Positions 1 through 64,000 of a stretch of 64,000 nt of DNA are shown here, in pieces. The notes under the pieces were generated by a model. That model worked only from the letters and a program-made list of their open reading frames with translations. It was not told the DNA's origin and did no database searches. Made by a program: the position numbers and the translations under genes. The DNA is from an uncultured Bacteroides sp. (lineage in GTDB: Bacteria; Bacillota; Clostridia; Lachnospirales; Lachnospiraceae): contig CAMECH010000009.1 in NCBI GenBank assembly GCA_945913015.1, positions 1 through 64,000 on the forward strand, written 5' to 3'. Each line of letters starts with the position of its first letter. Position 1 is the first letter of the stretch.

Positions 1-2
1 TT

Positions 3-173
3 GTCAATGCAGCTTGGAACGTTGTTAGAAACAACGCAACCTTCAAGGCTTATTACGATGCCAAGAGGGCTGAAGGCCGGTCTCACTACAATGCACTTGG
101 GCATTGTGCCGGCAAGCTAGTCAGGGTCATCTGGAAGATGCTCACTGACAATGTAGCATTTAACCTCGAGTAA
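3..173 (+). mobile_element. 3' end of IS110-family transposase CDS, truncated by window edge
   Basis: Frame 3 reads VNAAWNVVRNNATFKAYYDAKRAEGRSHYNALGHCAGKLVRVIWKMLTDNVAFNLE*, typical of the C-terminus of IS110/IS1111-type transposases. Confidence 0.8.
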
Positions 174-323
174 GAGGTCTGTATACCAATATCGATAGAT
201 TTGAAAAAATGCACCCACCCGGGAGCTTTATTAAAGTTACCCTTTTTTACCATCGATACGAAAAAAGAATTTTTTGCTAATTTTTATGCTTGACTTTTCA
301 TAGCTGGTCTCCATTCCACAACA

Positions 324-1877
324 TTACATCATCGGTGCAAATATTCTTAAAACTCTGCCGATAGCCATTCCTACTTTTGAATAGTTATCACATGTTTTTA
401 ACGTTATATTCTCACATTCAGCCAATGTTTTTTGATAATCCTGCTCCATATCATGTATAGACTGTGTAGAATACATATATACAGCACATTCATAATGTAG
501 ATAAAGACTGCGGTAATCCAGATTAAATGTACCAACAACACCTCTTATGTCATCACTTATAAATTCCTTGGCATGAACAAACCCCGGTGTATATTCATAT
601 ATCCTTACACCTGCAATAAGCAGTTCTCTATAATATGTTCTTGCTAAAAGATATGCATACTTCTTATCCGGTATATGTGGCATTATAATTATTGTTTCAA
701 CACCTCTTTTTGCACAAAATTTAAGTGCTGCCATCATTTCATCATCCAGTATAAGATATGGTGTCATTATATGAACATACTTTGTAGCACGATTTAATAT
801 ATCAATATATACTTCCTTTCCTATATCCTCCTTGTTATACGGTCCGTCTCCATATGGTATAACTATCCCCTGCAGTCCCGGCTTATTCTGATTAGGCACA
901 AGATATTTTGAATAATCCTCAATATCCTTTGAACTTACATTCCACATTTCAAGGAACATCAAAGTCATACTGCGCACTGCATCCCCTTTCAGCATAATTG
1001 CAGTATCCTTCCAATGTCCAAATCTTACAATGTGATTAATATATTCATCAGCAAGATTGATGCCTCCTGTAAACGCTGTTTTCCCATCAATTACCACTAT
1101 TTTTCTGTGATCTCTGTTATTATGGTATGTTGATAACACCGGTACTATCGGAGCAAACATACGGCATTGTATGCCTTCATTTTGAAGTTGTTTTGGATAA
1201 CTATACGGGAGCAGAACAAAGCTGCACATTCCGTCGTATAGGACTCTTACTTCTACCCCTTCTGAAACTTTTCTTTTCAAAATTTCCAATATGGAATCCC
1301 ACATTAGTCCTTTTGCAATTATAAAATACTCAATAAATATAAATTCTTTTGCATTTTCAAGCTCTTCCAGCAGCCTTGCATACATATCTTCACCTATAGG
1401 AAAATATGTTGTTTCAGTTTCGGTATAAGCAGTATATGCCCCCGTGTTATACAGGTAATTGGCAATTCCAAGTTCTCCCTGATTTTCCATGAGTTCTTCA
1501 GATTCTGCATTCAAAGTCTGTTTCTGTATCAATCTGATATCGTCATCTAATTTTTTCAGACGCCTTTTAATGAGTTTTACGGTATACTGATTTCTGTAAT
1601 ACAGATAAAATAATGCACCAAATACCGGCATTGCTAATATTGGTATTATCCATGCTATTTTAAAACCCGCATTATCATCAGTGTTAATAACACATACCAA
1701 TACAACAAACGATAATAGTACAGTAACGCCATGATAATATATTATGTTTTTTGCAAAAAACGAATATGCACAAATCAACATAATTAACTGAAGTAACAAT
1801 AAGAGTACTATTATTGTTGTTCGTCCGAATATTATTCTAAAAATCCCATGACCTTTTTTCTTCATGCTAATCTCCAT
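324..1877 (-). CDS. cls: cardiolipin synthase (phospholipase D family)
   Basis: Two N-terminal TM segments and two HKD motifs (HNNRDHRKIVVIDG...GG and HAKEFISDD...GTFNLDYRS). Likely start is the internal ATG (MKKKGHG) after GGAATGGAGATTAGC. Confidence 0.92.
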   Translation of the reverse strand: MEISMKKKGHGIFRIIFGRTTIIVLLLLLQLIMLICAYSFFAKNIIYYHGVTVLLSFVVLVCVINTDDNAGFKIAWIIPILAMPVFGALFYLYYRNQYTVKLIKRRLKKLDDDIRLIQKQTLNAESEELMENQGELGIANYLYNTGAYTAYTETETTYFPIGEDMYARLLEELENAKEFIFIEYFIIAKGLMWDSILEILKRKVSEGVEVRVLYDGMCSFVLLPYSYPKQLQNEGIQCRMFAPIVPVLSTYHNNRDHRKIVVIDGKTAFTGGINLADEYINHIVRFGHWKDTAIMLKGDAVRSMTLMFLEMWNVSSKDIEDYSKYLVPNQNKPGLQGIVIPYGDGPYNKEDIGKEVYIDILNRATKYVHIMTPYLILDDEMMAALKFCAKRGVETIIIMPHIPDKKYAYLLARTYYRELLIAGVRIYEYTPGFVHAKEFISDDIRGVVGTFNLDYRSLYLHYECAVYMYSTQSIHDMEQDYQKTLAECENITLKTCDNYSKVGMAIGRVLRIFAPMM

Positions 1878-1937
1878 TCCGCTGCGAATATCATAATCGA
1901 TTTCAAAAACTATGCAGGATTATTCATCACATAACAT

Positions 1938-3788
1938 TTATTGAGTCTGTATTTTTTCATTAAGTTCGTTTAAATATAGCCATCTGTCCATTTTGATTTC
2001 CAGTTCTTTATCACATTTCTCCTTTTCTTTCATCAACTCATTCAGCTTTGTATATTGCATTGCCGCAAGAGTAATTTCCTTATCAAGCTCTGCTATTTTC
2101 TGCTCCAGAGCAGCAATATCAGCATCTATGGAATCAAATTCTTTTTGTTCGGCATATGTAAATCTAAGCTTTTTTTCATGTTCACGCGATGATTTTCTTA
2201 CAGGCTCTTTCTTTTCAGTCGTTTGATTCCTGTCTTCGGAAAGTTTCATGTAAGACTGTGATTTTTCATAGTAATCACTAAACCCGCCTTCATACTGCTG
2301 TATTTTGCCATTACTTTCAAATGCAAAAATTCTGTCAACCACTCTGTCTAAAAAGTATCTGTCATGTGATACTGTAATGACTATACCTACAAATTTATCA
2401 AGATAATCTTCCAGAATTTCAAGCGTTTCTATATCCAAATCATTGGTTGGTTCATCAAGAATAAGAACATTTGGTGATTCCATCAGAACTGATAATAAAT
2501 ACAGTCTTCTTTTCTCACCACCTGATAGTTTACATATAGGTGTCCATTGCATCTTCGGATTAAACAAAAACTTCTCACACATCTGCGAGGCCGTAATTTT
2601 TCCGTCTGCAGTCACTACATATTCTCCGATTGCTTTCACATAATCGAGTACCGTCTGTGTTTCATCTTTGAATTCATTTTCCTGCATAAAAAATCCGATT
2701 TTAACAGTCGGTCCGATTTCAATTGTTCCTGAATCAGGTTTTTCTTTTCCGCTCACAATTTTCATCAACGTAGACTTACCGCATCCATTATCACCAATAA
2801 AACCAACTCTGTCATCCTTAAGAAAAATGTAAGTGAAATTGCTGACAAGTTTTTTACTGCCATATGCCTTTGATATATCATTCAGTTCAATAGTTTTCTT
2901 TCCAAGTCTTGTATATACCGAACCCATTTCCAGATTCTGCTTTTCAAAAGAAGTTCTTGCCTGTCTTGAAGCTTCTTTCATATCTTCATATCTGTCGATT
3001 CTTGCCTGCTGCTTCGTGGAACGCGCCTGACATCCGCGCTGTATCCATGCAAGCTCCGTTCTCAGCATATTCTGTCTTTTCATTTCAGTGGCCAGCGCCA
3101 TTTCCTCACGTTCACTTTTAAGTTTTAAAAAACCGGAATAGTTTTCATTATATGAATACAAACTGGACTTGTCTATTTCAACAATTCGGTTGGTAACATT
3201 GTCAAGAAAATATCTGTCATGTGTTACCATAAGAAGTTGCCCTCTATACTTTTTGATATAATTTTCAAGCCATATAACCATGCCATTATCCAGATGGTTA
3301 GTCGGTTCATCTAATATAAGTAAATCAGCATGTTTTATTAACACCCTGGCTAATGCAATTCTTTTCTTCTGACCGCCCGACATCTTTGTAATATCAGCTT
3401 CAAAGTCATTAATTCCCAGTTTTGTAAGAATTGCCTTTGCTTCTCCCGATATTGCATCATAGTTTTCCAGTTCGTGAGCAGAACCGCCGGAATTATAGCT
3501 TGTAGCAATAGCTATAGCCCCACCAACAACATAATCAATAATTTTTTCATTTTTATCAAAATATGGTGTCTGAGGAAGATATGATATTGTTATATTATTG
3601 CCTTTAATAACACGTCCGGAATCCGGATCTTCCAGTCCTGCTGCAATCTTTAAAAATGTAGACTTTCCGGTTCCATTCACCCCAACAACACCAATTTTAT
3701 CGCCATCGCTGATTCCAAGAGTCACTTCATCAAAGAGCGTTCTCTCTCCATATATTTTTGTTATTTTTTCAAGATTCAGTATATTCAT
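1938..3788 (-). CDS. ABC-F family ATP-binding protein with C-terminal coiled coil (Uup-like)
   Basis: Two ABC domains (GVNGTGKST/LSGGQ-like MSGGQKKR; GDNGCGKST/LSGGEKRR), no TM segments, charged C-terminal extension. Confidence 0.93.
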   Translation of the reverse strand: MNILNLEKITKIYGERTLFDEVTLGISDGDKIGVVGVNGTGKSTFLKIAAGLEDPDSGRVIKGNNITISYLPQTPYFDKNEKIIDYVVGGAIAIATSYNSGGSAHELENYDAISGEAKAILTKLGINDFEADITKMSGGQKKRIALARVLIKHADLLILDEPTNHLDNGMVIWLENYIKKYRGQLLMVTHDRYFLDNVTNRIVEIDKSSLYSYNENYSGFLKLKSEREEMALATEMKRQNMLRTELAWIQRGCQARSTKQQARIDRYEDMKEASRQARTSFEKQNLEMGSVYTRLGKKTIELNDISKAYGSKKLVSNFTYIFLKDDRVGFIGDNGCGKSTLMKIVSGKEKPDSGTIEIGPTVKIGFFMQENEFKDETQTVLDYVKAIGEYVVTADGKITASQMCEKFLFNPKMQWTPICKLSGGEKRRLYLLSVLMESPNVLILDEPTNDLDIETLEILEDYLDKFVGIVITVSHDRYFLDRVVDRIFAFESNGKIQQYEGGFSDYYEKSQSYMKLSEDRNQTTEKKEPVRKSSREHEKKLRFTYAEQKEFDSIDADIAALEQKIAELDKEITLAAMQYTKLNELMKEKEKCDKELEIKMDRWLYLNELNEKIQTQ

Positions 3789-3855
3789 TACCCAATAGCC
3801 TTCCAGATTTTAGTGTAGTTTATTATACTACCTTTATCTGATTACAACAAGGCTT

Positions 3856-6285
3856 CTATTTAACGGCAACTACTGTTATCTTTGTCGATGCGTATTCTTC
3901 ACCGCAGTACATGGCTATTTCATTCATTCCCCAATCGTGTGCCGATGCCTTAAATATACCTGTGTCCGGATTATATTCATAATCTATTATAAAGCGGTTT
4001 CCGCTACTGCTCAGCCACGTATAATCTAACTGGCAATAAACCTGCTTATATCCTTTACCGACATTGTATTCGATTGTATTCATCCATGTCTGCCCTTCCG
4101 AACGCAAACTATATAAGTCTATATTCTCTACTTTACAGGTTAATTTTCCATCGCTGTACCCTTCTGAATATCCATTGGAGTAACCGGTACTGTTCCCATC
4201 CGAATAGCCGCTTTTATAACTTACGGAAGCTTTATTACACCTTTCGTCCGCACTTATAATTCCCTCATTGTATTTACTGTCTGCAACTTTACCGATACCA
4301 TCTGCTAAACTCTGAAATGATGCATTACTGTCTGCATTAACGCCAGCTTGGTTTAATGCATCTGCAAGCTTTCTTTTTCCCTCACTGGCATATTGAAAAA
4401 CCTCATTGATTGCTGATACAATATTGCTTTTTTCATTGGTCAGCAGTGAATCAAGACTTCCAAATAATTTTTCCAATTCACTCAGACTCTCTTTTAATGT
4501 GCCGTTATCCAAATCCACTTTCTGCTGCAAACCATCAAGGCTGTTTTTTAATGCTCCGTTATCCAAATCCACTTTCTGCTGCAAGCCATCAAGACTGCTT
4601 TTTAATGCTCCGTTATCCAAATCCACTTTCTGCTGCAAACCATCAAGACTGGTTTTGTATGTACTATCATTTATATCTATTTGTTCCTGTAATCCGTCCG
4701 TCAACTGACTCAGTTCACTTATCTGCCTGTCATGTCTTTCATCTCCTGAAGCAATTTCCTCTTTAAGTTTTGCTGAAGACACATCCAGTTCATTCTGCAA
4801 TAATTCATATTTCTCCTGAAATATATTATTAAGCTCTATATACTCCCGTTCAATCTCACTAAGCCTATTTACGTTTTCTAATATTGAAGCCGCAAGTTGT
4901 GCCGTACTGTCATTATTTTCCCTTTTCTCCCGGTCTATCAGTTCCCGCAGCTCACTTTCCAATAAATCCATCGATATTTCTGATGCTTTATCCGCATTTA
5001 ATTGCGCACATATTTCTTTTAGCTCTGCAATTTCAGAATTATTTTTCACATCATTTCCGGAACTTTCATCTGACAATTTCTGAATAAGCTGCTCCAGTCC
5101 TTCTTTAAGTTTAGTTATATTGGCTTCAGTCTCTTTGTCAAGTTCTTCAAAGCTGTGCCGTGTTTTATCCTCAAGAGCTTCGACATATGTATTCAGTAAA
5201 GAGATTCTTTCCTTCTCCTGTTCTAATTCCAGAATTTTAGAATCCACTCTTTTCTGTTCATTCTGCAGGCTGGTTATAAAAGCATCCATCTCATCAATTC
5301 TATCGTTATAATACTGTATTATTCTGCTAAATTCAGAACCAATATCAGTCGCCCACTGTTCCAGTATAACTTCGATTTCCTCTTCTGTAACCATTGATAC
5401 TTCTGATGAATTATATTCATCATCAAAAATGTCTTGGCATTCAGTTAATATTTCCTGAATTCCTGCATATGGCAAACTTTCCTGATTCCCCACTTCTGCT
5501 ATAATCATCCTGAGTACATCTTCATCCGTTACAGATAACTTACGCTCAAAAACAATTTCTTCAACATGTTCTCTGATTGCAGTTTCAAATGCATCTTTCA
5601 CATATGATGTAAGCTCTTCTTCCGATATAGTACTATTACCCTGGTAAATCTGATTTTCAAAATCTTCCAGACTGTCAAGCATCCAGTCCACAAGCTTTTC
5701 TCTGTCCTCTTCCCTTAACGCGAAATTATATGTTAATAGTGTTTCAGCGTCTGCAATTTTTTCATACAACGTCTGAAAATCCCCATTATCTTCACCCTGC
5801 ATCACACCATATTCGATAAGTTTTGTGATAAGAATTTTCTGTTGTTCTTCCGTCAGCATCTCAGACACTTTTATTACATCATCGACAGTGATTTCGTCAC
5901 TCACTGCATCAATGCAATATTCCCCTACCAAATCCTTCAGACTTGTCATAGATAAACCGTTATCGTTATTATTATCGCCTATGATGCTGTTATCAGTTCT
6001 GCTCCTTCCGCCTTCTGCGGATGTACTTATCCCGTCAGATTCCTGTTCGTTATTTTGAGTCACCTCACCGGGCGCAACAGTTTCAGTTGAATATTCACCT
6101 TCTTTACTCTGTGCGCCCTGCACCTGCCATGGTCTGATAATATAACCTGCTGCGCCAAAGACAACCGCCGCTGCTGCAATCAGCCATATTGTTACCAGTC
6201 TCTTTTTAAATCTCTTCATACTCAATAAACTCCCCTCCTTTTTATTTGTGAGGGAAATTATATCAGATGACGCCTCAGTTTTCAA
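3856..6285 (-). CDS. membrane-anchored coiled-coil protein with internal 18-aa tandem repeats
   Basis: N-terminal TM (VTIWLIAAAAVVFGAAGYII), long Glu/Lys/Gln-rich coiled coil, SLDGLQQKVDLDNGALK repeats, GYSDG/GYSNG C-terminal motif. Confidence 0.75.
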   Translation of the reverse strand: MKTEASSDIISLTNKKEGSLLSMKRFKKRLVTIWLIAAAAVVFGAAGYIIRPWQVQGAQSKEGEYSTETVAPGEVTQNNEQESDGISTSAEGGRSRTDNSIIGDNNNDNGLSMTSLKDLVGEYCIDAVSDEITVDDVIKVSEMLTEEQQKILITKLIEYGVMQGEDNGDFQTLYEKIADAETLLTYNFALREEDREKLVDWMLDSLEDFENQIYQGNSTISEEELTSYVKDAFETAIREHVEEIVFERKLSVTDEDVLRMIIAEVGNQESLPYAGIQEILTECQDIFDDEYNSSEVSMVTEEEIEVILEQWATDIGSEFSRIIQYYNDRIDEMDAFITSLQNEQKRVDSKILELEQEKERISLLNTYVEALEDKTRHSFEELDKETEANITKLKEGLEQLIQKLSDESSGNDVKNNSEIAELKEICAQLNADKASEISMDLLESELRELIDREKRENNDSTAQLAASILENVNRLSEIEREYIELNNIFQEKYELLQNELDVSSAKLKEEIASGDERHDRQISELSQLTDGLQEQIDINDSTYKTSLDGLQQKVDLDNGALKSSLDGLQQKVDLDNGALKNSLDGLQQKVDLDNGTLKESLSELEKLFGSLDSLLTNEKSNIVSAINEVFQYASEGKRKLADALNQAGVNADSNASFQSLADGIGKVADSKYNEGIISADERCNKASVSYKSGYSDGNSTGYSNGYSEGYSDGKLTCKVENIDLYSLRSEGQTWMNTIEYNVGKGYKQVYCQLDYTWLSSSGNRFIIDYEYNPDTGIFKASAHDWGMNEIAMYCGEEYASTKITVVAVK
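4502..4663. repeat. three tandem 54-bp units (in-frame 18-aa repeat)
   Basis: ccgttatccaaatccactttctgctgcaarccatcaagrctg... at 4502, 4556 and 4610. Confidence 0.95.
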
Positions 6286-6343
6286 TTAACATTTTAACTT
6301 AAATTTTAATATATTATTTTAAATATTTTTGTTAAAAGATACC

Positions 6344-6378
6344 AAAAATATGCCATCGGGAATATTTTTCATACTGAT
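6344..6378. repeat. partial copy of the hairpin repeat at 41367-41401, overlapping the flavodoxin stop codon
   Basis: aaaaatatgccatcgggaatatttttcatactgat matches aaaaatatgccatcgggcatatttttcacactaat with 3 mismatches in 35 nt. Confidence 0.85.
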
Positions 6379-6902
6379 CTGATATACCCGACAATTGGTT
6401 CAATAAACTTCCTGTCGGCAATATCGTAAGAATGAGCAAGCATTTCTCCCATTTCCTTTTCCTGCTCAGTTGCATTCTTTTTATTTCGTATCATGGAAAC
6501 AAATGCTTTTATAAGCAGTCTTGACGGCAGCTTCATATTCTCATAAGAGAGTCCGCCCTGGCAATAAAATGCTTTTGCATACTTTTTCTCCTCGTCTGTT
6601 AATGCATTATTAAGTACAGTTTCAACATCATGACTTTGATTAGGGCTTGCACCAACGCAGAAAAGCACCAGTTTCTTTCCTTTCCAGCATGGAATATTTT
6701 GGGTAAACCATTTACTGTTTACTATCTTTCCGCCCATTGCCCAGCCTCCGTAAATAATTACGTCGGCATCAGCAAAATAATTATCACTCTTCTTTTTTGC
6801 ATCGGCTATTGTAACGACATCCGCATTAAGTTCTTCTGATAACCAGTCAACATATCTTTTTGTAAATCCTGTTTGTGATGAATATACTATAATTGTTTTC
6901 AT
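6369..6902 (-). CDS. flavodoxin-domain protein
   Basis: MKTIIVYSSQTGFTKRYVDWLSEEL P-loop for FMN phosphate; flavodoxin-like pattern. Confidence 0.8.
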   Translation of the reverse strand: MKTIIVYSSQTGFTKRYVDWLSEELNADVVTIADAKKKSDNYFADADVIIYGGWAMGGKIVNSKWFTQNIPCWKGKKLVLFCVGASPNQSHDVETVLNNALTDEEKKYAKAFYCQGGLSYENMKLPSRLLIKAFVSMIRNKKNATEQEKEMGEMLAHSYDIADRKFIEPIVGYIRSV

Positions 6903-7366
6903 TTTCTTAAATTCCTTTCCATCCGTGAAATAGTCTGAATAGTAACAAGAAGCTGCTCTTCCGTCACACCTTCATACATTTGATTGATTTTTACCTGACT
7001 TTCCTTATCATTCTTTTTGCAGAAATCATCACACTTCTTTGTGGTAACAATTCGCTGCTTTCTTCTGTCATTCTCATCAGGAATCATCTTAATGAATCCT
7101 TTCCGCTCCAATTTAAGAAGAATCTGCTTAACATTCTGATGAGAACTTCCCATGACCTCTGCCAAATCATTGATTGTAGGACTTTCCTTACATAAATTAA
7201 TACATATGACAGCAAAAAACTGTTTCCATGTGATTTCTTCAAAAAATGAATCCGCTACAGCCTGAAATCTGTTTTCAAATGCACTTAAAAGCCCTATCAG
7301 AAATGGCTCAGGCGGCATTTGCCCAAACTCTACCCTGTCATTTTGAAGCATTAAATTATAATTCAT
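6899..7366 (-). CDS. MarR family transcriptional regulator
   Basis: wHTH (TINDLAEVMGSSHQNVKQILLKLERKGFIKMIPDENDRRKQRI); 4-nt overlap with the flavodoxin gene. Confidence 0.88.
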   Translation of the reverse strand: MNYNLMLQNDRVEFGQMPPEPFLIGLLSAFENRFQAVADSFFEEITWKQFFAVICINLCKESPTINDLAEVMGSSHQNVKQILLKLERKGFIKMIPDENDRRKQRIVTTKKCDDFCKKNDKESQVKINQMYEGVTEEQLLVTIQTISRMERNLRK

Positions 7367-7377
7367 TGCGCCTCCTT

Positions 7378-7415
7378 TATGTAATATGTTACATATATAT
7401 GTAACATATTACATA
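7378..7415. promoter_or_regulatory. perfect 38-bp palindrome, probable MarR operator
   Basis: tatgtaatatgttacatatatatgtaacatattacata equals its own reverse complement; 12 nt upstream of the marR ORF. Confidence 0.85.
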
Positions 7416-7532
7416 CACTTTGTCAACAGCCCTGCCCAAATAAAAACAACGCCCGGAAGCCCTGATATAAATAAAAAATATTACTTATATCACTGCTGCC
7501 GGACGTCTGCACTTTTAGTTATTCATTTTATT

Positions 7533-9053
7533 TTAATTCTTATTCTTATCAAGCGCAGCCTGAACGGCATCAACAACAGTCTCAATTGCTTTGATGCGCG
7601 CGTAGTATTTGTCATTGGATTCGATGATATGCCACGGTGCATCTTCTGTTGATGTATACTTAATCATTTCATTGACTGCAATCTCATATGCATCCCATTT
7701 CTCACGGTTACGCCAGTCTTCATCTGTAATCTTCCACTGCTTTGAAGGAGTATTTTCACGTTCCTTAAAGCGTGCAAGCTGCTCGTCTTTGTCTATCTGA
7801 AGCCAGAACTTTACAATAACTGCACCCCAGTCAGTAAGCTCCTTTTCAAATTCATTAATCTCGTTATATGCACGTTTCCACTCGGTTTCAGTGTTAAATC
7901 CCTCAAGGCGCTCTACCATTACACGCCCGTACCATGTTCTGTCAAATACAGCTATATGACCTGTCTTCGGAAGGTTTTTCTGAAAGCGCCATAAATAGTG
8001 TCGAACCTTCTCATACGAATCCGGAGCGGCAACAGGATGTACCTCGTAGTCACGCGCATCAAAACACGACACCATTCTCTTGATGTTTCCGCCTTTTCCC
8101 GCGGCATCCCATCCCTCGTAGCAGATAATAAGCGGTATTTTTTTCTTATAAAGCTTGTAAGACAGCTTAAGCAGCTTATCCTGCAGCTTATCAAGCCTTT
8201 TCCTGTATTCTTTTTCGGAGAGCATACAATCTAGATTAACATCCTGAATTAACGGTTTTTCAACAAGCTTAAACTGCATCTTATCGGGAGCGATTCCCGC
8301 TCCCTGTATTACCTGCTTTCCCTCTTTTAATACTTTCTTTGTCAGCTTTTCAAGCTTTTTGACAATGGTCCTAAGCACATCTCTTAAAGCTGCATCCTTG
8401 TCCATTCCCGATATAACCTGCCACGGTGCATACGGATAATTTGTAGCCTCAAGCATCTCATCATAAGAACTCTTACATTTTGCATAGTGCTTATTCTGAG
8501 ATTTATCATGTTCTTTTACTCTCCATGCAGTAGCTTTCGACTCTTCAAGCTCATTAAGGCGCTGCGCCTGCTCCTTTTTGGAAATGTGGAGGAAAAATTT
8601 AAAAATAACATAGCCGTCATCTGTAAGCTGCCTCTCAAATGTATCTATCTCATTCCCATATCTTGGCTTTCCTTCGAGCATCCACTCATGATACCAGCTT
8701 CTGTCAAATATTGTTATTTCACCACGTCCCGGAATTCTCATCCAGAAGCGGTTCATGTACGGCTTCCTTGCCTCCTCATCAGACGGATTTGTAATTGAAT
8801 ACATTTTAACTCCGCGCGGATCAAGGAATTTCAGGAGCTTCCCGATAAGACTTCCCTTACCTGACGCGCTCCAGCCCTCAAAAGCTATAATTACAGGAAT
8901 ACCGGCTTTCTTCAGCTCCTGCTGCAGCACCGCAAATTTATCACCAAGCTTGTCAATCTCCTTTTTCATCTGTACTTCTTCATCAAACGTGTAATCGTTT
9001 TTTAATTCAATCTCATCAAACATTGGCCCCTCTTTTCCATGCACTGAATGCAT
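7533..9053 (-). CDS. pap: polyphosphate:AMP phosphotransferase (two PPK2 domains)
   Basis: Tandem Walker A motifs FEGWSASGKGS and YEGWDAAGKGG; FDRSWYHEW and FDRTWYGRV motifs. Confidence 0.88.
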   Translation of the reverse strand: MHSVHGKEGPMFDEIELKNDYTFDEEVQMKKEIDKLGDKFAVLQQELKKAGIPVIIAFEGWSASGKGSLIGKLLKFLDPRGVKMYSITNPSDEEARKPYMNRFWMRIPGRGEITIFDRSWYHEWMLEGKPRYGNEIDTFERQLTDDGYVIFKFFLHISKKEQAQRLNELEESKATAWRVKEHDKSQNKHYAKCKSSYDEMLEATNYPYAPWQVISGMDKDAALRDVLRTIVKKLEKLTKKVLKEGKQVIQGAGIAPDKMQFKLVEKPLIQDVNLDCMLSEKEYRKRLDKLQDKLLKLSYKLYKKKIPLIICYEGWDAAGKGGNIKRMVSCFDARDYEVHPVAAPDSYEKVRHYLWRFQKNLPKTGHIAVFDRTWYGRVMVERLEGFNTETEWKRAYNEINEFEKELTDWGAVIVKFWLQIDKDEQLARFKERENTPSKQWKITDEDWRNREKWDAYEIAVNEMIKYTSTEDAPWHIIESNDKYYARIKAIETVVDAVQAALDKNKN

Positions 9054-9112
9054 TGTAAACTACCACTGTTACTAACATAATTATATCACTTTTTTATCAT
9101 CAGTAAACATTA

Positions 9113-9985
9113 TTAACGTAAAAGTTCTCTTAAATCAAGCATTCCCCATCCCTGCTGTTCTTTAGGCAGATTCAGCCTTACAGCCCTGTCGTGCAGACGC
9201 ATTTTGACCATTGCAGGAGTCATGCCCGGATTGCGTTCAAGCAGAAGCGCTATTGCCGCCGTAACAATTGGTGCCGACATCGATGTTCCTGATTTTACCG
9301 CATATCCGTCTTTTTTGTTGGCACACGATACTATACCTGAGCCAGCAGTCACAATCTCAGGCTTTACAATACATGCTCCGGTTGGACCTCTTCCCGAATA
9401 ATTGACATGCTTAACGCCCCTTTCATCCTGATACATTGCATCATCAAATGCCCCCACGGTTATAACCTTACGGCTTATGCCCGGAACAGTAATTGTCCCT
9501 CTTGCAGGACCATTATTACCGGCAGCTGTGACTACAACTATCCCTTCATCCCAGACACGCTCCACCATCTGAACAAGAAGCGAACCTTCACCCAGCGAAG
9601 ATTTCGATGTTGTCCCAAACGAAAGATTTACAATTCTTATTCCAAGCCTTTCTCTGTTATCAATAACCCACCTAAGCCCTGTCACGACATCCGCTGCATT
9701 GCCCTCACCGTTTCTGTCCAGCACCTTAAGCACAATAAGTCTGCTTTTAGGCGCAAGGCCGCAGTATTTCCCGCCTGATGCGGTTCCGTCACCTGCAATT
9801 ATTCCGGCCACATGTGTTCCGTGCGAATTGTCATCATAAGCCTGTTTACGATTATTTACAAAATCCTTAAATTCCACTATTCTATTGCCAAAATCCCTGT
9901 GCGGATATATTCCCGTATCAAGGATTGAAACGCCTATTCCACTATTCTGCCGCCAGTTTTCCAAAAAAATCACCCGCATAAACAA
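9113..9985 (-). CDS. S8 (subtilisin-like) serine protease without evident propeptide or signal
   Basis: Catalytic motifs SILDTGIYPH, SHGTHVAGI, SGTSMSAPI; oxyanion Asn AAGNNGP. Confidence 0.93.
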   Translation of the reverse strand: MFMRVIFLENWRQNSGIGVSILDTGIYPHRDFGNRIVEFKDFVNNRKQAYDDNSHGTHVAGIIAGDGTASGGKYCGLAPKSRLIVLKVLDRNGEGNAADVVTGLRWVIDNRERLGIRIVNLSFGTTSKSSLGEGSLLVQMVERVWDEGIVVVTAAGNNGPARGTITVPGISRKVITVGAFDDAMYQDERGVKHVNYSGRGPTGACIVKPEIVTAGSGIVSCANKKDGYAVKSGTSMSAPIVTAAIALLLERNPGMTPAMVKMRLHDRAVRLNLPKEQQGWGMLDLRELLR

Positions 9986-10036
9986 TATATAATATATTAT
10001 TCATGCGGGTAACCGGTTGCGAATCAATTTGCCTGT

Positions 10037-11674
10037 TTATTCAAATTTAAATGTGCATCCTGCTATTTCCAGTTTTTCAACATCATTAGAATTTATAAAT
10101 GACTGCAGCAGTGCCTCAAGTACAGCGTCTGCCTCTCTATCCGACCATCCGCCGTAGCCTCCGCCAATCTTATTGCCCAGTGTAATTCTCTTTCCGTCCT
10201 TCATTACAATAACAATGCTTTTTGCAAATTTGGAGAAATAGCTGTTTTCTTTGGAATCGTTCTTCTGCCATTCATCTGTTATCATAAATTCCACTTTAAA
10301 TTCCGTATCGTTGAGTGTGAGTAATTTTATTTTATAAACCTGATACTCATCAACAGATTCTTTAGGCAATTCTATATCTTTAAGCACTTTATCCTCAATC
10401 ATCTTTGATGCATCTGATTTAAGCGTCATTGTCCATGTTCCTGCGTATCTTGTTCCATCTGTCGGTTCTTTATCCGGATTATTCAGTATGAGCTTATAGT
10501 TTTTCAGATGCTCTAATGTAGTATCTATATATATTCCGTCATTAGTCTTTGAATACTGCCGGTCTACGTTGGCACTGACGGCAATCTGTACGCGCCCGTC
10601 ATCAAGTATTTTATATGCAAATTCATGATCATTGTACATTCTTCCTGTCGTCTTATTGAGAAATGCAAGCTTACGAAGTGTTTCTGATGCACTTCCCGGA
10701 ACTATCGTCATATAGAATGTATCTTTTTTATCATAATCCGATCTTGGTGCAAAGCCTATATTATCAATATATGCGTCCGGGTATTTGTCTGAAAATGCAA
10801 TTTTTTGCGTTCCCGGCTTCAGTACATATGACATTTTTGATGCTCCGTTTGCATAATATCCTTTCTCTTCTACAACATCAAAACCGTTAATGTCTGCAAT
10901 CTTTCCGGCTGCCACAAGATCTGCCACACTGTCAAATTTAAATCCGATATCTGACATAACACTCCATGAATCCGTGTAATCTGTAAGTGATACGCTGATA
11001 TCCTTTCCTGCGAAATCTACATTTACATCGCTTACCGTAAGCTCAAACACTGCTTCTGACGGCACAGAGGCATCATCAACCCTTTGTGCATATATTCTTG
11101 ATGTCAGTCCGCCATCACTGAAAATCTGTTCTCCACCAACCTTTACATTTACTGTCTTAAACTTCTGGCGTGAAGGGTATGAAACCTTTTTCTCGTCATT
11201 ATTGACAAGTGAAGAACCATCCTTTGTCTTAACGGTAAATCGAATCACGGCCTTGTGTGCTTCAGTAACCATATCTGTTGACTCCACTATAAGGATATCC
11301 TGACTTGACACAGCCGTCTCTTTCACGCTCTGTGCCCCTTCGTATGCATAAGGATTACCCTGATCGTCAACTCCTCCTTCAAAATGATTCAGTGATGAAG
11401 CTGAATTGTTCATAGCATATTTTCCCATGTAATAGTTATATGCATACACGCTTCCGCCTGATACTGCAATAAGCACCCCGACTGCCACTGCAGCTTTAAC
11501 AAAATTACCTGCCATTCTGCCCGTTGAATTTCTGCGCGTTTTCATAATATTACTCTTTTTTCCCCTCGCGTCTTTATTGTCCCATGATTCCTTTCTTCCC
11601 ACTGTCATATCAAGAGTTTCATCAATCCATGATTCGGGCGTTTTTACATGGTCAAATTCGGATAACCAGTTCAT
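10037..11674 (-). CDS. DUF4179-type membrane protein, probable anti-sigma partner
   Basis: Single TM (VKAAVAVGVLIAVSGGSVYAYNYY) with large extracytoplasmic domain; overlaps the 3' end of an ECF sigma gene. Confidence 0.75.
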   Translation of the reverse strand: MNWLSEFDHVKTPESWIDETLDMTVGRKESWDNKDARGKKSNIMKTRRNSTGRMAGNFVKAAVAVGVLIAVSGGSVYAYNYYMGKYAMNNSASSLNHFEGGVDDQGNPYAYEGAQSVKETAVSSQDILIVESTDMVTEAHKAVIRFTVKTKDGSSLVNNDEKKVSYPSRQKFKTVNVKVGGEQIFSDGGLTSRIYAQRVDDASVPSEAVFELTVSDVNVDFAGKDISVSLTDYTDSWSVMSDIGFKFDSVADLVAAGKIADINGFDVVEEKGYYANGASKMSYVLKPGTQKIAFSDKYPDAYIDNIGFAPRSDYDKKDTFYMTIVPGSASETLRKLAFLNKTTGRMYNDHEFAYKILDDGRVQIAVSANVDRQYSKTNDGIYIDTTLEHLKNYKLILNNPDKEPTDGTRYAGTWTMTLKSDASKMIEDKVLKDIELPKESVDEYQVYKIKLLTLNDTEFKVEFMITDEWQKNDSKENSYFSKFAKSIVIVMKDGKRITLGNKIGGGYGGWSDREADAVLEALLQSFINSNDVEKLEIAGCTFKFE

Positions 11675-12221
11675 TGTCCACTCCTCCTAACATTTCCTTT
11701 AATTTGTCTCTTCCCCTCTTTAGAATCGACTTTATTGTGTTTTCATTGGAATCAAGCATCTTAGCTATCTCTGAAATGCTGTATTCCTCATAATAATAGA
11801 GATAAATCACATTGCTGTACTTCTCCGGAAGCTGCTTTACCAGAAGGAATAATTCTGACCCCTGTGTACTTCCGTCTGTCACAACGCCAAGCTCTTCAAA
11901 CTTTGAAATGTCATCCTCCAGCGCAACTTTTCTGTTCCACGCCTGTCTGTGGAAATCCGTACACTGGTGAATTGCCACCTGTATAAGCCAGGCTTTCAGA
12001 TATTCTTCGGTTTCAAAATCTTTATCCGCGGTGTAAAGCTTTATGAAAACATTCTGAAAACAGTCCTTGGCATCCTCAACATTGCCGCAGCGCATAACAC
12101 ATATTCTTGTAACCATGTCTGCGTACTTTCTTACAACCTGTTCATACTCCAGTCCGGCAAAATGTGTCTTTGCAAACAGAGTTGTCTTTTTCTTTCCAAA
12201 CATTTTCTTACCCCCTTTCAC
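11652..12221 (-). CDS. ECF RNA polymerase sigma factor
   Basis: Region 2 (ADMVTRICVMRCGNVEDAKDCFQNVFIKLY) and region 4 (LPEKYSNVIYLYYYEEYSISEIAKMLDSNENTIKSILKRGRDKLKEML). Confidence 0.9.
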   Translation of the reverse strand: MKGGKKMFGKKKTTLFAKTHFAGLEYEQVVRKYADMVTRICVMRCGNVEDAKDCFQNVFIKLYTADKDFETEEYLKAWLIQVAIHQCTDFHRQAWNRKVALEDDISKFEELGVVTDGSTQGSELFLLVKQLPEKYSNVIYLYYYEEYSISEIAKMLDSNENTIKSILKRGRDKLKEMLGGVDNELVIRI

Positions 12222-12264
12222 TTACTATACGAAAAAAAATCAGCAAGGGTTGCAGGCAAAAATA

Positions 12265-12307
12265 AAAATCCCACAAATTTGTGGGACTTTATTTTTGTGG
12301 GATTTTT
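12265..12307 (-). terminator. terminator-like structure with alternative stems downstream of the GH28 gene
   Basis: aaaaatcccacaaatttgtgggactttatttttgtgggattttt; one cccacaaa arm can pair with either of two tttgtggg arms. Confidence 0.7.
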
Positions 12308-12316
12308 AACAACGTT

Positions 12317-13744
12317 TTACTGTACTCCGTATACAGCGTCATCCTCATAAATTTCCTTCTCAGGAAGATGAATTTTAACATTTTTCATTTTTATATTCCG
12401 GGCATTTTTAACCACACATCCTGTAAGTGCTGTAATCTCAGCATTTTCAAGCGTTATATCATATACCGTAGGCTTTCCTTTAGACGGCGGAAACTCAATT
12501 CCCTCCGCCTTGAAAGCCGTCTTTGCCCCAAGGCATGTGATATTTTTCATTGTAATATCCCTGAATACAGGAATATCATCATCACTCACATAGACATCCG
12601 CATCCTCTTTTTCATGCGACAGCTTATACAGGGAATATCCCATTGTAAATATAACTGCCTCCTGAACGATATCTGTCATTGTTATATCTTCAAGCAGAAT
12701 ATTTTCCACCACTCCGCCACGTCCAAGCTGACTCTTAAATCTTATTCCGACATCAGTTCCAAGAAATGTGCAATTCTTAACTGTAACATTTCTTACACCG
12801 CGCGACATCTCGCTTCCGACAACAAATCCGCCATGTGCATGCATTACAGTGCAGTCATGTATATATACATTTTCTGTCGGAACCGCTATTCTTCTTCCTA
12901 TCTCATTCTTTCCGGATTTCATGCATATACCGTCATCTCCGACGTCAAACTTTGTATTGCATATTTCAACGAACCGGCATGACTCCACATCAATTCCGTC
13001 TCCATTCTGCGCATGGTAAGGATTTCTTATCATCGCATTGCGGACCGTAAGGTTTGTACAAAGAAGAGGATGTACATTCCAGTTCGGTGAATTCTGCAGA
13101 GTGACTCCGTCAATCAGTACACGGTTGCATTTCACAAAATTAACCATAACAGGTCTGTAAAAATCATAAAACGGCTCTGCTTTTTTTAATGCGTCTTCAT
13201 CCTCACCAGACGGTTCTCCTGCCATACATCCTTCATAAGAAGTCTTTGTAGGAAACCACATACCGCCCTCACTTGTAGGAATGAGCGTATCCGGACTTGT
13301 TTCCAGCATATTGTTCCACTGTCGCTCCGTCACTTTAAACTTCTTGACCGGACGCCACAGCTGTCCGTTGCCGTCGATAGTTCCCTCACCTGTAATGGCA
13401 ATATTTTCTGCCCCGACAGCCATAATCGGTGAAACAGTCCTTATTCTTGGCTGCCCCTCATAATCACTGATAATCAGCGGATATTCCTCCTTATTCTTAT
13501 CAAACAGAAGTACTGCACCACTTTCAACATGTAAATCAACGCCCGACAGAAGCTTTACAGGTCCTGTAAGCCATAAACCTGCCGGTATAATCACATGACC
13601 TCCGCCATCAGAAGAACATGCCGCAATCGCATCATTAACAGCTTTAGTATTAGAAACCGCTCCGCCTGCCACGGCACCAAATTTCCTTATATCATATTCC
13701 GCATCCCTGAATACAGGTATTTCCACATTAAAATCAACAGACAT
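12317..13744 (-). CDS. glycoside hydrolase family 28 (polygalacturonase-like)
   Basis: Right-handed beta-helix motifs NSPNWNVHPLLC, NGDGIDVESC, VGDDGICMKSG, GHGG-like HAHGGFVVGSEMSRGVRNV. Confidence 0.92.
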   Translation of the reverse strand: MSVDFNVEIPVFRDAEYDIRKFGAVAGGAVSNTKAVNDAIAACSSDGGGHVIIPAGLWLTGPVKLLSGVDLHVESGAVLLFDKNKEEYPLIISDYEGQPRIRTVSPIMAVGAENIAITGEGTIDGNGQLWRPVKKFKVTERQWNNMLETSPDTLIPTSEGGMWFPTKTSYEGCMAGEPSGEDEDALKKAEPFYDFYRPVMVNFVKCNRVLIDGVTLQNSPNWNVHPLLCTNLTVRNAMIRNPYHAQNGDGIDVESCRFVEICNTKFDVGDDGICMKSGKNEIGRRIAVPTENVYIHDCTVMHAHGGFVVGSEMSRGVRNVTVKNCTFLGTDVGIRFKSQLGRGGVVENILLEDITMTDIVQEAVIFTMGYSLYKLSHEKEDADVYVSDDDIPVFRDITMKNITCLGAKTAFKAEGIEFPPSKGKPTVYDITLENAEITALTGCVVKNARNIKMKNVKIHLPEKEIYEDDAVYGVQ

Positions 13745-13774
13745 TTTACACTAATCTCCATTCACATGTATTTT

Positions 13775-14377
13775 TTAGAACAACCCAATATGCTCCAACA
13801 GAATCTTTACTCCGATAATTACGAGAATAATTCCTCCTGCAAGCTCTGCCCTGCTCTTATATTTTATGCCAAATTTATTACCTACAAATACGCCTGCAAA
13901 AGATATTACAAACGTCACAACCGCAATTATTATAACTGCAATCCATATATTTACATTTTCCATAAATGCAAATGATACGCCTACTCCGAGTGCATCAATG
14001 CTTGTAGCAATCGCAAGCATAAAAAGTTCCTTGAGGTCATAGCTTATTTCATCATCTGCATCGTCATCATCTTTCTTCAAGGCCTCATATATCATCTGTC
14101 CGCCTATAAATGCAAGGAGAATAAATATTATCCAATGGTCTACCGCCGACACATAGGAAGCAAACTGCGAACCCAGAAGCCACCCTATAAGCGGCATAAT
14201 GCCCTGAAATCCGCCAAAGAACAGTGCAATAATCACCGTGTACTTCAAATCTACTTTCTGAGTCATCTTAAGACCTTTGCATATTGAAACCGCACATGCG
14301 TCCATCGCAAGTCCTACCGCAATTAAAAAAATCTGCACCAGTTCCATACCTTTTACATATCCTCCTGTGAATGTCAA
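13775..14377 (-). CDS. mntP: putative manganese efflux pump MntP
   Basis: Six TM segments; AVGLAMDACAVSICKG and ATSIDALGVGVSFA repeats; real start probably MELVQIF (about 14347). Confidence 0.88.
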   Translation of the reverse strand: MTFTGGYVKGMELVQIFLIAVGLAMDACAVSICKGLKMTQKVDLKYTVIIALFFGGFQGIMPLIGWLLGSQFASYVSAVDHWIIFILLAFIGGQMIYEALKKDDDDADDEISYDLKELFMLAIATSIDALGVGVSFAFMENVNIWIAVIIIAVVTFVISFAGVFVGNKFGIKYKSRAELAGGIILVIIGVKILLEHIGLF

Positions 14378-14400
14378 AATTCAAGTATTGCAAACAGGCA

Positions 14401-14442
14401 ATCAGGCCCATGTATGGGATACATGCCATGCATGAGCCTGAT
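14401..14442. other. inverted repeat between the MCP-like gene and mntP
   Basis: atcaggcccatg ... catgagcctgat arms; no strong T tract follows. Confidence 0.6.
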
Positions 14443-14445
14443 TAA

Positions 14446-15111
14446 TTAATTCTGCGATTTTTCAAGTGTTCTTTTTGCCTCGTCAGTGATATCCCTCTGA
14501 ACCGCAACCTCATTTTCAATATTGCGGGCCACCTCATTGGCTGCATATGCAGCATCCACTACCTTATTGAGAACATCTCCTACCGTACCGGCCTTTATTT
14601 GCTGCTGCTCTGCATTATCATATATTTCTTTCATTGCATCTATTGTTTCTTTTACCGAAGCCTGAACCTTAACTATCGTATCCGTAATCTCCTTTGATGA
14701 CTTTGATGACTGTGCTGCAAGATTACGTACTTCGCCTGCAACAACCGCAAATCCGCGTCCATGCTCTCCTGCACGTGCCGCTTCGATTGATGCATTAAGT
14801 GATAATATATTGGTCTTATTGGCTATGGAAGCTATAACTGATGCAAACTTCTCAATCTGCGACGAAAGCTGCTCAAGATGATTGATTTTATCAGATGATG
14901 CCTGAACTATTTTGTTCATATCATCAATCATCCTGAGCATTTCTTCAATGCTTCCAATACTCTCTTTCACCAGGTTAAGCGACGTATCTGATGAATTAAT
15001 AACATCAAATGCATCTTTCTCAAGCCTGTCCTGTGATTCATCCAGCCCCTGCAGTATTGCACCGAGCTCTTCTACCGTCTTCTCCTCCATAAATGTCCCC
15101 CCTGGCTTCAC
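14446..15111 (-). CDS. short soluble methyl-accepting chemotaxis signalling domain protein
   Basis: Hairpin tip [47 protein letters not shown]; no TM or sensor domain. Confidence 0.88.
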
Positions 15112-15135
15112 ATATCAGTATATTCCCTGAAGTTA

Positions 15136-16500
15136 TCAAAGCACACTCAGTGCCTCATTAAGATTCTTTACCCCAATTAGTTTGATTTTATCATTAACCT
15201 TAACATTTTTCAAGCATACATCAGGCAGAATACATGTATCAAATCCAAGCTTTACAGCCTCATTAACCCTCTGCTGTGGCTGGCTTACAGCCCTTACCTC
15301 TCCTGCCAGTCCTACCTCTCCGAATATTATGGTTTTTGAATTAATCTCAATATTTCTAAAGCTTGATACAAGTGCCATCACTATACCCAGATCAAGTGCA
15401 GGCTCATTAACCTTAAGCCCGCCTGCCACATTTACATAGGCATCGCACCCGCCAAGATGTATCCCTACTCTTTTTTCTATTACTGCCATAAGCAGATTAA
15501 CTCTGTTATAATCTGTTCCTGCTGCTGTCCGTCTGGCCATTCCGAAATTTGAGTCGCAGACAAGCGCCTGAACCTCCACCATCATAGGTCTTGTCCCCTC
15601 CATGAGACATACAACAACTGACCCCGAGGCTCCCTCAGGCTTTCCGCTTAACATATACTCTGATGGATTCATAACTTCGTTAAGACCATTCTCACGCATT
15701 TCAAATACACCGATTTCATTGGTAGAACCAAATCTGTTCTTTACACTTCTTACAATTCTGTATGCCGCATTCCTGTCACCCTCAAAATAAAGCACAGTGT
15801 CCACCATATGCTCAAGAACTCTAGGACCTGCAACCACACCTTCCTTTGTAACGTGCCCAACAATAAAAACCGATATTCCCAGTCCTTTGGCAAGCTGCAT
15901 AAGCACTGATGTTGACTCGCGAACCTGACTTACGCTTCCCGGTGCGGAGCCGATTTCTTCCCTGTACATAGTCTGGATAGAATCAATTATAACAATATCC
16001 GGCGATGCTTCCTTAATTGCAGCCTCAATATTTTCAAGGTCTGTCTCACAAAGGAGCTGCAGATTGTCTGTAAAATCACCGATTCTCTCTGCGCGCAGCT
16101 TAATCTGTTTGAGCGATTCCTCACCTGATATGTACAGTACTTTGCGTCCCTGATTTGAAACCTTGCGGCACATCTGAAGAAGCAGCGTTGACTTGCCGAT
16201 TCCCGGGTCACCTCCCACAAGCACCAGTGAGCCTTCTACTATTCCGCCGCCAAGAACCCTGTCAAGCTCATCAAATCCTGTTGTAATCCTGTCAGAATCA
16301 TCTGTATCAATATCCTTCAATGCCACAGGCTTTGACAGTGCATTCTTCACACCCGACAATGTGCCCGTCCTTGAGGCTTTTGCCTTAACCGGCTCCTCAA
16401 TAAATGTATTCCACTCCTTGCATGCAGGACACTGTCCCGACCATTTTGCCGACTCATATCCGCATTCCCTGCAAAAAAAAGCTGTTGTCTTTTTTGCCAT
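15136..16500 (-). CDS. radA: DNA repair protein RadA
   Basis: Zn finger CRECGYESAKWSGQCPAC, Walker A GGDPGIGKST, KNRFGS motif, Lon-like C-terminus. ORF track start (16593) looks too long; MAKKTTAFF chosen. Confidence 0.95.
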   Translation of the reverse strand: MAKKTTAFFCRECGYESAKWSGQCPACKEWNTFIEEPVKAKASRTGTLSGVKNALSKPVALKDIDTDDSDRITTGFDELDRVLGGGIVEGSLVLVGGDPGIGKSTLLLQMCRKVSNQGRKVLYISGEESLKQIKLRAERIGDFTDNLQLLCETDLENIEAAIKEASPDIVIIDSIQTMYREEIGSAPGSVSQVRESTSVLMQLAKGLGISVFIVGHVTKEGVVAGPRVLEHMVDTVLYFEGDRNAAYRIVRSVKNRFGSTNEIGVFEMRENGLNEVMNPSEYMLSGKPEGASGSVVVCLMEGTRPMMVEVQALVCDSNFGMARRTAAGTDYNRVNLLMAVIEKRVGIHLGGCDAYVNVAGGLKVNEPALDLGIVMALVSSFRNIEINSKTIIFGEVGLAGEVRAVSQPQQRVNEAVKLGFDTCILPDVCLKNVKVNDKIKLIGVKNLNEALSVL

Positions 16501-16633
16501 TGCTCTTCCTGTTACCTCCAACCCCGCCTGATTGTTATCTTGCTGTCTTTGTTTATCCCCAAATTTAACAAATGCTGTGTGCACCTTCTGCACACAGCAT
16601 CCATAAAATCATATTCATTAACAGGCAACAAAA

Positions 16634-17047
16634 TTATGCCTTTGTAATATTGACCTGTGTAGCTTTTCCGTCAGAAAGGTCAACACTGAGTACAAGCTTT
16701 CCGCCTATGTTAGTCTTCATCTTACCGGCATAATCGCCGTTAACAGACACCTCATATTCTGCGCCCTCTTCCATCTCAAGGGTAATCTGGGCATCCTTAT
16801 CTCCCTCAACTTTAAAGCTTGTCTCTTTTTCATCCTGCTTAAACTGGTTAACTGCTGTTCCCGGAACCGATTCATATACAAACATTCCGTTGCGCTCAAG
16901 CTTAGTAATCTCATTGAATGTCTTAACCTTATATGAATCACCGCAATGTTCAAAATCTGAAACCTTTGACTTTGTATCTAACTGATAGTTACCAAAACTA
17001 AGCGTTCCATCCGCTTCTGTACGGATAAGCTCATTTACTACCGGCAT
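16634..17047 (-). CDS. conserved hypothetical protein, 137 aa
   Basis: Clean ORF with RBS; no confident family. Confidence 0.6.
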   Translation of the reverse strand: MPVVNELIRTEADGTLSFGNYQLDTKSKVSDFEHCGDSYKVKTFNEITKLERNGMFVYESVPGTAVNQFKQDEKETSFKVEGDKDAQITLEMEEGAEYEVSVNGDYAGKMKTNIGGKLVLSVDLSDGKATQVNITKA

Positions 17048-17146
17048 CTATTTGTCCTCCTCTAATGCAATTTGTAAATTATAATTAAATTATACAACAA
17101 AACTGTCTGTATTTCTATTACTTTATTTTAAATTTTTTGTGAATAT

Positions 17147-19606
17147 TTAGCGGTTATATCCTCTTTTTCGCTCAAATTCCAGTTTACCGTCATTACATTT
17201 AACAAGAACTTTGTTACCTGCCTTAATGCTTCCCTCAAGAATTTTCTCCGCCATTGTATCCTCAAGTTCTGTCTGGATTGCCCTTCTCAGAGGTCTTGCG
17301 CCATACTTGGAATCATATCCCTTGTCAATAATATACTGCTTTGCTTCCTCTGTAAGCTCAATGGAAATTTTCATCTGCTCAAGAGTTCTCTTATTGACAT
17401 TTTTAATCATAATATCAACAATGTCTGACATATGTGTCTTATTAAGAACATGGAATACTATTATTTCATCTATTCTGTTGATAAACTCAGGCTTGAAAAG
17501 CCTCTTTACCTCATCCATGACACGGTTCTTCATCAGATTGTGGTTCTGCTCCTCATCTGCTCCTGCTGCAAATCCCAGCATCTTAGGTGCGATGATATTT
17601 TCTGCACCCGCATTGGATGTCATAATTATTACAGTGTTCTTAAAATCAACAACCCTTCCTGTAGAATCAGTAATATGCCCGTCGTCAAGCACCTGAAGAA
17701 GTATATTAAATACATCAGGATGAGCCTTTTCGATTTCATCAAAAAGAATTACCGAATAAGGATTTCTTCTGACTTTCTCACTAAGCTGCCCTCCCTCGTC
17801 ATATCCGACATATCCCGGAGGCGAACCGATAATCTTTGAAACAGTATGCTTTTCCATGTATTCAGACATATCAACACGTATAAGCGCATTCTCACTTCCA
17901 AACATAGCATCCGCAAGTGCTTTTGAAAGTTCAGTCTTACCTACACCTGTTGGGCCAAGGAAAAGAAATGAACCTATCGGGCGCTTTGGATCCTTAAGTC
18001 CTACCCTGCCGCGCCTGATTGCCTTTGCAACAGCTTTTACAGCTTCATCCTGACCGACGACTCTTTGATGAAGTGTCTGTTCAAGCTTCATAAGACGTTC
18101 TGACTCAGCCAGCGCCAGCTTCTTAACAGGAATCTTCGTCCACATTGAAACAACATCAGCAATTTCATTTTCTCCGACAAACAGTTCCTGTGAACTCTTT
18201 GACTTCTCCCACTCATCGCGGCTTTTTTTGACTTTTTCCTTAAGCTTTATCTGCTTTTGCTTTATCTCACCGGCCTTTTCATATGCTTCGCTTCTTATAC
18301 AGTCCTCTTTCTGTATCTCAAGCTCGGTAATCTGCTGTTCAAGCTTCTTAATTGAATCAGGCATTGCATATGACCCGAGTCTTACCTCTGAGGCAGCTTC
18401 ATCTATAAGGTCAATCGCTTTATCCGGAAGAAATCTGTCATTAATATATCTTATTGACATCTTAACCGCTGCGTTAACTGCCTCGTCAGTAATTGTAACC
18501 TTATGATGCTCCTCATATTTCGGACGCAGTCCCTTAAGAATCAGAACTGCCTCTTCCTCCGACGGTTCTTCCACACGCACCGGCTGGAAACGTCTTTCAA
18601 GCGCTGCATCCTTTTCAATGTATTTGCGGTATTCTTCAAGAGTTGTTGCACCAATAAGCTGTATCTCGCCTCTTGCAAGTGATGGCTTCAAAATGTTGGA
18701 TGCATCAATGGCTCCTTCAGCCCCGCCCGCTCCGATAATTGTATGCAGCTCATCCAAAAAGAGAAGTATGTTGCCATCCTGCTTAACTTCAGCAATAACT
18801 TTCTTTATCCTCTCCTCAAATTCACCGCGGTACTTTGAACCTGCTACCATACCTGATAAATCAAGTGTTACAAGGCGTTTATTCCGAATTGTATCAGGGA
18901 CGTCGCCCTGTACAATTTTGGCTGCAATTCCTTCTGCGATTGCCGTCTTACCAACACCCGGCTCACCTACTAGGCAAGGGTTATTCTTTGTTCTTCTGCT
19001 CAAAATCTGAATTACTCTCTGAATTTCTTCCTCTCTGCCTATTACAGGGTCAAGCTTTCCCTCACGTACAAGCTGTGTCAAATCCCTGCTGTACTGGTCA
19101 AGTGTCTGCGTACTGTTCTTTTTATCGCGTGGTTTTCCGTTCTGGAAATCCTCTTTATAATTGCCTGCATCTTCTCCCATTGCAACCATTAAGTCTATAT
19201 ACAGCTTTTTGATATTAACACCGATTGTGTTAAGGAGTCTTGTTGCGACACTGTCAGTTTCTTTTATTATGGCAATAAGAAGATGCTCTGTTCCGATAAG
19301 TGCAGACTTAAATCTCGCAGCCTCTCTTGCTGATGCTTCAAGAATTTTCCTGGCCCTTGGCGTATATCCCGCCGGCTCCTTTACATTTACCATGTCATCA
19401 GGTGCAATAAGTTGATTCACAAGGTCTATTATGCGATCCTCATCAACATCATGTTTTTCAAGAACTGCCTGTGCAAGTGAATCTTCTGTCTGAAGCAGTC
19501 CGATAAGAATATGCTCCGAGCCAATATAACCATGTCCCAGTTGTATTGCAACAAGCCCTGCTGCCTGCAATGCTTCTTCTGCCTTTTTTGTAAACCTGCT
19601 CTGCAT
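17147..19606 (-). CDS. clpC: ATP-dependent Clp protease ATP-binding subunit ClpC
   Basis: Clp N domain repeats, two AAA+ Walker A motifs (GEPGVGKTA, GPTGVGKTE), UVR-type linker. Confidence 0.96.
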   Translation of the reverse strand: MQSRFTKKAEEALQAAGLVAIQLGHGYIGSEHILIGLLQTEDSLAQAVLEKHDVDEDRIIDLVNQLIAPDDMVNVKEPAGYTPRARKILEASAREAARFKSALIGTEHLLIAIIKETDSVATRLLNTIGVNIKKLYIDLMVAMGEDAGNYKEDFQNGKPRDKKNSTQTLDQYSRDLTQLVREGKLDPVIGREEEIQRVIQILSRRTKNNPCLVGEPGVGKTAIAEGIAAKIVQGDVPDTIRNKRLVTLDLSGMVAGSKYRGEFEERIKKVIAEVKQDGNILLFLDELHTIIGAGGAEGAIDASNILKPSLARGEIQLIGATTLEEYRKYIEKDAALERRFQPVRVEEPSEEEAVLILKGLRPKYEEHHKVTITDEAVNAAVKMSIRYINDRFLPDKAIDLIDEAASEVRLGSYAMPDSIKKLEQQITELEIQKEDCIRSEAYEKAGEIKQKQIKLKEKVKKSRDEWEKSKSSQELFVGENEIADVVSMWTKIPVKKLALAESERLMKLEQTLHQRVVGQDEAVKAVAKAIRRGRVGLKDPKRPIGSFLFLGPTGVGKTELSKALADAMFGSENALIRVDMSEYMEKHTVSKIIGSPPGYVGYDEGGQLSEKVRRNPYSVILFDEIEKAHPDVFNILLQVLDDGHITDSTGRVVDFKNTVIIMTSNAGAENIIAPKMLGFAAGADEEQNHNLMKNRVMDEVKRLFKPEFINRIDEIIVFHVLNKTHMSDIVDIMIKNVNKRTLEQMKISIELTEEAKQYIIDKGYDSKYGARPLRRAIQTELEDTMAEKILEGSIKAGNKVLVKCNDGKLEFERKRGYNR

Positions 19607-19655
19607 ACGTTGTCCTCATTTCTTTTCATTTTATGGCTTTAGGCCGTAACTGCCG

Positions 19656-20684
19656 TCACTTTAAATCCGGCAGGTTTTCCCTTACAAATTCCGAACGGGC
19701 AACCTCCAATTCTTCCTGCGAAAGCTTACCTCTCTCAAGCTGTAAGCTATATGGCTGAATACCTATCATCATCTGATAAATTGAAAAATCATTATTCTCA
19801 TTTTCCTCAAAGAGTCCCAGAAACATTCCCATTCTAAGCTCCGACAACAGTACCAGCGCATCCTTTAAAGAAAGCTTTCTTGCGTACTTTAAGACTCCGT
19901 AAGAACGGTATGCCGCATCCTCTGCAGTAACTCTTCTCTGCTTAATATACTGCTGTCTTCCCATACGCTCCTGATCAATAATCTGCTTAACTATATTATC
20001 GAGATTATCTATAAGCTCTTTCTCCGTAAGTCCGAGAGTTGTCTGATTTGAAATTCTGTAAATATCTCCCGGACTTGAACTGCCCTCTCCAAACACGCTG
20101 CTCATACTCAGACCGAACCGTCCGACCTCATTCATAATTCCTGCAAGCTGCCCCATGCCGGAAAGTGCCGGAAGATGAAGCATGTATGATGCCCTCATTC
20201 CTGTTCCGACGCTTGACGGACAGGTTGTAAGATATCCATACTTCGGATGATATGCATAATCTACACTGCTGCCAATCAAATCATCCATCTGACTTGCTTT
20301 GTCATAGACCAGCGGCATATTCATCCCTGCTGTAAAGCACTGTATTCTTATATGATCTTCTTCATTAAGCATTATTGAAATATCTTCATTGGGTGATACA
20401 AGACCTGCCGCATTTTTCTGTTCCATCAGAAACCTGCTTATCGCATGCCTCTCCTCCATTGCGTGACGCTGACATTCATTAAGATTCTTAAAATCAAATT
20501 CTGTGTAATTGTTCAGTTCTTTAATACCTTTAAGCTTCTCCAGAGTATCCCCTATCATCCGCTCGGCACTCTTTTCATCCAGCTTCAGTGAAAAATTGTA
20601 TTCCGTTATATTTCTTGCCAGTCGCACTCTGCTTGAAATAACAACATCACCATTTGGTCCGTTCTCTTCAAACCATCTTGTCAT
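19656..20684 (-). CDS. mcsB: protein arginine kinase McsB
   Basis: VVISSRVRLARNI, CPSSVGTGMRAS; guanido kinase fold; position in clpC operon. Confidence 0.95.
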   Translation of the reverse strand: MTRWFEENGPNGDVVISSRVRLARNITEYNFSLKLDEKSAERMIGDTLEKLKGIKELNNYTEFDFKNLNECQRHAMEERHAISRFLMEQKNAAGLVSPNEDISIMLNEEDHIRIQCFTAGMNMPLVYDKASQMDDLIGSSVDYAYHPKYGYLTTCPSSVGTGMRASYMLHLPALSGMGQLAGIMNEVGRFGLSMSSVFGEGSSSPGDIYRISNQTTLGLTEKELIDNLDNIVKQIIDQERMGRQQYIKQRRVTAEDAAYRSYGVLKYARKLSLKDALVLLSELRMGMFLGLFEENENNDFSIYQMMIGIQPYSLQLERGKLSQEELEVARSEFVRENLPDLK

Positions 20685-20717
20685 GTCAATCTCCGTTCTT
20701 TATACCCATATATCTGA

Positions 20718-21287
20718 TTATTCTTTTTTTGCCTTAAGACTACGGATTCTGTCTCTCAGACTTGCCGCATCCTCATAATTTTCAAGTTCAACCGCTTCTT
20801 TTAGTTTTGCCTGAAGCAGTGCAATTTCTTCATGTTTGTCAGAAAATTTTTCCTTTTGCATAACATCAGGCAAATCCACTTCTTCCTTTTTTGCATTGGC
20901 ATATTTTTTCCCCATATGCTCGCTACTACCCTGAATTTTTCTGATATTATCATCGATTAGCGGTCCAAACACATTGTAACACTCTGCACACCCGAATTTG
21001 CCAACACGTGTAAATTCCTCAAAATTCATCCCGCATTGCGGACAGATAATATGCGCCATCGGATTCTCTTCTGTTCCCGCTGCCGCCTTTCCTGCCGCAA
21101 AAAGCCCCGTGAGAAGTTTTGCAAACGGAAGTTCTGTGCCAAACATATTGCCATAGTAGGCTAAGTCCAGCTTTGAAGCACACTCACTGCAAAGATGGTG
21201 TTCGTTCTTCACTCCGTTAATAACCTCTGTATAATGAATTGTTGCCTCATTTTCATTACAATTTTCACATAACATGTCATTCCTCAT
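20718..21287 (-). CDS. mcsA: McsA, zinc-binding/UVR-motif activator of McsB
   Basis: CxxC pairs CENCNENEA, CSECAS, CPQCGMNF, CAECY; C-terminal UVR motif. Confidence 0.93.
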   Translation of the reverse strand: MRNDMLCENCNENEATIHYTEVINGVKNEHHLCSECASKLDLAYYGNMFGTELPFAKLLTGLFAAGKAAAGTEENPMAHIICPQCGMNFEEFTRVGKFGCAECYNVFGPLIDDNIRKIQGSSEHMGKKYANAKKEEVDLPDVMQKEKFSDKHEEIALLQAKLKEAVELENYEDAASLRDRIRSLKAKKE

Positions 21288-21328
21288 TTCTGCACGGCGA
21301 GTGCTTTATAATAACTTTCAATGACAGG

Positions 21329-21715
21329 TCAATTCATATAATCACTGATAATAGCATCAATCATTGAATGAATCTCGTCTTTTGTAATTCCTTTGCACAT
21401 TGCCTGCGCAATAACAACGCGAAGTTGTTTTTCCATTGTATTCAATGCTTCAAGTCTGTCAACATCCAGGGCAATTACAGCTCCATGCCTCCGGTCAAGC
21501 TTGATATAACCTTCCTGTTTTAGTATACTATATGCTTTATTGACCGTATGCATGTTGATTCCGATGTCATCCGCCATCTGTCTTACTGACGGAAGCGAGT
21601 CACCCTCCTGAATCTGTGAAGTTGCAATTCCCAGTATTATCTGATTGCGAAGCTGCATATATAACGCTTCATCACTGTTAAAATCAACTCTCACAACAAT
21701 CATGTTTTCCTCCAT
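21329..21715 (-). CDS. GntR family transcriptional regulator (YtrA-like, short C-terminus)
   Basis: YMQLRNQIILGIATSQIQEGDSLPSVRQMADDIGINMHTVNKAYSILKQEGYI. Confidence 0.92.
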   Translation of the reverse strand: MEENMIVVRVDFNSDEALYMQLRNQIILGIATSQIQEGDSLPSVRQMADDIGINMHTVNKAYSILKQEGYIKLDRRHGAVIALDVDRLEALNTMEKQLRVVIAQAMCKGITKDEIHSMIDAIISDYMN

Positions 21716-21743
21716 TCCGAAACTTCATGTCATTTACGCCATC

Positions 21744-21764
21744 TGTTATACATATACTATAACA
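21744..21764. promoter_or_regulatory. inverted repeat upstream of the GntR gene, candidate operator
   Basis: tgttata-catatac-tataaca; 7-bp perfect arms; TTGACA-like element adjacent on the minus strand. Confidence 0.55.
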
Positions 21765-21785
21765 AGTATTATATTTTGTCAATCA

Positions 21786-23363
21786 TCAGTACAGACGCTT
21801 TCTTTTACACATATAAAGCAGTCCAAAATATACTGCAACCGCAATAATAAGTGACGGTATAATCGAAACGAAATTACTGTGCGATGCCATGAATATAAGT
21901 CTGTAAGCAATAAGTGTCACAATTCCCATTACAACCGCACAGAAAAGCGGAACAACATATGTGCTTATTATCTCCTGCCTGTATCCTATATTGCAATACA
22001 GTTCCCAAAGATTAAGCACAAATATCAGCAGTGGGAATGTTGCGCTTCCGATTACAAGTGCATATATTCCAAGATTTGTAAATTTCAGCAGTAACCATAA
22101 CACACCAATGTGAATTATAAGTGAAATAAATGAATGCTTAACAGGAAGAGTCATCTTATCAATTCCCTGAAGCGCCGAAGTTGTCACCGTCGACATCGTA
22201 TAGAATACTACTGCAATTGCTCCGATTCTAAGCATCATAGCACCTTCAACACTGTCATAGCTCGGAAAAAGCAGTTGTATAATAGGTCCTCCAAGCAGCG
22301 CCAGTCCGATAAATGAAGGAATGGCTATCATCATATTTATTTTAACCGTTGCTGAAATTTTACTTCTGATGTCTTTTATTTTCCCCTGTGCATATGAAGC
22401 AACAACGCTCGGAAGCATAGATGAAGACATGGCAGATGCCACTCCCATCGGAAGATTTATCAATATCATGTAGCTGGAATTATAGTTTCCGTTAGTCCTT
22501 GATATAATTTCAGACGTAACTCCCGCTGCCTTCATTATATTGGCATACATAATATCATCCAATGCGGCGCTTATCTGATAAAATGTCTGTCCTATCATAA
22601 TAGGTATTGCGGTCATGGCAATAATTTTACGTATATCAGAAGCCGTTTCCGTCTCTCCCCACGTATCACTCCGCCTTTTTCTCAGAAATACCGGCTTATA
22701 TATGAAATATACAAAAATCATAAATAGCAGTGCCGTCAAGGCACCCATTTCAGTACCGAGTGTACCGCCGGCAGCACCATATGCCGCTGTATCAGCAGAA
22801 TCCTTAAAAGCGTTAATAAGAAGATATCCTGCAAGTACACTTACAACAGCATTGACTATCTGCTCTGCAAGCTGTGATATTGCAGTCGGAATCATTGTTC
22901 CATGTCCCTGAAAGAAGCCTCTGAAAACTCCGAGTGCTGCCACAATCAGGATTGTCGGTGCAAGAACCCGAAGCGGTTTTGCAACGCCCGGATAACTTCC
23001 GGCATATACAACATTTTCAAGGAAATCCGCACCAAACAAAATAACAAGCGCGACAGTTCCTCCTGCACACAGTGCAAGTATCAATGCTGTTTTGAACACT
23101 TTATATGCATTATTAAATTGTTTTTCAACGAGACGTGCTGAGACAAGCTTTGACACCGCCATAGGGAGGCCATAGCATGAAATAATAAGGGCAATGTTGT
23201 AAATATTATATGCAACACTATATATCCCATTGCCCTCACTGCCTATGATATTAAGAAGCGGAATTCTGTAAACCATGCCGATTACACGTACTATAATTCC
23301 GGCCATCGCCAGAATTCCGCCATGAATTATAAATTTTTTGCCTATACTGCTTTTTCCGGACAT
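21786..23363 (-). CDS. polysaccharide biosynthesis/MVF-family flippase (SpoVB-like)
   Basis: About 14 TM segments; GILAMAGIIVRVIGMVYRIPLLNIIGSEGNGIYSVAYNIY. Confidence 0.88.
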   Translation of the reverse strand: MSGKSSIGKKFIIHGGILAMAGIIVRVIGMVYRIPLLNIIGSEGNGIYSVAYNIYNIALIISCYGLPMAVSKLVSARLVEKQFNNAYKVFKTALILALCAGGTVALVILFGADFLENVVYAGSYPGVAKPLRVLAPTILIVAALGVFRGFFQGHGTMIPTAISQLAEQIVNAVVSVLAGYLLINAFKDSADTAAYGAAGGTLGTEMGALTALLFMIFVYFIYKPVFLRKRRSDTWGETETASDIRKIIAMTAIPIMIGQTFYQISAALDDIMYANIMKAAGVTSEIISRTNGNYNSSYMILINLPMGVASAMSSSMLPSVVASYAQGKIKDIRSKISATVKINMMIAIPSFIGLALLGGPIIQLLFPSYDSVEGAMMLRIGAIAVVFYTMSTVTTSALQGIDKMTLPVKHSFISLIIHIGVLWLLLKFTNLGIYALVIGSATFPLLIFVLNLWELYCNIGYRQEIISTYVVPLFCAVVMGIVTLIAYRLIFMASHSNFVSIIPSLIIAVAVYFGLLYMCKRKRLY

Positions 23364-23372
23364 GACAAGCCT

Positions 23373-24482
23373 CTAATAATTAATTGCAAAATCAGCAAGA
23401 TACCATTTACCGTTTTGTTTTACAAACACATACGATAAATTCGTATCATATGTCTTGTTTCCTTTACCCCAGTCAACATATAAATCGAAATGAACATCAC
23501 AAGAGAAGCAGTCATCTGAGTACTTCACAAAATTACTTATGTCATTAGTCTTAAATTCATATGTATATGTTTTTCCCCACAAGAATGCCCATACCGCAGG
23601 TATATCACTCACATACTGCTTCGCATTACCGGTCATATAGCTTTTCAGACGTGTAAGGCTTCCCTTGTTAATGATATACTTACCATATTCCACATTAATA
23701 TTCTTTATGTTATCGCTCTGCGCTTTCAGCAATTCCTCATCAGTCGGATATGAAATTACATATCCGCCCTTATTCTGCTCGTCCACGGCAACATTTAACT
23801 GCGTGCCGTCGAGTGTGGCTGATATTTCAGGTTCTGCCATAAGGCCTTCAATTTTATAGATTGTATTGGTAGGGACTGCAACATAGTCGCCTACATTCTT
23901 TGCCTTTTCAACTGCTACATCCTTCTCATTGACAATGTCATCTCCGGCCTGCTTACCATTGATAGTGACAACTGCCTTGGATGGTGCCGTTATTATTATT
24001 GAATTATCCTTATCAAGAAATTCTCCAAATGTAACCTTATCCACACCCCACTCAGGGAAACCGTGCCCGTTCTTTCCTTCTGACTTAAGTGACACTTTGG
24101 CAATGTTCTTGTCGCCAGACTTGATTACATATACCGGTGTATCAGTTGTATACTCGCCGCTTTTCCTTGCAAATGTAACCTCATTTTCAGCAACTGCGTT
24201 CTTCATATAAGAAACAACGTAATCCATTTTCTCATAAGCACTGATTCCATCAGCATTATCCATAACAAGCTGCTCAATATTATCAGCCGAAAACTGCTTC
24301 TTTATTACATCGCCGATAGCAACATCCGGCATTCCCTTCTCATAGTCACCAAGCAGTCCGTAAACCCATATGATTCCGATTACTATAAGTGCCACAAGTA
24401 TTGCAGAATAAATTCCCAGAAACTTCCAGAACCGGCTAATCTTTTTTCTATATTTTCTTTTTGACCTATTATCTTCAATCAT
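23373..24482 (-). CDS. single-TM extracytoplasmic protein of unknown function
   Basis: N-terminal TM, PEGA-like VTINGKQAGDD segment, C-terminal VFVKQNGKWYLADFAINY (NTF2-like pattern). Confidence 0.7.
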   Translation of the reverse strand: MIEDNRSKRKYRKKISRFWKFLGIYSAILVALIVIGIIWVYGLLGDYEKGMPDVAIGDVIKKQFSADNIEQLVMDNADGISAYEKMDYVVSYMKNAVAENEVTFARKSGEYTTDTPVYVIKSGDKNIAKVSLKSEGKNGHGFPEWGVDKVTFGEFLDKDNSIIITAPSKAVVTINGKQAGDDIVNEKDVAVEKAKNVGDYVAVPTNTIYKIEGLMAEPEISATLDGTQLNVAVDEQNKGGYVISYPTDEELLKAQSDNIKNINVEYGKYIINKGSLTRLKSYMTGNAKQYVSDIPAVWAFLWGKTYTYEFKTNDISNFVKYSDDCFSCDVHFDLYVDWGKGNKTYDTNLSYVFVKQNGKWYLADFAINY

Positions 24483-24496
24483 TCGTTATCTTCCTC

Positions 24497-25606
24497 TTAT
24501 TTTACCAAAAATGCTGTCGGACACTGTCTCGGACCTGTTGGCGAATATGGTGTGTTGATTACCTCGCCATCATAGTACATCTGTGTTGATGTGCCCCCGT
24601 CCATAGTCGAGGCATTAACTGCCCCATACTGCTGCATTATATACAGCAAATCTGCAAACGAGGCACCGAGGCTGTTCGCCTGACGTCCGTCAACCGCAAG
24701 AAGCAGTACTGCACCGTCTGCACGCTGTCCTATTGCCGTACGCGGATTAAGACCTCCTCCGACGCCGGATACATCCTGTGCTTCACCATTGATAATGAGG
24801 AATGGTCCTATGCTGCTGCTTATGCTTACACAATCACGCATTCCCATATCTATAGCCTGCTGTCCGTTCATATTACCTACTACAAGTACATTGTCCTTCG
24901 TAAATCCTGTCACATGACATCTTGTCGTTCTGTCACCATTTACAATGTTGCCGTCTGTCATTACCAGTCCCACCGGCATTGCAGTATATGTAAGCTCACC
25001 GTCAACAAATTCACCGCCGTTAATTCCGGCAATTGCCTCATATTGTGCCGCAATCTTGGCAACCACTCTTCCGTCGCCGTTAAAAAATGACGGAACAGTG
25101 CCGACAAACACTCTTGAAGGGTCTTTAACAATCATAAGCTTTCCGCGATATGTCGTTCCCTTAATATCAATGACCTCAATGTCCTTTACTTCTTCCTGAT
25201 TTTCGTCTGCCTGCACCGTACCGGAAACAGTTGTAACAAGACTCGTATTTGTTATTACGTCCGTATCTTTAATTGAATTTTTCTCAATTATTGCCATTAC
25301 CTCATCTTCAGTAAAGAACCAGTTTGCAATAAACCCGATTGCACTTGTCTCACGCAGAGACATTACAAACTGCTCCTGAGCCGTCTTCGATGGCCCATAT
25401 ACAAGTACGCACATAAGTGCATAAATACCTCCGCAGAGTATTACGAGCGTAACAAGCAGTGTAATCAGCACTTTCCCTGCAGCATTGAACACTTTCTTTG
25501 CTGTTACTTTTCTTTCTTTTCCATCATCATTCGGATCCAGCATCTCTGTATCGTCAATTCTGATTAACTCGATTTCCTCTCTGTTATTTCTTCCCTTCTG
25601 TGTCAT
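24497..25606 (-). CDS. phosphodiester glycosidase (NAGPA-like) domain protein
   Basis: INGGEF, NPRTAIGQRADGAVLLLAVDGRQ, ASTMDGGTSTQMYYDGEVIN. Confidence 0.85.
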   Translation of the reverse strand: MTQKGRNNREEIELIRIDDTEMLDPNDDGKERKVTAKKVFNAAGKVLITLLVTLVILCGGIYALMCVLVYGPSKTAQEQFVMSLRETSAIGFIANWFFTEDEVMAIIEKNSIKDTDVITNTSLVTTVSGTVQADENQEEVKDIEVIDIKGTTYRGKLMIVKDPSRVFVGTVPSFFNGDGRVVAKIAAQYEAIAGINGGEFVDGELTYTAMPVGLVMTDGNIVNGDRTTRCHVTGFTKDNVLVVGNMNGQQAIDMGMRDCVSISSSIGPFLIINGEAQDVSGVGGGLNPRTAIGQRADGAVLLLAVDGRQANSLGASFADLLYIMQQYGAVNASTMDGGTSTQMYYDGEVINTPYSPTGPRQCPTAFLVK

Positions 25607-25615
25607 GTAACCTTT

Positions 25616-26704
25616 CTATCCTTTCATCTGCTTAAATACCCAGCGTCTCTGTATCTGGAAACTGATAAGAAACAAAACTGTATCTATAACCGCTTTTGCA
25701 ACTACCGTGAGCACCCCTCCGAGAGAGAGTCTGTATGTAACCGTCCATACCAGTCCATACGATACAAGCATCTGTATTACACACAGGATATAGTACCTTA
25801 CGATTGAGGTGCCGATATTTCCTTTATCTTTAAACACCGCCTGTCTGTTAAATGAATAATTGAACAGAGACGATATCACTCTCGCAATAACTGTTGCTAT
25901 AAATACTGCATTCTTAGGTGCCACTATCTTAACAAGAAGCCACCTCAGTACGGCAAACACTCCCAGATCAATCCCCGATGAAGCAAGTGAGCTCGCCATA
26001 AACTTAAATATTACTCCATATATTTTAATTGAATCTCTGAACGGGTGGAAATGTGTTGAGGCATTCTCCTCTATGTATACTGTCTCTATTGTTACTTCTT
26101 CATAACCTATGTTCATCTTTCCCATTTCGAGAAGCATATTGGTCTCATATTCAAAGCGTTCGCCGCTTATATCCGCAAATGCTTTAAGATATCCGGCAGG
26201 AATAGCCCTGAGCCCGGTCTGCGTATCCCTTATGTTGATTCCGCACACGGCCTTAAAAACAAAGCTTGTCATGTTATTACCGAATCTGCTCTTAAACGGT
26301 ACATTATCGCCCGAAAAATCTCTTGAGCCGAGAATAACCTTGTCACCGCGCTCTAACATAACCTGCACGCAGTGCATAATATCCGAAGCCTGATGCTGTC
26401 CGTCTCCGTCAACCGTAACTACGCCGTCAATGTCTTTTCTTTCATTAATGCAGAAGTTAAATGCTGTCTTTAACGCACGTCCCTTGCCACAGTTCACCTC
26501 ATGATTAATAAGTGTGCACTGTTCATACTCCCTGACCTTATTAAAAGGCTCCATGTGATTAGCATCGCTTCCATCATTAACCAGTATGATATCTTCAAAA
26601 CCATATTCAATTAGCGAATCCACTACTTTAACCAGTTTTTCATCCGGATTGAGTGATGGAATGATAACAGCTACATTTTTCATTTCTGCCTCTTTCTCTA
26701 ACAT
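25616..26704 (-). CDS. family 2 glycosyltransferase fused to GtrA-like membrane domain
   Basis: AVIIPSLNPDEKL...DGDGQHQ (GT2), followed by four TM segments typical of GtrA. Confidence 0.88.
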   Translation of the reverse strand: MLEKEAEMKNVAVIIPSLNPDEKLVKVVDSLIEYGFEDIILVNDGSDANHMEPFNKVREYEQCTLINHEVNCGKGRALKTAFNFCINERKDIDGVVTVDGDGQHQASDIMHCVQVMLERGDKVILGSRDFSGDNVPFKSRFGNNMTSFVFKAVCGINIRDTQTGLRAIPAGYLKAFADISGERFEYETNMLLEMGKMNIGYEEVTIETVYIEENASTHFHPFRDSIKIYGVIFKFMASSLASSGIDLGVFAVLRWLLVKIVAPKNAVFIATVIARVISSLFNYSFNRQAVFKDKGNIGTSIVRYYILCVIQMLVSYGLVWTVTYRLSLGGVLTVVAKAVIDTVLFLISFQIQRRWVFKQMKG

Positions 26705-26848
26705 TAAAGTATATAGTTAGTGCCATTTTATTGTATAACAAAGCCCATATTTTTGCAACTTCTAAAATATTCATATAACAATGTAACACTGACAGGCCCT
26801 CCCCCATAATAATGTATTGTATAACAAATAATCCTCGGAGGATTCAAA

Positions 26849-27106
26849 ATGAGTGATTTAGCAGCAACAAATTGCGGATGTAACAGCTGCGGATGCGGCA
26901 ACAACTGTGGCGGATGGGGCAATAATTCATGCATCTGGATTATTCTTATCCTTCTCTTCTGCGGCGGCGGATGCGGATCAGGTTTCTTCGGAAACAACGG
27001 ATGCGGATGTGACGATGGCTGCGGCAGTTCAAGAAGCGGATGTGGATTCGGATGCGATAACTCATGCATCTGGATTATCCTTATTCTTCTCTTCTGCTGC
27101 AACTAA
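26849..27106 (+). CDS. small Cys/Gly-rich protein with duplicated hydrophobic segment
   Basis: NNSCIWIILILLFC / DNSCIWIILILLFC duplicated; RBS (cggagga) upstream; terminator downstream. Confidence 0.78.
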   Translation: MSDLAATNCGCNSCGCGNNCGGWGNNSCIWIILILLFCGGGCGSGFFGNNGCGCDDGCGSSRSGCGFGCDNSCIWIILILLFCCN

Positions 27107-27116
27107 TCAGCAACAG

Positions 27117-27147
27117 GCGGTGCATTGGCCTTGTGCCAATGCGCCGC
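27117..27147 (+). terminator. rho-independent terminator
   Basis: gcggtgcattggc-cttgt-gccaatgcgccgc followed by aattttaatttt. Confidence 0.85.
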
Positions 27148-27158
27148 AATTTTAATTT

Positions 27159-27344
27159 TCAAAAGAATACACTTACTTTTTCTTCCCCTTCATCTTCTTC
27201 AGGTATCATCTGAGTTTCTATTTTCCAGCTGCATTTTTCCTTTTTTACATCAGGCATTTTTGTACAGTCTGCATCAATCTCATACACTGCATTTCCGTCA
27301 ATAACATAATTTTCATTCATGGTCAGGTCTCCGTCTCCATACAC
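27159..27344 (-). CDS. hypothetical protein, 61 aa
   Basis: Short ORF on the strand opposite to its neighbours; no family recognised. Confidence 0.4.
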   Translation of the reverse strand: MYGDGDLTMNENYVIDGNAVYEIDADCTKMPDVKKEKCSWKIETQMIPEEDEGEEKVSVFF

Positions 27345-27433
27345 TTTCTTACTATACCTATTTTATGCAGATGTTCTATGTTTGGGATTATATGAATATA
27401 TTTCATACAAGCAGGCATGTTTGGAGAAAATAA

Positions 27434-28057
27434 ATGAATTGTGATGCACCAATTCCAATGACTGAATTTGACATGGTGACACTGGATGATTCAACCCAGA
27501 TGATGAAGGCACTCATACCTTATCTTGATTTTTCAATACAAAAAAACATGGCAGTCATGGTACGTATTAAAGAATTGACAGACACTATAAGATGTTACAG
27601 CGAAGGCCGCATTTTCCCGGACAGGTCAGGTGCCGGCAGCGAAGAAATCATTGCCGCACTTGGGCGCTACTGTCCCCCGGATATCAGAAACAGCCTTAAC
27701 ATGATGACACAGATGATGCAGTTTTCCAACGCCATGAATATGTATAAGGACATGGAACAAAGTCCCGAATTTACGAATATAATGAATATGATGAACGAGA
27801 TAAACAGCCACCCCGCAAATGAAGCCTCCGGTTCAGACAATATCATGGGCGATTCCGGCAATCCGGTTAATTCCGATAATTCAGTTAATTCCGGCAATCC
27901 GGTTAATTCCTCGCCTGAAGTATTATTAGAGGGAATGATGAACTCTGAACAGATGGAAATGTATAACAGCTACCTTCAGGAAATTGATAACATTTTTTCC
28001 GAAAATATCGACAATCCCGAAGCAGAACACCAAAATGGCTTAAGCCAATCAGATTAA
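27434..28057 (+). CDS. hypothetical Met-rich protein, 207 aa
   Basis: ORF with NSGNPVNS-type low-complexity linker and Met-rich helices. Confidence 0.7.
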   Translation: MNCDAPIPMTEFDMVTLDDSTQMMKALIPYLDFSIQKNMAVMVRIKELTDTIRCYSEGRIFPDRSGAGSEEIIAALGRYCPPDIRNSLNMMTQMMQFSNAMNMYKDMEQSPEFTNIMNMMNEINSHPANEASGSDNIMGDSGNPVNSDNSVNSGNPVNSSPEVLLEGMMNSEQMEMYNSYLQEIDNIFSENIDNPEAEHQNGLSQSD

Positions 28058-28100
28058 TCATCTTAATTGAACAAATTAAATTAATTGCGCACAGCGCGGA

Positions 28101-28373
28101 ATGGAGAATAACATGGAAAACATCCCGAATATTGACCCTAAAAAAATGGCTCTTATTAACGAATTTAAAAAAATGGCTGCCGGAAAAAGCAGTTCGGAAA
28201 TGCTGCCGCTTCTGCTTGCAATATCGCGTAAATCCCAGTCGATGGGACTGAACTTTACAAGCGAAGAGACCAGAATCATCATTGATTCCATGATGTCTGA
28301 AGCCTCTCCTGCACAAAAGCAGCAGATTAACATGATGTTAAGCCTTATGAATCAATCGCATCCAAATAAATAG
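28101..28373 (+). CDS. hypothetical Met-rich protein, 90 aa
   Basis: 43 nt after the 207-aa ORF, same strand; Met-rich helical composition; overlaps the convergent DUF1294 gene. Confidence 0.65.
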   Translation: MENNMENIPNIDPKKMALINEFKKMAAGKSSSEMLPLLLAISRKSQSMGLNFTSEETRIIIDSMMSEASPAQKQQINMMLSLMNQSHPNK

Positions 28374-28622
28374 TACCGCAAAAAGCTGTACAATAAATAT
28401 CACCGGAATAGCGATTCTGAATTTCAAATGAAGCGTCTTGTGATGAAATATTTTCATACCGGCATACGCACCTATCGAGCCTCCCAGTACGGCAAGCCCG
28501 ATAAGCGTTGTTTCCGGTATACGCCATTCATGTTTTACAGCTTTTCGCTTGTCCAAACCATATGCTGCAAAAGCAGCAACATTAATCATTACAAGCCACG
28601 CACCTGCAATGTAATATATCAT
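28338..28622 (-). CDS. DUF1294 membrane protein
   Basis: YGLDKRKAVKHEWRIPETTLIGLAVLGGSIGAYAGMKIFHHKTLHLKF. Confidence 0.88.
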   Translation of the reverse strand: MIYYIAGAWLVMINVAAFAAYGLDKRKAVKHEWRIPETTLIGLAVLGGSIGAYAGMKIFHHKTLHLKFRIAIPVIFIVQLFAVLFIWMRLIHKA

Positions 28623-28864
28623 TTTCTGATTCCCTTGCCTGAATTCTCAATGCGATTCTTATATGCTTCAAGCCTTGCTATTTTCTCCTGCATTTCCCTG
28701 TACGCATCAACTGAAATCACAACTGCTGTAGGCTGGTTATTCTTCATAACGATATATTCACTGTTATTATTGTGTACATCATTAAAAATTTTTCCTGCCT
28801 TACCCTGACTGAAATCTGATATCGGCACGAGCTTTTCCGTAAGTTCAAGTATTGATATATTCAT
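28619..28864 (-). CDS. Phd/YefM-family antitoxin, apparently orphan
   Basis: LVPISDFSQGKAGKIFNDVHNNNSEYIVMKNNQPTAVVISVDAYREM. Confidence 0.88.
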   Translation of the reverse strand: MNISILELTEKLVPISDFSQGKAGKIFNDVHNNNSEYIVMKNNQPTAVVISVDAYREMQEKIARLEAYKNRIENSGKGIRK

Positions 28865-28903
28865 TGTTCCTCCATTCTGTATAAAACAGCCATTGCATTT
28901 AAA

Positions 28904-31351
28904 TTACTTTGCAACAATATTAACAATCTTTCCCGGAACATATATTTCCTTGATAATTGAGCCTGTAAGCTTGTCGGCAAGTGCTTCCTTGCCTGCTGCA
29001 ACAGCATCTTCTTTGGAAATATCTGCTGCCACCTTTATAACTGACTTTGTCTTGCCGTTGAGCTGGACTGCAATTTCAATCTCATTGTCCTGCATTGAAG
29101 CCTCGTCATAATCAGGCCACTTGTTGTTTTCAAATACACTTGTATCATGTCCGAGTACTTCCCAGAGTTCTTCTGCAACATGTGGTGCAAACGGAGCAAG
29201 AAGTGTAATCATATTTTCCATGGTTACCTGATCGATTCCGCCCTGCTTCTTGGCAAGTTCAATAAATTTGTTATTGTATTCCATAAAACCGCTTATTACA
29301 GTATTAAGGCTGAAGTTTTCAAGACGTTCTGTAATATCGTGTACCATTCTGTGGCGGAGCTTTACACATTCTTCAGTCTCAGGCACATTCTTTCCTGCGC
29401 TCTCATGGACAAGATTCCAGAAACGTGTGATAAATCTGCGCACACCATCAATACCGCGGTCATCCCACTCGGCATCTGTTTCAGGCGGGCCTACAAACAG
29501 TTCATACATTCTGAGTGAATCGCATCCATAATCATTAACGAGTGTGTCAGGAGATACCACATTACCCATTGACTTACTCATCTTCATTGCCTTCGTGCCG
29601 TATTTCTCAACATCATCCGGCTTCTTGCAAATCATGCCCTGATTGAAGAGCTTCTTAAACGGCTCATCAAAATCAATAACCCCGATATCATGAAGGAATT
29701 TTGTATAAAATCTTGAGTAAAGCAGGTGAAGTACAGCATGCTCAACTCCACCGATATACATATCAACGGGAAGATACTTATCAGCCTTCTCGCGGCTTAC
29801 AAGCTCCTCGCTGTTCTTGTTGTCAACATATCTTAAGAAATACCATGAAGACCCTGCCCACTGAGGCATGGTATTAGTCTCTCTCTTAGCAGGCTTTCCA
29901 CAGCAAGGACATGTGGTGTTAACCCACTCATCAATTGCTGCAAGCGGTGATTCACCGGTTCCGGTCGGCTCATATTTCTCAACTTCAGGAAGCAGCAGTG
30001 GAAGCTGGTCTTCCGGAACAGGTACACAGCCGCAGTCCGGACAGTGAATAATCGGAATAGGCTCTCCCCAGTATCTCTGTCTTGAGAATACCCAGTCACG
30101 AAGCTTGTAGTTGGTAGTCTTCTTACCAAAGCCCATTTTCTCAATCATTTCAGGAGCTTCTTTCTTAAGCACGGATGACTCCATTCCGTTCCATTCTCCT
30201 GAATTAATCATTGTTCCTGAGGCCTCTGTATATGCCTCTGTCATATTTTCAATCTCCTTGCCATCCTTAGCGATAACCTGAATGATAGGAAGATTAAATT
30301 TCTTGGCAAACTCGAAGTCTCTGTCATCATGTGCCGGAACGCACATGATTGCTCCTGTACCATAATCGGCAAGTACATAATCAGACAGCCAGATAGGCAC
30401 CTTAGCACCATTCAGCGGATTAATTGCATAACTTCCGGTAAATACGCCTGTCTTTTCCTTATCCTGCATTCTGTCGATATTAGAACGTGTTGAAGCCCTG
30501 TAAATGTAGTCCTCAACATCCTTTCTTGTCTCATCGGTTGCAAGCTCTTTCGCCATTTCATGCTCAGGTGCAAGAACCATAAAAGTTGCACCGTAAAGGG
30601 TATCCGGACGTGTTGTATAAACTGTAATCTTCTTATCTGTGCCCTCAACCTTAAAGTCTACCTCTGCACCATACGAACGTCCAATCCAGTCCGTCTGCAT
30701 CTTCTTAACTTTCTCCGGCCAGTCAAGCTTGTCAAGGTCATCAAGCAGCCTGTCTGCATAAGCTGTAATCTTAAGCATCCACTGCTTCAGATTCTTCTTT
30801 GTAACTTCTGAATGACATCTTTCACAGCAGCCATTTACAACCTCTTCGTTAGCAAGGCCTGTCTTACATGACGGACACCAGTTAATCGGCATTTCCTTCT
30901 CATATGCAAGTCCTGCTTTAAACATTTTTACAAAAATCCACTGTGTCCACTTATAGAACTCAGGGTCAGTTGTATTGACCTCCATATCCCAGTCGTAAAC
31001 AGCAGAAATTTCCTTAATCTGTCTCTTAATATTAGCTACATTATCAGCTGTTGAAATCTTAGGATGTACACCTGTTTTGATTGCGTAATTCTCAGCAGGA
31101 AGACCAAATGCATCCCATCCCATAGGGTGGATTACATAATAGCCGTGAAGCATCTTGTAACGGCTCCATACATCACTGATAACATATCCTCTCCAATGTC
31201 CTACATGCAGACCGCTTCCTGACGGATACGGAAACATGTCAAGGCAATAATACTTTGGCTTCTTGCCATCGTTGACGTTGATTGGCTTTGCCTGCCAATT
31301 GCCACGCCATTTCTTCTCAACTTCTTTATGGTTATAACGTACTTCTGCCAT
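28904..31351 (-). CDS. leuS: leucyl-tRNA synthetase
   Basis: HVGHWRGY (HIGH) and KMSKSMGN (KMSKS) motifs; full length. Confidence 0.97.
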   Translation of the reverse strand: MAEVRYNHKEVEKKWRGNWQAKPINVNDGKKPKYYCLDMFPYPSGSGLHVGHWRGYVISDVWSRYKMLHGYYVIHPMGWDAFGLPAENYAIKTGVHPKISTADNVANIKRQIKEISAVYDWDMEVNTTDPEFYKWTQWIFVKMFKAGLAYEKEMPINWCPSCKTGLANEEVVNGCCERCHSEVTKKNLKQWMLKITAYADRLLDDLDKLDWPEKVKKMQTDWIGRSYGAEVDFKVEGTDKKITVYTTRPDTLYGATFMVLAPEHEMAKELATDETRKDVEDYIYRASTRSNIDRMQDKEKTGVFTGSYAINPLNGAKVPIWLSDYVLADYGTGAIMCVPAHDDRDFEFAKKFNLPIIQVIAKDGKEIENMTEAYTEASGTMINSGEWNGMESSVLKKEAPEMIEKMGFGKKTTNYKLRDWVFSRQRYWGEPIPIIHCPDCGCVPVPEDQLPLLLPEVEKYEPTGTGESPLAAIDEWVNTTCPCCGKPAKRETNTMPQWAGSSWYFLRYVDNKNSEELVSREKADKYLPVDMYIGGVEHAVLHLLYSRFYTKFLHDIGVIDFDEPFKKLFNQGMICKKPDDVEKYGTKAMKMSKSMGNVVSPDTLVNDYGCDSLRMYELFVGPPETDAEWDDRGIDGVRRFITRFWNLVHESAGKNVPETEECVKLRHRMVHDITERLENFSLNTVISGFMEYNNKFIELAKKQGGIDQVTMENMITLLAPFAPHVAEELWEVLGHDTSVFENNKWPDYDEASMQDNEIEIAVQLNGKTKSVIKVAADISKEDAVAAGKEALADKLTGSIIKEIYVPGKIVNIVAK

Positions 31352-31452
31352 AACACTCCTCCTATATTCTGGCTGTTTCCAGCTAAAAATCGCATTGGGC
31401 GCAATATGCCCCTATATCTGTAAACACATAGAATTATTTTAACATATGGCTT

Positions 31453-32808
31453 TCATAAGTCAAGAAAATATTCCTGCGTAATTTTTCTTACCTGAGGTGC
31501 GAGCATCAAAAGTGCAATCAGATTGGGGACAGCCATCATTGCGTTGGAGAAGTCGGCAAATTTCCACACATGCTCGATGTTGATTACCGCCCCTGCATAA
31601 ACGAACGCTACATACAGTATTTTATATGGAAGTATCATGGCATTTCCAAACAGAAACTCCACACATTTTTCGCCGTAATAATACCACGCCGGAATCGTTT
31701 CAAATGCAAAAAGAATCAGCCCCAGCATTACAACATATCCGCCGATTCCAAAGGGAATGACCGAGTCAAATGCAGCAGCAACCGTGTCCATGCCGGCGTT
31801 TTCTTTCCACGCGCCTGTCACAAGCATCACAAGTGCAGTAAGTGTGCACATCACAACTGTGTCAACAAACACCTCAAAAGCTCCAAGAAGCCCCTGCTGT
31901 GCAGGATATTTCACATTACCCGCAGCATGTGCAATAGGTGCGCTTCCAAGCCCTGCTTCATTCGTGAAGACACCGCGGGACAATCCGAGCCTGCACGCCT
32001 GCATTGCAGTTGCCCCCGCAAAGCCTCCCATCGCTGCGCTTCCTTTGAACGCATCATGTATAATTGTCAAAAATGCCTGTGGAATTTCTTTAAAATTGGC
32101 CGCAATTACAATAAATGCAGTAAAAATATATAATCCTGCCATAGCCGGCACAAGCACCTGCGCCATATTTGAAATGCGTCTGATACCGCCAATCAGTACA
32201 AGTGCCGAAAGCACACTCACAACAACCGCCGTAACCCCCTCATTGATTCCAAATGCCGCTTTTGCGCTCTGTGCAAGAGAATTTGACTGTACGCTGCTCC
32301 CGATTCCGAAAGAACTTATTATTGCGGCAATGCAAAACCAGACAGCCATCCACCTTTTATTCAGTCCTTTCTGCATATAATACATGGGGCCGCCTGTATT
32401 CCCTGACTTTTTCTTTTCCCTGTATTTTACCGCCAGTGCGACCTCACTGTATTTGATTACCATTCCGAAAAGTGCCGCAGCCCACATCCAGAATATACTT
32501 CCCGGGCCGCCTATTGATACTGCAAGTGCAACTCCCACTATATTTCCTGTTCCAAGCGTGCCTGCAAGTGCAGTTGCCACCGCCTGAAACGGAGTAATTC
32601 CTTCTTTCTGCCCCTGCTCTTTTGTTTTGCCTTCATCAGAAACCAGAAGCTTTTTTATATTTCGCATCACAAAAACCGGATGCAAAAAAAGTCTGCCGCC
32701 TGTTGCCGGAATCAGGCATGCACCTGTTCCAAACATCATAACAAGCATCGGAATTCCCCAAAGAATATTTTCATTGATGTAATCAATAACTTCTACAATT
32801 GTCTGCAT
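31453..32808 (-). CDS. alanine/glycine:cation symporter family protein
   Basis: AGCS signature region GTGNIVGVALAVSIGGPGSIFWMWAAALFGMVIKYSEV; NEAGLGSAPIAHA. Confidence 0.94.
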   Translation of the reverse strand: MQTIVEVIDYINENILWGIPMLVMMFGTGACLIPATGGRLFLHPVFVMRNIKKLLVSDEGKTKEQGQKEGITPFQAVATALAGTLGTGNIVGVALAVSIGGPGSIFWMWAAALFGMVIKYSEVALAVKYREKKKSGNTGGPMYYMQKGLNKRWMAVWFCIAAIISSFGIGSSVQSNSLAQSAKAAFGINEGVTAVVVSVLSALVLIGGIRRISNMAQVLVPAMAGLYIFTAFIVIAANFKEIPQAFLTIIHDAFKGSAAMGGFAGATAMQACRLGLSRGVFTNEAGLGSAPIAHAAGNVKYPAQQGLLGAFEVFVDTVVMCTLTALVMLVTGAWKENAGMDTVAAAFDSVIPFGIGGYVVMLGLILFAFETIPAWYYYGEKCVEFLFGNAMILPYKILYVAFVYAGAVINIEHVWKFADFSNAMMAVPNLIALLMLAPQVRKITQEYFLDL

Positions 32809-32913
32809 GGAATTTCCCGCATTAAGAATGCACAGTTAATTAATTGTATGCCCCATCCGCACGTAAAATTCTATTCTGTATTTCAAAGTTATTAATTACT
32901 ATTCTTAAATACC

Positions 32914-32955
32914 AAAAGACCCCACAGGCAGTATATTCCGCCTATGAGGTCTTTT
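32914..32955 (-). terminator. rho-independent terminator downstream of purL
   Basis: Long near-perfect stem aaaagaccccacaggcag-tatatt-ccgcctatgaggtctttt. Confidence 0.88.
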
Positions 32956-33027
32956 AACATCTGTATTCTATTACAGTTACATGCCTGCATAAAATGCACT
33001 GCCGTCCAAACTGACAGACTGCATTTA

Positions 33028-36000
33028 TTACATGAAATACTTCACGCCCGACTCAAAAATCTTCAAATCCTGCTCTCCGTAGATATTGATTGCAACACTC
33101 TCATCGCGTCTTTCAACATGTGCCATCTTACCGAGACAGCGGCCGTCAGGGCTTGTGATACCTTCAATTGCCATATAAGAGCCATTGACATTCCACTCGC
33201 CGTCCATTGAAATATTTCCTTCAGGGTCACAGTACTGCGTTGCCACCTGACCGTTAGCAAAGAGCTTGTCAATCCACTCCTTCGGTGCGACAAAACGTCC
33301 CTCTCCGTGTGAAGCCGGAGTTACATATACACCGCCAAGCTGGCTTTCCGCAAGCCAAGGTGATTTATTGGTAACAACCTTAGTATAAACCATCTTTGAA
33401 ATGTGACGGTTAATCGTATTAAATGTAAGAGTAGGTGAATCTGCATTCTGTCCTACAATTCTTCCCTCCGGAACAAGTCCGAGCTTAATAAGCGCCTGGA
33501 AACCGTTACAGATACCGAGTGCAAGTCCGTCTCTTTCGTCAAGAAGCTTATGTACAGCCTCCTTCATCTTCTCGTTACGGAATGCGGCAGCAAAAAACTT
33601 TGCTGAACCATCCGGTTCATCACCTGCTGAGAATCCACCCGGGAACATAATAATCTGTGCCTGGCTGATTGCCTTTGTAAATTCCTCAACAGAATCACGG
33701 ATACCCTGTGCATCAAGGTTCTTGAATACCTTTACAACCACGTCAGCACCGGCTCTCTCAAATGCCTTTGTACTGTCATACTCACAGTTTGTGCCCGGAA
33801 ATACCGGAATAAATACTGTCGGTCTTGCAACCTTGTGCTTGCAGATATGAACTGTATCTGCACTGTAAAGCTTTGTTTCAACAGCTTCCGGCTTTGATGC
33901 CGCCTTTGAAGGGAATACCTTCTCAAGCTTCTCTGTCCAAGCCTTAAGCGCTTCATCCATTGTAATTGTAACATCTCCGTATGTAAATGCTGATGAATCA
34001 TTTACCTCACCGACATAAATATACGGAACCTTAATATCATTAATTCTTTCTGCCGGTACTTCTGCCACAATACAGCCAAATCCCGGAGCAAATAAGTCTG
34101 CCGCATCAAGTTTTGCGTCAAATGTAACACCAAGCTTATTACCGAATGCCATTTTGCTGACAGCAGCCACAAGTCCTGCACGGTCAAGAACATATGCTGA
34201 AATTACCGTCTTATCCTGAATCATCGCATGAACTGCATTGTACAGTTCCTTAATCTGAGCGTAATCCGGAAGGTCATACTCATCAGATGCAATCTTAAAC
34301 AGTACAAGCCTGTTACCGGAAGCTTTAAGCTCAGGTGTAATTACATCGGCTTCCTTTGCAACATCAACTGCAAATGAAACAAGTGTCGGCGGAACATCTA
34401 TATCGTTAAATGTTCCTGACATTGAATCCTTTCCGCCGATTGACGGAAGTCCAAATCCAAGCTGTGCATCATAAGCACCAAGGAGTGCCGCAAACGGCTG
34501 GCTCCAGCGTGCCGGATCCTCTGTCATTCTTCTGAAATATTCCTGATATGTGAAACGAATCTTGTTAAAGTCACCGCCTGCCGCAACAATCTTTGCAACA
34601 GATTCAATAACCGCATAAATTGCGCCGTGATATGGGCTCCATGATGAAAGATATGGATCAAATCCGTAGCTCATCATTGTAACCGTATCACATTTACCCT
34701 TAAGTACAGGAAGCTTTGCAACCATTGTCTGTACTTCGGTAAGCTGATACTTACCGCCGTAAGGCATATATACCGAGCCTGCACCGATTGACGAGTCAAA
34801 GCGTTCAACAAGACCTTTCTGTGAACATACATTAAGGTCATTAAGAGTTGAAATCCATTTTGCCTTAACATCCGCTTTGATTGCACTGCCTTCTTCTGCC
34901 TTATAGCTTTCAGAATCAAGCACCTCATCGCCCTTCTTCTCAGGTATATCAACAAGTACTGTTGTCTCCTGATGAGCACCGTTAGTATCAAGAAATGCTC
35001 TTGAAATATTTACGATTTCCTTGCCTCTCCAGCTCAATACAAGTCTCGGGTCTTCTGTTACAACAGCCACCTCAACAGCCTCAAGGTTTTCTTCTGCCGC
35101 AAATTTCAGGAACTGCTCCACATCCTTAGGTGCAACAACCACAGCCATTCTCTCCTGTGACTCTGAGATTGCAAGTTCAGTTCCGTCAAGTCCTTCATAC
35201 TTCTTCGGAACCTTGTCAAGGTCAACCTTAAGACCATCTGCAAGCTCACCAATGGCAACAGACACACCGCCTGCTCCAAAGTCATTACATTTCTTAATAA
35301 GACAGCTTACCTCTTCTCTTCTGAAAAGGCGCTGGATTTTACGCTCCGTAGGAGCATTACCCTTCTGAACTTCAGCTCCGCAAGTCTCAATCGACTTCTC
35401 CGTGTGTACCTTTGAAGAACCCGTTGCACCGCCGCATCCATCGCGTCCTGTGCGTCCGCCGAGCAGTATAATGATATCTCCCGGGTCGGATGTTTCACGA
35501 ATAACGGCACGTCTTGGAGCGGCACCCATTACAGCACCGATTTCCATTCTCTTTGCAACATAATTCGGATGATAAATTTCTTTTACATAACCTGTAGCAA
35601 GACCAATCTGGTTGCCATATGAGCTGTAACCGTTAGCAGCTCCGAGAACCAGCTTCTTCTGCGGAAGCTTTCCGTGCATTGTCTCTGACATAGGCACGGT
35701 AGGGTCAGCAGCACCTGTAACACGCATTGCCTGATATACATAAGTACGTCCTGACAACGGGTCTCTGATTGCACCGCCAAGACATGTTGCCGCACCACCA
35801 AACGGCTCAATCTCTGTCGGATGGTTGTGAGTCTCATTCTTGAAATTAACAAGCCACTCTTCTGTCTTTCCGTCTACTTCTACAGGAACAACAATACTGC
35901 AGGCATTAATCTCATCTGACTCCTCCTGATCCTGCAATTTTCCCTCAGCCTTCAGCTTGCGCATAGCCATAAGTGCGAGATCCATAAGGCAGACAAACTT

Positions 36001-36810
36001 GTCCTTTCTTCCCTTAAAAATCTCAGCCCTGTCAGCAAGATATTTGTTATATGTAGCCTCAATAGGCTTTCTGTAATATCCGTCCTTGAAAGTAACATCA
36101 GTAAGCTCAGTTGAAAATGTTGTATGACGGCAATGGTCTGACCAGTATGTGTCAAGCACACGGATTTCAGTCATAGTAGGGTCACGATGTTCTTCATTGC
36201 TGAAGTAATTCTGAATATGAAGAAAATCCTTAAACGTCATTGCAAGGCCAAGCGAATCATACAGTTCCTTAAGCTTGTCCTCTGCCATATCCTTAAATCC
36301 GTCAAACACCTTTACATCGTCAGGTACAGCAAACTGTGCAATAAGAGTATCAGGAATTGCCTCGTCGGCCTTTCTTGAATCAACAGGGTTAATGCAAAGC
36401 TCCATAATCTGTGATTTCTGTTCCTCGCTAAGGCTTCCCGTAATCACATATGTTGTAGCTGTCCTTATTACCGGCTTTTCCTCTGCGTTAAAGAATCTCA
36501 CACACTGTTCTGCCGAATCTGCTCTCTGGTCAAACTGTCCCGGAAGATATTCTACAGAATATATAAAATCATCCGCATTTGACTCAAATTCAGTCTCATA
36601 TACATCATCTACAGGCGGCTCGGAAAATACAGTTGTCAATGCCTTTGCGTATGTCTCGTCAGATAAATTTTCAATATCATAACGGATTAACACTCTTACA
36701 CCGGTTACAGTACTGATGTTAAGATAGCTGCTGATTTCATCTGCAAGTTCCTTTGCCTTTACGGCATATGGTGCTTTCTTTTCAACATAAACTCTTCTTA
36801 CGCTACTCAT
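33028..36810 (-). CDS. purL: phosphoribosylformylglycinamidine synthase
   Basis: 1260 aa single-chain PurL; HNHPTEIEPFGGAATCLGGAIRD and C-terminal glutaminase (GICNGFQAL). Confidence 0.97.
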   Translation of the reverse strand: MSSVRRVYVEKKAPYAVKAKELADEISSYLNISTVTGVRVLIRYDIENLSDETYAKALTTVFSEPPVDDVYETEFESNADDFIYSVEYLPGQFDQRADSAEQCVRFFNAEEKPVIRTATTYVITGSLSEEQKSQIMELCINPVDSRKADEAIPDTLIAQFAVPDDVKVFDGFKDMAEDKLKELYDSLGLAMTFKDFLHIQNYFSNEEHRDPTMTEIRVLDTYWSDHCRHTTFSTELTDVTFKDGYYRKPIEATYNKYLADRAEIFKGRKDKFVCLMDLALMAMRKLKAEGKLQDQEESDEINACSIVVPVEVDGKTEEWLVNFKNETHNHPTEIEPFGGAATCLGGAIRDPLSGRTYVYQAMRVTGAADPTVPMSETMHGKLPQKKLVLGAANGYSSYGNQIGLATGYVKEIYHPNYVAKRMEIGAVMGAAPRRAVIRETSDPGDIIILLGGRTGRDGCGGATGSSKVHTEKSIETCGAEVQKGNAPTERKIQRLFRREEVSCLIKKCNDFGAGGVSVAIGELADGLKVDLDKVPKKYEGLDGTELAISESQERMAVVVAPKDVEQFLKFAAEENLEAVEVAVVTEDPRLVLSWRGKEIVNISRAFLDTNGAHQETTVLVDIPEKKGDEVLDSESYKAEEGSAIKADVKAKWISTLNDLNVCSQKGLVERFDSSIGAGSVYMPYGGKYQLTEVQTMVAKLPVLKGKCDTVTMMSYGFDPYLSSWSPYHGAIYAVIESVAKIVAAGGDFNKIRFTYQEYFRRMTEDPARWSQPFAALLGAYDAQLGFGLPSIGGKDSMSGTFNDIDVPPTLVSFAVDVAKEADVITPELKASGNRLVLFKIASDEYDLPDYAQIKELYNAVHAMIQDKTVISAYVLDRAGLVAAVSKMAFGNKLGVTFDAKLDAADLFAPGFGCIVAEVPAERINDIKVPYIYVGEVNDSSAFTYGDVTITMDEALKAWTEKLEKVFPSKAASKPEAVETKLYSADTVHICKHKVARPTVFIPVFPGTNCEYDSTKAFERAGADVVVKVFKNLDAQGIRDSVEEFTKAISQAQIIMFPGGFSAGDEPDGSAKFFAAAFRNEKMKEAVHKLLDERDGLALGICNGFQALIKLGLVPEGRIVGQNADSPTLTFNTINRHISKMVYTKVVTNKSPWLAESQLGGVYVTPASHGEGRFVAPKEWIDKLFANGQVATQYCDPEGNISMDGEWNVNGSYMAIEGITSPDGRCLGKMAHVERRDESVAINIYGEQDLKIFESGVKYFM

Positions 36811-36899
36811 GGTAGACCTCCATAGTTCTTTAATAAGCTATTATTGTATCATTATTACGGCTATTCCACAAGCCGAAAATACCTAATAAAACAAAGTAA

Positions 36900-37835
36900 T
36901 CATTCATGCATTCTTCTGATAATTTTGTAAACCACTGCATTTTCCATAACCATTGGTGCAGTGTGTGCAAAGAAAATAATTCCGTCCGTAGGAGAAAGAA
37001 TATCACTTATGACTTCACCCTCATACGGGTCTATCACCTGTGCAATCACATCACCGTGATAAACCGGATCACCCGGTTCCTTAAGTCGTCTGTAAAAGCC
37101 TGCCGTATCTGACTTGACCGGCATAAGCTCATGCTCCTCAATGACACTTGCAATATATCCGCTGTGATTATTATATTTTACGATTCCCATCCTCGTAAGG
37201 AATCGTAAGACAGCCGAAACTGCCTGCCTTGCAGACTTTTCATCCACATTGTCGGTCGCATTGGTATATATTGAAAATGCATTTGTTCCGTTCATCTGCC
37301 AGTTATAATTAAGTGTTACCGTGTCCATAGGCTTCGGCTTTCTTGTAACCACATACTGAAGTCCGAAAAGATTGGCAAGGCTTGGGCTTTGAAAGCCTGT
37401 CTCCATCATTCTTACATGTGGTATAAAATCCCCCGGCATATAAAATGATGCAAACTGTATTCCATAGCTGTACCCCCTGACATTGTCAAACAGAGCCTTC
37501 GCTATCTGTTTTGGTGCATCAGCATCAGTCTGCCCCGGAAAACACCTGTTAATATCAACATTGTCAATCGGCCAGAAGCGCTTCTCGACATTGACACCAT
37601 ACTGGTTGACAGTAGGAACAACCATTATTTCTTTATTGTGTGAAATTGCACCGTGCTCCTCAAGATTTTTCAGAGTTTTAATTAGCTGTGAGCATATATA
37701 TAACTGCTGTAATTCATTGCCACGCATGGCGCCTACAATGCATGCAGCCTTCTCACCATGTCCGAATGTATATCCTATGATATCATTACTTTCACGATAC
37801 AGACCTTCGACTGAAAATATTACCTCTCTACGCAT
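36900..37835 (-). CDS. succinylglutamate desuccinylase/aspartoacylase-like protein lacking canonical zinc ligands
   Basis: Aligns with the neighbouring paralog (VDINRCFPG vs LDMNRVFPG) but GAMRGNEL replaces GIHGDEL and GIQFAS replaces DIHSS. Confidence 0.82.
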   Translation of the reverse strand: MRREVIFSVEGLYRESNDIIGYTFGHGEKAACIVGAMRGNELQQLYICSQLIKTLKNLEEHGAISHNKEIMVVPTVNQYGVNVEKRFWPIDNVDINRCFPGQTDADAPKQIAKALFDNVRGYSYGIQFASFYMPGDFIPHVRMMETGFQSPSLANLFGLQYVVTRKPKPMDTVTLNYNWQMNGTNAFSIYTNATDNVDEKSARQAVSAVLRFLTRMGIVKYNNHSGYIASVIEEHELMPVKSDTAGFYRRLKEPGDPVYHGDVIAQVIDPYEGEVISDILSPTDGIIFFAHTAPMVMENAVVYKIIRRMHE

Positions 37836-37854
37836 AATCTACTGCCCTTCCTGA

Positions 37855-38814
37855 TTACTTCACTGCATATACACGTGCCAGCAGCGTTCCCTTGTACACA
37901 ACAGGATTTTCCCTCAATGTAAAAATTATTCCGTCCGCAGGAGACTCTATTCTTTGCAGAACCTTGCCCTCAATAGGACTTATTATATCTCCGATGTGCT
38001 CACCGGATTTTATGTTGCCGAGTCTGTCACCTAACGCCGATATAAATATTCCCGCAGCTTCCGCATGCAGAAAATCCACCTGTCCTTCCGTCGACATAAT
38101 CGGTTCCTTAACCTGTGGTCTTTCATCCTGCCAGATTCCAAGCTCAATCATAATATTAAAAATGCCGTCAATCAACTGTCTGCAATATGCATAATTAATT
38201 CTTAAGCCGACTCCCATCTCCGTGACAAGCGTCGGCACGCCAAGCTTATTGAGACTGTATGCAAGCGTTGCTTCACGCACCGTTATCGATGAATACACCC
38301 ATACAAAATCAGCATTCATTATTCTTGCATAAGGAAGCAGTTTATCTGCACAGTCCTCATTGAGACGAACCTGCAAAGCTTCTTTAATATAAACATTGCT
38401 TGAATGTATATCAATGCACAAATCGCTTCCTATTATGTCATTGACAAGCTCCGCCGCAACATATTCTGCCATTGCTCCGTTATTGTCCCCCGGAAACACC
38501 CTGTTCATATCGAGGTCAAACATCGGAATTCCACGTGTTCCCATATCCATTCCGAGAGGATTGATACACGGATACACATCAACTATCCCCGTAAGGCGTT
38601 CAGGATGCTCATTGATCCTTCTTACCACCTCATACATAACGAACTGTCCGTCAAGTTCGTCGCCATGAATACCTGTAACGAGCGAAATTCTTGCCTCACG
38701 TCCGGTAGCATTATCCGGTTCAAAATGATTTTTTGATATATTGATTTTTTCTTTAACCGGCATTTTAACCGATACAACTTCACTAACCATCTTTCGTCCT
38801 GCCTTAATCTGCAT
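37855..38814 (-). CDS. succinylglutamate desuccinylase/aspartoacylase family protein (M14-like)
   Basis: TGIHGDELDG, LDMNRVFPG, CIDIHSSN, TLVTEMGVG; C-terminal barrel-like domain. Confidence 0.88.
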   Translation of the reverse strand: MQIKAGRKMVSEVVSVKMPVKEKINISKNHFEPDNATGREARISLVTGIHGDELDGQFVMYEVVRRINEHPERLTGIVDVYPCINPLGMDMGTRGIPMFDLDMNRVFPGDNNGAMAEYVAAELVNDIIGSDLCIDIHSSNVYIKEALQVRLNEDCADKLLPYARIMNADFVWVYSSITVREATLAYSLNKLGVPTLVTEMGVGLRINYAYCRQLIDGIFNIMIELGIWQDERPQVKEPIMSTEGQVDFLHAEAAGIFISALGDRLGNIKSGEHIGDIISPIEGKVLQRIESPADGIIFTLRENPVVYKGTLLARVYAVK

Positions 38815-38853
38815 AGATATTTATATTTTATCATTCTTACATTATTAATGCAA

Positions 38854-41253
38854 TTAATTTTCCCAAAAGCGCCTTGCCAGTTCCCCTGCCTGAAAAAGAG
38901 CCGTTTCCTTATAATTATTCCATTCTCTCGGAAAAATGCTTCTGTATTCATTCTTCAGGAATCGTTCATCAAGCAGCGCAATTATGCCTCTGTCTTTTTC
39001 AGTCCTGATTACCCTGCCGGCAGCCTGCATGACTTTATTCATCCCCGGATACACATATGCATAGTCAAATCCGTTCTTGCCCGTTTCGTCAAAATATGTC
39101 TGCAGTATTTTCTGCTCCGTGCACACCATAGGAAGTCCCGCACCTACGATAATCGCACCGATGAGCTGCTCATTCTTAAGGTCGATTCCTTCCGAGAATA
39201 TTCCTCCCATCACGCAGAACCCTGTAACATGCTCCCCTTCTGCACCGTCTGCAAATCTTGCAAGGAATTCCTCTCTTTGCACCTCATTCATTGACATATC
39301 CTGACAGATTATATTCCGGGCGCACTCTTCATTCAGCTCTTTACTTTCAAGCATTTTGCAGATAACTTCGTAAACAGACTGCATAAAGCCGTATGACGGA
39401 AAAAACACCATATAATTTCCGGCTCTGGCGCCCGTAACCTCAAATATATATTTTGCGATTTTTTTATACTCTGCCTCATTACGCCTTGTATATCTGCTGC
39501 TGACATCACGTCCTATAAGTATCTCACGGTTATTGACATCAAACGATGAATGTGCATACACGGCAATCTCATCCGGATTACCGGTAAGCATTTCCTTAAA
39601 ATACTGTACGGGCAGAAGCGTTGCCGAGAAAAATATTGTCGATATTCCCTGCTCTGTACACATTTTCAGGTTATCTGACGGGTCCACGCAGAAAAGGCGC
39701 AGATAAAAATTACCATCCCTGTCATGTTCTGTATATATAACATATTTTTCAGTCAGCAAATCATGCATATTAAGAAAATGTCTGATTTTCAGAAAGAACT
39801 CCATTATCCTCTCAGCATGTTCAAACTTTTTGTTCCTGTCCATGAATTTCTGTATAAGTGAATACACTCTTTCAAGGTGCATGGAAAATCCCGACACGCC
39901 CGTAAGCACCTGATAGTCCTCGCACTCACGCTTAAATCCAAGCATATCCTTATTACATCTTTCGAGTGCCGCATAAAGCTTCTTGTCAATATCCTTAACC
40001 AGCTTTTTTACCGCAAGAAAGTCCTCTTTTACAAGCGTTGCGCTGTACATTGAGCGGCCTCTGTCAACGAGGTTGTGAGCCTCATCAACAAGGAATAAAA
40101 AGCTCCCTTTACTGCCGTCTGCAAAAAATCTTTTCAATCTCACATTCGGGTCAAATACATAATTATAGTCGCATATAATTCCGTCACACCACGTTGATAT
40201 GTCGAGTGACAGTTCAAACGGGCACACCTCATGTTTTTTTGCATACTCAAGCACAACATCCCTGCTGATTGCCGTTTCATGTGTAATCACATCATAGACA
40301 GCATCATTAACACGGTCAAAGTGCCCTTTTGCGTAAGGACATCCGTCAGGATTGCAGTCGCGTTCATCAAGAATACATATTTTGTCGCGTGCCGTAAGTG
40401 TAACCGTCCTGAAATGAAGTCCGTTGTTCCTTAAAATTCCATAAGTTTCTTCCGCTACTGTCCTTGTAATCGTCTTTGCCGTAAGGTAAAAAATTTTATC
40501 AGCAATCCCTTCCCCCACCGCCATGACAGCCGGATATATTGTTGATATAGTCTTGCCTGTTCCGGTAGGTGCCTGAATATACAGATTTTTGCCTGCCTGA
40601 CAGCTTCTGTATACACTCGCCGCAAGCTCCTTCTGCCCTTTTCTGTACTGAAATGGGAATTTAAGCCCCTTGATTGAATCTGTACGTATCATCTGCTGTT
40701 CAAATACGAAGTCCGTCCATTTTGAAAAACTGCCTATAAGCTCAACAAACCAGTCCCCAAGCTCTTCCATAAGAAATTCTTCATAGAAATATTTGATTTT
40801 TTCATCATCAATACTGCAGTATGTCATCCTGATCCTTATACGCTCAAGGCGTTCCCGAGTTCCGTATATATATGCATAGCACATGGCCTGCGCCTTATGG
40901 ACATACACAGGCTCTTCTATCCTGTTCACATTCCCCGTGACTGTTTTAATCTCATCAATGCATACATCCGGGTTATCTTCGCTTCCTTCTGTAATTATTC
41001 CGTCAGCCCGTCCTTCAAGCGTAATCGTATAAGAACATTCCTTTTCTACCAGCACATCTGCCTTGAGTGCAACCTCCGCCGCATATTCCGAGCCCATTCT
41101 TTTTTGTATTGCGCGGTGTATCCTTGCACCTTCCTGCATCCTTGCGACATCAGATGAAGAGCTGACACGGTTATCTATATCACCGCTGCTGTATATAAAT
41201 TCAACAAGATTTCTCACCGAAATCCTGATAGTCCGGTCCTTAATTATATACAT
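38854..41253 (-). CDS. XPD/DinG-type Fe-S helicase with N-terminal PD-(D/E)XK nuclease-like domain
   Basis: APTGTGKTIST, VDEAHN; CxnC Fe-S region CILDERDCNPDGCPYA...CPFEL; N-terminal GRADGI...CIDEIKT. ORF track start at 41379 reads through a repeat; MYIIKDRTIRI chosen as start. Confidence 0.88.
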   Translation of the reverse strand: MYIIKDRTIRISVRNLVEFIYSSGDIDNRVSSSSDVARMQEGARIHRAIQKRMGSEYAAEVALKADVLVEKECSYTITLEGRADGIITEGSEDNPDVCIDEIKTVTGNVNRIEEPVYVHKAQAMCYAYIYGTRERLERIRIRMTYCSIDDEKIKYFYEEFLMEELGDWFVELIGSFSKWTDFVFEQQMIRTDSIKGLKFPFQYRKGQKELAASVYRSCQAGKNLYIQAPTGTGKTISTIYPAVMAVGEGIADKIFYLTAKTITRTVAEETYGILRNNGLHFRTVTLTARDKICILDERDCNPDGCPYAKGHFDRVNDAVYDVITHETAISRDVVLEYAKKHEVCPFELSLDISTWCDGIICDYNYVFDPNVRLKRFFADGSKGSFLFLVDEAHNLVDRGRSMYSATLVKEDFLAVKKLVKDIDKKLYAALERCNKDMLGFKRECEDYQVLTGVSGFSMHLERVYSLIQKFMDRNKKFEHAERIMEFFLKIRHFLNMHDLLTEKYVIYTEHDRDGNFYLRLFCVDPSDNLKMCTEQGISTIFFSATLLPVQYFKEMLTGNPDEIAVYAHSSFDVNNREILIGRDVSSRYTRRNEAEYKKIAKYIFEVTGARAGNYMVFFPSYGFMQSVYEVICKMLESKELNEECARNIICQDMSMNEVQREEFLARFADGAEGEHVTGFCVMGGIFSEGIDLKNEQLIGAIIVGAGLPMVCTEQKILQTYFDETGKNGFDYAYVYPGMNKVMQAAGRVIRTEKDRGIIALLDERFLKNEYRSIFPREWNNYKETALFQAGELARRFWEN

Positions 41254-41415
41254 ACCAATCCCCATTCCGCAGACGCTTTGGCGTCGGAGGAATCGCGAGC
41301 CAAATATCAGATTTGGCTCTGCGATAATGGCTTGTTTGTGGCGCCTGCGGCACAAACAGCCGTGTGAAAAATATGCCATCGGGCATATTTTTCACACTAA
41401 TCTCCATTCCGCAGA
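41254..41415. repeat. multi-hairpin intergenic repeat element flanked by direct repeats of AC(C/T)AATC(C/T)CCATTCCGCAGA
   Basis: Four stem-loops: 41272-41285, 41293-41324, 41333-41358, 41362-41397 (perfect 16-bp stem, ATCG loop). Confidence 0.88.
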
Positions 41416-41417
41416 TA

Positions 41418-41711
41418 CTAATATTCTTTCGGTTCCCACTCCCTTTTGGCAAACTGCTCATTAAGCCACTGTATTGCCGCAAGCCTGCCTTCCTCTGAAG
41501 CTTCAAACTCAGACGATATTTTGTCTTCGTCCGGCACATACGGATATGCATAAGGCCCTGCCCACGCACAGACATTCAGCTTAAAATCGGGCTTTTCGCC
41601 GGTGCGCCATATCCTGTAACGCATATTTTCAAACGCTCCCGTGTAAATCCCCTTATATGCAAAAAAATTGTACGGTAAAATATCCTTATCCTCTATCATG
41701 CTGATTATCAT
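41418..41711 (-). CDS. conserved hypothetical protein, 97 aa
   Basis: Clean ORF in tight cluster; no family recognised. Confidence 0.65.
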   Translation of the reverse strand: MIISMIEDKDILPYNFFAYKGIYTGAFENMRYRIWRTGEKPDFKLNVCAWAGPYAYPYVPDEDKISSEFEASEEGRLAAIQWLNEQFAKREWEPKEY

Positions 41712-41742
41712 CCCTTTTCACACTAATTTCCATTCCGCAACG

Positions 41743-42519
41743 TCATTTTTCGCTGACATCGTAAAGATATGCATTTCCTTTTTTTCCTACACGCTTTACA
41801 GCCCCGACATAGCAAAGAATATTGAGCACCTGCCTTGCGGTGTCAGTACCGATATGCGCTGCCTTTGCAAATTCCTTTGAATCAAACACATCCTGCAGCT
41901 CATACGGCACGAACTGAAGATAATCCTCCGGCTGTTCTATAACCACTTCCTCGCGTATCCCGACAGGAATCCTGTCATATCTTGTTGAGCCGCGTTTGCG
42001 TGTCTGGTTCCAGCCGTTAAGCAGTCTGTATTCCTCAACATCCATAAGTACAATTCTGATATGAAGATTAGGATTTTTCAAAAAATCCTTTATCTTATAA
42101 AGCTCGTAAAATGCATAATACGAATTCCACTGTTTCGGTGCCTTGCGTCTGCCTGTCTCCTCCCCCGTTGCCGGGTCTATCCATGATATCCACTTACAGC
42201 AAGGCATCGGATATACTACCGTTACCGGATAGAGATTTAAAAACACCGCCAGCTTTGAGCGCAGCTTATTAAAATTAGCAGTCTGTATTTCGATAATTCC
42301 CGTATCGTTACATATATCTGCAACGTACCCTTCCAGTGCCACCTCATGAAAATCCCTGCATGGTTCATACATTGCTTTCAGAACCGCATGCACAGTTTTC
42401 TCACCAAGCGTACCTATACCGCATTTTACGTGTTCTTTCCCTATAACCTCATCGCATGCGGTTTTAAACTCATCTTCTTTTATATATTTTACAGGCTCCT
42501 GCTTTTTCTTTGTTCCCAT
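41743..42519 (-). CDS. hypothetical protein: possible PD-(D/E)XK-like core plus C-terminal winged helix
   Basis: EGYVADICNDTGIIEIQTANFNKLRSKL; C-terminal DSKEFAKAAHIGTDTARQVLNILCYVGAVKRVGKKGNAYLYDV. Confidence 0.6.
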   Translation of the reverse strand: MGTKKKQEPVKYIKEDEFKTACDEVIGKEHVKCGIGTLGEKTVHAVLKAMYEPCRDFHEVALEGYVADICNDTGIIEIQTANFNKLRSKLAVFLNLYPVTVVYPMPCCKWISWIDPATGEETGRRKAPKQWNSYYAFYELYKIKDFLKNPNLHIRIVLMDVEEYRLLNGWNQTRKRGSTRYDRIPVGIREEVVIEQPEDYLQFVPYELQDVFDSKEFAKAAHIGTDTARQVLNILCYVGAVKRVGKKGNAYLYDVSEK

Positions 42520-42588
42520 AGAATCATCTTTCTTTGCACAACAATATCATTAATTTTATCACAGCTGTTAATATTACTCAACAAAATA

Positions 42589-42655
42589 TAATACAGCTTC
42601 TGCGCGGACAGGCGTCACTCACCGGCAACATCCCGTTCACACAAAAGCTGTATTA
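42589..42655. other. inverted repeat with long structured loop downstream of gltD
   Basis: taatacagctt (42589-42599) pairs perfectly with aagctgtatta (42645-42655). Confidence 0.6.
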
Positions 42656-42683
42656 CCAAATACTATTAATGATATTGATATTA

Positions 42684-44168
42684 TTAAAGATTTGTATATC
42701 CCATAAGGTATTCGTCAACCTCTCTTGCAGCATCACGTCCTTCTCTTATCGCCCATACAACAAGAGACTGTCCGCGGTGCATATCTCCTGCGACAAACAC
42801 CTTATCAACATTAGTTGCAAATTTGCCTGCTGCTGTCTTTACATTGGTTCTTTCGTTAAGTTCAACGCCAAATGCTTCCGTGACATAGCTCTGCGCACCG
42901 AGGAAACCTGCCGCAATCAGTACAAGTTCACAGTCAACCTCATACTCACTGCCTTCAACCTCAGCCATCATCATTCTGCCTGTTTTCTCATCTTTCTTCG
43001 GTTCAAGTTTAACAAGCTTAACCTTACAAAGATTACCTTTCTTATCCTTAATAAACTCCTTAACCGTAGTCTGGTATACGCGAGGGTCATCTCCGAATAC
43101 CGCAATTGCCTCCTCCTGACCATAGTCAGTTTTAAGCACCTTAGGCCACTGTGGCCACGGATTGTCAGGAAGTCTGTCTACAGGAGGCTTTGGCATCATC
43201 TCAAGCTGCATTATTGATTTACATCCGTGACGTATTGATGTACCTACACAGTCATTGCCCGTATCACCGCCGCCTATGACAATTACATTCTTTCCCTTTG
43301 CAGAAATGTAGTTGCCGTCCTTTAATCCTGAATCCAGCAGACTCTTGGTTGTTGCTTTCAGGAAATCAACCGCAAAGTAAATTCCGTTGGCATCTCTTCC
43401 CGGAGCCTTAATATCTCTGGGATTAGAAGCACCGCAAGCCAGCACAACACAGTCATACTCACTCATAATCTTCTTAGCCTTAACATTTTCGCCTACATTT
43501 GCATCAGTAATAAATGTTACGCCTTCGGCTTTCATGACATCAATCTTGCGGTCAATAATGTGCTTTTCCAGCTTCATATTCGGAATTCCGTATCTAAGAA
43601 GACCTCCTACACGGTCTGAGCGCTCATAAACCGTAACCAGATGACCTCTGCGGTTGAGCTGGTCAGCCACTGCAAGTCCCGAAGGACCCGAGCCGATTAC
43701 CGCAATCTTTTTATCTGTTCTCACTTTAGGAGGGTTAGGTGCTGCCCACCCCTCCTCGTAAGCCTTTTCTATAATTGCCTTTTCATTTTCCTTAGTGCAG
43801 ACAGCTTCACCATTTAATCCGCATGTGCAGGCTTTTTCGCAAAGCGCAGGACATACACGGCTTGTAAATTCAGGAAAATTGCTTGTTTTGTGCAGTCGGT
43901 TATACGCCTGCTGCCAGTTGCCGTTATATAACAAATCATTCCATTCAGGGATAAGGTTATTCAGAGGACACCCTGAAGCCATTCCCTTAATCATCATTCC
44001 CGCCTGACAGAACGGCACACCGCAGTCCATACAGCGGGCCGCCTGCGTCTTCTGTTTTTCCAAAGAAAGCTGCACATGAAATTCATTAAAATTTTTAATA
44101 CGCTCCTTTGGCTTTACAGCTGTACTTTCTTCACGTTCATATTCCATAAATCCGGTTGCTTTTCCCAT
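42684..44168 (-). CDS. gltD: glutamate synthase small subunit
   Basis: CxxCGVPFC cluster, [30 protein letters not shown]; start [12 protein letters not shown] preferred over ORF-track 44201. Confidence 0.95.
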
Positions 44169-44197
44169 CTCGTCTCTCCTTTCATGTCCTGACGCAA

Positions 44198-47100
44198 TCA
44201 CGCCTTATTCTGTATTGCATAGAAAGCTTCAATCTGAGCCTGTTCACTGCTTAAGCCCTTCTCTTCCATCTGAATGATTGTGTTCATCATATTCTTGTAG
44301 TCATATGGCACAATCTTCTTGAATTTTGGAAGATATTCACCGAAGTTATCAAGAATTTCCTTACCCTTCTTTGAATTGGTATAAGCAACATGCTCTGTAA
44401 TAATTTCTTTCAGCTCCTGAACATCATATTTGTCCGTTACAGTTTCTGAAGAAACGAGCTGCTTGTTAAGCTTTGTATAAAGCTTTGAATCCTCATCAAG
44501 TACGTAAGCAACACCACCGCTCATGCCGGCCGCAAAGTTCTTTCCTGTCTTACCAAGCACAACGACACGTCCGCCTGTCATATATTCGCATCCGTGGTCA
44601 CCAACGCCTTCAACTACTGCCGTAGCGCCGGAATTACGTACACAGAATCTCTCACCGGCAACGCCGTTTACAAATGCCTTACCGCTTGTTGCTCCATACA
44701 GTGCAACATTACCGATAATAATATTTTCATCTTCTTTAAAGGTTGTTCCCGTCGGAGGATAAACAACAAGTTTTCCACCTGACAGTCCCTTACCGAAGTA
44801 GTCGTTACTGTCGCCTACAAGTTCAAGTGTAAGTCCCTTAGGAATAAATGCACCAAAGCTCTGTCCGCCTGCGCCATTACACTTTACGGTAAATGTGTCT
44901 TCCTCAAGCGTATCTGCATAGCGTCTTGTGATTTCTGCTCCGAACAGGGTTCCTACAGTACGGTCTGTATTGTGGACATCAATTTCAATACTTCTCTTCT
45001 GTCCGCTCTCAAGTGCAGGTCCCAGTTTCTTAAGAAGTATCTTCTCGTCTACTGTCTTCTCAAGCTCAAAGTCATAAACCTTCTTATGGTTGTAATCCAT
45101 CTTGCCACCTTCCTTGATATATGGATTATCAAGGATTCTTGACATATCAATGCGGTTTGCACGGCCTGATTCAGGTACATCTCTTCTAACAAGGAGGTCT
45201 GTTCTTCCAACGAGCTCATCAACCGTTCTGATACCGAGCTGTGCCATGTATTCTCTGAGTTCCTGTGCGATAAATTTCATAAAATTAACAACATACTCAG
45301 GCTTTCCTGCAAACTTTTTGCGAAGCTCAGGATTCTGTGTTGCAATTCCGACAGGACATGTATCCTTATTACATACTCTCATCATTACACAGCCCATCGT
45401 TACCAGCGGAGCTGTAGCAAATCCGAATTCCTCTGCGCCAAGCATTGCTGCAATCGCAACATCACGGCCTGTCATGAGTTTACCGTCAGTCTCTATTACT
45501 ACCTTATTGCGAAGTCCGTTCATTATAAGCGTCTGATGTGTCTCCGCAAGTCCAAGCTCCCACGGAAGACCTGCATTATGGATTGAACCCCTCGGCGCAG
45601 CACCTGTACCGCCATCATAGCCGGAAACAAGAATTACCTGTGCACCTGCTTTCGCAACACCGGCAGCGACCGTTCCGACACCGGCTTCTGATACAAGCTT
45701 TACTGAAATTCTTGCATCTTTATTGGCATTCTTCAAATCGTAGATAAGCTGTGCAAGGTCTTCGATTGAATAAATGTCATGATGAGGCGGCGGTGATATA
45801 AGGCTAACACCCGGAGTTGAAAGTCTTGTCTTGGCAATCCACGGATATACCTTATTACCCGGAAGATGTCCGCCTTCACCCGGTTTAGCTCCCTGAGCCA
45901 TCTTAATCTGTATTTCTTTTGCACTTACAAGGTAACGTGATGTTACGCCAAAACGTCCTGATGCAACCTGCTTAATTGCTGAACAGCGGTTGAGCCCGTC
46001 AGGTCCTACCGTCAGACGTTCAATACTTTCTCCGCCTTCACCTGAGTTTGACTTGCCGTGAATCATATTCATCGCAATAGCCAGTGTCTCATGTGCTTCC
46101 TGTGAAATTGAACCGTAAGACATGGCACCTGTCTTAAATCTCTTCACAATAGAGTCAACACTTTCAACCTGCTCAATCGGAATACCCTTCTTAGGATATT
46201 TGAAATCAATCAGGCCCCTCAGATTCATTGCGCCCTGCTCTTTGTCAAGCAGTGATGTATACTCTTTAAATGTATCGTAATCACCTGTTCTTGTAGCAAG
46301 CTGAAGGAGATGTATAGTCTGAGGATTGTAAAGATGATCCTCCTTACCGCTTCTCATCTTGTGATTACCTGAGCTGTCAAGAGTAGTATCAACAGTCAGA
46401 TCAAGCGGATCAAAAGCCTTGTTGTGAAGATTTTCAATATCCTCTTCAATATCTTCAATGCTTATTCCTTCAATTCTGCTTACTGTTCCTGTAAAATATT
46501 TATCAACCACATCAGAATTAATACCGATTGCTTCAAAAATCTTTGCGCCCTGATATGACTGTATCGTAGAAATACCCATCTTTGAGGCAATCTTTACAAT
46601 ACCGCTTATAACTGCATGATTATAATCATCCACGGCAGCATAATAATCCTTGTCAAGCATCTTCATATCAATAAGCTCTTTGATGCTTTCCTGTGCAAGA
46701 TATGGATTAATTGCACTCGCACCATATCCAAGAAGCGTTGCAAAATGATGAACGTCTCTCGGCTCACCTGTCTCAAGGATAATTGAGACACTAGTTCTCT
46801 TCTTTGTTCTTACCAGATGCTGCTGCATAGCTGAAACAGCAAGCAGCGCAGGAATTGCAACATGGTTTTCATCAACCCCGCGGTCTGACAAAATGAGTAT
46901 ATTGGCTCCGTCTCTGTGCGCGCGGTCTGCTTCAAGACATATATGGTCAACTGCTCTCGGAAGAGGTGTTCCTTTATAATATATTGTAGGAATTACCGCA
47001 ACCTTAAATCCGTCAACATTCATATTCTTAATCTTCAGCAAATCAGTGCTTGTAAGAATAGGATTATTGACTCTGAGCATCTTACAGTTCTCAGCCTTCT

Positions 47101-48742
47101 CCTCAAGCAGATTTCCTGACTTTCCGAGAAATACCGTCGTAGAAGTTACAACTGCCTCACGGATTGCATCTATCGGCGGATTTGTAACCTGTGCAAATAA
47201 CTGTTTAAAATAATTGAACAGCGGCTGGTGACGGTTTGACAGGACAGCAAGCGGTGTATCAATACCCATTGCACCAATCTGTTCCGAACCATTCTGTGCC
47301 ATAGGAAGAATCGTCTGCCTGAAGTCTTCATATGTATAGCCAAATGCCTTCTGAAGCCTTGCTCTCTCTTCCTTTGTAAACTCAGGAACTCTCTTGTTAG
47401 GAATCTTCAAGTCATGAAGATGTACAAGATTACTGTCAAGCCATTCTCCATAAGGCTGTTTCTTTGAATAGTAATCCTTGAGCTCATCATCATCTATAAT
47501 CTCGCCTTTTACCGTATCAACAAGAAGCATCTTGCCCGGACGGAGTCTTTCCTTAACCTTTATTCTTGTAGGGTCTATGTCAAGCACACCGACTTCAGAT
47601 GAAAGAATGACAAAGCCGTCATTGGTAATATAGTAGCGTGATGGACGAAGTCCGTTGCGGTCAAGCACTGCCCCCATTATATCGCCGTCAGAGAAAAGAA
47701 TTGACGCAGGTCCGTCCCACGGCTCCATCATTGTTGAATAATACTGATAGAAATCCTTCTTCTCCTGTGACATTGCATGATTGTGCACCCAAGGTTCAGG
47801 AATTGTAATCATTACTGCAAGCGGCAGCGGCATTCCGTTCATAACAAGGAACTCAAGTGTATTGTCGAGTCTTGCAGAGTCTGAACCGTTAGGATTTACA
47901 ACAGGAATAATCTTTGTCATGTCATCCTTAAGATATTCCGAAACCATTGATTCTTCACGTGAAAGCATACGGTCAGCATTTCCCTTAATCGTGTTGATTT
48001 CACCGTTATGTACAATAAATCTGTTCGGATGAGCGCGTTCCCAGCTCGGTTCCGTATTAGTTGAAAATCTTGAGTGAACCATTGCAATTGCGGATTCACA
48101 GTCTTCATCCCTCAAATCCTCAAAGAATGAGCGAAGCTGCCCTACAAGGAACATTCCCTTATATACTATTGTTCTGCTTGACATTGATACTACATAAGTA
48201 TTATCGCATGTCTGCTCAAATACTCTTCGTACAACATACAGCCTTCTGTCAAAAGGAAGACCTGTCTCAATATCCTTTGGTTTCTGCACAAATGCCTGAT
48301 AAATATTAGGCATACAGGCAACCGCTTTATGTCCGAGCACTTCAGGAGCTGTCGGTACCTTTCTCCATCCGAGGAACTTAAGATTTTCCTTCTCGGCAAT
48401 AATTTCAAACATTTTCATTGCCTGCTTCATCTTAAGCTCATCCTGTGGGAAGAAGAACATTCCGACACCATATTCCCTCTCATTGCCAAGCTCTATGCCA
48501 AGAGGCTTAACAGCTTTCTTAAAGAACTTATGTGGAATCTGCAAAAGAATACCTACACCGTCACCGGTTTTTCCCTCTGCATCCTTACCTGCCCTGTGTT
48601 CCAGATTCTCAACAATTCTAAGTGCATCAGATACTGTCTGGTGTGACTTAATTCCCTTAATGTTAACTATGGCACCGATACCACAGTTATCATGCTCAAA
48701 GCTGGAATCATACAGACCTTGATTTTCCATCCTGTTTTCCAT
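44198..48742 (-). CDS. gltB: glutamate synthase large subunit
   Basis: N-terminal Cys glutaminase (HDNCGIGAIVNIKG), FMN/3Fe-4S region (CVMMRVCNKDTCPVGIATQNPELR), GXGXG C-terminal domain. Confidence 0.97.
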   Translation of the reverse strand: MENRMENQGLYDSSFEHDNCGIGAIVNIKGIKSHQTVSDALRIVENLEHRAGKDAEGKTGDGVGILLQIPHKFFKKAVKPLGIELGNEREYGVGMFFFPQDELKMKQAMKMFEIIAEKENLKFLGWRKVPTAPEVLGHKAVACMPNIYQAFVQKPKDIETGLPFDRRLYVVRRVFEQTCDNTYVVSMSSRTIVYKGMFLVGQLRSFFEDLRDEDCESAIAMVHSRFSTNTEPSWERAHPNRFIVHNGEINTIKGNADRMLSREESMVSEYLKDDMTKIIPVVNPNGSDSARLDNTLEFLVMNGMPLPLAVMITIPEPWVHNHAMSQEKKDFYQYYSTMMEPWDGPASILFSDGDIMGAVLDRNGLRPSRYYITNDGFVILSSEVGVLDIDPTRIKVKERLRPGKMLLVDTVKGEIIDDDELKDYYSKKQPYGEWLDSNLVHLHDLKIPNKRVPEFTKEERARLQKAFGYTYEDFRQTILPMAQNGSEQIGAMGIDTPLAVLSNRHQPLFNYFKQLFAQVTNPPIDAIREAVVTSTTVFLGKSGNLLEEKAENCKMLRVNNPILTSTDLLKIKNMNVDGFKVAVIPTIYYKGTPLPRAVDHICLEADRAHRDGANILILSDRGVDENHVAIPALLAVSAMQQHLVRTKKRTSVSIILETGEPRDVHHFATLLGYGASAINPYLAQESIKELIDMKMLDKDYYAAVDDYNHAVISGIVKIASKMGISTIQSYQGAKIFEAIGINSDVVDKYFTGTVSRIEGISIEDIEEDIENLHNKAFDPLDLTVDTTLDSSGNHKMRSGKEDHLYNPQTIHLLQLATRTGDYDTFKEYTSLLDKEQGAMNLRGLIDFKYPKKGIPIEQVESVDSIVKRFKTGAMSYGSISQEAHETLAIAMNMIHGKSNSGEGGESIERLTVGPDGLNRCSAIKQVASGRFGVTSRYLVSAKEIQIKMAQGAKPGEGGHLPGNKVYPWIAKTRLSTPGVSLISPPPHHDIYSIEDLAQLIYDLKNANKDARISVKLVSEAGVGTVAAGVAKAGAQVILVSGYDGGTGAAPRGSIHNAGLPWELGLAETHQTLIMNGLRNKVVIETDGKLMTGRDVAIAAMLGAEEFGFATAPLVTMGCVMMRVCNKDTCPVGIATQNPELRKKFAGKPEYVVNFMKFIAQELREYMAQLGIRTVDELVGRTDLLVRRDVPESGRANRIDMSRILDNPYIKEGGKMDYNHKKVYDFELEKTVDEKILLKKLGPALESGQKRSIEIDVHNTDRTVGTLFGAEITRRYADTLEEDTFTVKCNGAGGQSFGAFIPKGLTLELVGDSNDYFGKGLSGGKLVVYPPTGTTFKEDENIIIGNVALYGATSGKAFVNGVAGERFCVRNSGATAVVEGVGDHGCEYMTGGRVVVLGKTGKNFAAGMSGGVAYVLDEDSKLYTKLNKQLVSSETVTDKYDVQELKEIITEHVAYTNSKKGKEILDNFGEYLPKFKKIVPYDYKNMMNTIIQMEEKGLSSEQAQIEAFYAIQNKA

Positions 48743-49067
48743 ATGTTTGTGTCATCCTTTCTGCAAAATGTCTCAAAAAAACTTGTAATTAATATACACC
48801 CTGATTATCAACTTTGTAAATAGTAAATCTTTCCGAATTGTCTAATAATTTGTCTTTTAATATATTTTATTTAAATATTCAGATTATTTTGATAATTTTT
48901 CTTGTCAAAGCCCTAGTTTCTAAACATTTATTGTATATTTTACCCCAAAAAGCGCATCCTATAATTTTAATTTTTTGTTGTTTTTTCTTATTTTTTTATA
49001 ATTGTGTCTAAATTGTTTCTGATTTTTATCTCAAAAATAACACCGCATTATTAATAACTAAAAAAAT

Positions 49068-49109
49068 AAAGGTACTACATTCTGTTTTACCAAAACGTAA
49101 TACCTTTTA
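49068..49109. terminator. possible rho-independent terminator
   Basis: aaaggtactac ... gtaataccttttattt, downstream of the lipid kinase gene. Confidence 0.5.
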
Positions 49110-49144
49110 TTTAATATTATTAATCAGTCAGTCTTAAAACTCCC

Positions 49145-50059
49145 TCATATCCTTTGTTCTGTTATCAGCTCTATCGCTGACCTTTTTACCTCAACCGTGA
49201 TTTTCTTATGACTTCCCCCATACTCACCGTCAAGGACCCAGTCTGTTTCTTCTGATGATTCTATCTCAGCTCTGCTGCATTTACAACTGAACACCTGTGA
49301 TTTATCCTGAATAGACTGTGTGATAAATCCATTCACAATCTGCTGTAAATCCATAGGATTTTTCGGTTTCTTAATAAACGTAAGTTCAAACAAGCCATCA
49401 TTAAGTCCGACATCAGGTCCTACAAGATTTTTCATACCTGCAACGGAACGGGAATTTGAAATCATTCCATATATAAATTCATCTTCCACCCGTTCACCAT
49501 TCACATTTATCGTAAGCCTTGCAGGACGTATCTCCGTCACTCGCTTCGCGGCCTCGATAATATACGCCTGATGTCCAAGAATATTCTTCATATCCTGCGG
49601 TGTTTCATACGATACATCTGTGAAAGCCCCAAACGCAGCAACATAATTAAATGTTCTTCCGTTAAAATCCCCGACATCACAGGGATGCGGTTTCCCATTA
49701 ACAATATACCTCGCTGCCTCCTTCATATTCTTCGGAATTTCCAGCGTACTGGCAAAATCATTAGTGCTGCCGCTTGGTATATAGCCTATAGGAGGTCTTT
49801 TCTCTTTCGGAACAGTGAGAACCGCATCAACCGTCTCATTCAGCATTCCGTCGCCGCCTCCGCACACTACAATGTCATATTCGCAGACATTACGGGCAAC
49901 ATACTCATAACCGTCTCTTGGTGCCTTTGTCGGGTACACAGTCACATCATATCCTGCCCTTGTGAATATTTTAATTATATCCAGAAGAAGATATTTAATT
50001 CTTGCTTTTCCCGAATGCGGATTAAAAACAAACAGCATTTTTGCCATATATAAAACCAT
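49145..50059 (-). CDS. diacylglycerol kinase family lipid kinase (YegS/BmrU-like)
   Basis: VFNPHSGKA, VVCGGGDGMLNETVDAV, GYIPSGSTNDFAST. Confidence 0.93.
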   Translation of the reverse strand: MVLYMAKMLFVFNPHSGKARIKYLLLDIIKIFTRAGYDVTVYPTKAPRDGYEYVARNVCEYDIVVCGGGDGMLNETVDAVLTVPKEKRPPIGYIPSGSTNDFASTLEIPKNMKEAARYIVNGKPHPCDVGDFNGRTFNYVAAFGAFTDVSYETPQDMKNILGHQAYIIEAAKRVTEIRPARLTINVNGERVEDEFIYGMISNSRSVAGMKNLVGPDVGLNDGLFELTFIKKPKNPMDLQQIVNGFITQSIQDKSQVFSCKCSRAEIESSEETDWVLDGEYGGSHKKITVEVKRSAIELITEQRI

Positions 50060-50099
50060 GCCTTTCCTTAAACAGCCTCAAACATTTCAATAATCCCGA

Positions 50100-51707
50100 T
50101 TAACGGTCCCATTTATCGCAAAGTGAATTAATCTGGTCTGTAAACTTAGCCAGATCTTTATTGGAGCCTCCCTGATTGTGCGTAATAACTGTCATCAGGC
50201 GCTTTCCGGCAGATACAAGTCTTTCATAAATGCTCTGGCTCCTTGAAGTCGCAACAGTTCTTCTCGTCTTTTTCTCCCTGTTGCCTTCTTTAATGCATTC
50301 TCCGGTAACCGCATCATAAACCGAACCGTTATAAGGAGCCACGGCATCATAACCGTATTCTTCCCTCAGTTCCTTTGTAAATATGTCACAAATCTCATCT
50401 TCTCCGTGAACAACATAAATGCGTTCCGGCTTTTTATCAAACGAGTTAATCCATTTGATAAGGCCCTCTCTGTCAGCGTGGCTGCTTGCGCCTCCAAGCT
50501 GCGCTATCTCCGCTCTTACCTCAATCGGTTCACCAAACAGCTTAACCTCCTGTGCCCCGTCAAGCAGCGTACGTCCAAGTGTTCCGACTGCCTGATATCC
50601 CACAAAAAGTATTGTACACTCCGGTCTCCAGAGGTTATGTTTCAAATGATGTCTTATTCTTCCTGCCTCACACATTCCTGATGCAGATATTATTACCTTT
50701 GGTTTCTTTTCAAAATTTATCTGCCTTGATTCATCACTGCTGACAGCCAGTTTAAGTCCCGGAAATGCAATCGGATTAATCCCCTGCTCTATAAGTTCCA
50801 TTGCTTCTTCATCAAAATAGCCTTCAACATTCTTATTAAAAATGCTCGTTGCCTCAATTGCAAGCGGGCTGTCAACATACACATCAAATTCAGGAAGATA
50901 ATGGTCAATCTCATTGTCACTCTTTATTTTGCGTATAAAATACAGAAGTTCCTGTGTACGGCCGACAGCAAATGACGGGATAACGACATTGCCGCCTCTG
51001 GCAAACGTCCGCTTAAACACCTTTTTCAGTTCGCCGACATAATCAGGCGTTCCCCCATGGCTTTTGTCGCCGTATGTACATTCCATAATAACAATATCGC
51101 CGTCTTCAACGTACTTTGGATCCCTGATAATCGGTTTATTGAGATTTCCGATATCACCTGAGAATACAAACGTTTTTGATATGCCGTTTTCATTCACACT
51201 GACACTTATGCTTGCCGAACCAAGCAGATGCCCCGCATCCGTGAAATGTATACTAATACCGTCACACACTTCAACCGATGTATCATACTCACATCCGACA
51301 AAATATTTCATTACATTCTGTGCGTCTTCCATATCATACAGCGGAACAAATTTCTTAAGCGTCTTTGAACGCTCAGCCTTACGGTTTCTCCATTCGGCTT
51401 CAAACATCTGTATATGTGCGCTGTCACGCAGCATAATGTCGCAAAGCTCTTTCGTCGCATTAGTGGCATAAATACGCCCCCTGAACCCCTTTGCATAAAG
51501 AAGAGGTATCAGTCCCGAATGGTCAATGTGTGCATGTGTAAGAAAAACGTAATCCACATCCGCTGCCGGAATTGGAATTTCCTGATTTTCATAAACATCA
51601 CACCCCTGCTCCATTCCGCAGTCAATAAGAATATTCTTTCCGCACGCCTCAAGATAATGGCAGCTTCCTGTCACTTCATGGTCAGCGCCTAAAAATGTGA
51701 GCCTCAT
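50100..51707 (-). CDS. MBL-fold beta-CASP hydrolase (RNA-processing exonuclease-like)
   Basis: THAHIDHSG, beta-CASP region, SASGMCEAGRIRHHLKHNL, GGASSHADREGL. Confidence 0.94.
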   Translation of the reverse strand: MRLTFLGADHEVTGSCHYLEACGKNILIDCGMEQGCDVYENQEIPIPAADVDYVFLTHAHIDHSGLIPLLYAKGFRGRIYATNATKELCDIMLRDSAHIQMFEAEWRNRKAERSKTLKKFVPLYDMEDAQNVMKYFVGCEYDTSVEVCDGISIHFTDAGHLLGSASISVSVNENGISKTFVFSGDIGNLNKPIIRDPKYVEDGDIVIMECTYGDKSHGGTPDYVGELKKVFKRTFARGGNVVIPSFAVGRTQELLYFIRKIKSDNEIDHYLPEFDVYVDSPLAIEATSIFNKNVEGYFDEEAMELIEQGINPIAFPGLKLAVSSDESRQINFEKKPKVIISASGMCEAGRIRHHLKHNLWRPECTILFVGYQAVGTLGRTLLDGAQEVKLFGEPIEVRAEIAQLGGASSHADREGLIKWINSFDKKPERIYVVHGEDEICDIFTKELREEYGYDAVAPYNGSVYDAVTGECIKEGNREKKTRRTVATSRSQSIYERLVSAGKRLMTVITHNQGGSNKDLAKFTDQINSLCDKWDR

Positions 51708-51823
51708 ACCAATCTGCCTCCCTCGCTATTAATTTAAATACATTATAACAAAATCATTACCGTATTAGTACAATTTTTGCAAAATTTCATATAAATATTA
51801 TAAAGTTTCTGACTTAAAGGTCT

Positions 51824-53599
51824 GTGTACAATATGAGTGACCAGAAAATCGAAAATCTTTTAAACATAAGCCTCGAAGTGACAAACGAAGAACGAGCCAA
51901 ATCAATCGCCCTCGAAACCGGTTACAATCCCGAGACCAGAATATGGGAAATAATTATAATGTACAGCGGAACACGCGAAAATCTGGCTTCTGTCCTTTCA
52001 AAATATGACAATATCACAATCATTTATCTTATCGGTGGATTTGCCATTCTCAATACGCCGCAGCAGAATATTGAATTAATAGCGCGCGAACCGATAATTG
52101 AATATATAGAAAAGCCCAAGCGTCTGTACTTTGGACTTGCCGCTTCCAAGGCCGCTTCATGCCTGTCATCAATACAATCCGCCCAAAGTCTTAATCTGCG
52201 CGGCACCGGTGTCATCACAGGAGTAATCGACACCGGAATCGACTACCGTCTGCCATCATTTAAAAACGAAGATGGAACAACAAGGCTTTTGTGCATATGG
52301 GATCAGACCGCTGTAAAATCAGAAAACTCCGTCTCTCCCGGAACAGTTCCCTCATACGGCTTCGGTCTTGAATACAGCGAAGCTGAGATTAATGCTTCTC
52401 TTGCCTCACCTCCTGCACCCGAATCAAATACAGATTTTAACGTAACCGATATATCAGGACACGGCACAGCCGTCACGCGCATCGCCGCAGGGAATGAGGG
52501 CATTGCTTCTGACAGCCGCATTATTTTTGTCAAAATGGGACTTGCAAGAGAGGAATCTTTTCCGCGTACTACACAGCTTATGTGTGCTATCGATTACATT
52601 ATACAAAAAGCCATTCAATTCAAAATGCCTGCAGCGATAAATATAAGCTTCGGAAACAACTATGGTGACCACACCGGAACATCTCTTCTTGAAATTTATA
52701 TAGACTCAGTTTCATTTGCATGGAAAAACAGCATATGCATAGGGACCGGCAACGAGGCAGACAGTGCCACACATGCCTCGGGCAGATTATCCGGTCGCAC
52801 ACCGGGAAGCTCACAGTCTGTGCAGATTATTGACTTTGCCATATCTCCATATGAACGCAGCATAAACATGCAGGTTTGGAAATACTACTGGGACAGCATA
52901 CAGCTTGCCATTCTCTCCCCATCCGGGACACGTTTTGAAATTCCGTCTGTCGCCGACAGCGTTATACGCCTGCACACCGACGGCACAACACTGCTTATAT
53001 ATAACGGGCAGCCTTCTCCGTTCAGCATAATGCAGGAAATATATTTTGACTTTATTCCCGACAATGAATATATAGGTTCAGGCATATGGCAGCTTCAGCT
53101 TGAACCCGTTAAAATAATATCCGGAGATTACAACATATGGCTTCCGACGGCGTCTGCAATCAATCCGTCAACAGGCTTTCTTTTGCCAAACAGTGACAAG
53201 ACATTTACAATACCCTCAACATCCTCACGTGCCATTTCAGTAGGCGCATACAACGCACTCAACAACTCATACGCTACATTTTCAGGGCGCGGATATACAT
53301 TAACCGAATCCGGCTTTGCCACATCAAAACCCGACATATGTGCTCCGGGAGTATCAGTTCAGGTTGGCGGACGCAGTTTTACCGGTACATCATTTGCAAC
53401 TCCTTTTGTTACGGGCAGTGCCGCTTTATTGATGGAGTGGGGTATAGTTCTTGGTAACGACCCTTTTCTGTATGGTGAAAAGCTAAAGGCTTATCTTATT
53501 AACGGCGCAAAAAAACTGCCCGGCACACCTTTCACCCCAAATGACCTTACCGGCTGGGGTGCACTGTGTGTTGCGGACAGCATTCCTGTGCAAAACTAA
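51824..53599 (+). CDS. S8 family peptidase (clostridial Csp-like)
   Basis: GVIDTGIDYR, DISGHGTAVTRIAAG, GTSFATPFVTGSAAL; long insertion between His and Ser blocks. Confidence 0.9.
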   Translation: MYNMSDQKIENLLNISLEVTNEERAKSIALETGYNPETRIWEIIIMYSGTRENLASVLSKYDNITIIYLIGGFAILNTPQQNIELIAREPIIEYIEKPKRLYFGLAASKAASCLSSIQSAQSLNLRGTGVITGVIDTGIDYRLPSFKNEDGTTRLLCIWDQTAVKSENSVSPGTVPSYGFGLEYSEAEINASLASPPAPESNTDFNVTDISGHGTAVTRIAAGNEGIASDSRIIFVKMGLAREESFPRTTQLMCAIDYIIQKAIQFKMPAAINISFGNNYGDHTGTSLLEIYIDSVSFAWKNSICIGTGNEADSATHASGRLSGRTPGSSQSVQIIDFAISPYERSINMQVWKYYWDSIQLAILSPSGTRFEIPSVADSVIRLHTDGTTLLIYNGQPSPFSIMQEIYFDFIPDNEYIGSGIWQLQLEPVKIISGDYNIWLPTASAINPSTGFLLPNSDKTFTIPSTSSRAISVGAYNALNNSYATFSGRGYTLTESGFATSKPDICAPGVSVQVGGRSFTGTSFATPFVTGSAALLMEWGIVLGNDPFLYGEKLKAYLINGAKKLPGTPFTPNDLTGWGALCVADSIPVQN

Positions 53600-53603
53600 T
53601 TCC

Positions 53604-55055
53604 TTATTCAATTTGGGTATCAATCTGCTCAATATACTTCCACGTCTTCCCCTTGTCATCAGATACATATCTTGCCGCAAGAGTTGCGTTATTATATGTA
53701 CTGTCGGGACTTTGCGTGACAAGAAGCGAAAGCTTGCCGGATGAGTCAGCCGTCGGCGTGTTAGCCTGTACAAACACCTGATTCCACTGATACTTATTTC
53801 CAACATTATCACTTAACTGCTGGGCTTCAAGCTGCACCACCGAAAATGTCTCTCCACCGTCAAATGTTGAAATAAGAGTATTCGTCATATCCGTATCATA
53901 TTTATAGCTTATAAATCCGGTCTTTTCATCAATAAAGGCTGCACCTATTATTTCTTTTGCAAATGGTGTAGTCCCAACCTGTGCCCAGTTTTCACCTCCG
54001 TCCGAGGTTTTAAAAATTGCGGACGCCTGCGTGCTCTGCCCCTTTGTATATCCGACTACTATAACGCCATCATTGTCAGAGAAGAAATTCATGTACGCAA
54101 AATTCAAATCTGTTATATCCGACACCTGCGAACTTACCCAATGTTCTCCCTTATCTTTCGTATAAATTATTGTAAGCGGCACAGATTTTCCGTTGACTAC
54201 AACTCCGCCATACAAAAAGGCAGCATTCTGCGAATCAATTACATATGTACCCTCATCAACAATCTTCTTTGATTCAGGTGTGTTATCATTTCTGTTAACA
54301 TAACTTTGCAAAAGATATGCCGATTCCGCCGGAACTGTTACCCACTTCTCACCGCCGTCAAATGTTACCTGTATTTTATCATCCGAAAGCTGATAGCGAT
54401 ACAGACTCTCATCCGGCTCCTTATCTGTATTATTCGCGGATACAGGGATTCCGCCTGAAGTGTAGGTTTTTATTCCGTATTCTTCCGGCATCTGTATTAA
54501 CGCCGCACGTACCTTAGCCGTTCCGTCATAAAGATTTTCTATATCAAATCTTACAACCCATTCGCAAATCATAACACCATCAGACACGTAGCCTTCCCAT
54601 GAGTCAAAATAATCACTCTCTTTATTAAATGCCTCAGCAGAAAAACCTATCAGCACAGTATTATCATTCGCATTAATTACATTTATTTCATTGACTGATA
54701 CATTTTTAAGCGCTTTTACACTTGGAACAAAACGCCCTTTCATCTGTCCGAGATATGACTCCATCCATATCCTTGAGACATCCACAAGTGATATCGTACT
54801 AACCCAGTCGTCTGCGCTTTTAGACTCCTGTTCTGCCATAAGTCCATTATCACCGTCAACGACTTCAAGCTCCTTATTAATCCGTATTTCATACGTATAC
54901 TGTGATTTTATTTCAGTATCATTTTGATGTTTTCTGCCATACTCATAATAGGATATAATTGCAACTATAACAGCAAAACTGAGTATAGTCAGTATTTTTA
55001 TTCCATGTTCACTCAGAATCCGCTTCATCATAAGTCGCATCTCCCAGTCAGTCAT
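53604..55055 (-). CDS. membrane-anchored Asp-box beta-propeller protein (sialidase/YCF48-like repeats)
   Basis: N-terminal TM; repeated Asp-box-like motifs FDGGEKWVTV, DKGEHWVSSQ, SDGGENWAQV, FDGGETFSVV, DDKGKTWKYI. Confidence 0.8.
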   Translation of the reverse strand: MTDWEMRLMMKRILSEHGIKILTILSFAVIVAIISYYEYGRKHQNDTEIKSQYTYEIRINKELEVVDGDNGLMAEQESKSADDWVSTISLVDVSRIWMESYLGQMKGRFVPSVKALKNVSVNEINVINANDNTVLIGFSAEAFNKESDYFDSWEGYVSDGVMICEWVVRFDIENLYDGTAKVRAALIQMPEEYGIKTYTSGGIPVSANNTDKEPDESLYRYQLSDDKIQVTFDGGEKWVTVPAESAYLLQSYVNRNDNTPESKKIVDEGTYVIDSQNAAFLYGGVVVNGKSVPLTIIYTKDKGEHWVSSQVSDITDLNFAYMNFFSDNDGVIVVGYTKGQSTQASAIFKTSDGGENWAQVGTTPFAKEIIGAAFIDEKTGFISYKYDTDMTNTLISTFDGGETFSVVQLEAQQLSDNVGNKYQWNQVFVQANTPTADSSGKLSLLVTQSPDSTYNNATLAARYVSDDKGKTWKYIEQIDTQIE

Positions 55056-55879
55056 TAATTAAAATCTTCTCTCTTTTCAAACACTCGGTCCCTTACAATC
55101 ATGCCATAACGCTTATAATTCCATATTATATAAAGGCTCATTACCGAAAACAGCATTGCAACCACAATTACAACAGGCCCTGTAACCACGTTCCATACAG
55201 GCGAAATCTTCCTGAAAGCATACGGACACGCATATGCTATTATTATAGCCAGTGCTATCACAACGCCATCATATAGTGCTTTCTTCCTGTGAAGTCTCCT
55301 GAAGAAAGTATATACAACCAAACCTGCCACTTCACCTACCGGTCTTACAAGTCCCGTAACCAGCGCAAGCAAAAATGCCTGCGGCATCGATACTCCAAGC
55401 AGTGCAAGGGCAGCGCCTCCAAAAATCATATCAACAGCCATTCTGTAAATAATTCGTCCGAAATAATATCTTGATGCTTTTACACCTGCCGTATCAAGCA
55501 AAAATGCATCTCTTTCCGACATTGTAAATATAGTTGTGTTTGTTATTGTTCCGCAGAGCGTTGATAAAACAAAATACATATAAATAATGGCAAGGTTCTG
55601 CTGCCTTGATATAAGCGGGCAGAAATTCCCCAGAATTTTCCACGGAATCCATGTCATAATAAATACATATGCAACTTTTTTGGCGAATTCATAAATAAGA
55701 AGACCAATACACGTCAGCACTTCCATTATAATTTTCGGAATGTTTTTCCCGCCTCTAAACGGTTCTTCTCCCATACGCTCTCTTAAAAATGGCACCTTCA
55801 GAAGCAGGCTTATGAGCATATTGGCGCCTTCCTGCATTTTCATTATTTTGTCAGGAAACAAATCCCTAATTAATCCCAT
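55055..55879 (-). CDS. ABC-2-like multi-pass membrane protein
   Basis: About 6 hydrophobic segments; overlaps the ABC-ATPase-like gene; start MGLIRDLFPDK preferred. Confidence 0.7.
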   Translation of the reverse strand: MGLIRDLFPDKIMKMQEGANMLISLLLKVPFLRERMGEEPFRGGKNIPKIIMEVLTCIGLLIYEFAKKVAYVFIMTWIPWKILGNFCPLISRQQNLAIIYMYFVLSTLCGTITNTTIFTMSERDAFLLDTAGVKASRYYFGRIIYRMAVDMIFGGAALALLGVSMPQAFLLALVTGLVRPVGEVAGLVVYTFFRRLHRKKALYDGVVIALAIIIAYACPYAFRKISPVWNVVTGPVVIVVAMLFSVMSLYIIWNYKRYGMIVRDRVFEKREDFN

Positions 55880-56546
55880 CTTCTTCTCCTTCGGCAAGCA
55901 ACTCAACGACAGCCTGCCTGATTTCAGGTATTTCAAAGCTCTCTCCCGACACCATGTTCAATTCCCCATTATTGAGCACCACCACATCATCCGAAAGAGT
56001 TCTTGCGACATCAATATTACCACTTGTAACTATAATTATATGCTCATCCTTCATCTCATCAAGAATAGGAAACATATCATTAAAAAATTCCTCACTGCAG
56101 TAATCAAACAATGCATCAAACGCCATAACATACGGCTTTTTAATAAGGATAACGGCAATCTGAAGTCTTTTTCTTACTTCAAACTCACACACCGAGATAA
56201 GCTGATTAAACACCTCATGCGGCACTCCCACACGTTCGCATGCCTCCACCGCAGTTTTTGTATCGCACATATAGCTTAAATATTCCATAACCGTAAGGTA
56301 TGGCGGAAACGTGGCATCCTCATGTACCATCATAGCTTTCCCGTTATCGCTTATGTATACCTTTCCTGCATTGGGCTTACATAATCCGGCAACACATTCA
56401 CACAAAAGTGTCTTTCCCGAACCATGCCTTCCGATAACCGGATAAATCTCCCCTTTATTAAAAATATAATTTGCATCGGTTATCATTTCTGTCCTGTTAA
56501 ATATTTTTTTCAAATTAGCCAGCTGTAACACTTTAATTCCTCGCAA
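55866..56546 (-). CDS. degenerate ABC transporter ATP-binding protein
   Basis: Walker A GRHGSGKT intact; signature, Walker B Glu, Q-loop and H-loop appear substituted. Confidence 0.8.
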   Translation of the reverse strand: MRGIKVLQLANLKKIFNRTEMITDANYIFNKGEIYPVIGRHGSGKTLLCECVAGLCKPNAGKVYISDNGKAMMVHEDATFPPYLTVMEYLSYMCDTKTAVEACERVGVPHEVFNQLISVCEFEVRKRLQIAVILIKKPYVMAFDALFDYCSEEFFNDMFPILDEMKDEHIIIVTSGNIDVARTLSDDVVVLNNGELNMVSGESFEIPEIRQAVVELLAEGEEDGIN

Positions 56547-56713
56547 ACACTACATATTACTAATTTAATCAGAATAATTATATTATATAACAAACGATTT
56601 TGTAAATATAATATTTTAATTAAAGCTTCATATTCTATTGATAATTAGCCTTAAACTATGATATAATTACAAAATGTTGTTAATTATGTGAATATTTTAA
56701 TTGGAGGGAACTG

Positions 56714-57385
56714 ATGGATTTTAAGAATTGGGCTGCCAGACATTGGCGCATATGGTATGTTTCATATGTATTTATGTATCTGCCCTGGTTTTTTACAACA
56801 GAAAAACTGATAACATTTGACCATCCTAATCTGCACGTAATGCACTCACCGATTGATGACCTTATTCCGTTCTGTGAATACTTCATCATACCTTACTGCA
56901 TATGGTTTTTTTACATTGCAGTGACATGTGTTTTTATGTATTTTAAGGGAACCGATACAGAATACAAACGTTTTGCATGGTCGCTCATTATCGGCATGTC
57001 AATCTGCATGATAATATGTATGATTTATCCAAACTGTGTCACCATGCGTCCTGATTCACTTGAACGCGACAATATTTTTACAAGAATAATATCAATGCTT
57101 TGGGCGACAGATACGTCAACCAACGTATTTCCAAGCATACATGTATATAATTCAATTGCGATACACATAGCACTCTGTAAATGCGAAGCACTTGAAAATC
57201 ATCGCATCGTACGTTTTATTTCACTTATAACATGCATTTTCATATGTATGTCGACAGTATTCTTAAAGCAGCATTCCGTTATTGATGTTGCCGGCGCCGG
57301 AGTTTTAATGGCTGTGATGTACTACTTTTTGTACGTTCCTTCTGAGGAAAGACGTTTTTCACTCAGAAGTGCATGGAGCAAATAG
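56714..57385 (+). CDS. PAP2-family phosphatase-like membrane protein
   Basis: FPSIHVYNS and KQHSVIDVAGAGVLMA motifs; six TM segments. Confidence 0.85.
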   Translation: MDFKNWAARHWRIWYVSYVFMYLPWFFTTEKLITFDHPNLHVMHSPIDDLIPFCEYFIIPYCIWFFYIAVTCVFMYFKGTDTEYKRFAWSLIIGMSICMIICMIYPNCVTMRPDSLERDNIFTRIISMLWATDTSTNVFPSIHVYNSIAIHIALCKCEALENHRIVRFISLITCIFICMSTVFLKQHSVIDVAGAGVLMAVMYYFLYVPSEERRFSLRSAWSK

Positions 57386-57412
57386 TTTTGCAATTTCTAG
57401 TTTTGCAATTTC
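57383..57412. repeat. tandem duplication, 15 bp x2
   Basis: tagttttgcaatttc twice, abutting; first copy includes the PAP2 stop codon. Confidence 0.95.
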
Positions 57413-57428
57413 ATGAAGCACTTAAATA

Positions 57429-57471
57429 AAATGAGCGGACATTTATGATTAACAATGTCCACTCATTTTTT
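57429..57471. terminator. bidirectional-looking terminator
   Basis: aaatgagcggacatt-tatgattaac-aatgtccactcatttttt. Confidence 0.85.
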
Positions 57472-57474
57472 AAT

Positions 57475-57508
57475 TATGCAGTCCGCCTATCTATGCAGTC
57501 CGCTCTCT
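57475..57508. repeat. tandem duplication, 17-bp period
   Basis: tatgcagtccgcctatc / tatgcagtccgctctct. Confidence 0.85.
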
Positions 57509-57514
57509 TTCTAA

Positions 57515-57554
57515 TTGTAATTCCGCTTTACATTTTGTAATTCCGCTTTACATT
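57515..57554. repeat. perfect tandem duplication, 20 bp x2
   Basis: ttgtaattccgctttacatt twice, abutting. Confidence 0.97.
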
Positions 57555-57568
57555 CTCATATTACGGGC

Positions 57569-58330
57569 TTATCTTGCAAGCCATCCGCCATCTACTGCTA
57601 CAGTAAATCCGTGAACATAGTTTGCTGCGTCTGAGGCAAGCCATACAACAGCACCCTGCATATCTTCAGGTGTTCCCCATCTTCCTGCCGGTATTCTGTC
57701 AAGAATCTCCTCGCTTCTGTTCTCATCGCTTCTAAGCTGCGCTGTATTATTAGTAGCCATATATCCCGGTGCAATTGCATTTACATTAATGTTATACTTA
57801 GCCCACTCATTGGCAAGTGCACGTGTAAGTCCGAGAATAGCGCTCTTACTTGCAGTATATGCAGGCACACGGATTCCGCCCTGATATGAAAGCATTGAAG
57901 CCACATTGATAATTTTTCCGCCACTCTGCTGCTTTACGTACTGCTTTGCAAATGCCTGTGAAAGGAAAAATACAACCTTCTGGTTAACATTCACCACCTG
58001 CTCCCAGCTTTCCTCATCATACTCGATTGCATCTATTCTCTTGATAAGTCCTGCATTATTCACAAGAATATCCACTCTTCCAAATGCAGCAAGTGATTCG
58101 TCGAGAATTCTCTGTACCGGCTCAGTATCAGAAAGATCTGCTATTACTTCAGCAAACTCTCCGCCAAATTCCTCTATTTTCTTCTTTGTATCCTCGCATG
58201 AGCGCCTTGCAACTCCGACAACCTTTGCTCCTGCCTGTGCGAGCGCTACTGCCATTCCCTGTCCGAGTCCTGTATTGGCTCCCGTAACAACAGCAACCTT
58301 TCCCTTAAGGCTAAACATATCAAGTATCAT
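57569..58330 (-). CDS. kduD: SDR family oxidoreductase, probable 2-dehydro-3-deoxy-D-gluconate 5-dehydrogenase
   Basis: FSLKGKVAVVTGANTGLGQGMAVALAQAGA; NNAGLIKR; VNVNQKVVFFLSQAFAKQ. Confidence 0.83.
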   Translation of the reverse strand: MILDMFSLKGKVAVVTGANTGLGQGMAVALAQAGAKVVGVARRSCEDTKKKIEEFGGEFAEVIADLSDTEPVQRILDESLAAFGRVDILVNNAGLIKRIDAIEYDEESWEQVVNVNQKVVFFLSQAFAKQYVKQQSGGKIINVASMLSYQGGIRVPAYTASKSAILGLTRALANEWAKYNINVNAIAPGYMATNNTAQLRSDENRSEEILDRIPAGRWGTPEDMQGAVVWLASDAANYVHGFTVAVDGGWLAR

Positions 58331-58373
58331 ATCATATCTCCTCTCTCTTTACCTGTTTTGATTCTATATTAAA

Positions 58374-59417
58374 TTAATTGAATCCGATAATTTTATTCAT
58401 CACCCTGTAACCGGTCGAAGAAATCTGTCTTCCAAGTCTTCCCGGAAGATTGACTGTCCATCCGAGCACACTGTAGCGAAGTTTTTTATAAAGCTTTATA
58501 TCTTTGTCCTTTACATACTGCCACAGCTCTTCCTTTTTTTCAAGAAGTTCCTTGTCCTTTGATATAATAAGCATAATTGAGGATACTTCCATCATAATAC
58601 GCAGATATTTTATCATGTAATTCTTACATTTCTCATTATCTGTAATATCAAATTTAAAATAATCGACCATCCGCTTTGTAACTCTTATCTGCTGGTCAAT
58701 CCGCTTAATCATAATCTGTTCATTGACGGACTGGTCTTCGCGCCCGATAAAATATCTGTAAAAATTAGTATTGAGGTAATACATATTTTTGACGCTTGGC
58801 AATGGCTCAAACACAAAAATGTTATCTACATAAAAAGTATGCTTAGGCAACTCAAGCCTACAGTCCTTAAGCATCTGCGTGCGGTAAATGACAGAGTGCA
58901 TAAGTATGTACTGGTCCAGTTTAAAATGACCTATCTCATCCCATGTAAACATTCTGTCCTGCGGAAAAACATTGGTGTATCTGATAACCTTTTTGTGCGT
59001 TGCACCAACCTTGTCATAAACATAGTTGCACACAAGCATGTCAAGCTCTTCTTCCCCGCTCTGCGCTCTTTCATCAAGTTTTTTTAATGTTTCAAGCACC
59101 TTTCTATAGCTCTTTGCATCAACCCAGTCATCGCTGTCAACTACCTTAAAGAATCTGCCTGTTGCATTCTTAAGACCTGTATTGACTGCCTCTCCGTGTC
59201 CTCCATTCTCCTGATGGACAGCCTTAATTATTGTCGGATACTTTGCGGCATAATCATCTGCTATCTGCGCCGTATTATCCTTTACAGAACCGTCATCAAC
59301 TATTATGATTTCCACATCTTCACCGCCCACAAGCAGTGATTTAATGCATTTCTCCATATAATCCGCTGAATTATAGCATGGTATTGCGACTGATAAAATT
59401 TTCATTTTTGTCTCCAT
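58374..59417 (-). CDS. family 2 glycosyltransferase
   Basis: SVAIPCYNSADYMEKCIKSLL, IIIVDDGS, VVDSDDW. Confidence 0.92.
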   Translation of the reverse strand: METKMKILSVAIPCYNSADYMEKCIKSLLVGGEDVEIIIVDDGSVKDNTAQIADDYAAKYPTIIKAVHQENGGHGEAVNTGLKNATGRFFKVVDSDDWVDAKSYRKVLETLKKLDERAQSGEEELDMLVCNYVYDKVGATHKKVIRYTNVFPQDRMFTWDEIGHFKLDQYILMHSVIYRTQMLKDCRLELPKHTFYVDNIFVFEPLPSVKNMYYLNTNFYRYFIGREDQSVNEQIMIKRIDQQIRVTKRMVDYFKFDITDNEKCKNYMIKYLRIMMEVSSIMLIISKDKELLEKKEELWQYVKDKDIKLYKKLRYSVLGWTVNLPGRLGRQISSTGYRVMNKIIGFN

Positions 59418-59453
59418 TCCGACATTATTAATTTGTCTTTATCCATTATATGC

Positions 59454-60158
59454 TCACATCTGCATCAAAATTGTAACAAGATTTGCGGCCGCATGCATTG
59501 CCACAGGTGCAATTATTGTACCGCGCTTATGATATAAAAGAGCAAACAGCACTCCCATTACAAATCCGTATATGACCTGTACGAGGCTTGCATGACCCAT
59601 TGCAAAAAACATGGACGATACAACCACTGATACCGGTATCCCAAAATCAGATTCCATTTTATGATATATCATCCCGCGAAACAGCATTTCCTCCATCAGC
59701 GGCGCCAATACCACTGACGAAACCATTGTCAGTACAATATTCTGCCTATACACTTCCTGTGCCTGCAAAAAGTCTGCATCTGCTCCTACACCTGATACAC
59801 TTACTGCAAATGTCACAAGCGCCCCGATAAATGCTCCGGCGATTACCGGAATCAGTATATCGTTTAAAAATTTATTGTTCCATCTAAATGTGTCGGCAAG
59901 TCTCTTTTCCTTAAACAATATGAAAATGAACACCGGTATCATTATAAGCTGTCCGGCAACACTCATGGCTATCCCTGCTTCTTTGCCCACAAACACAGGC
60001 ATAAGTATAGTAAGCAGTTCCATAACTGCCAGATAAATAATGTATGGTATAAATGCTTCACATAATCGGATAAAATTCATTTTAAACATAATATAATTAT
60101 ACTTCCAGGTGCGCAGACCGTCAACCTTACACTCACTGACAATTGCATCACAGAACAA
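59454..60158 (-). CDS. CPBP family intramembrane metalloprotease
   Basis: APLMEEMLFRGMIYHKM (EExxxR), FAMGHASLVQVIYGFVMGVLFALLYHKRG. Confidence 0.92.
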   Translation of the reverse strand: MFCDAIVSECKVDGLRTWKYNYIMFKMNFIRLCEAFIPYIIYLAVMELLTILMPVFVGKEAGIAMSVAGQLIMIPVFIFILFKEKRLADTFRWNNKFLNDILIPVIAGAFIGALVTFAVSVSGVGADADFLQAQEVYRQNIVLTMVSSVVLAPLMEEMLFRGMIYHKMESDFGIPVSVVVSSMFFAMGHASLVQVIYGFVMGVLFALLYHKRGTIIAPVAMHAAANLVTILMQM

Positions 60159-61482
60159 CCGTAATCCTCGTACCTATTTCCTTTCGGCTTAATACTTCAA
60201 AATGCCCTCCGTGTCTGTCTATTATCCACTTTGCAATAGACAGTCCAAGTCCGCTTCCCTGCGCTTTGCCGTATCTTGCGTTATCAGCCCTGTAGAAACG
60301 TTCAAAAATATGCTGTACATCATTCTCGCTCATGCCCATACCATTATCCTGCACATAAAATGCCGGTCTTCCTTTTTCATTGTACAGGCACCCGATTGTT
60401 ATACGTTCCTTTTCAGAAGTGTATTTTGCCGCATTGTCAACGAGTATTCTTGCTGTCTGCTTAAGCATCGCCAAGTCAGCCTTAACAATAACGCCTTCTT
60501 CTCCCTTAAACTCATATATGTGCTTCTCGTCAATCATCAGTGATTCCTCATATACTTCCTTCATCATGTCGTAAAGAGAAATCTCTTCCATGTTGACAGG
60601 CTGCCTTCCGCTGTCACCACGTGCAAGAAACAGAAGCTGCTCTACAAGCTCATTCATATGTGCCGACTCATTTTTAATCGCCGTTATCGATTCTTCAAGG
60701 ATTTTCTCATCATTCTTTCCCCACCGGTCAAGCATATCCGCATATCCTTTAATAACCGCTATCGGCGTCCTGAGCTCATGGGATGCATCGGACACAAAAC
60801 GCACCTGCTGCTTATATGAGTCGCGAAGCCTGTCAATCATTGCATTAATCGCAGCCTCAATACCTTTAAGCTCGGCATCATCAGTCATAAGTCTGCCATC
60901 CGGTCCGTCAGGTGTAATCTTTGAAATTGCCGTTTCCAAATCATGAATACGGGTTTCATCAAACGGCATTGTACTTATCTTAAATGCATCCTCTGAAATC
61001 TCATTGAGCGGTCTGAGCTTTCGCCTCACCGGAGCAAGTCCTGTTATAATATAATCAAGCAGTGAAATGATTTCAAAGCATATAATTATAACGCATGCCC
61101 ATTCTGTCGCCTGAAACACATATGTCAAATCCGTTATTTTTTCTTCATTATCTTCATAAAGTATGTAGGCTGCAGTATTTTCACCAAAATCAAGCACGAG
61201 ACCATACCCGTTCACAGTGTCAATATACTGCTTTTTCGCTTCATCACTTATATAAACCCTGTAGTTAATCACCCCGTGATTTCCGGTAATAGTGCCTTTA
61301 ACCTCCGGCCAGTTTTTTCCAAACGCCGCCTTATGCGCATAAAACGATGTGAGCATTGTTAATGCCACAAAAATCACGATGTTCAGCGAAAAGAACAATG
61401 CCACAAGCTTAAAAATCCACATTTTATGGAGATTTCTTGCAGTTGAACTGAGGCGTTTTGTCTTCTTATCTCCTGCCATCAA
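60148..61482 (-). CDS. sensor histidine kinase
   Basis: FVSDASHELRTPIAVIKGYADML, DNAAKYT, FYVQDNGMGMSENDVQHIFERFYR. Confidence 0.95.
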   Translation of the reverse strand: MMAGDKKTKRLSSTARNLHKMWIFKLVALFFSLNIVIFVALTMLTSFYAHKAAFGKNWPEVKGTITGNHGVINYRVYISDEAKKQYIDTVNGYGLVLDFGENTAAYILYEDNEEKITDLTYVFQATEWACVIIICFEIISLLDYIITGLAPVRRKLRPLNEISEDAFKISTMPFDETRIHDLETAISKITPDGPDGRLMTDDAELKGIEAAINAMIDRLRDSYKQQVRFVSDASHELRTPIAVIKGYADMLDRWGKNDEKILEESITAIKNESAHMNELVEQLLFLARGDSGRQPVNMEEISLYDMMKEVYEESLMIDEKHIYEFKGEEGVIVKADLAMLKQTARILVDNAAKYTSEKERITIGCLYNEKGRPAFYVQDNGMGMSENDVQHIFERFYRADNARYGKAQGSGLGLSIAKWIIDRHGGHFEVLSRKEIGTRITVVL

Positions 61483-62210
61483 ACATCCTCCTGTTCAGAC
61501 CTGATTACATACCCCACACCTCTTACTGTCTGTATCAGCTTAAAGCCAAACGCATCATCAAGCTTACTCCTCAGATATCGCACATATACATCAATAACAT
61601 TGGTTTCTCCCATATAATCATATCCGCAGACCTTATCAAGAAGCGTCTCTCTTGAGAGAACAATATCAACATTCTCAAGAAGCGTCTGAAGCATCGCAAA
61701 CTCTCTTTGCGTAAGGTCAACAGTGTGTTCGTCAACCTTTACCGTATGTCGTTTTTTATCTAATACAACCCGACCATTCACTAAAACATCCGCATCTTCC
61801 CTATTCTGCGCGGCATTCACACCATTGCCCTTTTCCGAATTCATATCAGCATTTTTCAGGGCACGGCGTATTCTTGCCAAAAGTTCCTCAATTGCAAATG
61901 GCTTTGTTATATAATCGTCTGCTCCCGCATCAAGTCCTGACACTTTGTCCATTACGGCATCCCTTGCCGTAAGCATTATAACAGGCAAATTGGAGGTTCT
62001 GCGCAGACGGCGCAAAACCTCCAACCCATTTAATTCCGGCAGCATGACATCCAGAAGCATCAGATCACATTGTCCCTCCAATGCCATATCAAGCCCCTGT
62101 CTGCCATCAGCAGCCTTACATGTCAGATACCCTTCATGCCTGAGCTCCAATTCCAAAAATCTTGCAATTTGTTCTTCATCCTCAACGATCAGAATTGTTG
62201 CTGCCATCAA
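61479..62210 (-). CDS. OmpR-family response regulator
   Basis: LIVEDEEQIARFLELEL, MLLDVMLPELNG, C-terminal wHTH; 4-nt overlap with the kinase. Confidence 0.95.
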   Translation of the reverse strand: MMAATILIVEDEEQIARFLELELRHEGYLTCKAADGRQGLDMALEGQCDLMLLDVMLPELNGLEVLRRLRRTSNLPVIMLTARDAVMDKVSGLDAGADDYITKPFAIEELLARIRRALKNADMNSEKGNGVNAAQNREDADVLVNGRVVLDKKRHTVKVDEHTVDLTQREFAMLQTLLENVDIVLSRETLLDKVCGYDYMGETNVIDVYVRYLRSKLDDAFGFKLIQTVRGVGYVIRSEQEDV

Positions 62211-62754
62211 AAATATCCTCCCTAATGTCAGTTGCCTTATCGGCTGCCTTATCCATGAAGCTGTTTATCTCGTCAGTCCCTCTCCCATTCATATCTTTTC
62301 CCTGAATTGAATACCTGAATCCAAGGAACAATCCGATAATCATAAGAATAAATATTGCCCAGAAGCCGATTACCAGCAACAGCACAAACACTGTAATAGG
62401 AACTTTTATCGGCTGTGTGCTGCCCTTTTCAACACAGAAGAAATTTTCATTGCCTTTGCGGAAAACTTCCGCACACCAGTTAAAGAAGTCATTTACATAA
62501 TCAGAAAATGTCTTTTTTGCACGCTGCTGGGTATTCTCATAATCCCTATACTGCTGCACATATGCATTATTTACCGGTCCCTGCGTTGAATATGCGCTTC
62601 CACCGTCATTAACCTTTCCGAGCTTTTCCAGATATACTACTGCATCAAGCATATCCCAGTTACATGCCTCAAGTGCATTCTTTGCTTCTTCGTAGGTAAC
62701 TCCTGTCTTCTGTCTTAACTTTTCAACGCGTTCCATTTTTTCAAAATCTTCCAT
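62182..62754 (-). CDS. UBA-like/DUF4342-type membrane protein
   Basis: RVEKLRQKTGVTYEEAKNALEACNWDMLDAVVYLEKLG then a TM segment; overlaps the response regulator by 29 nt. Confidence 0.8.
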   Translation of the reverse strand: MEDFEKMERVEKLRQKTGVTYEEAKNALEACNWDMLDAVVYLEKLGKVNDGGSAYSTQGPVNNAYVQQYRDYENTQQRAKKTFSDYVNDFFNWCAEVFRKGNENFFCVEKGSTQPIKVPITVFVLLLVIGFWAIFILMIIGLFLGFRYSIQGKDMNGRGTDEINSFMDKAADKATDIREDIFDGSNNSDR

Positions 62755-62891
62755 TTCAATCCTCCTGCCTTTCTCACAGTCTGTTTGCTTTCAGCCTTTT
62801 GACTTTTATTCAGCCTTTCGACTTGACTAAATAATAAGACCCCAACATTAATCAAAAATGTGAAAAAGATTAAAATCAGATTAAAAATAAT

Positions 62892-64000
62892 TTACATTCT
62901 TTCCGGAGTTTCAATTCCAAGCAGGTCAAGACAGCATTCAAGCACATCCTTTGTAAGCGCAAGAAGCGCAATATATCCTTTTTTCTTATTTTCATCCGGT
63001 TCAGCCAGAATCATAGTATCATGATAGAAACCGCCAAATGCATCTGCCACCTCATAGATAAACTGGCAAAGCTTATGCGGAGCCTTTTCTTTATATGCGC
63101 CGTCAATCACTTCATTAAACTTCGCAATGGAAAGCATAAGCTTTTTCTCACTTGCATTTTGCGCTGCATCAATATTACATTCTGCAAGATTGCCGCCGTT
63201 TTCTTCAAATTTATTAAATATAGACTTAATTCTGACAACAGTATACAAAATATACGGTCCCGTATTTCCCTCAAATGAAGTAAATCTGTCAATATCAAAG
63301 ATATAATCCTTTGATGCCTGATTTGACAAATCACCATACTTGAGTGCCGCAAGGCCTACTATTCGTGCCGTTTTCCTTGCTTCTTCCTCATCCATCGAAC
63401 GGTTTTCAACAGACTTCTCATAAACAGCGTTATTAATATCTTCTATAAGATACTGAAGTCTCATTACGCCGCCGGATCTGGTCTTAAACGGTTTTCCGTC
63501 CTTGCCGTTCATTGTTCCGAAACCAAGGAATGTCATCTCGGCATCAGCAGGAACTATCCCCGCTTTCTTGGCAGTCCTGAACACCTGTGTAAAATGCAGC
63601 TCCTGCCTCTTGTCGGCAAGATAAATATATGCATCCGGATGATAATCCTTCTCTCTCTCTACAAGTGTTGCAAGGTCAGACGTTGCATAGAGCGCCGCGC
63701 CGTCAGATTTACGCACAAGGCACGGAGGAAGTTCCTTTGTATCACTTTCTTCCTGAATATCCACAACAATCGCTCCCTGACTCTCATATGCTATGCCGTC
63801 ATCAAGCATTTTCTGAATCATTGCAGGAATGTATGGCTGTGCATCACTCTCTCCCTTCCAGAGGTCAAATGAGACATTCAGATTATCATAATTCTTTTTA
63901 AGATCTGCCTTTGAGACAGCCATAATGTGTTTCCAGATTGCCGTACAAGCAGGGTCGCCATTCTGCAGCTTAACAGTTGACAGATGTGCTCTTTCCATAA
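62892..64000 (-). CDS. argS: arginyl-tRNA synthetase, C-terminal part (truncated by window edge)
   Basis: GFGTMNGKDGKPFKTRSGGVMRLQYLIEDINNAV, GLAALKYGDLSNQASKDYIFDIDRFTSFEGNTGPYILYT. Confidence 0.95.
   Translation of the reverse strand, partial: MERAHLSTVKLQNGDPACTAIWKHIMAVSKADLKKNYDNLNVSFDLWKGESDAQPYIPAMIQKMLDDGIAYESQGAIVVDIQEESDTKELPPCLVRKSDGAALYATSDLATLVEREKDYHPDAYIYLADKRQELHFTQVFRTAKKAGIVPADAEMTFLGFGTMNGKDGKPFKTRSGGVMRLQYLIEDINNAVYEKSVENRSMDEEEARKTARIVGLAALKYGDLSNQASKDYIFDIDRFTSFEGNTGPYILYTVVRIKSIFNKFEENGGNLAECNIDAAQNASEKKLMLSIAKFNEVIDGAYKEKAPHKLCQFIYEVADAFGGFYHDTMILAEPDENKKKGYIALLALTKDVLECCLDLLGIETPERM

Follow-up and report, generated by a model that had tools for sequence, protein, structure and literature searches.

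An AstE-fold pseudoenzyme conserved beside a predicted AstE/AspA-type hydrolase, and the link of the pair to ATP-grasp/alpha-E/transglutaminase operons

Hydrolases of the AstE type and operons with ATP-grasp, alpha-E, and transglutaminase genes are both already known. The nearest solved relatives of the two proteins described here, by sequence and fold, are the N-acetyl-diaminobutyrate deacetylase DoeB/EutE (6TWL/6TWM), the AstE-like structures 3CDX, 3NA6, and 2QJ8, and the cyanophycin dipeptide hydrolase CphZ (8EIN/8EIP). DoeB and the three AstE-like structures represent single-sequence proteins, unlike the pair found here, and to our knowledge no paired pseudoenzyme accompanies CphZ. The CphZ family is annotated as AstE/M14 and acts on beta-Asp-Arg isopeptides (PMC10206079). 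In the Anbu operon, the gene order is ATP-grasp, alpha-E, transglutaminase, and Anbu (PMC6376114, PMC5666114), and peptidase activity was not detected in vitro for the Anbu proteins examined (PMC6376114). Paired homologs are found among the M16B heterodimeric peptidases (MPP alpha/beta, SPH2681/2682, TTHA1264/1265, and AlbE/AlbF); in MPP, only one of the two subunits has the zinc motif, yet the second is required as well (PMC12731061). No description of an AstE-family pseudoenzyme, of the pair reported here, or of where it stands in the operon was found in the open-access literature, a scope outside which the founding operon paper (Iyer 2009) lies, and the pair and its operon position are provisionally regarded as new.

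The window analysed here, a stretch of 64,000 nucleotides, contained two open reading frames which the initial annotation had described as a tandem AstE/aspartoacylase-like pair separated by a short gap; both frames, the gap, and all of the quoted motifs were present (Table 1). Since both frames were on the minus strand, the intact gene, B, came first and A second. The pair stood between a DinG-like helicase gene upstream and purL downstream, and no terminator-like sites were detected in the scanned interval 36700-39000. Both proteins scored above the 25-bit Pfam cut-off for PF24827, the AstE/aspartoacylase catalytic domain (78.3 bits for B and 42.1 bits for A), and they were the only PF24827 members in the genome assembly of the window. 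The best sequence match of B in the PDB was 3cdx (E 6e-15). AlphaFold2 models were obtained with pLDDT values of 93.9 for A and 91.6 for B, and Foldseek matched A to DoeB/CphZ/AstE-type structures with E values of 1e-22 to 1e-18. The fold was shared by A and B with DoeB, 3CDX, 3NA6, and 2QJ8 across almost their full length (TM about 0.71-0.83), whereas the zinc and catalytic residues of these structures were common to B and absent from A. CphZ had the same fold, and the C-terminal domain of A matched it by sequence (E 1e-6). The scores against the DoeB equivalog TIGR02994 were 32.0 bits for A and 42.9 bits for B, below its cut-off of 402.7.

Table 1. Positions of the paired genes, their active-site residues, and the intermediate tandem pairs
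Feature	Position	Strand	Description
B: AstE/AspA-type hydrolase, apparently catalytic from its sequence	37855..38814	(-)	319 aa; PF24827, 3cdx match, AlphaFold2 model
B His50, first zinc ligand (GIHGDE)	38665..38667	(-)	97% conserved, 99 B sequences
B Glu53, zinc ligand	38656..38658	(-)	100% conserved, 99 B sequences
B His137, zinc ligand (DIHSS)	38404..38406	(-)	invariant, 99 B sequences
B Glu199, catalytic Glu (TEMGVG)	38218..38220	(-)	invariant, 99 B sequences
Intergenic gap, B stop to A start	37836..37854	(-)	19 nt; genes without overlap in the window
A: AstE/AspA-fold pseudoenzyme	36900..37835	(-)	311 aa; PF24827, AlphaFold2 model, Foldseek
A Arg38, replaces first zinc His	37722..37724	(-)	100% in 100 aligned A sequences
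A Glu41, retained equivalent of zinc-ligand Glu	37713..37715	(-)	invariant, 100 A sequences
A Asn96-Arg97 (NRCFPG), counterpart of conserved NR motif	37545..37550	(-)	100% and 99% conserved
A Gln127-Phe128-Ala129, opposite Asp-x-His of the catalytic family	37449..37457	(-)	gapless alignment via intermediates
A Tyr190, replaces catalytic Glu	37266..37268	(-)	99% conserved, 100 A sequences
Intermediate tandem pairs	L171:5591-7562, L170:5990-8018, L182-L187		zinc triad kept, Met for catalytic Glu

The motifs GIHGDE, DMNR, DIHSS, and TEMG of B contained the HxxE...H ligands and the catalytic Glu expected of a catalytic PF24827 member, and B is apparently such an enzyme, with predicted activity. 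By fold, with a Foldseek E of 3e-22, and by sequence, A belonged to the same AstE/AspA family, yet judged by its zinc ligands and catalytic Glu it did not qualify as a catalytic member, and all of its catalytic features were gone except one ligand Glu (E41). The division into one intact enzyme and one pseudoenzyme made in the initial annotation held beyond the window, with the zinc ligands and the catalytic Glu kept in the 99 B sequences and, apart from the ligand Glu, substituted in the 100 A sequences, and so did the proposed His-to-Arg exchange, the loss of the catalytic Glu, and the retention of the Asn-Arg of NRCFPG in A. The second zinc His had been read as replaced by Phe (F128), but alignment through the intermediates described below placed A129 at this position and Q127 opposite D135 of B. 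Q127 was 96% conserved across the 100 A sequences, and residue 129 was small and variable (A/T/P/V) among the A orthologs. This register agreed with the strands of the AlphaFold2 models (residues 124-128 of A and 132-138 of B), whereas an hhalign comparison put a gap at the second-His region. An alignment shift that would restore the ligands of A was ruled out because intermediates from other genomes fix the register, and His/Glu/His was not retained among the 100 A sequences.

Across 97 loci with both genes, the mean identity was 65% for A and 58% for B, and the A sequences were the more similar ones in 94% of the locus comparisons, which share loci and are hence non-independent. At least 95% conservation was reached by 105 columns in A and 67 in B. 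The same residue was conserved at this level in both proteins at 18 aligned columns, including D94, N96, R97, and R86, while at 13 others both were conserved with differing residues, including H50 to R38, D135 to Q127, and E199 to Y190; a further 72 columns were conserved in A only. As judged from these column counts, A lost its catalytic apparatus and stayed under constraint, which was switched and not relaxed.

The survey covered 397 genomes of the family, with A called at E below 1e-50. A was found in 87 genomes and B in 84; all 84 genomes with B also had A, and 84 of the 87 with A had B, which makes the pairing close to obligate across these gut Clostridia. The three genomes with A and without B were G061, G124, and G208. 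In G208 the contig ended just past A, and in G124 the A match spanned only residues 91-311, so that both look to lack B through truncation at a contig end. The A gene of G061 (L131:4319-5230) had its conserved residues and no adjacent B, with no contig end to account for this, and A can therefore persist alone at least once. B was ahead of A on the same strand in the loci examined, with a 4-nt stop/start overlap in 45 of 115 loci and other spacings of -23 to +71. In about a dozen genomes there were two pairs, duplicated as a unit.

These observations are best accommodated if A and B form a heteromeric amidohydrolase, with A as its non-catalytic member, and if this heteromer was part of a peptide-ligase system; we consider this reading probable. 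A and B would descend from an AstE/DoeB-type amidohydrolase gene that was duplicated in tandem long ago. With its zinc site kept, B would cleave a small substrate that bears a carboxylate, at an amide or isopeptide bond; from the chemistry of the family, we infer an amide or isopeptide of an amino-acid-like carboxylate as the substrate class. A would have lost the catalytic Glu first, followed in the Clostridia line by both zinc His residues, and would have become a dedicated non-catalytic subunit that assembles with B. Its pocket (R38, E41, R86, D94, N96, R97, Q127, H140, and Y190), remodelled and strictly conserved, may bind the ligand of B or part of a longer one and so position the substrate or gate B; as a structural guess, R38 sits at the zinc position and pairs with E41. 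By analogy, MPP-type M16B peptidases offer a precedent for a needed paired subunit without the zinc motif. Their fold and clan are unrelated to those of the AstE-type proteins, which act on small substrates and not on large peptides.

The initial annotation had left the choice between a catalytic/noncatalytic heteromer and a binding-only paralog. The heteromer is favoured by the 84/84 pairing, the 45/115 overlaps, and the stronger conservation of A than of B; the solitary A of G061 and the 19-nt spacing in the window, where the genes do not overlap, count against it. It seems rather unlikely that A instead works apart from B, as a binding-only or regulatory protein for sensing the substrate or product of B with no lasting complex: the pocket residues R86, D94, N96, and R97 stayed while the catalytic ones were gone, and G061 has A without B, as such a protein would allow, but the presence of A in all 84 genomes with B, the fixed order, and the frequent stop/start overlap argue for a closer association, and Pfam detected no DNA-binding or signalling domain in A.

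The peptide-ligase system is suggested by the gene neighbourhood. Of 99 loci with extended flanking sequence, 42 had a transglutaminase-like gene and 41 an alpha-E gene just upstream on the same strand, with a gene for a circularly permuted ATP-grasp protein (CP-ATP-grasp) before both, and the order CP-ATP-grasp, alpha-E, transglutaminase, B, and A, with the pair last, was found in 42. The three upstream families were confirmed by Pfam in example loci. Alpha-E was present in 49 of the 397 family genomes, and 47 of these had A (Fisher p 3e-34); since this test ignores phylogeny, the adjacency of the two genes, which were within 2.3 kb of each other in 44 of the 47 genomes, is the stronger evidence. 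The first three genes and their order were the same as in the Anbu operon, which ends in the proteasome-like Anbu, whereas the operon here ends in the AstE-type pair at that place. No PF00227 proteasome-fold protein was detected in the 49 alpha-E-positive family genomes or in the window genome, by a search that gave matches in 10 of 14 controls. Two alpha-E-positive genomes, G269 and G375 (L175 and L176), had no AstE pair and kept CP-ATP-grasp and alpha-E, with the transglutaminase seen in L175 only. In G019 (L208:351-1830), a truncated CP-ATP-grasp gene was followed directly by a truncated transglutaminase-like gene, with no alpha-E, A, or B. An anti-phage role and a cyanophycin link were also considered and set aside: PADLOC recognised neither the pair nor any of the three operon proteins, and no cyanophycin gene was recognised among the recurrent neighbours of the pair.

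In the proposed heteromer, the A-B module would serve as the hydrolytic arm of the ATP-grasp operon and trim or recycle the ligase product, a direction that we infer. More tentatively, in Clostridia an ATP-grasp/alpha-E/transglutaminase peptide-tagging or peptide-synthesis system might use the metallo-hydrolase/pseudoenzyme pair as a non-homologous replacement of Anbu, with A reading or holding the product and B cleaving it; we regard this wider proposal as possible and short of an even chance. The presence of a hydrolase family with well-studied small-molecule chemistry where Anbu would be points to small amides or isopeptides as the products and away from protein degradation, and the pair offers an assayable hydrolase for these little-understood systems. 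A shared operon alone does not prove a complex, since pull-downs with the Yersinia bercovieri Anbu operon did not detect specific binding of Anbu to its operon partners (PMC6376114).

In the window lineage, the pair survives without its three operon partners. No alpha-E gene was found in the genome of the window, the operon was absent from beside the pair, and CP-ATP-grasp was present as a remnant only. This remnant was a 125-aa ORF on another contig (G000:C24 26687-27061; L206:4688-5062, +), in which the first ~78 residues of CP-ATP-grasp were joined in frame to ~31 residues resembling the C-terminal end of A. The ORF is apparently a scar left when a five-gene operon was deleted; it may instead be an assembly join, and the fusion was not seen in two same-genus genomes. 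The operon form in the distant lineage of L171, where the same three genes were upstream of an intermediate pair, together with the scar in the window genome makes the operon link of the pair look ancestral. Both observations count against the pair being a general N-acyl amino acid deacylase that works apart from the ATP-grasp operon and is linked to it only incidentally, in some lineages. That possibility, which is compatible with any reading of A, draws on the 40 A genomes without alpha-E and on the window and other Lachnospira-type genomes, in which the pair is alone between the DinG-like helicase and purL; we give it a small though real chance. The survival of the pair without the ligase genes in many genomes does indicate that its role is not tied to them alone.

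The intermediates were tandem pairs in six genomes of another class, in which the second gene, at 6570-7562 in L171, kept HGDE and DxH and the catalytic Glu was changed to Met in all six. In a tree with its root drawn at the midpoint, A grouped with the intermediate and B with the B of the intermediate genomes, with support of 99/96 on the A side and 100/97 on the B side, and other AstE-like proteins branched outside A/B. The stem branch of A was long (2.19) and was followed by slow evolution. The simplest order of events would start with the duplication, after which the catalytic Glu disappeared, zinc was lost later on the long branch, and evolution then slowed, although Glu may have been lost twice independently, in A and in the intermediate. 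On the simplest order, the pair illustrates how an enzyme turned step by step into a pseudoenzyme, with an extant intermediate lacking the catalytic Glu and keeping the zinc site. The intermediate, the operon context, and the retention of E41 were absent from the initial annotation. Each of the six intermediate genomes also had one PF00227 protein, on another contig or more than 400 kb away by coordinates, and these proteins are possibly HslV.

The long stem with slow evolution after it, and the larger number of strictly conserved columns in A than in B, many of them in A only, would also be expected if A were an enzyme with a new, zinc-independent activity in the remodelled pocket (R38, E41, H140, and Y190). 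We consider this improbable, since conservation by itself is no demonstration of catalysis, a recognised catalytic constellation was absent, and so strict a dependence on B points to A being a partner. That A is a decaying, functionless duplicate of B is scarcely credible, because its loss of catalytic features is set against a reading frame intact in nearly all matches, its near-invariant columns, and conservation above that of B, which contradicts random decay or a pseudogene.

Two other AstE-like arrangements are distinct from the A/B pair. In a different tandem (L158:1222-3272, -), both copies kept HxxE, His, and Glu and branched outside A/B. At L164:1171-3174 (-), a single ORF of at least 668 aa, read by eye, contained several AstE/M14-like domains, nearly identical and one after another. 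In G719, the gene immediately downstream of the intermediate A (L170:5021-5986, -) encoded DUF7852 with a Cys-rich stretch, and it was not seen downstream in L171.

Follow-up and report, generated by a model that had tools for sequence, protein, structure and literature searches.

REP sequences and REPINs with RAYT (Y1) transposases are small, dispersed, intergenic and non-autonomous imperfect palindromes, and in all these respects they resemble the element described here; however, we know of no fixed link between REPs and start codons and of none that supplies a Shine-Dalgarno (SD) sequence, and no Y1 transposase (PF01797) was matched in the genome that hosts our element (G000, 99.8% complete) or in the genomes G001 (single-contig), G002, G008 and G014. 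MITEs such as the Correia elements are likewise short, non-coding and multicopy, with duplicated flanks and presence/absence polymorphism, whereas our element lacks terminal inverted repeats and has asymmetric ends, a fixed orientation at the SD and a conserved pseudoknot. Rickettsia palindromic elements (RPEs) insert in frame within open reading frames and are, like our element, palindromic repeats tolerated at gene-disrupting positions, but the element inserts at the SD and is non-coding. In Beggiatoaceae, TAACTGA repeats lie a few nucleotides upstream of the start codons of functionally unrelated genes (PMC4679880); these are seven-base direct repeats that supply no SD, in contrast to a structured element of ~140 nt. 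What sets the element apart from REPs, MITEs and RPEs is its SD-specific, oriented insertion, the replacement SD that it carries and a covarying pseudoknot. A literature search, with most subscription journals outside its coverage, found no description of it, and no Rfam family scored above the gathering threshold for 16 loci, namely the window copy and 15 others; the sole weak similarity of the window copy was to TD-2 RNA (RF03162; 22.8 bits against a gathering threshold of 48.7, E = 0.75), absent in the 15 other loci.

In the window, that is, the whole 64,000-nt stretch of DNA analysed, a copy of this dispersed element occupies positions 41249-41415 on the minus strand. The first-pass annotation had described here, between two genes, four consecutive hairpins including a perfect 16-bp stem, with near-identical repeats at both ends, and its coordinates and features were all correct. 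The predicted fold has -71.4 kcal/mol compared with -45.7 +/- 3.6 for shuffled sequences (z = -7.1), the end repeats, at 41251-41273 and 41393-41415, share 87% identity, and a 21-mer of the end-repeat motif occurs four times in the window against 0.00 expected. From 5' to 3' on this strand, the order is TCTGCGGAATGGAGATTA, P1, P2, P3, P4, the tail CGTCTGCGG and AATGGGGATTGGT-ATG, where ATG is the helicase start. The features are as follows:

41716-41739, minus strand: solo SD motif GGAATGGAAATTAGTGTGAAAA of the same family, without hairpins, preceding the gene 41418-41711
41418-41711, minus strand: upstream co-directional gene (97 aa); in the empty sites of G001 and G002 its orthologue overlaps the start of the helicase
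41398-41415, minus strand: left direct repeat TCTGCGGAATGGAGATTA, with the old SD-spacer copy GGAGATTA at 41398-41405; it resembles the 3' tail of an earlier insertion
41382-41397, minus strand: P1 5' arm GTGTGAAAAATATGCC, the element 5' end, with GTG as a decoy start, 6 nt 3' of GGAG
41378-41381, minus strand: P1 loop CGAT, between GTGTGAAAAATATGCC and GGCATATTTTTCACAC
41362-41377, minus strand: P1 3' arm GGCATATTTTTCACAC (covariation, fold)
41362-41397, minus strand: whole P1, a perfect 16 bp
41329-41361, minus strand: P2 hairpin, arms 41351-41361 and 41329-41340 (covariation)
41342-41350, minus strand: P2 loop CCGCAGGCG, first pseudoknot strand (conserved)
41292-41325, minus strand: P3 hairpin (covariation)
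41272-41285, minus strand: P4 hairpin GACGCCAAAGCGTC, whose 3' arm overlaps a pseudoknot strand (covariation)
41267-41275, minus strand: tail CGTCTGCGG, second pseudoknot strand, 3 nt upstream of the SD GGGG
41256-41263, minus strand: right SD-spacer GGGGATTG, the helicase SD (GGGG at 41260-41263) and counterpart of the left-end GGAGATTA
41251-41253, minus strand: helicase start codon ATG, exactly 6 nt 3' of GGGG
38854-41253, minus strand: downstream gene, a Rad3/DinG-like helicase (799 aa; DEAD_2, Helicase_C_2)

The element thus supplies the ribosome-binding site of the helicase, as had been supposed. Frames open through the element, to which the same annotation pointed, are present but incidental, and the length of the GTG frame differs by copy; the longest mechanical ORF (38854-41379, 841 aa) spuriously enters the element by 42 codons beyond the helicase coding sequence (38854-41253, start ATG at 41253). 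An annotation pipeline could take this false 841-aa helicase start. The alternative between a mobile or palindromic element and a structured RNA leader dissolved, each partly holding as part of one thing: the element is dispersed, polymorphic among related genomes and non-coding, and it always forms a leader with an SD. The annotation had missed three points: the flanking direct repeats represent the ribosome-binding site, insertion targets the SD specifically and a pseudoknot is present.

A DNA search located the element at 40 places in the host genome (2.38 Mb), with identities of up to 98%, and it is thus multicopy, as the mobile-element reading called for. This copy number is a lower bound because the repeat breaks the assembly, two draft contigs (C20 and C37, bases 1-63) both starting within the element. 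Among 60 relatives searched in the same way, most had no match, and the best matches, multicopy in each case, came from other genera and from two same-genus genomes (up to 85%). Of 397 Lachnospiraceae genomes sampled with a covariance model built from 43 copies, 51 carry the element (46 of 334 genera), nearly always at full length and in many cases with at least seven scored matches; in the whole-class sample, two weak matches only fell outside this family, and G043, from another family of the same order, holds two copies. The copy L320 in G016 matches in sequence the locus L139 of Lachnospira sp. UBA2821. Shortened copies have mostly kept the 3' end and lost 5' parts, mini copies in which P1 is joined to the tail also occur, and a type B of 87 nt has a different body but has P1, tail and position in common with type A. 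In a further Lachnospiraceae bacterium, a leader similar to type B (L133:11180-11300) has a loop GCGCTGC complementary to its tail GCAGCGC. At one orthologous locus in two species (L304/L313), a type A and a type B body stand behind the same P1 sequence, which suggests that element bodies are exchanged by recombination. The window also contains an isolated P1-like hairpin remnant, GTATGAAAAATATTCCCGATGGCATATTTTT, at 6344-6380 (minus strand) with the rest of the element absent, and a tandem repeat of three copies of a 54-nt unit at 4484-4698.

When copies are aligned with their flanks, the element 3' end is an SD plus spacer, GGAATGGRGATTAGT, that abuts the start codon of an unrelated downstream gene. 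Of 66 copies from six genomes, 59 have at this end a start codon that opens 40 codons or more, RTG follows GGRG at exactly 6 nt in 37/45 copies, the start offset is identical in 20 of 24 loci from other, divergent genera, and the orientation to the start codon is single in essentially all copies. On the other side, 35 of 80 copies have a co-directional ORF (at least 100 codons) that ends no more than 40 nt away, and 60 of 80 have one ending within 400 nt, which places the element mostly within operons. The downstream genes, named from our own reading of their N-termini, are unrelated and many are housekeeping genes, including those for the helicase, 6-phosphofructokinase (pfkA), RNase H (rnhA), ArgC (argC), RpiB (rpiB) and ribosomal protein L9 (rplI). 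The same helicase gene also follows an insertion of independent origin in Lachnospira sp. UBA2821, a member of another genus.

Comparison of orthologous loci, which the first-pass annotation had suggested as a check for empty sites, revealed that the element is absent from the window site in two same-genus genomes: the window locus (L001) is filled, whereas in G001 and G002 (L232/L233) the site is empty and the orthologous gene pair overlaps (...GAACATTAAGTATG). Between these two relatives, L203 of G001 is filled and L244 of G002 empty, the native SD context CAGGAGGAAGATATTATG being replaced by CAGGAGGATA-element-GGAGGATATTATG with GGAGGATA on either side, and L307 of G001 is empty (GGGAAAGGAGAATAGTATGG) whereas L300 of G002 consists of two tandem elements, with GGAGAATA both where they meet and at the right-hand junction. 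L305 and L308 form a clean filled/solo pair with GGAGATTA; L298 and L309 are both filled, and the doubled SD consists of two GGAGGATTA copies in one genome and of two GGAGGACTA copies in the second. Within genomes, left and right SD-spacers share at least 7 nt exactly in 25/59 copies compared with 11.2 after shuffling (maximum 19 in 5000 shuffles). They are unequal in many copies, young ones included (for example, GGAGGATA versus GGAGATTA in L003), so that a fixed staggered-cut duplication is not clean, and the left-right match appears to reflect a target-site duplication at the SD whose two copies were subsequently obscured by sequence change and recombination. In some empty sites (L242, L308) the GGAATGGAG motif is already in place, and these could be deletions.

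Across 43 type A copies, 97.0% of the cells in P1-P4 are paired, compared with 33-43% in slid controls, and 16 pairs are changed on both sides, with 100 such cells against 26 in shuffled data; the covariation that had been proposed as a check is thus found in the hairpins, and also, across subfamilies, in a loop-tail pairing. This loop-tail pairing joins the P2 loop, through 8-9 complementary nt, to the tail immediately upstream of the SD. In 22 subfamily representatives, with tails delimited by hand, 8.55 of 9 positions pair compared with 6.15 +/- 0.32 for shuffled tails, and several positions show three pair types, with loop/tail combinations such as CCGCAGACG/CGTCTGCGG, CCGGAGCGT/ACGCTCCGG, CCGAAGCGT/ACGCTTCGG and TCTGAGCGA/TCGCTCAGA; within the type A alignment alone the variation is one-sided and uninformative, the signal existing across subfamilies only. 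This conserved pairing argues for a function of the single strand, most simply as RNA, with single-stranded DNA during transfer as the alternative. Because one pseudoknot strand overlaps the P4 3' arm, P4 and the pseudoknot are mutually exclusive. A 9-bp helix in a 10-nt loop may be sterically strained, and therefore fewer pairs may form.

The motif AATGGRGATTAGTRTG (at most one mismatch) is found at 90 sites in the window genome, at 56 in G016 and at 44 and 45 in the two congeners of the window genome. Nearly all genomes that lack multicopy elements have few such sites or none (0-5), the exceptions being G010 (20) and G046 (7); reversed controls were near zero. Solo motifs without hairpins also adjoin start codons of other genes in the window, at 1863-1883, 13744-13763 and 305-320 on the minus strand and at 28095-28110 on the plus strand. 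The solo sites look like scars, truncated copies or element-linked targets. G010, with 20 solo motifs yet one short element match, may harbor a diverged element type missed by the covariance model.

Searches for a mobiliser or a carrier gave the following results. Among the copies retrieved, there was no long version bearing both element ends. The possibility of a derivative of a retroelement or group II intron was dropped, as no reverse transcriptase (RVT_1) was matched in G000, G001, G008 or G016. No plasmid match to the element was found. Three unannotated contigs labelled 'Bacteriophage sp.' match the element, and the two examined, L393 (MT838414.1) and L394 (MT837007.1), encode bacterial proteins (MBOAT-like acyltransferases and a Tex-like protein, in our reading of the ORFs) and look like host contigs; phage carriage is therefore unsupported.

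Taken together, the sequence is probably a non-autonomous, SD-targeting mobile element of ~130-145 nt that doubles as a pseudoknotted translation leader. It would have moved, as DNA or RNA, through some enzyme, entering the SD-start region in a single orientation, chiefly between co-directional operon genes, and duplicating ~8 nt of the SD-spacer (GGAGNNTA). The element's own SD would end up correctly spaced for the start codon of the invaded gene; translation would then begin from this SD and the insertion would be tolerated, while the displaced original SD would be left facing a decoy start codon at the element 5' end. The transcript is predicted to fold into P1-P4 and a pseudoknot of the P2 loop with the 9 nt preceding the SD; the fold may also tune translation, and a regulatory switch by the leader is possible. 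At the window locus, two overlapping, probably translationally coupled genes would have acquired separate initiation. As the element brings its own ribosome-binding site, the start of translation would be rewired and the genes left unbroken.

The strong covariation beside the SD would also suit a cis-regulatory RNA, a riboswitch- or thermosensor-like leader in which two alternative folds, P4 and the pseudoknot, would uncover or mask the SD across a regulon, the more so as the pseudoknot strand ends 3 nt upstream of the SD and overlaps the P4 3' arm, and CCTCC, complementary to an SD, precedes P4 in most type A copies. We regard this as rather unlikely: several families have lost CCTCC, the unrelated and often housekeeping target genes form no coherent set and therefore argue against a ligand-specific regulon, copies are near-identical inside one genome, site occupancy is polymorphic among related genomes, and the doubled SD would be left unexplained. 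If the element were instead a dispersed DNA palindrome of the REP, MITE or cruciform type, with hairpins serving transposition or chromosome functions only, its placement at starts would be incidental; the perfect P1 palindrome, the multiple copies and the duplicated flanks fit, but the single orientation to the start codon does not, nor does a covarying loop-tail pairing that a duplex cruciform would not need, the PF01797 search found no Y1/RAYT gene in the genome, and no terminal inverted repeats join the element ends, inverted repeats occurring only within the hairpins, all of which makes this reading improbable.

It seems unlikely, too, that the ends are a favoured native SD motif and that the bodies spread by recombination between pre-existing GGAATGGAGATTAGTATG sites and not by true transposition. 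The 90 solo sites, the bodies swapped at L304/L313 with P1 kept and the imperfect left-right match would agree with such a process; however, most relatives that lack the element have almost no solo motifs, which thus look element-derived, native empty sites without AATGG exist (L244, L307), and 16 bp is short for homologous exchange. A start codon correctly spaced from the left SD at the element 5' end in 63/68 copies could finally mean that the element encodes a conserved small peptide beginning with GTG-AAA-AAT, to which we give hardly any credence, since frame and length vary among copies of one genome (the GTG frame has 5, 7, 21, 29, 39 or 46 codons, overall 5 to ~50) and the translations have no Pfam match.

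For annotation, the element matters in that an automatic gene caller may run a protein on into it or choose a wrong start. More tentatively, it is conceivable that it represents a new class of bacterial mobile element, with site-specific integration at ribosome-binding sites (perhaps by recognition of SD-like DNA or mRNA), replacement of the host ribosome-binding site and two exclusive pseudoknotted-RNA folds that control initiation, acting as interchangeable initiation modules across a bacterial family. Small dispersed repeats are usually regarded as intergenic baggage, and one that targets ribosome-binding sites and brings a working substitute differs from this picture. If true, this would explain why insertions are tolerated before housekeeping genes, translational coupling would be breakable without loss of expression, and the family would possess a natural library of exchangeable 5' leaders.
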